Both the position numbers and the translations under genes were made by a program. Of a stretch of 24,639 bases of DNA, positions 1 to 24,639 are shown one piece after another. The notes below the pieces were generated by a model, which made no database searches, had not been told where the DNA came from, and saw nothing but the letters and a program-made list of their open reading frames with translations. The DNA is from a virus, in the IMG/VR virus record IMGVR_UViG_3300021599_000028, positions 1-24,639 of that record; one strand, 5' to 3'. Within the stretch, counting starts at the first letter, position 1, and every line of letters begins with the position of its first letter.

Positions 1-470
1 GCTTGTGACTTAGGCTCAGTATGCTCTTCGTCACTGAATCTGTTTGGATTTTCTTTATGCTTAGTAACACCTTTCTTAGAACGATCAATCTCACCACCAG
101 TTGAACTGCGTTCTTCGTCTAGTGCTTTTTCTTTCTTCTTCATGTCATCTTTAGCTTTAACAGCCTGTTTCTTAGCTTCTGTTAGCTGTTGTGCAAATGC
201 ACGACGAATGCTTTCTGAATACATGTCAGCGTTTTCAATTGCATCACCATACTCGCTAATCTTCATTTCGTATTCCATGTAGTGATATACACTAGCAATG
301 TAATCAGCAGCTTTGGTAATCTTAGCCTGTACCCATCCTTCTAGCTCTTGATCTTCTTGTATCATTTTAAACAGCTTAAAGCTGTATTGAGCGCACTTAA
401 ATAGATCGGCACGAGCCATTTTAGCTTCGTGGTTATCTGGTCTGTTCATCATATTCATGTTGTCTTGCAT
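1..470 (-). CDS. Conserved phage protein, C-terminus beyond window edge (partial)
   Basis: The reading frame opens at an ATG with GGAG 11 bases upstream and stays open for 156 codons to the window edge, so the C-terminus is missing. The protein starts MQDNMNMMNRPDNHEAKMAR. It has a helical central part (QEDQELEGWVQAKITKAADY, then YHYMEYEMK) and then a highly charged Lys/Glu-rich stretch that is probably coiled coil. I recognise the ELEGWVQAKITKAADYI block as recurring in proteins of aquatic T4-like phages, usually beside virion genes; no biochemical function is known to me. A GATAAATA late-promoter-like motif lies 24 bases before the ATG, which suggests late expression and a head or virion role (inference). 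Confidence 0.75.
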   Translation of the reverse strand, partial: MQDNMNMMNRPDNHEAKMARADLFKCAQYSFKLFKMIQEDQELEGWVQAKITKAADYIASVYHYMEYEMKISEYGDAIENADMYSESIRRAFAQQLTEAKKQAVKAKDDMKKKEKALDEERSSTGGEIDRSKKGVTKHKENPNRFSDEEHTEPKSQ

Positions 471-493
471 TTGGGGATTCTCCAATATCGTTG

Positions 494-501
494 TATTTAT
501 C
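494..501 (-). promoter_or_regulatory. T4-type late promoter motif GATAAATA
   Basis: The minus strand reads CGATAAATACAA. It resembles the T4 late -10 element TATAAATA and the looser NATAAATA of T4-like cyanophages. The last A is 24 bases upstream of the ATG at 470, leaving room for a short leader with GGAG. It overlaps the stop codon of the preceding 62-aa gene. The same ten bases (CGATAAATAC) recur upstream of the gene at 18735. Confidence 0.55.
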
Positions 502-685
502 GTTTTAAGCTGCCACCGGTGAGTAAATTAGCCCCCTTAATATCTAAGGCATTTTTTGCTGTACCGTCTTTATTCTTATAAGTCTTGCCCATTTTATTCT
601 TATAAACAGCACCAACACTTACATTTCCTGCACTAGTTGCGCCAGCAGTAGCGTCTTCTTTAACTAATATTTCTTTTATTCGCAT
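497..685 (-). CDS. Small conserved phage protein with capsid-targeting-like N-terminus
   Basis: This 62-aa protein starts MRIKEILVKEDATAGATSAG and continues with a Gly/Lys-rich part. It begins three bases after the stop of the gene at 689-2143. The ATAGATSAGN segment is one I associate with small virion-associated proteins of aquatic T4-like phages; no function is known. Its first six residues fit the pattern M-x-(L/I)-(R/K)-(E/Q)-(L/I) shared with the two large neighbours. T4 internal head proteins carry a comparable N-terminal peptide that is cut after Glu by prohead protease gp21. By analogy, cleavage after Glu10 would release a 52-residue basic peptide inside the head (inference). Confidence 0.6.
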   Translation of the reverse strand: MRIKEILVKEDATAGATSAGNVSVGAVYKNKMGKTYKNKDGTAKNALDIKGANLLTGGSLKR

Positions 686-688
686 AAG

Positions 689-2143
689 TTATTCCAAATA
701 TTGCGGGAATCTTTTGTTAAAATGACGCATGATAATACCTGCTTTAGTATTTGCTTCATTTTCTTCATTGCTACCAGTAGCGCCACTTTGTTCATCAAGC
801 TCGCCCTGTTGATCTTGTTTAAAGTGTACTAGTTCGTGTGCCAGTGTTCTAAGTACATCTGCAGGATGACGATCTTTAAGCGCCAACTGTATAGTGCCGT
901 CAGCTGGATTATACCCACCAAAGCTAGGTTGATCACCAGTTTCGATAGTTTTATGTACACTAATTCTAGGCAGCTTATCTAGCTTTAGCAACTTCATTAC
1001 AAATGGTAAGAAGTCTTCTAGTGCATCCATAGTACTAGGATGAATAACAGCTTCTGTTAATGTTTCATTCTTTTTAGCCTTACCAGCTTTCATATTAGCA
1101 AGCCAATGTGCTAACTGGCCCTTACGTCCACCTTGTTTAGCAGTCTTACGTAAACTACTTACTGATGCTTTAGTATTGATACCGTGACGCTTGCTGTCAC
1201 CTTTGTCTTGTGGATTCTTTCCATCAGCAAAGTTTTCCGCCACACCTTGCTTAACAAACTGAACATTTAATTTAGCATTTTTCCACAAGGGATTTTTAGG
1301 ATCCATTCTTTGTTGTAACAACCATATGGCAGATACTCTATGGGCGCCATCTTCAAACTTACCGTTTAATACTATTGCTGGTGGCAACTTTGCTAAACTT
1401 TCTGGATGATCCTTCAAGTAAGTAGCATACTCTATAACTTTTTTAGTGACACCCCAACTATAATCTTTGGCGTCCCAATCATCAACTACATTATTATAAT
1501 AAGGCACCCCTGGCACAGATGATATAATATCTTTTACAGTCATTTGTCGAGTTTGTATTTTAGCATCGGGTCCAAACTGTTTTGGAGCACCTGAACTTGG
1601 CCCCGGTTGAGGGACGCCTTCCGCCACACCACGATTAACACTTTCGCCACCTCCGCCGTCACCACCGCCGGAGCTATCTCCGCTGTAGCCAGCATAGTAT
1701 CCATAGCCACCATAAGGTCCAGGACCGTATGCTGCAGAAGTACCTGCAGTACGACGAGCTTTGCGCTTACGTTTCTTAGCCTCGCCTACATTGTAAGTAG
1801 GATCGGTCTTCTGACGAGGCATACCTTTGGGTTGATTAGGATCCAATGGATCGATATCAGTAGTAGTGAGACCTGTCTTTTTTAATGCGTTAATATATTT
1901 GTGTTCTTCTTCTTCGCTGCCAAAGGAAAATATAGTGCTAGGAGGTCCCTTGCCAAAGTCGTGTTTGCCTAAACCTTTCATATTACTAATATGCTGACCT
2001 AACTTGTACCAATCGTAGACATCATCAACATCTACCTTAACAGTACCTGCGGGCATAGTAGGTTTAGTTTCCGGACCAGGCGGCAGATCATTAGGATGGA
2101 AATCCTCTTGATCGATCCTTTGCATCAATTCTCTTAAAAACAT
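689..2143 (-). CDS. Modular head-associated protein: ParB/Srx-like domain plus HExxH metalloprotease
   Basis: Start chosen at the ATG at 2143 (MFLRELMQRI), one base after the stop of the endolysin gene; a TTG twelve bases earlier is less likely. Modules of the 484-aa product: residues 1-118 a conserved phage block; about 119-170 a Lys/Arg-rich then Gly/Tyr/Ser-rich stretch; 200-298 a ParB/sulfiredoxin-like fold suggested by FEDGAHRVSAI; 300-360 a basic module (SKRHGINTKASVSSLRK, QLAHWLANMKAGKAKK); 365-484 a zinc-metalloprotease-like domain with HELVH at 436-440 and a downstream EENEA that can supply a third ligand. The modules are separated by VGE (119-121), VAE (173-175 and 302-304) and LTE (362-364). 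These resemble T4 prohead-protease sites, so the protein may be cut into separate units in the head (inference). Domain names come from motifs only. Confidence 0.65.
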   Translation of the reverse strand: MFLRELMQRIDQEDFHPNDLPPGPETKPTMPAGTVKVDVDDVYDWYKLGQHISNMKGLGKHDFGKGPPSTIFSFGSEEEEHKYINALKKTGLTTTDIDPLDPNQPKGMPRQKTDPTYNVGEAKKRKRKARRTAGTSAAYGPGPYGGYGYYAGYSGDSSGGGDGGGGESVNRGVAEGVPQPGPSSGAPKQFGPDAKIQTRQMTVKDIISSVPGVPYYNNVVDDWDAKDYSWGVTKKVIEYATYLKDHPESLAKLPPAIVLNGKFEDGAHRVSAIWLLQQRMDPKNPLWKNAKLNVQFVKQGVAENFADGKNPQDKGDSKRHGINTKASVSSLRKTAKQGGRKGQLAHWLANMKAGKAKKNETLTEAVIHPSTMDALEDFLPFVMKLLKLDKLPRISVHKTIETGDQPSFGGYNPADGTIQLALKDRHPADVLRTLAHELVHFKQDQQGELDEQSGATGSNEENEANTKAGIIMRHFNKRFPQYLE

Positions 2144-2144
2144 A

Positions 2145-2777
2145 TTAGCCTTCAAACACGTCTAGTGCATCGTTCCAGTGTTTGATACGATCTTCTAAAC
2201 CAATAGTTCCACCATTGATGCGTTTACTTAGCAATACAATATCGCCTTTGTCGCAGATTTCGTTTAGCTTGTTCTTGTACCAGAACCAGCAGGCTGTAAT
2301 AATAGCGTACTCTGGTGTACGCACTAGATCAGGATCGTTAGCGAGTGTGTCGTCACCAAACAAATCACGTGAGCATTGTGTATAGTTTGCACGACCTGTT
2401 AACTGTAATATACCACGACCACGGAACTTGTATCCATCACCTGACGCTTCTGGACCATTACCCATACGTCCACCGTAGACACGGTTAGCAATCATTTCTG
2501 GCTTTTTAGCATACTGATTTGCAATGGTATCGTCTGGAAAATATTTTCCAAATATACCACGTAGACCTTTTGCACTATAGTTTAGATTTTCTTGTAAAAT
2601 AGTAAAGTCTGCACTTTCGTGCTGTCCTTGTGCTACAAATCCTGCAACACGAGCCGCAGTAGTAATGCCAAATTTTGGCAAATACTCATTCATAGCATTG
2701 TACCAAAATTCTGGCTCTCGATTTTTGTGTAGTAAATGTGTTACCTTATCTAGTGTAAAATCAAATTCAAAACTCAT
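2145..2777 (-). CDS. Endolysin, GH19 (chitinase-like) muramidase family
   Basis: This 210-aa protein fits phage GH19-type endolysins, which cleave the glycan of peptidoglycan at the end of infection. The catalytic-site block is VAGFVAQGQHESADF with Glu54, followed by EN-LNYSAKGL. The second conserved block is GDGYKFRGRGILQLTGRANY (residues 113-132). There is no signal peptide, so release to the periplasm would depend on a holin; a candidate lies at 8443-9024. The ATG overlaps the stop of the preceding 73-aa gene (ATGA) and GGAG lies upstream. Its position among modular head-associated genes, away from holin and spanins, is unusual. An alternative role as a virion-associated lysin cannot be excluded. 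Confidence 0.85.
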   Translation of the reverse strand: MSFEFDFTLDKVTHLLHKNREPEFWYNAMNEYLPKFGITTAARVAGFVAQGQHESADFTILQENLNYSAKGLRGIFGKYFPDDTIANQYAKKPEMIANRVYGGRMGNGPEASGDGYKFRGRGILQLTGRANYTQCSRDLFGDDTLANDPDLVRTPEYAIITACWFWYKNKLNEICDKGDIVLLSKRINGGTIGLEDRIKHWNDALDVFEG

Positions 2778-2995
2778 CTGTTGTCTCCTATTGGTTTTTC
2801 ACCTGTCATATACGGCAAGCTAAACCATAACTTAAACCAATCTGGGGTACCTGGTTTAATATTGTGCGTCTTCATCAACTGCCCTTTTTCGTTGCCCGTA
2901 ATACTAATATTACTGCCTTCGTTAATGTCATATGGTGTTAGACCTTTGTAACTATTAACACCGGCTAGGCGTTTTAATTGTGCCAGTTCATCCAT
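2774..2995 (-). CDS. Small conserved phage protein (73 aa), unknown function
   Basis: The product starts MDELAQLKRLAGVNSYKG and ends PDWFKLWFSLPYMTGEKPIG. I recognise both the DELAQLKRLAG opening and the HNIKPGTPDWFKLWFS block from small proteins of uncultured aquatic phages; no function is known. It is translationally coupled on both sides: its ATG shares bases with the preceding stop (TAATG) and its stop overlaps the endolysin start (ATGA). No membrane segment or metal-binding motif is visible. Its location between a nucleotidyltransferase and the endolysin, inside a group of probable head-associated genes, is the only hint to its role. Confidence 0.65.
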   Translation of the reverse strand: MDELAQLKRLAGVNSYKGLTPYDINEGSNISITGNEKGQLMKTHNIKPGTPDWFKLWFSLPYMTGEKPIGDNR

Positions 2996-4251
2996 TATAT
3001 TAACCTAAATGCCTTTAGATTCTTCTTTGGTGTATTCTTATTTACATCGACAGTTGTATTCTGTTTTGTTATAATACCAACACCTGCTGACTCTAAAGCC
3101 TTTTCACGCTGTAATCTATCCCAAGCATTTTCAGCTACTATCTCATTTAATCCATACCCGTCACGGATAGCCATCAAAACTTCACTTACGCTGGCTTCGG
3201 TTGTTGGTAGTTTACCGTGTTCGCCAATGTCAGGACGTCCGCCTTCAAATGTTCCTAGTGCATAGGAGAACATGCCGTCACCTTCGTTGTCAATCATAAC
3301 CATGTAGTATTGACTTTCATCTTCTGCACCTTTAGTGCTAAACATAAATGCATCGTCACCTTTACGCTGTGCTTTCCAGCCCATTGCTTTCATAGCACTA
3401 CCGATCTTATTAGCAACAACTGGCCAAGGAATCATTTCACCTAATTTGTTTTCCGCTACACTTTTCTCATCGTTGGCAAACTGTTTCTTAGTTGCTTTGA
3501 CAATGCCCGAAAAACGTTTGTTGCCGCGATCGTAGTCACCTTCTGCATCTGCTTTTTTAGCATCAGCAGCAGCAGCTTTTTTATAACGACCTAGAAATTC
3601 ATTTGATAACTCATAGAGTGTATCTTTGAAATCATTCTCTGCTACATCTTGCTCTGGTTGTTTAACTTTTTTCTTAGCAGCCTTAACTTTTTCTTTTTCT
3701 GCATGAGGTGCTAGATAGTGTGCTACTACATCAAAGAATGGATGTCCTGCTACAGGAGTATCAGAAGGAACACCTGCTGCCTGAGCAAACGCTTCTCTAT
3801 CTCCCGCTTGTACTGCTGCTCTAAGAGCTGTTGCAGAACTTAATCTAGGAGTAGGTTGTTGTTCTATATTTGAAAAATTGTAATAGCCATGAGCACCGTC
3901 TTTGCCGTTATACTGAACTAGAGCTTTAGTAACCCAGTCTTCATCTGTATACACGTTAAGAACTGTGTCGCCATATTTTTTGTAAACTTTACTGGCCAGT
4001 GTTAACCAACTAGTCTCAGCGACAATGTGTCCTTTAACTTCAGGCATAACTGCTAGCATGGCTTTAACTTTAATATCGTAAGGTAATGGATCCTTGGGTC
4101 CTTGTGTACTTTGATTAGTACCTACAAACCACGCTGGATTTTCACTAGCCATTTCCCATGCCTTAACGTGCCCTTGATGCGGAGGATTAAATCTTCCGAA
4201 TATAATTCCTACACTCGGCGCCTTAGATTCAAAAAGTTGTCTTAATTTCAT
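2995..4251 (-). CDS. Nucleotidyltransferase fused to head-type modules separated by VAE sites
   Basis: Residues 11-185 form a cytidylyltransferase-like (HIGH superfamily) nucleotidyltransferase with GRFNPPHQGH at 19-28 and SSATALR at 138-144. The family transfers AMP or CMP to small phosphates (for example NMN or pantetheine phosphate); the substrate here cannot be read from sequence. The rest of the 418-aa protein is a chain of modules: 206-264 (GRYKKAAAADAKKADAEGDY, then RGNKRFSGIVKATKKQF), 268-371 an alpha/beta block of unknown function, and a short tail from 375. VAE precedes Asn at 203-205, 265-267 and 372-374. The N-terminus MKLRQLFES matches its neighbours. I infer an enzyme packaged in the capsid and trimmed by a gp21-type protease. 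The start overlaps the preceding gene by 23 bases. Confidence 0.75.
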   Translation of the reverse strand: MKLRQLFESKAPSVGIIFGRFNPPHQGHVKAWEMASENPAWFVGTNQSTQGPKDPLPYDIKVKAMLAVMPEVKGHIVAETSWLTLASKVYKKYGDTVLNVYTDEDWVTKALVQYNGKDGAHGYYNFSNIEQQPTPRLSSATALRAAVQAGDREAFAQAAGVPSDTPVAGHPFFDVVAHYLAPHAEKEKVKAAKKKVKQPEQDVAENDFKDTLYELSNEFLGRYKKAAAADAKKADAEGDYDRGNKRFSGIVKATKKQFANDEKSVAENKLGEMIPWPVVANKIGSAMKAMGWKAQRKGDDAFMFSTKGAEDESQYYMVMIDNEGDGMFSYALGTFEGGRPDIGEHGKLPTTEASVSEVLMAIRDGYGLNEIVAENAWDRLQREKALESAGVGIITKQNTTVDVNKNTPKKNLKAFRLI

Positions 4252-4594
4252 CTTTTTTCTCTGTGTTCTTTTTCTTTTCGTCGTGATAGAAATTATGTTC
4301 TTCAGATTGTAGTTTGTCGCATACCTCTTCTAAATCTTGACTTGATAAAGTATCTTCCATTCCTTCAACTGGGAAACTATTTTTATAGCACTCAAATGCA
4401 TGTTTTACAATGGGTACAAATGCTTTAGCACTTACTTGTCTACCAGCATCGCAGTGACGATTAAATTTCTGTATAAATGGATGATAATCCTGGCGATAAA
4501 ATTGCGGATCGTTTCTCATGAAAAAGATAAGATCATCTGTTAGATCAAATTCTTCTCGTTTTATATTAGGATTGTACAGTTCAAAAATTTTCAT
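4229..4594 (-). CDS. Conserved phage protein (121 aa), unknown function
   Basis: The product starts MKIFELYNPNIKREEFDL, is acidic and alpha-helical, and ends in a charged KKKNTEKKDEIK tail. I recognise the combination of an MKIFEL opening, a FFMRNDPQFYRQDYHPFI-type block and a final EEHNFYHDE helix from uncultured aquatic T4-like phages; its role is unknown. The N-terminal M-K-I-F-E-L is a shortened form of the peptide shared by neighbours at 497-4251. It is the first gene after a terminator at 4619-4656 whose loop holds a GATAAATA late-promoter motif, 44 bases before the ATG. Late expression and a head-associated role are inferred. The Shine-Dalgarno sequence is weak. Confidence 0.65.
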   Translation of the reverse strand: MKIFELYNPNIKREEFDLTDDLIFFMRNDPQFYRQDYHPFIQKFNRHCDAGRQVSAKAFVPIVKHAFECYKNSFPVEGMEDTLSSQDLEEVCDKLQSEEHNFYHDEKKKNTEKKDEIKTTF

Positions 4595-4618
4595 AATGTT
4601 AATAGGATCTTATAGACA

Positions 4619-4656
4619 TAAAAAATCCCTCTTACGATATTTATCGTAAAAGGGAT
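4619..4656 (-). terminator. Intrinsic terminator after the dnaJ-clpA unit
   Basis: On the minus strand ATCCCT/AGGGAT and TTACGAT/ATCGTAA arms form a 13-pair stem with one mismatch and a four-base loop, followed by TTTTTT. It lies about 20 bases after the stop of the 215-aa gene, so it ends the dnaJ-clpA-215aa transcript. The upper stem and loop also carry GATAAATA, so the same bases could promote late transcription of 4594-497. Confidence 0.85.
4638..4645 (-). promoter_or_regulatory. Late promoter motif GATAAATA inside a terminator loop
   Basis: The minus strand reads ACGATAAATATCGT, a palindrome at the tip of the terminator hairpin. The final A is 44 bases before the ATG at 4594, the first gene of the next unit. 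It is the same core as at 494-501 and 18769-18776. Position and match support a late promoter; the palindrome could also be accidental to the hairpin. Confidence 0.45.
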
Positions 4657-4673
4657 CTTTGCTTATTGCTTTT

Positions 4674-5321
4674 TTACTGCTTTACACACTGCTCTACGTT
4701 CTGTATATTGCTGCTTAAGAACATTTTAACCATGGTTAATGACTTTTCATCCTTAACATAAAAGTAATACCCGCCCCAACTATGCTCTTTAGACAACTGT
4801 GACGATGCACGTTTAGTTAACTTAACTTTATCCTTTCCACTACACCATTGTAAGAAGTTATTGTAGTTTTGTCTAGTTCTTCCCATAGTTACGCGATAAT
4901 CGTAATCTAAATTCTTTACAATAATCTTTTTATCTTCTAAGTTTGCTTCTGATCCGGGCGTTGGAACACTTACGTATTTTACACTGTCTACATTTACTTT
5001 GGCTAATTTTTCAATATCTGCTTTGTTATTTGTATAAAAGTTTATATAAGGACTTTCAATTCTAATAATAAAATCAGTCATCTTTTGCATAGCTGAAGTT
5101 AACTTAACAGCATATTCTATTTCCGTAGTAGTAATAGTCCTTGCCCAATGTGCATGAGTAGACATATCTTGTACTGCTGTCATTGTTTTAACGTGCTCTA
5201 AATCTGCGCCTCTAAACCAGCTGGCCGTTTTAGTGACAAGTACAATTTTGTATTTGTACTTGCCATTAAACAACTTAGTTGTTTGTTTGGTCTGTATTGA
5301 CAGTGCTAATTTCATTAACAA
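4674..5321 (-). CDS. Conserved phage protein (215 aa), unknown function, overlaps clpA-like gene
   Basis: The protein opens MLMKLALSIQTKQTTKLFNG and contains the blocks TASWFRGADLEHVKTM, ESPYINFYTNNKADIEKLAK, TMGRTRQNYNNFLQWC and SWGGYYFYVKDEKSLTMVKM. I recognise this block pattern as a conserved but uncharacterised protein of T4-like aquatic phages; there is no catalytic motif I can name. It is mixed alpha/beta, without signal peptide or membrane segment. Its start lies inside the 3' end of the clpA-like gene (47-base overlap, other frame), so translation of the two is probably coupled. It is the last gene before the terminator at 4619-4656. Co-expression with DnaJ- and ClpA-like proteins makes a partner or adaptor role possible, but this is only context. 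Confidence 0.75.
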   Translation of the reverse strand: MLMKLALSIQTKQTTKLFNGKYKYKIVLVTKTASWFRGADLEHVKTMTAVQDMSTHAHWARTITTTEIEYAVKLTSAMQKMTDFIIRIESPYINFYTNNKADIEKLAKVNVDSVKYVSVPTPGSEANLEDKKIIVKNLDYDYRVTMGRTRQNYNNFLQWCSGKDKVKLTKRASSQLSKEHSWGGYYFYVKDEKSLTMVKMFLSSNIQNVEQCVKQ

Positions 5322-7551
5322 TTACCTTTGGAGTTTTTGGCTTTGCAGTTAACGTTAGAGCGCCATCTGTAACTCCAATGCTCAACATTCCTCCACCTTT
5401 TAAGTCACCAAACAACATTAGTTTAGCCAGCGGACGTTTAATGTCCTTGTCAATGACACGCTGTAACGGTCGAGCACCCATCTTAGCATCAAAGCCTTTT
5501 TCGATTAACCAATCAATTGCTTCATCAGCAATTTTAATCTTGATGCCTTTTTCTTTAACTTGCTCACGCACTTCGACCATAAACTTACCAACAATTTTGA
5601 TCATAGTTTCTTTAGTTAACTTACCAAAGGTTACAACACCATCTAGACGATTTCGGAACTCAGGAGCAAAGAACTTTTTAAGTGCTTCGTCACTATACTG
5701 CTTTTCCTGTTGACCAAATCCAATCTGATTCTTTTCAGAGTCACTAGCGCCAGCATTAGTAGTAATGATTAGAATCAAATTACGGCAATCTGCTTTCTTA
5801 CCATTAGATCCTGTGACAAATCCATTGTCCATCATCTGCAACAGAATAGTAGAAACATCAGGATGTGACTTTTCGATCTCGTCTAACAATAATACACAGT
5901 TAGGATTTTCTTGTACTTGTGTAATTAACAAGCCAGCATTTTCTTCAAAGCCTACATATCCCGGAGGGGATCCAATCAGCTTACTAACTGAATGCTTTTC
6001 TTGATACTCACTCATATCAAAACGCACAAGTTTAACACCTAGATTCTTAGCAAGTGATTTAGCAGTTTCTGTTTTACCAGTACCTGTTGGACCCATAAAC
6101 ACAAACGCACCTACTGGACGATTCTCTGCTTTCAACCCAGCTTGGCTAACAAGAATCTTGTCAACAATTTCTGTAATAGCAGTTTCTTGTCCGTAAACTT
6201 CTTGTTGTAAGTTAGCTTCAAGATTTGCAAGATTTGTAGATTCTTGTTCTGCAATCTTCTCAGTAGGCATATTAACTACCTTAGCAAGCTCATATTGAAT
6301 AGCTGCCTCGTCGACTACTTTATCTTCGGCAATTTTTAAATTAAAACGTGAACATGCAAGATCAATTAAATCAATTGCTTTATCAGGCAACTTTTTATCT
6401 GTTTGATATTTAATGCTAAGTTTTACGGCTGCTTGAATAGCATCATCTTTAATTTTAACATTGTGATGTTGTTCGTAATACTTCTTAATGCCTTTAAGAA
6501 TCTGTACTGCCATTTCTGGAGTAGGTTCATCAACAGTAATACGAGCAAATCGGCGCATCAATGCACGATCCTTTTCGAAGTACTTGCGATATTCTTCCCA
6601 TGTAGTTGAGGCAATAACTTTAATGTTACCTTTACTTAATGCTGGTTTCATCATATTAGCAAGATCATTACTACTTTGTTGTCCGCCTGCACCTGCACCG
6701 CTAATCATGTGTGCTTCATCGATGAACAATACAGTCTTACCTTTCTTGTCAAGGCCTTTAAGAACTAACTTAAAGCGTTCTTCAAAGTCTCCACGATACT
6801 TACTACCAGCAAGCATAGCACTAATGTCTAAGTTGTAAACAGTGTATTCTTTTAAGAAGTCAGGAACAGCACCTTTGACAATGTTGTAGGCAAGTCCTTC
6901 TGCAATAGCAGTCTTACCAACACCTGGATCACCAACTAGAATCACATTGCTTTTACTACGACGACCTAACGACAAGGCAATATTTTCTAATTCGTCAACA
7001 CGCCCGATAACTGGATCAACTTTATTCTTTTTAACTGAATCATTAAGATTAGTTGTAAAGGCTTTTAGGGCTCTTTCACTTTGTCCATCACGTGGATCAT
7101 CTTCTGCTTCTGTTTCTTGAATATCGCTATTCAAATAATCGGCAAATTTATCTTTATCAATTTCTGCTTGAGCAATATAATAGTGAGCATAGCTACGCTT
7201 TTCGCTCATGATAGCAAGAAAAACATCAGTAGGTTCGATCTTCTGACGTCCGTTAAACAGAACTTGTGTAAACGCACGATTTAATACACGTTCAACAGCT
7301 TGTGTCTTACGTGGCTTAGTATCAACTTCTTCAGTAATAATTTCGTCACATTTATTTTTAAGGTACAGCTCTAGATTCTTTTTAAGAAAATCAGCATCGG
7401 CACCATATCCAGTAACGCACTTGTTAAATGATTCCTCACATAGCATTGCAAAAAGCAAATGTTCTATAGTTAAGTATTCATGTTTAAGTTTTTTAGCTAC
7501 ATCAATAGCTTTTTCGAATACCTGTTGCAATTCGCCACTCGGTTCTACCAT
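5275..7551 (-). CDS. clpA: ClpA-like AAA+ unfoldase with ClpP-docking loop
   Basis: The 758-aa protein has the ClpA layout: an N-terminal Clp repeat domain (about 1-145), a first AAA+ module with Walker A GDPGVGKT (207-214), Walker B VLFIDEAH (274-281) and arginine finger region RALMRRFARI (329-338), and a second module with GPTGTGKT (487-494), VLLLDEIE (553-560) and sensor-2 GARPLQR (692-698). There is no ClpB-type middle coiled coil, so it is an unfoldase rather than a disaggregase. At 610-612 it has IGF, at the place where ClpA has IGL and ClpX has IGF, the tripeptide that docks on ClpP. No clpP is in the window, so it may drive the host ClpP (inference). A Shine-Dalgarno AGAGGAAA supports the ATG. 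It is 17 bases downstream of the dnaJ-like gene. Confidence 0.95.
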   Translation of the reverse strand: MVEPSGELQQVFEKAIDVAKKLKHEYLTIEHLLFAMLCEESFNKCVTGYGADADFLKKNLELYLKNKCDEIITEEVDTKPRKTQAVERVLNRAFTQVLFNGRQKIEPTDVFLAIMSEKRSYAHYYIAQAEIDKDKFADYLNSDIQETEAEDDPRDGQSERALKAFTTNLNDSVKKNKVDPVIGRVDELENIALSLGRRSKSNVILVGDPGVGKTAIAEGLAYNIVKGAVPDFLKEYTVYNLDISAMLAGSKYRGDFEERFKLVLKGLDKKGKTVLFIDEAHMISGAGAGGQQSSNDLANMMKPALSKGNIKVIASTTWEEYRKYFEKDRALMRRFARITVDEPTPEMAVQILKGIKKYYEQHHNVKIKDDAIQAAVKLSIKYQTDKKLPDKAIDLIDLACSRFNLKIAEDKVVDEAAIQYELAKVVNMPTEKIAEQESTNLANLEANLQQEVYGQETAITEIVDKILVSQAGLKAENRPVGAFVFMGPTGTGKTETAKSLAKNLGVKLVRFDMSEYQEKHSVSKLIGSPPGYVGFEENAGLLITQVQENPNCVLLLDEIEKSHPDVSTILLQMMDNGFVTGSNGKKADCRNLILIITTNAGASDSEKNQIGFGQQEKQYSDEALKKFFAPEFRNRLDGVVTFGKLTKETMIKIVGKFMVEVREQVKEKGIKIKIADEAIDWLIEKGFDAKMGARPLQRVIDKDIKRPLAKLMLFGDLKGGGMLSIGVTDGALTLTAKPKTPKVIVNEISTVNTDQTNN

Positions 7552-7568
7552 TTAATTTCCTCTTACGG

Positions 7569-8411
7569 TTAAGTTGTTTTTATAATTTTAGCATAGAGTG
7601 TTTCGAACTCTTGCCTTAATTGGCTATCTGTAATAGCAGGGATTTCTACGTGGAGGATTACGACAAGTTTGCCTTGCATGTGTGAGTTAAGATCTCTGAA
7701 CCCTTTCCCTCCTACAGCAAACTCTGCTCCAGAATGAATACCTGCTCTAATCTTAAGAGGAATTAATGATCCGTCTAAGGAAGTAACTTCTTTAATACAG
7801 CCTGTCATAGCCTCGAGAATAGAGATATTGAATATTGTTACAAGATCATTTCCTCTTCTTTCCCATACAGGGTCGGGCTCAACTATAACAGTAACATTTA
7901 AATTTCCTCTAGGCAAATTAGGAATAGAATCATCTCCAAGATCGGCATATCGAATAGTCTGTCCTGTTTGTACCCCTTGAGGAACATCAACCACTACTGT
8001 TTGTGCTCTTCCAGTTGGTGTGTTAAATCTTGCTTCAATTTGAGTTCCTGTATAACTTTGTTTAAGTGTTATACTAACTCTGATTGAAAGATCTCTATTT
8101 CGGCGTTGTTGTCGAAACCCACCAAACGGATTCCCACCACCGAACCCAAATGCTGTTCCAAATATATCATTGATATCTTGGAATCCATGGGTGCCACTAC
8201 GTGCTTGAGCAAACGGGTTATTTTTTTGAGCATCATATTGTTGACGCTTCTGATCATCGCCTAATGTGTCGTAGGCTTGTGAGATTTCTTGAAATTTCTG
8301 TGTATCGCCGCCACGATCAGGATGATTCTTCATGGCCAACTTTTTGTAGGCCTTTTTGATATCATCCTGACTTGCGTTTTCAGCTACACCTAGTATTTTA
8401 TAATAGTCCAT
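7569..8411 (-). CDS. dnaJ: DnaJ-like co-chaperone (class B, CbpA type)
   Basis: The 280-aa protein has a complete J domain (1-64) with HPD at 30-32, a Gly/Phe-rich linker (about 70-105, FGTAFGFGGGNPFGGF) and two C-terminal beta-domains (about 110-275). The Cys-rich zinc repeats of class A DnaJ are absent. J proteins stimulate Hsp70 (DnaK) ATPase and deliver clients; no dnaK is in the window, so host DnaK is the likely partner. I chose the ATG at 8411 (MDYYKILGV). A GTG 18 bases upstream overlaps the -10 box and would add six unusual residues. The ATG lies six bases after a perfect TATAAT and has no Shine-Dalgarno sequence. It heads the dnaJ-clpA-215aa unit. Confidence 0.9.
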   Translation of the reverse strand: MDYYKILGVAENASQDDIKKAYKKLAMKNHPDRGGDTQKFQEISQAYDTLGDDQKRQQYDAQKNNPFAQARSGTHGFQDINDIFGTAFGFGGGNPFGGFRQQRRNRDLSIRVSITLKQSYTGTQIEARFNTPTGRAQTVVVDVPQGVQTGQTIRYADLGDDSIPNLPRGNLNVTVIVEPDPVWERRGNDLVTIFNISILEAMTGCIKEVTSLDGSLIPLKIRAGIHSGAEFAVGGKGFRDLNSHMQGKLVVILHVEIPAITDSQLRQEFETLYAKIIKTT

Positions 8412-8446
8412 AGTACTATTATATAGCACTATAAACTAAATGTCAA
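8412..8446 (-). promoter_or_regulatory. Consensus sigma-70 promoter of the dnaJ-clpA unit (leaderless)
   Basis: The minus strand has TTGACA (8446-8441), a 17-base spacer and TATAAT (8423-8418), followed by AGTACT and then ATG. All twelve consensus bases match. With usual spacing the first transcribed base would be at or next to the A of the ATG at 8411, giving a leaderless mRNA. The -35 box overlaps the end of the holin-candidate gene. Confidence 0.85.
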
Positions 8447-9024
8447 TCTAATTCAGGAAAATCTTCTTCCAATGGTGGTCTGCTAGGCATTGGCTTGTCC
8501 ATAGCAGGCATCATTGTTGCTGCCGCAAAACCTCCGGCTGCACCAACTGCTGCGGCTCCGAGTGGTGCTGAACTAAAAGACCTTGGTGCTGTTGGAGTTG
8601 TGCCCCAACTCGGTGCTGGTGTGTAACTTGTGCTTGGTGCTGGAGAACCGAAGCCCCCAGGCGCTGCACCGAATCCTGATTGCGGTGCGCCAAATGCTGG
8701 AGTCCCGCTCTGGAATCCTGTTCCTGGTGCTTGTATTCCGCCATTGTTTGCTCCTCCGAGTTTTTCTTGTGTGCGTCCAAATGCCGCGATACCTAAAACT
8801 GCACCCATTGCAATGTGAAACAATCCGGCACCCTGAAGTGTTAGTGGATTCCATTGTGTAAGGCCCGTACCTACAGTAGTCTGTAATAGACTCCATAATA
8901 CTGGAAATATAACCATGTCCATAGTACAGACCAGCATATACATCCAACCCATCATTGGACGCCATTTTGAATTCATCCAATCTTCTTTCTTTGTTTCGCT
9001 TGCGCTCTTTACTTCTTCGCTCAT
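8443..9024 (-). CDS. Holin candidate with Gly/Ala/Pro-rich C-terminal tail
   Basis: The 193-aa protein has two clear membrane segments (about 25-48 and 63-84; MGWMYMLVCTMDMVIFPVLW and AGLFHIAMGAVLGIAAFG). A weaker Ala/Gly-rich segment spans 151-173. The WRPMMGWMYM opening and LTLQGAGLFHIAMGA block resemble the three-TM holins of gene-transfer agents and T4-like aquatic phages. Residues 90-150 are low-complexity Gly/Phe/Ala/Pro/Ser. A holin would time lysis and let the cytoplasmic endolysin (2145-2777) reach the wall. It directly follows the DUF4337 and spanin-like genes, which supports a lysis role. Shine-Dalgarno AGGGGCG precedes the ATG. Holin identity is inferred from topology, resemblance and neighbours. 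Confidence 0.6.
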   Translation of the reverse strand: MSEEVKSASETKKEDWMNSKWRPMMGWMYMLVCTMDMVIFPVLWSLLQTTVGTGLTQWNPLTLQGAGLFHIAMGAVLGIAAFGRTQEKLGGANNGGIQAPGTGFQSGTPAFGAPQSGFGAAPGGFGSPAPSTSYTPAPSWGTTPTAPRSFSSAPLGAAAVGAAGGFAAATMMPAMDKPMPSRPPLEEDFPELD

Positions 9025-9043
9025 TTGTCGCCCCTATTGTTAT

Positions 9044-9607
9044 TTAAAAGAACAGATATAAGCCGTTCAGGCTTAGTAGTACGCCAACGCCGGCTACTAC
9101 AAAACTGCCCCAGAACATGCCCATACTAACTGCAAGAATACTTGCTGATAGCACAACAATGGCTAGTTGATATGCTGTACTAGCATAACCGATCCATGGA
9201 CTGGATTTCTTAGCTTCTTCACGAACTGCTTCCATAGCACGAGCTCTTTCAGCAATTTCTTTCTTGTCAGCATCCATGCGTTCTTTCTCGGCTTGGAATT
9301 CTGCTTTTAATTGTGGATCATTAGTTGTCTTAGCGGCAATTTCGTATGTAACACCACGTCCTGCTTTGGCTTGATACTGTGCCCATGTGTTGTTAGCGCC
9401 TAGTGTATTGTTAAGAACTGTTGAACTTAACTTACCACCGTACCAAGCATTGACTGCTAGTAGCAATGCAAATACAGAAATAACCATACCTGCTTTGTCT
9501 TTTAGCTTGGCTTCACGCTCTGAACGTGATCCCACTGGGGGCTTAGGCGCATCTGGATCTTTTGGTGTTTTTGTTATTAACTTTAATACTGAATCAACTA
9601 CTGACAT
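9044..9607 (-). CDS. DUF4337-like membrane protein
   Basis: The 187-aa protein has a cytoplasmic N-terminus rich in Lys/Pro, a membrane segment at about 39-56, a charged coiled-coil-like middle (NTWAQYQAK, then Glu/Lys/Arg/Ala repeats), and two closely spaced C-terminal membrane segments beginning WIGYASTAYQLAIVVLSASI. This order and the YQAK and IGYASTAYQLAIVVLSASI blocks match bacterial DUF4337 proteins, whose function is unknown. AGGAG lies before the ATG. A TTAAATA motif is 26 bases upstream, so it may have its own late promoter. Its place between spanin-like lipoproteins and a holin candidate suggests a part in envelope disruption or in regulating lysis (inference only). Confidence 0.7.
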   Translation of the reverse strand: MSVVDSVLKLITKTPKDPDAPKPPVGSRSEREAKLKDKAGMVISVFALLLAVNAWYGGKLSSTVLNNTLGANNTWAQYQAKAGRGVTYEIAAKTTNDPQLKAEFQAEKERMDADKKEIAERARAMEAVREEAKKSSPWIGYASTAYQLAIVVLSASILAVSMGMFWGSFVVAGVGVLLSLNGLYLFF

Positions 9608-9632
9608 TTCTCACTCCTGCTTAATATATTAG

Positions 9633-9640
9633 TATTTAAT
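9633..9640 (-). promoter_or_regulatory. Late promoter-like motif ATTAAATA
   Basis: The minus strand reads GATTAAATACTA in the gap after the 73-aa lipoprotein gene, 26 bases before the ATG at 9607. It is a variant of the GATAAATAC motif at 494 and 18769 and overlaps the preceding TGA by one base. The spacing agrees with the other sites, but the core is less exact and AT-rich gaps make chance matches possible. Confidence 0.35.
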
Positions 9641-9861
9641 CAAAATCCAAATAAGTTCTTCTTTGGTTCTACTAGAAACTTCTCTGCAATATCAGCACCT
9701 TTAGCACGTACTATTGGATCAGGGCTAACTAACATTTCATTTATTAGAGCAGCTTTAGCCATCTTATCCATGGTTTGATCTTTAGATATTGATTTTTGTA
9801 CTTCTGGATTAGTGGCGCAGCCTGCTAACAACATTGTTGCAATGATTAATGTAATTTTCAT
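9640..9861 (-). CDS. Small lipoprotein, possible lysis accessory
   Basis: This 73-aa protein has a lipoprotein signal: MKITLIIATMLLAGC with a lipobox LAGC and lipidated Cys15. The mature part is short and helical (MDKMAKAALINEMLVSPDPI) and ends in a basic stretch. It should be anchored to a membrane and exposed to the periplasm. Its ATG overlaps the stop of the o-spanin-like gene (ATGA), so the two are translationally coupled. A second lipoprotein directly after an o-spanin-like gene is unusual; it may assist outer-membrane disruption or mediate exclusion of other phages. No specific family is recognised. Confidence 0.65.
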   Translation of the reverse strand: MKITLIIATMLLAGCATNPEVQKSISKDQTMDKMAKAALINEMLVSPDPIVRAKGADIAEKFLVEPKKNLFGF

Positions 9862-10124
9862 TTTATGTTCTCGTATATTTTCTTTTGTGTATCATACCAC
9901 TCTTGCCAACCTTCTACTTTAGTTGAACATTCGTAATATAAGGTATAGTTGTGTATTACAACTTTTAACATTTCTGTTATTGCTACTTTGTCACCTTCAA
10001 TTTTTCTTAACTGCTCGCACTTTTCTTTTAATGCCTGCGGAGCTTCTGGAAATTTAGGCTTAACGGGTACAGGAGTTGAACATGCAACTAATAATGTAGT
10101 TAAAAGTATAGCAAGGTATTTCAT
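9858..10124 (-). CDS. o-spanin-like (Rz1-like) outer-membrane lipoprotein
   Basis: The 88-aa protein begins with a signal peptide ending LLVAC, lipidated at Cys15, followed by a Pro-rich segment (CSTPVPVKPKFPEAP) typical of Rz1-type o-spanins. The mature part has two further Cys and a helical C-terminus (YYECSTKVEGWQEWYDTQKK). o-spanins sit in the outer membrane and join an inner-membrane partner to fuse the two membranes in the last step of lysis. The preceding gene encodes a membrane-anchored coiled coil that overlaps it by four bases, which is the normal Rz/Rz1-type order. This supports a Gram-negative host. Family assignment rests on architecture, not on a database match. Confidence 0.7.
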   Translation of the reverse strand: MKYLAILLTTLLVACSTPVPVKPKFPEAPQALKEKCEQLRKIEGDKVAITEMLKVVIHNYTLYYECSTKVEGWQEWYDTQKKIYENIK

Positions 10125-10636
10125 TTCTTGCCCTCTGCTGCTTTGTTTAATTCTGTGGCTTGATTATGTATATCTATCATTTCCTTAGGAACAGGACAGT
10201 TTTCAATGTATTTGATCACTTCTTCTCGTCTAATTCTTTCAGGACCTTCGACTTCTTTGATTACCTCTTTAGTGTTCCATCGATCAACATATTTGATAAT
10301 GTCTTGACCCTTTTCTTTAATCACTTTGGTCTGTGTAACAACCTTTTCTTGTATTTCTACATTTTTCTCAGTAGATTGTTCTTCAGCTAGTTTTACTTTA
10401 GCCTCTAAGTCTTTAACTTTAGCTTCCCATACTGCATTAGTACTGTTGGCACTTATAAACCATATGCTAACTAATAAACTTGCAACACTAACTGCCTGTA
10501 TAGGAAATCTATACTGACTAACAAATGGTATACGCTTTAATAACCATGCTGACAGTATTCCTATCACGCTGCCTACTAATAATGTAGTCCACACCCACTC
10601 AGGTATTAAACCTAACATCCATTGAAATTGCCACAT
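10121..10636 (-). CDS. i-spanin-like inner-membrane protein with two TM segments and coiled coil
   Basis: The 171-aa protein has two membrane segments (about 10-33 and 44-62) separated by a short loop with KR and R. A long charged coiled coil follows (VWEAKVKDLEAKVKLAEEQS onward). The positive loop suggests that it lies in the cytoplasm, which puts the coiled coil in the periplasm, as an i-spanin requires. Classical i-spanins have one membrane segment, so two is unusual. A Cys (ENCPVP) near the C-terminus could form disulfides. It starts TAATG at the stop of the 244-aa gene, with GGAG, and overlaps the o-spanin-like gene. Role as i-spanin is inferred from architecture and gene order. Confidence 0.6.
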   Translation of the reverse strand: MWQFQWMLGLIPEWVWTTLLVGSVIGILSAWLLKRIPFVSQYRFPIQAVSVASLLVSIWFISANSTNAVWEAKVKDLEAKVKLAEEQSTEKNVEIQEKVVTQTKVIKEKGQDIIKYVDRWNTKEVIKEVEGPERIRREEVIKYIENCPVPKEMIDIHNQATELNKAAEGKK

Positions 10637-11370
10637 TAAATTTTCTCCAATGCTACGGCGTATCTGCCGTTCTCAAAAACAAATTTATCACCAACTTTAG
10701 TAATATTATAGTTGCCCACGTACTTGGTAAAGTACATGATCTCACTCATTGCATTACCTTCTAACATAATCGGACCTGTAATATTGTCATATACTTGTGC
10801 GGTTGTTCCAAAGTCTGAAATTCTCATACGCAACGGTTCTGCAAACTTACGTTGGAACACAATATCATTATGGTCAACACTAACTGCTTCTAAAAAACTA
10901 CGTCCGAAAAAGTTACTAAAGTTGTTCATAACATTTTCTTGAATATTAATCTCATACTCGTCTTTGGTTTTTGGAATAGTATTACTTAAATTATCAGCGT
11001 CTGCATCAATACTGTTAAAACTCTTGTGGTATCTAAATTTAAAATCATCTAAGTCAGCTAGTTTACCAATACCGTTTAAAAGTTCTATAATCTGTTCTGC
11101 AATTCGACGATTACGTTCAATTTCTACAAACACTTTATATTTTCCGTCACTAAGCTCGCCGGGGCTAGCATCTGCATCTAATACAAAATCATAACCGTTT
11201 TCTACAAATTCAACTAGATCTTGTGCAGGTTCTTGATTTTTTACAGTAAATGCTAGTACAACAATGTCTTTGTCTTCGCCCATCTTACTAGCATAACTGT
11301 CAACTTCAAATATGTTGTCAACTAACATGCGAAGATCGCCTGCTGTTAGTCCTTCATTAACTTGTGTCAT
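10636..11370 (-). CDS. Conserved phage protein (244 aa), unknown function
   Basis: The protein begins MTQVNEGLTAGDLRMLVDNI and is mixed alpha/beta and acidic. I recognise the combination of NEGLTAGDL, GYDFVLDADASPGELSDGKY and KVFVEIERNRRIAEQI as a conserved protein of uncultured aquatic T4-like phages; no function has been assigned to my knowledge. The C-terminal third (IMYFTKYVGNYNITKVGDKF) is beta-rich. No membrane segment, signal or catalytic motif is visible. It follows the 185-aa gene with overlapping stop/start (TAATG), has a GGGGG-rich Shine-Dalgarno sequence, and precedes the spanin-like genes. Late expression in the same unit suggests a virion or assembly role (inference). Confidence 0.75.
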   Translation of the reverse strand: MTQVNEGLTAGDLRMLVDNIFEVDSYASKMGEDKDIVVLAFTVKNQEPAQDLVEFVENGYDFVLDADASPGELSDGKYKVFVEIERNRRIAEQIIELLNGIGKLADLDDFKFRYHKSFNSIDADADNLSNTIPKTKDEYEINIQENVMNNFSNFFGRSFLEAVSVDHNDIVFQRKFAEPLRMRISDFGTTAQVYDNITGPIMLEGNAMSEIMYFTKYVGNYNITKVGDKFVFENGRYAVALEKI

Positions 11371-11927
11371 TATACTTCACCCCCTGCCGGAGCAGCAGGT
11401 GCCGCTGGAGCCGGAGTCGCCGCAGCCGTGGCCGCCGCAGCTTCAGCTGGTTGTACTGGAGCAGCATCAATTTTCTCACTTCTACCAATGCCCATACTTT
11501 CTTTCATCTTAGTCATATAACCATTATAGATATCAGTTACTAATTTTTTAGGCATAGTAATTTCAACTAACCATACCGGTGTATGATCTAACTTACCTTT
11601 ACGTGTACCTGGACGGAAGTCATCAGATGATCTAACCTCACGTGGCTCAATTAAATGAGTTTTTTCGTACTTTACTCTACATCCGTAATCAAGCAAACGT
11701 TTTGCTGCCATTGGGTCAGGCATCTTTTCACGTGGCCACATAAAACTAGCAGTAACCCAGTGACGGTCAACAGCGGGCCCTGAAGCTAATTCTCCCTCGT
11801 CCCAATTTTTATATACGTACATATTCATTTCGTCTAGAACACGCTCAAAGTCTTTGAGTGTACTTAAACTGCTGTTTGTACTATAAATTGATTCTACGTT
11901 TTTAATAACGTCAAGTATATCACGCAT
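11370..11927 (-). CDS. Conserved phage protein (185 aa) with Ala/Pro-rich tail, unknown function
   Basis: Residues 1-150 form a folded domain containing VDRHWVTASFMWPREKMPDP and AAKRLLDYGCRVKYEK. Residues 155-185 are a low-complexity Ala/Pro tail ending AGGEV. The MWPREKMPDPMAAKRLLDYGC block seems familiar from large phages, but I cannot name a function. The tail is encoded by an unusually GC-rich stretch (about 11372-11460) in an AT-rich genome, as Ala/Pro codons require. It is the first gene of the leftward unit diverging from phoH, with AGGAAT upstream of the ATG and a GCTAAATA motif 26 bases before it. It probably starts a late transcript through the lysis genes. Confidence 0.75.
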   Translation of the reverse strand: MRDILDVIKNVESIYSTNSSLSTLKDFERVLDEMNMYVYKNWDEGELASGPAVDRHWVTASFMWPREKMPDPMAAKRLLDYGCRVKYEKTHLIEPREVRSSDDFRPGTRKGKLDHTPVWLVEITMPKKLVTDIYNGYMTKMKESMGIGRSEKIDAAPVQPAEAAAATAAATPAPAAPAAPAGGEV

Positions 11928-11952
11928 GGTTATTCCTAGAAGGTTCTACTCT

Positions 11953-11960
11953 TATTTAGC
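11953..11960 (-). promoter_or_regulatory. Late promoter-like motif GCTAAATA in the divergent region
   Basis: The minus strand reads GCTAAATAAG, with the last A of TAAATA 26 bases before the ATG at 11927. The 158-base gap between the 185-aa gene and phoH is the only divergent junction in the window, so a leftward promoter must lie in or near it. No good sigma-70 promoter is visible in this direction, which favours this motif. Confidence 0.5.
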
Positions 11961-12016
11961 AGGCTTTAAATCATATGTTGTCAGTTTACTTTAGTCCAAA
12001 ATGACTAAGTAATAGT

Positions 12017-12050
12017 GTAGGACCTCTGTAGTTACTGAGGCGGTCGCTAC
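12017..12050 (+). other. Imperfect hairpin in the phoH leader
   Basis: In the 158-base gap upstream of phoH, GTAG (12017-12020) can pair with CTAC (12047-12050) and CCTC (12023-12026) with GAGG (12037-12040) around a ten-base loop, with small bulges. There is no U-tract, so it is not a terminator. It ends 36 bases before the phoH ATG and could affect translation or RNA stability. No convincing plus-strand sigma-70 promoter was found in the gap. Confidence 0.3.
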
Positions 12051-12085
12051 ATGTCCTGCTTTACTAAAAAGTGGGAGATAACTTA

Positions 12086-12808
12086 ATGAGTAAAAACACA
12101 AGAGTGAAAAAACGTTTTACTTCAGATGTGAATGTAATTGATTTCCATGCACACAAACCTGCGAAAAAACAGCGTGTAAGCCTGTTACCTCGCAATAAAC
12201 ACCAAGAGTCTTATCTATACAAGTTGCACGATGACAGCAAGAACATCTTGTTTGCCATTGGGCCGGCTGGTACGGGTAAAACATTGTTGGCTGTTCAAAT
12301 GGGAATCAAACTTTATCAAGAAGGTAAAGTTGATAGAATTATAGTCACAAGACCTGCCGTTTCTGTGGATGAGGATTTAGGATTCTTACCGGGTACGCTA
12401 AATGAAAAAATGGCGCCATGGACAAGACCAATCTTCGATGTATTAGGAGAATATTATCTAACTAAGGAAATCGAATCGATGCTAGAAGAAGGTATTATAG
12501 AAATAAGCCCACTTGCATACATGCGTGGTCGTACGTTTAAGAATGCTTACATTATTGCGGACGAAATGCAGAATGCTACTCAGAACCAGATGAAAATGCT
12601 ACTAACCCGCCTAGGAGAAAACTCTAAAATGGTAGTAACTGGTGACTTAAATCAAGCAGACAGATTAAAAGACAATGGACTTATAGACTTCATTGGTAAA
12701 GTTGAAGGACGTAAGTTATCTCACATTGATGTTGTGCGTTTTGATAGTTGTGATATTGAACGACACAATGCCGTTAAGGAGGTACTAGACCTTTACGGTG
12801 ACGATTAA
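12086..12808 (+). CDS. phoH: PhoH-like P-loop ATPase
   Basis: The 240-aa protein has Walker A GPAGTGKT (59-66), Walker B IIADEMQNAT with Asp158 and Glu159, and the PhoH signatures TRPAVSVDEDLGFLPGTLNE and MVVTGDLNQAD. PhoH proteins are P-loop ATPases related to the helicase domain of bacterial PhoH; a role in RNA metabolism or phosphate stress has been proposed, but the phage function is unsettled. I chose the ATG at 12086, six bases after GGGAGA, over a GTG 15 bases earlier that lies upstream of that ribosome-binding site. It is the only plus-strand gene and stands alone, with a structured leader and its own terminator. Separate transcription from its neighbours is likely. Confidence 0.95.
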   Translation: MSKNTRVKKRFTSDVNVIDFHAHKPAKKQRVSLLPRNKHQESYLYKLHDDSKNILFAIGPAGTGKTLLAVQMGIKLYQEGKVDRIIVTRPAVSVDEDLGFLPGTLNEKMAPWTRPIFDVLGEYYLTKEIESMLEEGIIEISPLAYMRGRTFKNAYIIADEMQNATQNQMKMLLTRLGENSKMVVTGDLNQADRLKDNGLIDFIGKVEGRKLSHIDVVRFDSCDIERHNAVKEVLDLYGDD

Positions 12809-12809
12809 A

Positions 12810-12832
12810 AAAAGGGGACCTAGTCCCCTTTT
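12810..12832. terminator. Bidirectional terminator between phoH and DUF2061
   Basis: AAAAGGGGAC (12810-12819) pairs perfectly with GTCCCCTTTT (12823-12832) around a three-base loop. Minus-strand transcripts have a run of seven T after the stem; plus-strand transcripts have TTTTAATTT. It sits between two convergent stop codons and serves both the phoH unit and the long leftward unit that ends with DUF2061. Confidence 0.9.
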
Positions 12833-13034
12833 AATTTCTTCCCCAATGTATTTTATTCCATATTCTTTCATGTATGTAATATAATATAGTATTAGCTGTC
12901 ACTTGTACTATTGCTATTGATCCGGCAATTAAAAAACTGCCTAAAATTAAATAGGATATCACAAATGTACTAAAACTACCAGTTAGCCTCCAACTGATAG
13001 TCTTAGCAATACTACGGGATGTAGTTTCAATCAC
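12831..13034 (-). CDS. DUF2061 membrane protein
   Basis: The 67-aa protein matches DUF2061: an N-terminal SIAKTISWRLTGSFSTFVIS, a two-TM hairpin (about 19-35 and 38-54) and the closing YYIHERIWNKIHWGR. Function is unknown, but DUF2061 is sometimes joined to adenylylsulfate kinase in bacteria. Here it directly follows an APS-kinase-like gene, with GTG start overlapping the preceding stop (GTGA), so the association is kept in this phage. That makes a shared job in sulfate or nucleotide-derivative metabolism at the membrane plausible (inference). It is the last gene of the leftward unit and ends at the terminator. Confidence 0.85.
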   Translation of the reverse strand: MIETTSRSIAKTISWRLTGSFSTFVISYLILGSFLIAGSIAIVQVTANTILYYIHERIWNKIHWGRN

Positions 13035-13834
13035 TTATCTAAGCCTAACTCTTTACGAATTTTTGTAGCTGAAATGTCGGTTACAGATTCATCAAATGAC
13101 TCTTCACCACTAGTATAGCCTACGCCACGCCCCCATCCAATATGTACAATGTTAGGTACTACTTGGATTTCATATTGCCCTTGATATAAAGGGTCTAGAT
13201 CACGTTTGATAAATCCCTTAACCTTAGCAACTTCAAAAGGATTACTACCTTGCCACCCTTGCACATCACGTACCTGAATAATAACTTGTCCAGTTTTTGC
13301 CAGCAGCCTTTCAAACAATGCACGATGACCATCATGCCATGGTTGCCAACGACCTAACATTTGTACAGTAGGTTTCTTCCAATCAAATATTGGACGACGT
13401 CTGTTATCTATAATATGTGCGGCGATAAATTCGCCCCATTTTTCGCTGTTCTGTTCTGTAATACGGAAGTCGTAAACTTCAGGCTCTATGAACATGGCAT
13501 TAGTATCTGCATACCTCCCCTCACGGATAGTATCAACCCAGATAGTCCAGTCTGCTTTAAAGTTATTACGCATTTCGACTAATGGTGCAACAAAGTCACA
13601 AATAACATAATCATATTCTATCATACTATCTGCTAGTTCACGCATACGCAAACTTTGACGGATACGCCCTTCGTGACTAAAATCCCAGTCATTATACTTC
13701 TTACGCACATCATCTGCATTGAGCCAACCTACTTTTTTCTTTTCATTTTGTAAATGCTCTAGTACATGTTGTGCTAGATAAGTTTTGCCCGCACCTGGCA
13801 GACCCATAATTAAGATTCTAAGTTTTGCCCGCAC
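13031..13834 (-). CDS. APS-kinase-like P-loop kinase fused to nucleotidyltransferase, 5' end disrupted by duplication
   Basis: The N-terminal half is an adenylylsulfate-kinase-like P-loop kinase (GLPGAGKT, then WLNADDVRKKYNDWDFS as in CysC). The C-terminal half is a HIGH-type nucleotidyltransferase (LGRWQPWHDGH, C-terminal ISATKIRKEL). The substrate cannot be told. The natural start is almost certainly the ATG at 13868, one base after the dCMP deaminase stop and behind AGGAGA. From there, however, the frame runs MPKRILIMGLPGAGKT and then hits TAG at 13820, because a 40-bp tandem duplication shifts the frame. The given coordinates use the open frame from a GTG at 13834; an ATG at 13807 is also possible. 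Removing one repeat copy restores a continuous kinase. Confidence 0.8.
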   Translation of the reverse strand: MRAKLRILIMGLPGAGKTYLAQHVLEHLQNEKKKVGWLNADDVRKKYNDWDFSHEGRIRQSLRMRELADSMIEYDYVICDFVAPLVEMRNNFKADWTIWVDTIREGRYADTNAMFIEPEVYDFRITEQNSEKWGEFIAAHIIDNRRRPIFDWKKPTVQMLGRWQPWHDGHRALFERLLAKTGQVIIQVRDVQGWQGSNPFEVAKVKGFIKRDLDPLYQGQYEIQVVPNIVHIGWGRGVGYTSGEESFDESVTDISATKIRKELGLDK

Positions 13835-13859
13835 CTGGCAGACCCATAATTAAGATTCT
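13780..13859. repeat. Perfect 40-bp tandem duplication over the P-loop codons
   Basis: Bases 13780-13819 are repeated exactly at 13820-13859. Each copy encodes ILIMGLPGAGKT-type residues of the kinase. Forty is not a multiple of three, so the second copy breaks the reading frame and creates a TAG at 13820-13818. The perfect identity means the duplication is recent or is an assembly error. Confidence 0.95.
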
Positions 13860-13869
13860 TTTTGGCATG

Positions 13870-14385
13870 TTATTCTCCTATTTGTTTTACTTCAATCCCT
13901 GATTTTTCAAGGAATTCGATTCCGTCAGTACTGCGATAGTTTTCACCATAATACACACGACGAATACCTGACTGATGAATGAGCTTGGCACAGTGGATAC
14001 AAGGACTGTGAGTAACAAATAAGTCAGCCCCAAGACCACTGTCATTAGACTTCGCCAGTTTTGCAATAGCATTTGACTCTGCATGTAATACCTCATCCTT
14101 CGTGACTAACCGATATCTACGATTTGATTCTACTTCTTTATCATATTCTTCAAGAGGCCAACGCTCGTAAATCTCTTCTGGATCTAACCATCCACCAGCA
14201 TCACCACTCATGTAGTCTTTGTACTCGCACTCATTGTCCCATCCTACTGGCATACCATTATAGCCAATAGAGATAATTCTATCATCCTTAACTACAATAG
14301 CACCAACGTGTAATCTACGTGCAGGACTTAGTTCAGCAAAACGTTTTGCTGTGTCCATGTAGGCTTTAACGAACTTTTCCTTCAT
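13870..14385 (-). CDS. dCMP deaminase
   Basis: The 171-aa protein carries the zinc-deaminase motifs HAES (101-104, with catalytic Glu103) and SPCIHCAKL (Cys129, Cys132). As in T4 and ComEB-type dCMP deaminases, there is an insertion between the N-terminal strand block (HVGAIVVKDDRIISIGYNGM) and HAES. It converts dCMP to dUMP for thymidylate synthesis, raising dTTP in the infected cell. It follows the clamp-loader gene with an ATGA overlap and directly precedes the kinase/nucleotidyltransferase gene. Its expression from the leftward replication unit together with gp44 fits a nucleotide-supply role. Confidence 0.93.
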   Translation of the reverse strand: MKEKFVKAYMDTAKRFAELSPARRLHVGAIVVKDDRIISIGYNGMPVGWDNECEYKDYMSGDAGGWLDPEEIYERWPLEEYDKEVESNRRYRLVTKDEVLHAESNAIAKLAKSNDSGLGADLFVTHSPCIHCAKLIHQSGIRRVYYGENYRSTDGIEFLEKSGIEVKQIGE

Positions 14386-15296
14386 AAGTGACTTAGTCTA
14401 ATTAATGTGGCTGCAAGGTTAATCTCAGGGTCGCTTACTAATGTATGATCCACTAGTCCTTGTTTAATAATGAGAATAGCTTTCTCCTGTACAGCTTCTT
14501 CACCGAATATATTTACATTATCGTAGAGCCAGCGATATATTTCTTCCATTTCCTCTGGACGAGCTTGTCCGCAAACTAGCTTACGTGCTTCTGCAATCTT
14601 ACCTTTCTTAAACAGTTCAACCATTTCAATCTTATAGTCAGCCTCACCAGTGTCGCCTTTTTCGGGCGTATGTAGCTTGCCTTCTAAACTGTTCATCTGC
14701 ACAGTATTAATACACTTACGCAAGTCTGGATAAGTTGCTTTAACAAACGTGTCAAGTGTGTCAAGATCAAACTCTACGTTCTCTTCAACGAGAATAGTAG
14801 CAACACGAGCAGTAAATTCAGTAACGTCAACTCGCTCAATGTGGAAGCCTTGACAACGACTGTGGAGAGCAGGGATAATCCTATTAGGATAGTTACAAGT
14901 AAGAATAAAACGAGCGGTCGTATGGTATTCCTCCATGACTCCACGTAGTGCAGCCTGTGCGTTAGGTGATAAGTAATCTGCTTCATCTAGTAATACTACC
15001 TTAAAGTCTCCAAATGGAATCATTTGTACAAAATTTACAATCTTATCACGCACATCTTCTACGGAGTTAGTACGTGACGCATTGATTTCTAGAATGTCTA
15101 AGTCTTGAATTTCAAGTTCATTAAACAAGATCTTAGCCAGTGTTGTTTTACCAATGCCTGCATTACCACTAAACAGCAGGTGAGGAATAGTGCCTTGCTT
15201 GATCCAGCTTTGTACTTGCTCTTTCTGATGATTATCGCGGAACACATAACCGTCAATGGTTGCAGGACGGTATTTTTCAACCCATAGTTCTTTCAT
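14382..15296 (-). CDS. 44: Sliding-clamp loader ATPase, T4 gp44-like
   Basis: The 304-aa AAA+ protein opens MKELWVEKYRPATIDGYV, as in RFC/gp44 subunits, with Walker A GNAGIGKT (44-51), Walker B VVLLDEAD (100-107) and the clamp-loader SRC motif at 146-148. T4 gp44 is 319 aa and forms four of the five subunits that load the gp45 clamp for the replicative polymerase. The small partner gp62 and the clamp gp45 are not in the window. Its start overlaps the stop of the 78-aa gene and its stop overlaps the dCMP deaminase start, so replication and nucleotide genes are translationally linked. Confidence 0.95.
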   Translation of the reverse strand: MKELWVEKYRPATIDGYVFRDNHQKEQVQSWIKQGTIPHLLFSGNAGIGKTTLAKILFNELEIQDLDILEINASRTNSVEDVRDKIVNFVQMIPFGDFKVVLLDEADYLSPNAQAALRGVMEEYHTTARFILTCNYPNRIIPALHSRCQGFHIERVDVTEFTARVATILVEENVEFDLDTLDTFVKATYPDLRKCINTVQMNSLEGKLHTPEKGDTGEADYKIEMVELFKKGKIAEARKLVCGQARPEEMEEIYRWLYDNVNIFGEEAVQEKAILIIKQGLVDHTLVSDPEINLAATLIRLSHL

Positions 15297-15529
15297 AGTT
15301 TAGTTCCAAAGTGTTCGTTAACGCATTTAATAACTTCTTGTATTACACACCTTGCCTTATCTAGGTCATACGTAGTGTATGTACATCTGTTATAGGTTTT
15401 TTGATCATTCATAACATTAAAAATATCTTTAATAATGAGTTCTGCAAACTTTTCATATTCTGTGTCTTTAGGCATTGTAACAAATTTTACGCCTGCCTGT
15501 TCTAATAGTTCTCTAATTCTTTCCGTCAT
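15293..15529 (-). CDS. Small conserved phage protein (78 aa), unknown function
   Basis: The product opens MTERIRELLEQAGVKFVTMP and contains YEKFAELIIKDIFNVMN; it is helical and soluble. I recognise the MTERIxELxEQAG…EKFAELI pattern from short proteins that recur in T4-like phages of aquatic bacteria, but no role is known. It overlaps the genes on both sides by four bases and has AGGAAAAA before its ATG. Its place directly before gp44 may mean it acts with the replication complex, or it may simply share the transcript. It is far too short to be the missing gp62. Confidence 0.7.
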   Translation of the reverse strand: MTERIRELLEQAGVKFVTMPKDTEYEKFAELIIKDIFNVMNDQKTYNRCTYTTYDLDKARCVIQEVIKCVNEHFGTKL

Positions 15530-15744
15530 ACAATTTTTCCTAATCCTAACCAGATTAGTTGATCTAATTCTTGTTGATAATCTTGTCTCAATCTACGTTT
15601 CTCATAGATTGCTTGTAGAACTTCTGTTCCGTTACCATAGTCCACAGTACCAGTACCTCTACGTTCTAGTTCTTCAATTAGCTCGTCAGTATCAAAATCT
15701 TCTAAATCAACTTCAACTTCAACTTCTTTATATACCAATCCCAT
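15526..15744 (-). CDS. Small acidic phage protein (72 aa), unknown function
   Basis: The product opens MGLVYKEVEVEVDLEDFDTD and continues ELIEELERRG, strongly acidic, with a basic/helical second half (YEKRRLRQDYQQELDQLIWL). The VEVEVDLEDFDTDELIEELE block seems conserved in phages; I know no function. Its ATG shares bases with the stop of the 55-aa gene (TAATG) and its stop overlaps the next start (ATGA). The acidic N-terminus could mimic nucleic acid, but nothing in the sequence shows this. It belongs to the leftward unit led by the TagD-like gene. Confidence 0.7.
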   Translation of the reverse strand: MGLVYKEVEVEVDLEDFDTDELIEELERRGTGTVDYGNGTEVLQAIYEKRRLRQDYQQELDQLIWLGLGKIV

Positions 15745-15911
15745 TATACTAACTCCTCAACAATGCCTAATACTTCTGCTATAATAATCAATGCACCGCA
15801 CACAACGAATGAGCCCATAATAAGAGAGGCACCTGCGGCAATGCGTACAGCACTTTTTACAATGCTGACATAAAAATGACCTTTGCTTGTATCTTTAGGT
15901 TGTATTTCCAT
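15744..15911 (-). CDS. 55-aa single-pass membrane protein
   Basis: A short frame with ATG at 15911 behind AAAGGA encodes MEIQPKDTSKGHFYVSIVKS, then one long hydrophobic helix (about 23-48) and an acidic end (EVLGIVEELV). It overlaps the TagD-like gene by 17 bases in another frame and ends TAATG on the start of the 72-aa gene. That tight packing and the clean membrane topology support a real gene. I recall similar KPKDTSKGHFYVS-type peptides in aquatic phages. Without it, 15745-15894 would be an unexplained gap in an otherwise gapless unit. Function unknown; location in the inner membrane is expected. Confidence 0.75.
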   Translation of the reverse strand: MEIQPKDTSKGHFYVSIVKSAVRIAAGASLIMGSFVVCGALIIIAEVLGIVEELV

Positions 15912-16317
15912 TTTTAATCCTTTCTGCGTCGACTACACGTTGACGTAATTCTGTTGTTGAAAAGCCGTGTTTCCTATGATTGTAATACACTTGCATATCT
16001 AAGTGCTCACCTGTAAATGACTTAGTCATATACTCTTGTCCTAGTATTCTAACATTAATAGGATAAGAAAGCAAGATGTTTAGTAAATCTTCTTCAGTGG
16101 CATACACTAGTATTTCATCAATGTATTTGCAGGCTTTGAGCTGTTCGTATCTTTCAAATACACCTTGAACTGGCTTGTTTTTTTCAGGACGATCTATAGT
16201 TGGATCTGTTTGTAGGCCGACTATCAAATGGTCGCATTGTGTTCGTGCTTCTTTGAGCATCATAATATGACCTGCGTGGAACAAGTCAAAAGTTGAGCAA
16301 GTAAATCCTATTTTCAT
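15895..16317 (-). CDS. TagD-like cytidylyltransferase-family nucleotidyltransferase
   Basis: The 140-aa single-domain protein is of the length of glycerol-3-phosphate cytidylyltransferase (TagD) and has the family motifs GFTCSTFDLFHAGH (HAGH at 14-17), a central RYEQLKACKYIDEIL block and a C-terminal HGFSTTELRQRV. TagD makes CDP-glycerol; related enzymes activate other sugar or alcohol phosphates, so the substrate is uncertain. It is the third HIGH-type nucleotidyltransferase in the window. The ATG follows a consensus TATAAT by six bases and lacks a Shine-Dalgarno sequence, so it probably leads a leaderless transcript that continues through gp44 to DUF2061. Confidence 0.85.
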   Translation of the reverse strand: MKIGFTCSTFDLFHAGHIMMLKEARTQCDHLIVGLQTDPTIDRPEKNKPVQGVFERYEQLKACKYIDEILVYATEEDLLNILLSYPINVRILGQEYMTKSFTGEHLDMQVYYNHRKHGFSTTELRQRVVDAERIKNGNTT

Positions 16318-16352
16318 TCTTTTATTATAGAGAAAAAGAAAGGGTCTGTCAA
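16318..16352 (-). promoter_or_regulatory. Consensus sigma-70 promoter of the gp44 unit (leaderless)
   Basis: The minus strand has TTGACA (16352-16347), a 17-base spacer and TATAAT (16329-16324), then AAAAGA and ATG. All twelve consensus bases match and the first transcribed base should fall at or next to the ATG at 16317. The -35 box occupies the loop and top stem pair of the MazG terminator hairpin. Confidence 0.85.
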
Positions 16353-16360
16353 GACCCTTT
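16331..16360 (-). terminator. Intrinsic terminator after mazG
   Basis: AAAGGGTCT (16339-16347) pairs with AGACCCTTT (16352-16360) in a nine-pair stem with a four-base loop, followed on the minus strand by CTTTTTCTC. It begins four bases after the mazG stop. The loop sequence doubles as the -35 box of the next promoter. Confidence 0.85.
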
Positions 16361-16363
16361 GAG

Positions 16364-16732
16364 TTACTTGCTCACAAAAGGAGCCAACTCCGGCGGCACC
16401 CACCCTACGGGTTTCAATACCTTACCGTCCTCACGTTTACGAACCTTGCCAGTCTCTTTATCAATCTTGGCTAGGTTAGTACCAATGACTTCTCGCCAAC
16501 CGCCTTCACCATCAAAGCCCCCGCTGTGTATTGCACCAATGGTTACTACGATGAAGTCTAACAGTGCATCTAACTGCTCTACACGGTCTTCCATTAACAG
16601 TGCAGCTTTAAGCTCTTTCCATTCTTCGTCCATGAGTGACAAATACAGTTTGTACTGTTCTGCATTTAGTTCGCCAACAGTTTGATCGCTAGCTTTCATG
16701 AATTTTTCTTGATCACGAAATGGATTTGTCAT
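16364..16732 (-). CDS. mazG: MazG-like nucleotide pyrophosphohydrolase
   Basis: The 122-aa all-alpha protein has the MazG-type metal-binding pattern: DEEWKEL (Glu36, Glu37, Glu40) and, on the next helix, EQLDALLDFIVV (Glu52, Asp55, Asp59). The C-terminal part (NLAKIDKETGKVRKREDGKV, GWVPPEL) is usual for phage MazG-like proteins. Such enzymes hydrolyse NTPs or dNTPs to monophosphates. In phages they may clean up the nucleotide pool or alter alarmone signalling; which applies here cannot be told. It overlaps the GroES-like gene by one base and is the last gene before the terminator. Confidence 0.85.
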   Translation of the reverse strand: MTNPFRDQEKFMKASDQTVGELNAEQYKLYLSLMDEEWKELKAALLMEDRVEQLDALLDFIVVTIGAIHSGGFDGEGGWREVIGTNLAKIDKETGKVRKREDGKVLKPVGWVPPELAPFVSK

Positions 16733-17169
16733 TATTCTTGTCCAATAAGTATTTCTTCTGGTGGAGTTTCATCAGAAACTAGTAACATTTCCTTAATGTC
16801 AACTTTTCTAATAATTTTCTCCCCAGTTGCATCTTCAATTTTAATTCCCCTAGTCCATCGACCGTGTGATACTAAAATCCATTGCCCGACTGTTACATCT
16901 TTTTGTTTTGGACCAACTGCATATATTTTACCCCATCGTGGATGTATACCGTGTATTTTACCATTATCACTTTGAACAATAATGCCGCCTGAGGATTTTT
17001 GCTCGCCAAAGCTCATATCATACACAAATACTGCATCGTGCAAGGGTCTAAAAGTAGTAAATTTTATAGAATGAATATTTATACTTACGTTTCTTATAAA
17101 ATCGCCTTGCTGATGTTTATGAACACCCATGAGTGTTGCAGATTCATCATCAGATAGTAGTAATCCCAT
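16732..17169 (-). CDS. GroES-like co-chaperonin (functional counterpart of T4 gp31)
   Basis: The 145-aa protein contains a Cpn10 fold from about residue 40: FRPLHDAVFVYD, then a mobile loop GEQKSSGGIIVQSD with the hydrophobic tripeptide IIV (63-65) at the GroEL-contact position. WGKIYAVGPKQKDVTVGQWI and a KVDIKEMLLVSDE end follow. It is longer than GroES (about 97 aa), with an extra N-terminus of about 39 residues and an insertion after the loop. T4 gp31 replaces GroES so that host GroEL can fold the major capsid protein gp23; this protein probably does likewise. AGGAAA precedes the ATG. It lies between a small conserved gene and mazG in an early-type unit. Confidence 0.85.
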   Translation of the reverse strand: MGLLLSDDESATLMGVHKHQQGDFIRNVSINIHSIKFTTFRPLHDAVFVYDMSFGEQKSSGGIIVQSDNGKIHGIHPRWGKIYAVGPKQKDVTVGQWILVSHGRWTRGIKIEDATGEKIIRKVDIKEMLLVSDETPPEEILIGQE

Positions 17170-17172
17170 ATT

Positions 17173-17391
17173 TTATTTCCTAAGTTCAGAACTATCTGTA
17201 TGATACTCAGTACTTGATTCTTCACGCTTGCGGATGATTTTGCCATTGGCTCCTAATTCGTCGCCACGAGCATTCATCTTTGCATTGCCTACTGCTACAG
17301 TAGTTTCATTGCGAATACGCATTTTATCAATATCAATTTCTTTGCCCTGCATACTTCTGTATACTTTACGAGCTGCTTCTTTCATTGCCAT
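17173..17391 (-). CDS. Small conserved T4-like phage protein (72 aa), unknown function
   Basis: The product opens MAMKEAARKVYRSMQGKEID and carries VAVGNAKMNARGDELGANGK followed by KIIRKREE. I recognise the MKEAARKVYxSMQGK and VGNxxxNARGDELGxxGKI blocks from short proteins of T4-like cyanophages and other aquatic phages. Function is unknown. AAGGAG lies eight bases before the ATG. A TATAAT sits 16 bases upstream without a recognisable -35, so an additional promoter is possible but weak. It is immediately followed by the GroES-like gene, which suggests joint expression. Confidence 0.75.
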   Translation of the reverse strand: MAMKEAARKVYRSMQGKEIDIDKMRIRNETTVAVGNAKMNARGDELGANGKIIRKREESSTEYHTDSSELRK

Positions 17392-17419
17392 AATAATCTC
17401 CTTACGATTATATTAATAC

Positions 17420-17917
17420 TTATCTCAAGAATTCACGCCAGTCTAAATTATATTTTATACTGTCAATTTTATGTACCCCTAGTAAGTATAACACATAACT
17501 GGCTACACTACTACCCCTTCCTACACCCCAGACTACATTATTAGCTCTAAGTGTATCTACAATGTACTTTAAAACAAACAATAAATCCAACATTCCGTGT
17601 TCAATAAATGCTTCGAGTTCTTCACTTACACGATCAGTTTCTTCTTTAGTGTTACAACATCCATACAGATATTCTACTAAGTTTGGGCAGTAATCTTTAG
17701 GTATAAACCAACTAGACTGATTAGCTTCGTCAAAAAACTTTTGATCTTCATACGGATCTACTTGCTTAGGACTAATTCCTAAATTTTTAAACAGTGCTCG
17801 AACCTCGTCTGTTGGCTCTGCAAAAATTTGATCAAAATAATCTAACTGCCCTTTATAGAGCATGTTAAAAATATCGTGTTCTTGAAATATTGGATTACCG
17901 AATTTGTCTGATAGCAT
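17420..17917 (-). CDS. Stand-alone fragment of DNA polymerase III alpha (DnaE) palm region
   Basis: The 165-aa protein ends with VVWGVGRGSSVASYVLYLLG followed by VHKIDSIKYNLDWREFLR. This corresponds to the bacterial DnaE motif GPGRGSGAGSLVAYALGITD and the following YDLLFERFLN at the start of the polymerase palm. In DnaE the catalytic aspartates come directly after this block, and here the protein stops first, so it cannot polymerise. The part before (WFIPKDYCPNLVEYLYGCC) also resembles the DnaE stretch preceding the motif. Similar short DnaE-like proteins seem to recur in T4-like aquatic phages. It may bind nucleotides, DNA or the host replisome (inference). The ATG follows a TTGACA/TAAAAT promoter by six bases, without Shine-Dalgarno. 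Confidence 0.75.
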   Translation of the reverse strand: MLSDKFGNPIFQEHDIFNMLYKGQLDYFDQIFAEPTDEVRALFKNLGISPKQVDPYEDQKFFDEANQSSWFIPKDYCPNLVEYLYGCCNTKEETDRVSEELEAFIEHGMLDLLFVLKYIVDTLRANNVVWGVGRGSSVASYVLYLLGVHKIDSIKYNLDWREFLR

Positions 17918-17952
17918 TTAGCTATTTTACTTGACATTAATTAATTTGTCAA
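17918..17952 (-). promoter_or_regulatory. Near-consensus sigma-70 promoter of the DnaE-fragment/GroES/mazG unit (leaderless)
   Basis: The minus strand has TTGACA (17952-17947), a 17-base spacer and TAAAAT (17929-17924), then AGCTAA and ATG; 11 of 12 consensus bases match. The spacing to the ATG at 17917 is the same six bases as at the other two promoters. The promoter overlaps the last codons and the stop of the 75-aa gene. Confidence 0.75.
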
Positions 17953-18154
17953 GCTCAGGACTCTTCGTTTGGTGTTGTTGCCAAGTTTTTGCTTGCCTAG
18001 ATCTTAACTCCTCGCGGTATAGATCCAAAAACATTGTTATTTGAGTTTGTACCCAAGGATTAGACGCCTGCCAATATTTCTTGCTAAGATCTTGAATTCG
18101 AGATTCAATTTCAGCATCTTTCAGCTTGCTATAATCTTCTGCTAGCGGATGCAT
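17927..18154 (-). CDS. Small conserved phage protein (75 aa), unknown function
   Basis: The product opens MHPLAEDYSKLKDAEIESRI and contains KKYWQASNPWVQTQITMFLD then LYREELRSRQAKTWQQ; it is helical and charged. I recognise the pattern MHPLxxDYSxLxDxEIESKI…YWxASNPxxxxQI…YREELxxRxAK from aquatic T4-like phages, where it usually lies near virion genes; function is unknown. Its ATG shares bases with the stop of the preceding virion gene (TAATG), so it belongs to the virion transcript. No terminator is visible after it; the next promoter overlaps its 3' end. Confidence 0.7.
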   Translation of the reverse strand: MHPLAEDYSKLKDAEIESRIQDLSKKYWQASNPWVQTQITMFLDLYREELRSRQAKTWQQHQTKSPELDKLINVK

Positions 18155-18735
18155 TAGGCAAATACTCCGACATACTTAACATATACAGTATTTCCACCGT
18201 TAACTGTCCACGCATCAAAAACATGACGATGAGCAGTGTTAGTTGACAATGCTAAAGGAAAAGTAGCACCATTAACGATTACAGTTCCGGAAGTTGTTGC
18301 AAATGTTACTGTACGTGCAGACCCATCACTACGTACATCAACTCTTACTTTGGCAAATCTATCGCTAGCCGGCCATTGTGAAAATGTTAATGTTACTGCG
18401 TTAGTGTTTAATTGATACACAAAGTATTCTGCTTCTCTAGTATCAATTGTGTAACTAGCAGTTGTTCCTATTGTGTATACTGTACCTAATAATCTATTAG
18501 TGACTGCATTATTGATTAATTTATCGTTAAAATCGCTACCATCAACACCTCCAACAGTTACACCTGTTAGTTCTAAACCTTCTGTATTAGCTTGTAAGGC
18601 TGTGATTTCGCTGGCAGCAGTTGCTAGTCCAGTTTTAATGTAATCAAAATTATCTCTAAATCCTTGACTATTATTGTCTTGCCCTGCTACAGGGAATGCT
18701 GCATCAATAGCAGTTGAATTAATTGCGCTTGTCAT
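18154..18735 (-). CDS. Virion structural protein, probably tail or fibre associated
   Basis: The 193-aa protein opens MTSAINSTAIDAAFPVAGQD and NSQGFRDNFDYIKTGL, an N-terminal signature I know from virion proteins of T4-like cyanophages and relatives. A short coiled-coil region (ATAASEITALQANTEGL) may mediate trimer formation, and the C-terminal part (about 85-193) is beta-rich and ends with VYVKYVGVFA. The architecture suggests attachment by the N-terminus and an exposed beta domain, as in short fibre or baseplate-edge proteins; the exact place is not known. The ATG overlaps the stop of the 983-aa gene by four bases (ATGA). A GATAAATA motif lies 34 bases upstream. Confidence 0.8.
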   Translation of the reverse strand: MTSAINSTAIDAAFPVAGQDNNSQGFRDNFDYIKTGLATAASEITALQANTEGLELTGVTVGGVDGSDFNDKLINNAVTNRLLGTVYTIGTTASYTIDTREAEYFVYQLNTNAVTLTFSQWPASDRFAKVRVDVRSDGSARTVTFATTSGTVIVNGATFPLALSTNTAHRHVFDAWTVNGGNTVYVKYVGVFA

Positions 18736-21683
18736 GATATAGTTGTCCTATCGTTTTTAAATGCGATGTATTTATCGGCAGAGTAGCCGGTGACAGAATC
18801 TATTATATACCTGTCAATTACATAGTCAATTTGTTTAAAATCAAATGCTCGATTTTTAATGTTTAATAAAATGTCATCGCCTGTCCCAGGCTTGCAATAA
18901 CACAGTGGAATAGCTTTAACGTAATCTAATTCTTGTACACTACCATCTTGAATAGTACGCATCCAAAGTGGCAAGTAATTTCTTTCTCGTAAGCCAATAG
19001 ACTTAATACGTTCACGCCATAAAGCAACACTAGCTGGAAATCTTAAACTACTGTTTGGATCACCTGCAAATACGTCACTGCTGTCAATACTAACTTCAAA
19101 CGGATCTGCAGGTTTAAAGTATGAAGTATCTTGATTAAAAGGTCCATTATAATATTGATTATTTTGATCAATAGTTATTGCAGTGTTACTATTAACTGTG
19201 GCAATTACATTAGGTAAACTAATTTTGCCAATTTCTAAAGGATCTATAACTTCAATGTAAATTATTTCGTAGACAACAGTATTTGTTCCAGTGATTTTTG
19301 CCTGTGCTTTTTTAACATCGCCTAATTTAAATTTCTTAGGCTTGTGATTGCGTCCAACTGCACTTACTACCTCGGCAGCACTTTTAGTTTCAATACCGGC
19401 AAACACTAACATTTTAAGATCATTCTGTATTCCAAAATTTGGATCACTGGGTCTGTAAATAGAACCTGAACTGAATATATTCGAATCAGTAATGAATTCT
19501 CTAAACGCATCTCTCTGAGATTGTTTTAAGAAAGGTTTAACAACCATGTTGCTATACAATCTATCATTAGGTGTATCAATATCAAGAGTAAATGTTCTTG
19601 ATATTGCACTATAGCTTAGTATGTCTCTTGCCTGTACTGTAAATGTATATGATTTATCTACTGTAGTATCGCCTGCATCTAATAGTAAATCGCCACCGTC
19701 AAATGTAATAATGCCTGGATTTATAAATGAATACAAATCCCATTGTGCAATATTAAATGATAAGCTGCTTCCGGGCGTTATTCTTTTATAATAAACTCCA
19801 CTGTATTTTACAACATCATTTAGCAAGTAATTTCTATTAGAAACCCATGTTCCACAATACCTAGTTCCCGAACCAAATTGATTTACTTTACCTACAATTT
19901 CGCCATCAAGGGCTAAAGTAAGTCCGGGCGGCAAACTACCAGACTCAAGGACATATAATATTGCAGAATCTGCAATAGTACTTGATGCATTTAACGCAAG
20001 GGTGCTAATGTAATTCGCCCCAATAGTACCTAATGCACTTGGAGAATTCCATGTAATAACACTGTCTAATTCACCAATTAATTGTATGGTAAATGTACGA
20101 GTAGCACTGGCAGTCTCAGCTTTGTCGCTATACCTAGTAGCAGTGATACTAAAATTATAAGTTTGAGTGATTGCTGGTTGATACGGTACTACTCCGAACA
20201 CTTCTGATGTTCCAGAATCGAATACCATTCCCGGAGGCAATATGCTTAATGTACCTAATTCTAAAAATGTATTATTAAAAATTTCACAAGTTAAGTTAGG
20301 CAATACTGTAAGTACATATTCAGTAGATGAAATTGTTTGCACATTTACTATTTTATACACAGTGCTGTCAGCACCTGTTACATATTTAGATAACGAAATC
20401 TTACTTGCAGTTGTTGGTACAGCAGAAGCATTTCTAATTCGTAATAAATTTCTTCCGATCTTGTTTTCTAACGTCGATGTTGTATATGCTTTTGCAGACA
20501 TAACCGGATTTACAGTATCAAGTGAATAGGTAATTTGTCCAAGGTCAATAGCTTCGTACGTATCTAATTTTAATGTTACATAATTATTAGCACGTCTAAC
20601 ACCAAGATTACTTGGAGTAACCCATATAGGTGCTCTTACATAAGTACCATCTACAGTGTATGCACCGTTACCTGAATTAATAGCTACTGTATCAGCACGG
20701 AAATAGTCATCACCAACTACAAATATTTTAAACTTTCTAGTTGAGCTAGTATCACCGTCAGTTACCGTTACTAAAAATTCATAGTACCTGTTTAATTTTT
20801 TCGGAGTTAAAGAATCTACAGAATAATCATAATTAGTAGTGTCGTACAGATAACTATCGTACCCGTTACTTGGACGATAACCAAAATCATATGCTACTGT
20901 ATCAAATACTGCGGTATCGTATGCTCCAGTGCCAACGTTTAAAGGAATAGCTAATGCTGGCTGAATCCAACCTACAATTCTGCCATCTTGTGTTAGTATA
21001 AGTCCTGGAGGTAATTGACCTCCATCTTTAGGTTGAAAGAATTTTAATGTTTGCCCAGTAGCTGTATCAAAGTCTGTCACTGATAATTGAAAGTCAACAT
21101 ATGAACTATCTAATATGTAATATTGATCATTAGGTCCAATAGGTAATGTACCTGCTGCTGTTTGCCATTCAGGCTCGTCACTGCCTTCGATAGTCCAAAA
21201 GAATGTTCTATCTGCAATCTGTGTACCGTTGCTAGCTCTAATAACAAATTCAAAATCTGTTGTTCTAGAAACTTCAAATGGAGTTCCTTGAATAGTGTTG
21301 TTAACAATTCGTAATCCAATAGGAAGTTTACCAGATATAACCGAGTATGTAACTAAAAAATCTATATTAAGAGTAAATTGACAATTACTATTGCCAGCAA
21401 GTATTGTAATGACATCACCGTCACGATAGCCTACACCCGGAATGTTAACACTAATAGCAATTACCTGATTGCTAACGCAGGCATACTGTACTACCATACC
21501 TGTACCAGACCCGCCGCTAACTGATGCACTTCCGCCGTTGGTAGGATAATTAGTACCAGCATTAGTAATTTGTAATGTTGTTACTACATCTCCAGCGGTA
21601 GGCAACTGTAGATCAACTATACTTCTTTCTTGTATAGTACTAAATCTATAACCAGATCTTTGGGTCCACACGGTTAGTGCCAT
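18732..21683 (-). CDS. Large virion protein with Ig-like (He_PIG) repeats, adhesin type
   Basis: The 983-aa protein is mostly beta. At 31-95 it has a Gly-rich module of the type TNAGTNYPTNGGSASVSGGS ending GVGYRDGDVITI. Several Ig-like repeats of the He_PIG type follow, each with a turn such as LPIGLRI (120-126), LPPGLILTQDGRIVGWI (224-240), LPPGMVFDSGTSEVFGVV and LPPGLTLALDGEIVGKV. A WVSNRNYLLNDVVKYSGVYY block in the third quarter resembles carbohydrate-binding (CBM5/12-like) folds. Residues from about 700 on form a different, conserved C-terminal domain. Such proteins usually form tail fibres or whiskers that contact host surface glycans (inference). It starts TAATG at the end of the out-of-frame tail of the protease gene. 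Confidence 0.8.
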   Translation of the reverse strand: MALTVWTQRSGYRFSTIQERSIVDLQLPTAGDVVTTLQITNAGTNYPTNGGSASVSGGSGTGMVVQYACVSNQVIAISVNIPGVGYRDGDVITILAGNSNCQFTLNIDFLVTYSVISGKLPIGLRIVNNTIQGTPFEVSRTTDFEFVIRASNGTQIADRTFFWTIEGSDEPEWQTAAGTLPIGPNDQYYILDSSYVDFQLSVTDFDTATGQTLKFFQPKDGGQLPPGLILTQDGRIVGWIQPALAIPLNVGTGAYDTAVFDTVAYDFGYRPSNGYDSYLYDTTNYDYSVDSLTPKKLNRYYEFLVTVTDGDTSSTRKFKIFVVGDDYFRADTVAINSGNGAYTVDGTYVRAPIWVTPSNLGVRRANNYVTLKLDTYEAIDLGQITYSLDTVNPVMSAKAYTTSTLENKIGRNLLRIRNASAVPTTASKISLSKYVTGADSTVYKIVNVQTISSTEYVLTVLPNLTCEIFNNTFLELGTLSILPPGMVFDSGTSEVFGVVPYQPAITQTYNFSITATRYSDKAETASATRTFTIQLIGELDSVITWNSPSALGTIGANYISTLALNASSTIADSAILYVLESGSLPPGLTLALDGEIVGKVNQFGSGTRYCGTWVSNRNYLLNDVVKYSGVYYKRITPGSSLSFNIAQWDLYSFINPGIITFDGGDLLLDAGDTTVDKSYTFTVQARDILSYSAISRTFTLDIDTPNDRLYSNMVVKPFLKQSQRDAFREFITDSNIFSSGSIYRPSDPNFGIQNDLKMLVFAGIETKSAAEVVSAVGRNHKPKKFKLGDVKKAQAKITGTNTVVYEIIYIEVIDPLEIGKISLPNVIATVNSNTAITIDQNNQYYNGPFNQDTSYFKPADPFEVSIDSSDVFAGDPNSSLRFPASVALWRERIKSIGLRERNYLPLWMRTIQDGSVQELDYVKAIPLCYCKPGTGDDILLNIKNRAFDFKQIDYVIDRYIIDSVTGYSADKYIAFKNDRTTIS
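18769..18776 (-). promoter_or_regulatory. Late promoter motif GATAAATA before the 193-aa virion gene
   Basis: The minus strand reads CGATAAATACATCG within the last codons of the 983-aa gene, 34 bases before the ATG at 18735. Ten bases (CGATAAATAC) are identical to the site at 494. It would allow extra late expression of the 193-aa virion protein. It is inside coding sequence, so chance is possible. Confidence 0.45.
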
Positions 21684-21856
21684 TACAGAGTCCTTCTAAT
21701 TCTTCTTCTAGGATAAACTGCTCCGCTAGTAGGCCTAGGTTGGTAGTTAAGTTTTGGAAATGTATTTCCTGACGTTGGACGTTCTTTATAATAATATAAA
21801 AATAAATTAGCTGAACCTTGTAGATCTTGTCCGTCTGCAGGACCATTCGAGTTAGT
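21683..21856 (-). other. Out-of-frame C-terminal extension of the S8 protease gene
   Basis: The S8 frame stops at 21852-21854, but the +1 frame from 21856 codes for 57 residues without start codon: TNSNGPADGQDLQGSANLFL, then YYYKERPTSGNTFPKLNYQP and RPTSGAVYPRRRIRRTL. Its composition is protein-like. I recall comparable LQGS…YYKERPxSGxxFPKxNYxxRP endings in phage virion proteins. It ends TAATG exactly on the start of the 983-aa gene, as other gene pairs here do. It is therefore probably the true C-terminus, joined by a +1 shift somewhere between about 21887 and 21856, or separated by a mutation or a sequencing error. Confidence 0.7.
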
Positions 21857-24314
21857 AGTTATTTGCCGCCTTGGCTTGTGCCTGATTCATATTAGGATAT
21901 ATTTCCAACGCACATGCTAGAACTCCGCACACCTGCGGGCTTGCCATACTGGTTCCGCTATACTTTCCTAAATAATATCCTGACTCTCTAGGATCGCTAA
22001 CTCCACTGGGTAATGCACTGATAATATGCGTACCGGGAGCATATAAATCTACTCCTGGACCACAGTCACTATACTGTACCTTTTGATCTGTGGATATAGA
22101 GTCAATTGATCCCACACATATTGCCGGCATTTCAAAACCGCCACCGGCAGCAGTATCGTTAGCAGTAGGACTAGTTCCTCTCATATAGTAATAAGGATTA
22201 GCTACACTATCGGGATATCTAGTAGCCATCTCAAATCTGTTGTTCCAGTCCAGCCCACCCGGCACATCATGTTTCCACCGACCGTTACCAGCAGCACCTA
22301 CCATGATAATACCTTCTGAGTATAATTCTTCAATGTCTGCATCAGCGGCTGAAACTCTAGCAGGAATACGCTGACCACTGATGAATCCCCACGCATTTAA
22401 TTGTTCAGTAGTAAATGCGCCAGTTGTTTTTCTAGAATTTACACCTACTTGTAAATCAATCTGGTCTGGAGTAGCTTCGTAGAATACATACTCGCAAACC
22501 ATAGTTGGAGATCCTAATACTCCAGACGTACTTGCAGCCCCTTCCATTCTTATATTAAATGTTCTGCTTCCTGCAGTGCCTTGTGTAGTGTAATAAATTC
22601 TCTGCACACTGTTATCAGCAGCACTCCACATGATTTTAGGAAGATTAGGAGAACTTTGATTAACTGTTGACCATACTGTAGAACCTGCTCCGAATGTTAG
22701 ATAGAAGTTTGTGCTAGGATATATTTCATTATAAGTAGTTCCAAGATAAGTTATAGGAAACGGTAAAGCTAAATTCCAGTAGCCGTCATCATTGTTACCT
22801 ACAGTTGGAGTAGTTGAAGACGTCCATCCGCCAGTACTAGATAAGGTATTAGTTATACTGCTAACAGATGCTGCTGCTGGTGTACTTTCTGTTACTACGA
22901 TCAAACTCAATGCCGAAGCAAACAATACTGAACCAGCGCCGCTAATATCGATAGTATTATTAAATGTGATAGTATACACTGCTGTATCAGGTAAGTTAAT
23001 AGTTTCTCGAATGTCAGTTTCTAATGTACCACCATTACTTGTTGATCCTGCATCTTGTGTGTAAGTCTGCACGGGAGTCGCACCTTGAGTGATAACAATA
23101 GAACTGCTTAGTGACATTGTACCTGAAACAGCATCCATTGCAACATTATTAATCAACTCTAAATCAGCTGGACCTTGTACTGTAATGGTATAACTTGCAT
23201 TAGGTTGTGACAGTTCAGTAAAATATGCCTGCTCTCCAGTTTGCGTCCATGAGGCCGGTTTAGTTAAGATGATGCCGCCTGGTGGCGTATAAGGCCCGGT
23301 AGTTGTTATTCTGTTTCCGGCATTTTCAAATCCAACTAGGGTTGCTAATCTTGCATTAGAAGTACACACACCGCTGAAACCTGTGTAAACTGTTGAACCT
23401 GCAGGAGTGTATCTAGTCCCTCTATAGGTTACAGCAGTAATATCAGTTAATGACCATTCGCTTGGAAAAATACTTTGTCCCCAACTGTTGTTAACAATAG
23501 TAGGATTTTTTCTACCTGTAGCATTATTAATTGTTTTATTTCGATGGAATGCTCTTATGTAATCAAAAACATAACTAAAGTTGCCAGGATTTCCAGTATC
23601 ATAATATAGATTATAAATGTTAGCACTACGAGCCCAGCCTTGTGTATTGCCAGCAACTGTTCCTGCTACGTGCGTTGAGTGATCCCCAACTCCATACGTA
23701 TAAGTACTATTCACACCATTGCCTATTTCGGCACTATGTTGATACCAATTGTATTGAATGGCCCTAGTACCACCAGTGCCGTCATCATTGACTTCAAAAT
23801 CTGGATGATTCCATACAAGGCCATTAAGGTCACAGATTACTACATCAACATTACGACCAGTTTGAGTTAGAGTAATAGTTCCAGTTTGTGCAGGAGTACC
23901 TGTTCCGCCACCTTGATATCCGGTACCACCCCATCCTGAACGTTGCACTCCTTCGGTACACCTTAGCAATCCCCAGTTCTTCATAGCTGAGCCAGTGCTA
24001 GTTGACTTATCCCATGCTGTACTAGTTTGCTCAAATGCCGTTGTGCCTGCTTTAATACCTAAATATTGAGGAGCAATTGAAATTGTTTTAATTCTCGGAT
24101 CGTTTCGTAATTCTTCTACTTCTAAATCCGTTAACAAGTAATGAGTATTTCTACTGGTAGTTCTACGATGTAAGCAGTCTACACTTCTTAATAGATTAAT
24201 ACCTGCAGGACTCTTACCTTCAGTTTCTAAATCAGCATAAATGCTATCTAAATCTTCGAAGTTATTAACAGTTACAATATATTCTTTTCTTTTAATGTAA
24301 TCTGATATAGACAT
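21852..24314 (-). CDS. Virion-type subtilisin-like serine protease (S8) with large insertion
   Basis: The 820-aa frame has a complete subtilase triad: Asp162 (DVVICDLNGLVW), His212 (GDHSTHVAGTVAG), oxyanion Asn677 (GAAGNGRWK) and Ser789 (SGTSMASPQVCG). Residues 1-85 resemble a propeptide. Between the His and the Asn blocks about 350 extra residues are inserted. They include a beta-rich region (TYTQDAGSTSNGGTLETDI) and a module WNLALPFPITYLGTTYNEIY to QIDLQVGVNS, a type I associate with phage structural proteins. It lies among virion genes and has no signal peptide, so it is probably part of the particle, perhaps maturing tail proteins or digesting host surface protein. The frame ends early at NNY; a continuation lies in another frame. 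Confidence 0.9.
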   Translation of the reverse strand: MSISDYIKRKEYIVTVNNFEDLDSIYADLETEGKSPAGINLLRSVDCLHRRTTSRNTHYLLTDLEVEELRNDPRIKTISIAPQYLGIKAGTTAFEQTSTAWDKSTSTGSAMKNWGLLRCTEGVQRSGWGGTGYQGGGTGTPAQTGTITLTQTGRNVDVVICDLNGLVWNHPDFEVNDDGTGGTRAIQYNWYQHSAEIGNGVNSTYTYGVGDHSTHVAGTVAGNTQGWARSANIYNLYYDTGNPGNFSYVFDYIRAFHRNKTINNATGRKNPTIVNNSWGQSIFPSEWSLTDITAVTYRGTRYTPAGSTVYTGFSGVCTSNARLATLVGFENAGNRITTTGPYTPPGGIILTKPASWTQTGEQAYFTELSQPNASYTITVQGPADLELINNVAMDAVSGTMSLSSSIVITQGATPVQTYTQDAGSTSNGGTLETDIRETINLPDTAVYTITFNNTIDISGAGSVLFASALSLIVVTESTPAAASVSSITNTLSSTGGWTSSTTPTVGNNDDGYWNLALPFPITYLGTTYNEIYPSTNFYLTFGAGSTVWSTVNQSSPNLPKIMWSAADNSVQRIYYTTQGTAGSRTFNIRMEGAASTSGVLGSPTMVCEYVFYEATPDQIDLQVGVNSRKTTGAFTTEQLNAWGFISGQRIPARVSAADADIEELYSEGIIMVGAAGNGRWKHDVPGGLDWNNRFEMATRYPDSVANPYYYMRGTSPTANDTAAGGGFEMPAICVGSIDSISTDQKVQYSDCGPGVDLYAPGTHIISALPSGVSDPRESGYYLGKYSGTSMASPQVCGVLACALEIYPNMNQAQAKAANNY

Positions 24315-24315
24315 A

Positions 24316-24639
24316 TTATGCCTCTAGTTGTACAACAACAAGTGTTACAGTAACATCTGTAGTACTACCTGACTTGTTAGTTACCCGAACAGGAATGTTA
24401 GTAGTTGGCAAACCTTCATTATTAAATCCAAATGCACCAGGACTGATTAGTATAGTACTTGCTCCTGTAGTAATAACTTCAGCAATAACTCCTGCACCTG
24501 GCAACGGATCTGTTCCTTCTAGTCTACTGTTGTCAGCTGTTCTGCTTGCAGAGTCAGTATATAATCTTACCCATGATGCAACACTAGTTTGAATTTTATA
24601 AAGAATGTATCCTTTAAATCCAGTAATGTCTATGTCGCC
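24316..24639 (-). CDS. Virion structural protein, C-terminal part (N-terminus outside window)
   Basis: The frame is open from the window edge, beginning GDIDITGFKGYILYKIQTSV and SWVRLYTDSASRTADNSRLE, then GTDPLPGAGVIAEVITTGAS, and ending VTVTLVVVQLEA, so 107 residues of the C-terminus are present. I recognise the DITGFKGYxLYKIQTSxxxWVRxYTD…PLPGAGVIAEVITTG domain from the C-termini of virion proteins in T4-like cyanophages and relatives, where it acts as a beta-sandwich cap. The stop is one base before the S8 protease ATG (TAATATG), so both are on one virion transcript. A TTG at 24504 is an internal codon, not a start. Confidence 0.85.
   Translation of the reverse strand, partial: GDIDITGFKGYILYKIQTSVASWVRLYTDSASRTADNSRLEGTDPLPGAGVIAEVITTGASTILISPGAFGFNNEGLPTTNIPVRVTNKSGSTTDVTVTLVVVQLEA

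Follow-up and report, generated by a model that had tools for sequence, protein, structure and literature searches.

The locus and its leader-bearing genes

The window, i.e., the whole stretch of DNA that was analysed, is a 24.6-kb IMG/VR virus record of a T4-like phage; its translations point to ClpA-, DnaJ-, PhoH-, and clamp-loader-like genes. Genes were called by a simple longest-ORF rule. Four genes, all on the minus strand, open with MKIFEL, MKLRQL, MFLREL, and MRIKEI (Table 1), as the initial annotation, made from sequence alone, had stated. In the two largest of them unrelated domains are joined in one chain, while delivery of these polyproteins with the DNA is inferred. The fragment itself carries neither gp21 nor gp23.

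Table 1. Genes, modules, and candidate protease sites at the locus (nucleotide positions in the window, or residues of the protein).
Feature	Position	Strand	Basis or remark
121-aa protein, MKIFEL start	4229..4594	-	Leader-like start; 0 VAE; no family
418-aa polyprotein, MKLRQLFE leader	2995..4251	-	ORF translation, family and fold matches
484-aa polyprotein, MFLREL leader	689..2143	-	Length counted from its ATG
62-aa protein, MRIKEILVKE followed by DATAGATSAGNV	497..685	-	Leader, then sequence found behind relatives' gp23 cleavage site
418-aa: leader MKLRQLFE, capsid-targeting-like, ends L-F-E	4228..4251	-	Alignment with MKSFLQFLKE, MKKFSAFLNE, and T4 MKTYQEFIAE inferred
418-aa: NMNAT-like nucleotidyltransferase module	About residues 10-186	-	Family and fold match
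418-aa: basic helical module	About residues 208-265
418-aa: alpha/beta module	About residues 270-370
418-aa: short C-terminal module	After alpha/beta module
418-aa: VAE junction, residues 203-205, GTA GCA GAG	3637..3645	-	Homologue module border; linker 187-220 with pLDDT <50
418-aa: VAE junction, residues 265-267, GTA GCG GAA	3451..3459	-	Edge of 212-267 match; segment 247-271 with pLDDT <50
418-aa: VAE junction, residues 372-374, GTA GCT GAA	3130..3138	-	NAWDRLQREKALESAGVG module after VAE in L004, L008, L009; segment 367-378 with pLDDT <50
418-aa: VAE, residues 77-79, no junction	4015..4023	-	Within nucleotidyltransferase fold; strand 75-78, pLDDT about 82
484-aa: N-terminal module	Between MFLREL leader and shuffled module
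484-aa: strongly shuffled module	Residues 173-301
484-aa: basic FADGKNP module	Between shuffled and metallopeptidase-like modules
484-aa: HELVH metallopeptidase-like module	C-terminal
484-aa: VAE junction, residues 173-175, canonical linker core GGT GTG GCG GAA GGC	1619..1627	-	Left edge of 177-307 match
484-aa: VAE junction, residues 301-303, AAG CAA GGT GTG GCG GAA AAC	1235..1243	-	Right edge of 177-307 match, left edge of 307-488 match
484-aa: LTE, residues 362-364, FADGKNP/metallopeptidase-like border	1052..1060	-	Segment 356-369 with pLDDT <50
484-aa: VGE, residues 119-121	1781..1789	-	Surrounding model too poor to judge border

The N-terminal module of the 418-aa polyprotein is an NMNAT-like nucleotidyltransferase by both family and fold, with a match to a PHROG cytidyltransferase (4.5e-15) and NadM NMN adenylyltransferase as the best Foldseek hit (E 4.9e-5); a nucleotidyltransferase had also been named initially. 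The same annotation had counted three VAE tripeptides in this protein, a miscount, as there are four, of which three lie at module borders. In the structural model VAE203, VAE265, and VAE372 each fall in segments with a pLDDT below 50. VAE77 was rejected as a junction, as it sits in a folded strand of the nucleotidyltransferase (pLDDT about 82). A search of virus contigs found residues 212-267 on their own in many other phages. In close homologues of the whole protein, the nucleotidyltransferase and a C-terminal NAWDRLQ module stay while the middle is replaced, and the replaced parts always stand behind VAE or a V/I/L-x-E variant.

The two VAE (residues 173 and 301) noticed initially in the 484-aa polyprotein were confirmed, and VGE (119) and LTE (362), also listed, are both present in it. 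Its match ranges below and in Table 1, 177-307 and 307-488, are given in a 488-aa numbering of the protein. The 177-307 module recurs in many unrelated virus contigs at 95-98% identity; it was found 17 times, flanked by 13 distinct modules on the left and 12 on the right, rough figures based on single-linkage families. The 307-488 segment occurs alone in other virus contigs. The structural model is poor (mean pLDDT 50) and usable only around residues 301 and 362, where VAE301 and LTE362 form short low-confidence breaks between better-defined parts. As to the functions first proposed, the claimed metalloprotease corresponds to a HELVH metallopeptidase-like domain that has only weak family matches and gave no significant match in the fold search, while neither Pfam nor PHROGs confirmed the label "ParB-like". 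No match to the FADGKNP module was found among 50,697 records of cultured phages.

Module borders, a probable protease signature, and leaders

Module borders are found at VAE. Across 145 loci the tripeptide was observed 402 times against 139 expected, which is the top z-score among all tripeptides and far more than chance would give, and it ranked first at the edges of local protein matches (231 observed, 61 expected). In the latter test, which used only similarity-fetched loci, an edge counted if it lay inside both partners, and the expectation came from positions drawn at random from these proteins. The initial annotation had itself named VAE lying off module borders in homologues as grounds for refutation; this was checked, and VAE was found at the borders. 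The loci were retrieved via the window's own proteins or via the DNA linker described below, the 145 being mostly relatives found by similarity, and because the sequences are related, the p-values overstate independence. Nor could a clean negative control be obtained by splitting the boundaries by protein class, because proteins missed by the leader/linker pattern were enriched in the same way. In multi-module genes, 2-9 modules are chained, the inner ones with a median length of 94 aa, and the internal sites are often V-A-E; maxima among the relatives are eight VAE in a 706-aa protein (L030) and seven in a 1470-aa protein (L111). The sampled linker proteins comprise 405 module families, 293 of them single occurrences, but counts of families and neighbours are rough because of the single-linkage clustering.

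The border signature does not depend on VAE itself. When every border with a VAE at most 14 residues away was excluded, X-x-E was enriched over the composition expectation only for X = Leu (1.97), Ile (2.05), Val (2.31), and Met (1.87), while for Phe, Ala, Tyr, Gly, Thr, Asn, Lys, and Gln the ratio stayed around 1 or lower and for Ser it reached 1.2. The Glu was not replaceable, i.e., L/I/V/M-x-D, -x-Q, -x-K, and -x-S showed no border enrichment. Where homologous junctions could be aligned, with flanks of about 38% identity, the P1 Glu was kept in 74% and L/I/V/M at P3 in 77%, and the P2 Ala in only 48%. T4 gp21 cleaves after L/I-X-E (PMC9026906), and the match between this specificity and the border-derived [LIVM]-x-E makes a gp21-type protease likely, without a cleaved peptide to prove it. 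Val is not among the documented P3 residues of T4, which are Leu and Ile, and this counts against the reading.

The S77 prohead protease (gp21) and gp23 are both present in 13 IMG/VR relatives and in Melnitz. Five large relatives of 167-343 kb (G004, G018, G021, G022, and G026) had no Pfam match for gp21 or gp23; they may be incomplete, divergent, or genuinely without these genes. In the relatives' gp23, x-L-x-E followed by S/N/P/A occupies a conserved position before the gp23 core. The sequence ATAGATSAGNV follows VKE in the 62-aa protein of the window and lies directly behind the LAE (L-x-E) site of gp23 in two relatives (L287/L289). These are 11 consecutive identical residues, compared with a maximum of 6 in 2000 shuffles.

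Leader conservation was likewise evident. The pattern M-x(4-6)-[LIV]-x-E opens 47% of the linker genes; its frequency is 13% in the remaining genes and 6.7% among shuffled N-termini (p = 1e-19, without a correction for relatedness). About half of the linker genes lie outside this pattern. Among 136 distinct proteins starting with MRAx[ED]F, residue 9, which had been left free, is Glu in 114 (84%), and residue 7 is mostly Ile, Leu, or Val. The leader of T4 internal proteins is MKTYQEFIAE, and E-F-I-x-E is common to both. Residues 4 and 7 of the T4 leader are important in targeting, and residues 8 and 10 in processing (PMC9026906). Compared with this leader, those in the window are shorter. The T4 late-promoter motif TATAAATA was found upstream of 2.4% of the linker genes and 2.1% of the others, i.e., with no difference, and was uninformative.

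For one module, published data provide the virion location of homologues. Among cyanophage proteins, the nucleotidyltransferase module has its match in the T4-GC190 family, which was detected in virions purified from S-SM1 (PMC3037559). In S-SCSM1, the virions contained the homologue ORF91 together with its neighbours (PMC9602691). The authors of the latter study pointed out the recurrence of NMNAT-like proteins in cyanophage virions and suggested a possible entry into the host. Translation of the cyanophage genes revealed the leaders MKSFLQFLKE (S-SCSM1), MKKFSAFLNE (S-SM1), MKSFSQFLTE (P-SSM2), MKNFHQFITE (S-SRM01), and MKSFFQFLSE (S-SM2). These are not mentioned in the relevant sections of the virion papers, and in the searched literature "capsid targeting sequence" and "cyanophage" occurred together only in a T4 review. 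Targeting of the window's own proteins to the prohead is likely but inferred; the virion data cover only homologues of a single module.

A coding DNA linker at the junctions

At many junctions the cleavage-like site is encoded by a conserved DNA linker of roughly 20 nt, RAG CAA GGT GTG GCG GAA GGC, which translates to [K/E]QGVAEG. In a set of 32 QGVAEG junctions with unrelated flanks, whose sequences were not fetched by motif, the codons were CAA in 100%, GGT in 94%, GTG in 94%, GCG in 94%, GAA in 91%, and GGC in 75%, compared with backgrounds of 19% for GTG, 7% for GCG, and 27% for GGC. Between divergent modules (25-50% identity) the same codon was used at 50% of identical residues, compared with 78% in the linker. 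VAE without a preceding Gly showed no codon bias, and the three junctions of the 418-aa gene keep VAE but not the canonical linker codons. The existence of linker-free VAE junctions, together with the codon conservation of the linker, therefore indicates that the peptide persists where the DNA word is missing and that the DNA word is conserved more than the peptide requires.

A frame-blind scan of virus contigs yielded at least 120 linker stretches. Of 158 distinct copies, all but two (156) read in the sense VAE frame, even though other frames are open too, and no copies were seen between genes. Bacterial and archaeal genomes totalling 257 Gb contained the 20-nt form only twice, once in a short contig of a Bacteroidetes MAG. 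The other match, in a deaminase-like gene of Rhizobiales, was dismissed as a chance match.

The linker also coincides with breakpoints. DNA alignments between phages end 27 times per nt at the first base of the linker and 35 times at the last, compared with about 0.5 nearby. Alignment extension through the shared linker only sharpens this peak, because ends 20-100 nt away are depleted. The linker is the most promiscuous 14-mer of all, with 49 distinct contexts compared with 8 for the next unrelated word. The 14-mers contained no other dispersed linker; the next ones were the leader start ATGAGAGCAAAAGA, second only to the linker with its 8 contexts, repeats, and a terminator-like palindrome. 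As the linker is in frame and homology breaks at its edges, the modules look like in-frame cassettes whose joint is the protease site. This DNA-level linker and the shuffling of cassettes, the most unusual part of the system, had been missed initially. A search of the literature for QGVAEG gave no phage paper, and matches to KQGVAE were to alpha-synuclein.

Proposed function, alternatives, and related systems

We consider it likely, with a probability of roughly 0.8, that the products of these genes are internal head proteins of a T4-like phage, cut at [LIVM]-x-E by a gp21-type protease and built from in-frame cassettes. In this view, T4-like freshwater phages would stock their heads with enzymes made of exchangeable modules. 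A short leader (MKLRQLFE and MFLREL here, MRAxEFIxE in many relatives) would direct each polyprotein to the prohead core, where the protease would remove the leader and split the modules at VAE/LTE-type linkers. The mature head would then hold separate small proteins, i.e., an NMNAT-like enzyme, a metallopeptidase-like domain, and basic modules, and these would enter the host along with the DNA. The linker would encode both the cut site and the point at which modules of different phages are joined, possibly by general, homologous recombination between linkers in mixed infections. Of the initial claims, prohead targeting is supported by the T4-like leaders and the published virion mass spectrometry of NMNAT-like homologues, and the gp21-type protease by the [LIVM]-x-E borders, the relatives' gp21 and gp23, and the site context shared by the 62-aa protein and gp23. 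Cleavage at VAE, release of modules, and injection remain inferred rather than shown, as does homologous recombination as the exchange mechanism; no cleaved peptide was seen for any VAE. A bolder reading, for and against which we see similar odds, is a gene-cassette system inside open reading frames, in which an open pool of 50-150-aa modules is served by one fixed coding DNA word acting as both joint and protease site.

Alternatively, the proteins could be packaged but uncut polyvalent proteins, with VAE being part of a flexible linker and conserved by travelling with the recombination joint. Multi-domain injected proteins of this kind are known in phages (PMC5512222), some are packaged unprocessed, e.g., the N4 virion RNA polymerase, and homogenisation of the linker DNA would by itself preserve VAE. 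We nevertheless regard this as unlikely: at borders with neither VAE nor the DNA linker, L/I/V/M-x-E remains as the only signature, the P1 Glu is the most conserved residue of the junctions while P2 varies, and the 418-aa junctions retain VAE without the canonical codons.

The linker could also be a DNA site in the first place, such as one recognised by a cassette-moving enzyme (a site-specific recombinase or homing endonuclease), with VAE as a by-product. Its conserved length of ~20 nt, wobble conservation, sharp breakpoints, and high promiscuity would fit. This explanation appears improbable as well, since 156 of the 158 copies share one sense frame even though all six are open, no copies were seen between genes, and many working junctions use other codons. 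No linked recombinase was identified, albeit without a systematic search. By eye, the linker is not obviously palindromic.

A role in the cytoplasm of infected cells, with leader and VAE similarities that are mere coincidence, is very unlikely: an NMNAT and a metallopeptidase could work late in the cell and there is no proteomics for this phage, but leader-bearing NMNAT-like homologues are in purified virions, the leader is common to 136 unrelated proteins, and the border specificity is that of the prohead protease.

The internal head protein reading has its closest parallel in IPI, IPII, IPIII, and Alt of T4, which are cut by gp21 and likewise combine a short leader ending in hydrophobic-x-E with unrelated bodies; the likeness extends to the relatives' gp21 and gp23 and to the virion location of a homologous module. 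On the other hand, the T4 proteins are single units cut mainly at their ends, whereas here there are 2-9 modules, internal sites, and a conserved DNA linker. A multi-domain architecture is shared with the polyvalent proteins (Iyer et al. 2017, PMC5512222), injected or packaged chains in which metallopeptidase-like and other domains are mixed; for the polyproteins described here, delivery is inferred. Of the domains typical of that class (MPTase, DdrB-type ParB, ART, and others), the HELVH domain is a possible, weakly matched counterpart, and ParB was not confirmed. Release of polyvalent proteins has been proposed to occur via embedded peptidase domains, while the sites described here match the specificity of the prohead protease and the modules are joined by a fixed coding sequence. 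A shared linker is not described in that paper, from which the word "linker" is absent. The ejection proteins of phiKZ and SPN3US (cut by gp175 and gp245, respectively) are packaged in the head and have several x-x-E cuts per protein, but these proteases prefer S/A-x-E and A-x-E, and the cuts described concern N-terminal propeptides, with no linkers separating modules. Comparable too is domain mosaicism, in which phages have recently exchanged fragments of their proteins (Smug et al. 2023, PMC10684548). That paper mentions neither a linker nor a class of internal head proteins, while in the present case the exchange points are marked by a single DNA word. The PeSL cassettes of T4-type phages are short repeated DNA proposed for modular exchange. 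They are, however, non-coding promoter/terminator elements between genes, whereas the linker is coding and in frame (156/158).

If the proposal is true, any swapped module would automatically enter the head and be freed there as a protein of its own, and if the linker works as proposed, the phage lineage would have a built-in format for modular exchange. It would then also be testable whether DNA words can be selected or maintained as in-frame recombination joints. Little is known about head-packaged proteins apart from those of T4 and giant phages. As both the leader and the cut site are recognisable in sequence, many anonymous phage proteins become predicted injected proteins. Such proteins act before phage gene expression and are therefore well placed for counter-defence; a packaged NMNAT-like enzyme could, by inference, restore NAD+ early against NAD-depleting defences, and NAD+ reconstitution by phages against such a defence is known (PMC12774641). 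As a minor observation, the sole match of the basic helical module of the 418-aa polyprotein among cultured phages was in Synechococcus phage BUCT-ZZ01.

Small leader proteins and neighbours of the leader-gene cluster

In the 62-aa gene product, the leader is directly followed by ATAGATSAGNV, the stretch located behind the gp23 cleavage site. The same arrangement, with the leader preceding post-cleavage gp23 sequence, was seen in about ten small leader proteins of relatives (e.g., at the related loci L089, L218, and L135).

The leader-gene cluster adjoins genes for a ClpA-like unfoldase and DnaJ in several relatives, including locus L111 and record G014 (at positions ~102-113 kb), the latter also carrying a DnaK gene beside them. 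Possibly, these neighbours are related to the loading or unfolding of head proteins.

Features of the window and of phage immuto
Feature	Location	Strand	Remarks
62-aa leader protein	497-685	minus	
GH19-type endolysin	2145-2777	minus	between the two polyprotein genes; without leader
ClpA-like unfoldase and DnaJ genes	5275-8429	minus	adjoin leader-gene cluster
Further nucleotidyltransferase gene	13031-13834	minus	
Further nucleotidyltransferase gene	15895-16317	minus	
820-aa protein	21852-24314	minus	subtilisin-like motifs GDHSTHVAGTVAG, SGTSMASPQVCG
907-aa protein of immuto	L356 7285-10008		

Records without detected head genes and bacterial matches

No Pfam matches to gp21 or gp23 were obtained in L033 (G004), L127 (G018), L184 (G021), L185 (G022), and L221 (G026), records of 167-343 kb that bear linkers or modules. 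This could be due to incompleteness, strong divergence, or a non-T4 head. Only two linker matches were found in bacterial genomes, one of them on a 5-kb Bacteroidetes MAG contig (L265), which might represent phage DNA binned into the MAG.

Other nucleotidyltransferases

Of the two further nucleotidyltransferases of the window, the one encoded at 13031-13834 joins a kinase to an NMNAT-like domain, and the one at 15895-16317 is an RfaE-like cytidylyltransferase; both genes are without leader or VAE junctions. In the cultured Flavobacterium phage immuto, an NMNAT domain and a metallopeptidase of the same type are fused, without VAE linkers, into a single protein.

Follow-up and report, generated by a model that had tools for sequence, protein, structure and literature searches.

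The gene at positions 5275 to 7551 of the window, as we call the whole 24.6-kb virus fragment analysed here, encodes an intact ClpA-type unfoldase of 758 aa with a conserved IGF tripeptide, and this protein is probably the unfoldase component of a phage-encoded ClpA-ClpP-ClpS protease accompanied by chaperones. The fragment derives from a large freshwater virus of bacteria, close relatives of which encode ClpP and ClpS and share a conserved order of the DnaJ and ClpA genes. In the proposed scheme, the jumbo-phage genome would also encode, away from clpA, a ClpP whose hydrophobic clefts serve as docking sites for the IGF loops of ClpA hexamers; substrates would be recognised either by ClpA directly or via a phage ClpS serving as N-degron adaptor, and then threaded into ClpP. 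A phage DnaJ (the adjacent gene), DnaK and a small heat-shock protein would stand beside ClpA in a proteostasis set. From the sequences of its relatives we infer that the window's own phage carries clpP and clpS and that ClpA, ClpP and ClpS assemble with one another. This complex may serve protein turnover and quality control in the infected cell.

The ClpA gene and its docking loop

The open reading frame lies on the minus strand (7551 to 5275), a point that an earlier note on this DNA did not state, and the plus strand across 5275-7551 was rejected as coding on account of its 35 stops. That note had described a full-length, 758-aa unfoldase with two AAA modules, and the description holds, as the reading frame is intact and both pairs of Walker A and Walker B motifs are present, together with the KYRG and GYVG pore loops. 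The N-domain (Clp_N, residues about 1-141; 7129 to 7551) is recognised by Pfam PF02861 at residues 17-64 (E 2.8e-7), and E. coli ClpA N-domain structures align with residues 7-141. By alignment, the first AAA+ module (D1) contains the Walker A motif GDPGVGKT (residues 207-214; 6910 to 6933), the pore-1 loop KYRG (residues 251-254; 6790 to 6801) and the Walker B motif LFIDE (residues 275-279; 6715 to 6729), and the second (D2) contains GPTGTGKT (Walker A, residues 487-494; 6070 to 6093), GYVG (pore-1 loop, residues 531-534; 5950 to 5961) and LLLDE (Walker B, residues 554-558; 5878 to 5892), all on the minus strand. An N-domain joined to two complete AAA+ modules with Walker A and B motifs places the protein with ClpA (Hsp100 class I).

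Family profiles, sequence and fold agree that ClpA and ClpC are the closest relatives; E. coli ClpA is the top PDB match (E 2e-200), and PHROG 4871 is matched at 837 bits. The NCBIfam ClpA model TIGR02639 scores 874 bits, short of its equivalog cut-off of 993 and yet the best of all models, and NF008263 scores 744 bits against a cut-off of 1350. Because of these scores the protein is filed as ClpA-type, in a viral clade, rather than as an orthologue of bacterial ClpA; scores of this kind would fit a divergent viral branch. A middle domain of the ClpB/ClpC type is absent, D1 running into D2 collinearly with E. coli ClpA and without insertion. A ClpB/Hsp104 disaggregase was rejected, since the coiled-coil middle domain is missing and IGF is present, and identity with ClpC was rejected because the phage clade is separate from ClpC in the tree.

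This tree (46 rows, mixture model) was built with most long rows left out, a first quick tree having given long-branch warnings. The 15 phage ClpAs form one clade (bootstrap 100, SH-aLRT 99) apart from every bacterial ClpA and ClpC in the sample, so that the tree points to no particular host; PAC2 is on a long branch, the bacterial rows are a sample among the matches listed, and the exact placement of the clade is unsure. As the closest phage ClpA, 'Acinetobacter phage MD-2021a' (CAKLQF020000008.1 / CAKLQH020000043.1, L092) was rejected: its clpS-clpA pair lies among argC, rpiA and fadH, so that the record is probably bacterial chromosome.

The IGF tripeptide (residues 610-612; 5716 to 5724, minus strand) lies in a flexible loop and aligns with IGL in the E. 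coli protein. The earlier note had set it against ClpA at large, 'where ClpA has IGL', which is true of E. coli and Erwinia but not in general, because 37 of 39 sampled bacterial ClpAs have xGF (27 IGF, 10 another xGF) and the two with IGL are both enterobacterial. The idea of IGF as an oddity was therefore dropped, this being the usual bacterial form in the sample, and a phage ClpA with IGF is, taken alone, an ordinary observation. What is informative is its retention. Among the 87 phage sequences that cover the docking site, which are not independent of each other, IGF occurs in 83, IGV in two, and IGY and VGF in one each; one further row of the phage alignment, outside the 87, has a gap there. 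Mean conservation is 0.985 for IGF vs 0.714 for the remaining loop, and an IG[FVY] or VGF tripeptide is kept by seven GenBank phage ClpAs with 36-42% identity to the query. In the predicted model, pLDDT falls below 50 only in short stretches, among them the region of the D1 pore-2 loop, the D2 pore-1 loop and residues 606-618, as would be expected for mobile loops. Because IGF is kept amid a variable loop across relatives, ClpP docking is probably under selection, and the claim of docking on a ClpP is well supported by sequence, given also that the clade evolved apart from bacterial ClpA.

ClpP, ClpS and chaperones in related phages

As the earlier note had observed, the window has no clpP. 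Its genes run collinearly with the 255-295 kb region of a 383-kb phage contig (G001), which matches most of them in order and encodes a ClpA 82% identical to that of the window. ClpP was found in all eight ClpA records of at least 80 kb, this contig among them, and in the reverse direction, starting from ClpP, both ClpP contigs of more than 100 kb outside that set carry ClpA (75-77% identity). A ClpP with its catalytic residues is present in 10 of the 10 IMG/VR relatives whose sequence extends far enough, at a distance from clpA, computed from contig coordinates, of 30.2-56.6 kb, always upstream and on the same strand. The window extends 17.1 kb upstream of clpA, and none of the 12 tested records that lack ClpP extends beyond 49.7 kb on that side; the absence of the gene from the window therefore says nothing. 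The seven GenBank jumbo phages from the ClpA match list encode ClpP as well (7/7), a co-occurrence with ClpA and ClpS that spans only about five lineages. A phage-encoded ClpP elsewhere had been named as evidence against the earlier proposal; every long-enough relative supplies it, whereas the window's own fragment ends before the expected place, and ClpP in the same genome is thus seen in relatives of a phage whose own genome is known from 24.6 kb.

The roles of the catalytic and cleft residues of ClpP, and of the degron-pocket residues of ClpS discussed below, we take to be those established for the E. coli proteins. Ser97, His122 and Asp171 are present in all 15 aligned phage ClpPs. Changes from E. 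coli ClpP occur in the cleft, where Tyr60 is replaced by T, H or Q and Phe112 by K or R in most close relatives of the window, so that cross-docking of phage and host parts is not judgeable from sequence. The ClpP of the 383-kb contig passes the NCBIfam ClpP subfamily cut-off (292 bits vs 249) and fails that of the head-maturation protease model (100 bits vs 120). Since a separate gp21-type S77 prohead protease occurs in nine of nine genomes tested, ClpP is not needed as a head protease, and a head-maturation role was rejected on both grounds. The label 'head maturation protease' given to phage ClpP in NC_071039.1, NC_042013.1 and OR805292-OR805295 is probably a misannotation, given that the related genomes PAC2 and Atu_ph07 (MF403008) encode their S77 prohead protease separately.

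Some features of these ClpPs are recorded as side observations. In three phages (G008, G005 and G003; L087, L088 and L089) ClpP is a mosaic by comparison with L084 and L086, its N-terminal half being 81-95% identical to ClpP of G001 and G002 and its C-terminal half only 54-58%; a 10-aa insert follows the catalytic His, and the C-terminal half is closer to PA5oct-like ClpP (62%). The ClpAs of the same three phages have no such split. RaK2 (W04, 300235-304854) and Vibrio 2.275 (W05, 133423-155343) each have two or three ClpP-like genes, some of them partial family matches, and so do XaC1 (W07) and Phosso (W02); these extra genes are possibly second ClpP rings or other proteases.

The search for clpS beyond the window, which the earlier note had suggested, found ClpS in the three longest relatives (345-383 kb). 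In two of these (G001 and G002) it retains Asn34, Asp35, Thr38, Met40 and His66, which belong to the degron pocket in E. coli ClpS. A ClpS-like protein is present in 7/7 GenBank ClpA phages, above the cut-off in six and below it in XaC1. By tblastn, ClpS was matched in 18 of 50,697 phage records, and 15 of 15 phage genomes among the ClpS matches carry ClpA, two bacterial-looking records and one 4.9-kb faecal fragment being left out of this count. The ClpS-like proteins of RaK2, XaC1, Atu_ph07 and Vibrio 2.275 have lost His66 and other pocket residues, and N-degron binding is therefore not expected in every ClpA phage; from the residues kept, it would be expected in the window's lineage, Phosso, PA5oct-like phages and perhaps SCTP-2. 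Ten genomes contained no phage Aat transferase, so that N-degrons would need host enzymes or cleavage. DnaK is encoded by all three of the longest relatives and by none of the seven GenBank phages, and the gene order in G001 and G002 is DnaK-Hsp20-ClpS. In the 383-kb relative (L205:6479-9750) and a 364-kb relative (L207:8922-12210) the cluster continues, beside ClpS, with a 179-aa protein that has the look of a heme oxygenase by eye and no NCBIfam match.

Directly upstream of clpA in the window lies a gene for a DnaJ-like co-chaperone with a J-domain and a C-terminal domain (7569 to 8429, minus strand; Pfam). A DnaJ gene occupies this position in 68 of the 68 IMG/VR relatives whose sequence extends far enough to show it, and dnaJ adjoins clpA in PA5oct-like phages and Atu_ph07 as well; in Phosso a peptide deformylase gene lies between the two. 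On the other side, a gene for an uncharacterised 215-aa protein (4674 to 5321, minus strand) shares 47 bases with the 3' end of clpA and is found downstream of clpA in 80/80 relatives. The predicted model of this protein is confident (pLDDT 89) and has two alpha/beta domains; Pfam gave no match, sequence comparison with PHROG and the PDB no consistent one and tblastn against GenBank phages none, and by fold there were weak common-fold matches in the PDB, the closest folds being uncharacterised phage proteins. Its position alone makes it a candidate ClpA adaptor. Farther along the window, in the structural region, an 820-aa reading frame (21852-24314, minus strand) has the look of a subtilisin-type serine protease by eye.

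Partners and origin of the phage ClpA

The earlier note proposed that the phage ClpA diverts the host's ClpP towards selected substrates, for example host regulators or defence proteins; the sequences speak neither for nor against targets of that kind. IGF being a common bacterial ClpA form, docking on many bacterial ClpPs is plausible, and the window itself has no clpP; the proposal leaned on that absence, however, and is weakened for this reason. As stated it is unsupported, with ClpP in all 10 long IMG/VR relatives and all seven GenBank jumbo phages, and since every relative with enough sequence has its own ClpP, host ClpP is not needed as the sole partner. We therefore think a takeover of host ClpP unlikely. 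A mixed use of phage and host ClpP is possible, with host docking as an additional mode. The conserved docking tripeptide in a variable loop, the co-occurrence of clpP and clpS with clpA, and a D1 that passes into D2 as in ClpA, with no ClpB-type middle domain, argue against a ClpP-free unfoldase or translocase that would work with DnaJ and DnaK, for example in virion assembly or disaggregation. Such a role, in line with the translocase/assembly role proposed for jumbo-phage ClpA by Iyer et al. 2021 (PMC7824862) and with the constant DnaJ neighbour and the phage DnaK and Hsp20 of close relatives, seems improbable to us. Least credible is a recent acquisition of ClpA from a host, the gene persisting by chance or for a use under stress and IGF being merely inherited. 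Its 42-46% identity to bacterial ClpA could be read in that way, but the well-supported separation of the phage clade from all bacterial ClpA and ClpC sampled makes recent capture appear unlikely, and divergence within the clade is large while IGF persists; we hold this account to be very improbable.

Against a self-contained phage protease made up of ClpA, ClpP and ClpS it counts that clpP and clpS were seen in relatives and not in the window's own genome, that clpA and clpP do not share an operon, that some cleft residues of phage ClpP are changed relative to the E. coli protein, and that no Aat transferase is encoded. The preferred reading, a phage ClpA-ClpP-ClpS protease with chaperones, is nevertheless the one that we consider probable. 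A bolder version, in which ClpA, ClpP and a ClpS with intact pocket would form a private N-degron pathway, joined by DnaK-DnaJ-Hsp20 and by the 215-aa protein as a new ClpA adaptor, so that proteolysis would be independent of host ClpP, is rather doubtful.

Relation to known systems

The window protein has in common with E. coli ClpA, the unfoldase of ClpAPS, its domain order, ATPase motifs, pore loops, docking tripeptide, lack of a middle domain and length of 758 aa, and the partners ClpP and ClpS exist in its relatives. It differs in an identity of about 43%, a separate viral clade, scores below the NCBIfam equivalog cut-offs and IGF vs IGL; in the window's lineage, unlike E. coli, clpS lies apart from clpA, which is paired with dnaJ. 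The Agrobacterium jumbo phage Atu_ph07 (PMC6102473) is alike in encoding ClpA, ClpP, ClpS and DnaJ, with dnaJ next to clpA and its ClpA in the same clade, whereas ClpA identity is 39%, ClpX and ClpB are also annotated, its ClpS has no equivalents of His66 and Met40, and no DnaK was found. PA5oct-like Pseudomonas phages (Wroclawvirus) share the dnaJ-clpA pair, catalytic ClpP residues, ClpS degron-pocket residues and a nearby phoH, and differ in a ClpA identity of 41%, an insert-type C-terminal half of ClpP and the RefSeq name 'head maturation protease'. Moraphages (PMC12619734) are likewise large freshwater phages in which ClpA is common and DnaK, DnaJ and Hsp20 occur in some, but they are assigned Bacteroidota hosts and measure 200-307 kb, and ClpP and ClpS are not mentioned in the parts of that text searched.

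Clp genes in jumbo phages are already known from papers of 2018 and 2021. Attai et al. 2018 (PMC6102473) reported ClpA, ClpP, ClpS, ClpX, ClpB and DnaJ in Atu_ph07, remarked that RaK2-like phages conserve ClpA, and proposed roles in assembly, replication or the clearing of aggregates. Iyer et al. 2021 (PMC7824862) described ClpP in some jumbo phages and ClpS in 'several other phages instead', feeding host ClpAP, and viewed ClpA as a possible translocase. In the literature consulted, jumbo-phage ClpP, ClpS and ClpA are treated separately, or as stress and assembly genes (Attai et al. 2018); the present result differs in that in the genomes examined here ClpA is accompanied by both ClpP and ClpS. 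If the preferred reading is true, jumbo phages with a complete AAA+ protease and its adaptor would set the protein turnover of the infected cell without host ClpP, and ClpS would offer a concrete handle on the choice of proteins that are degraded. The co-occurrence of ClpA, ClpP and ClpS allows these genes to be tested together as a single hypothesis, and the phages concerned are common in freshwater metagenomes.
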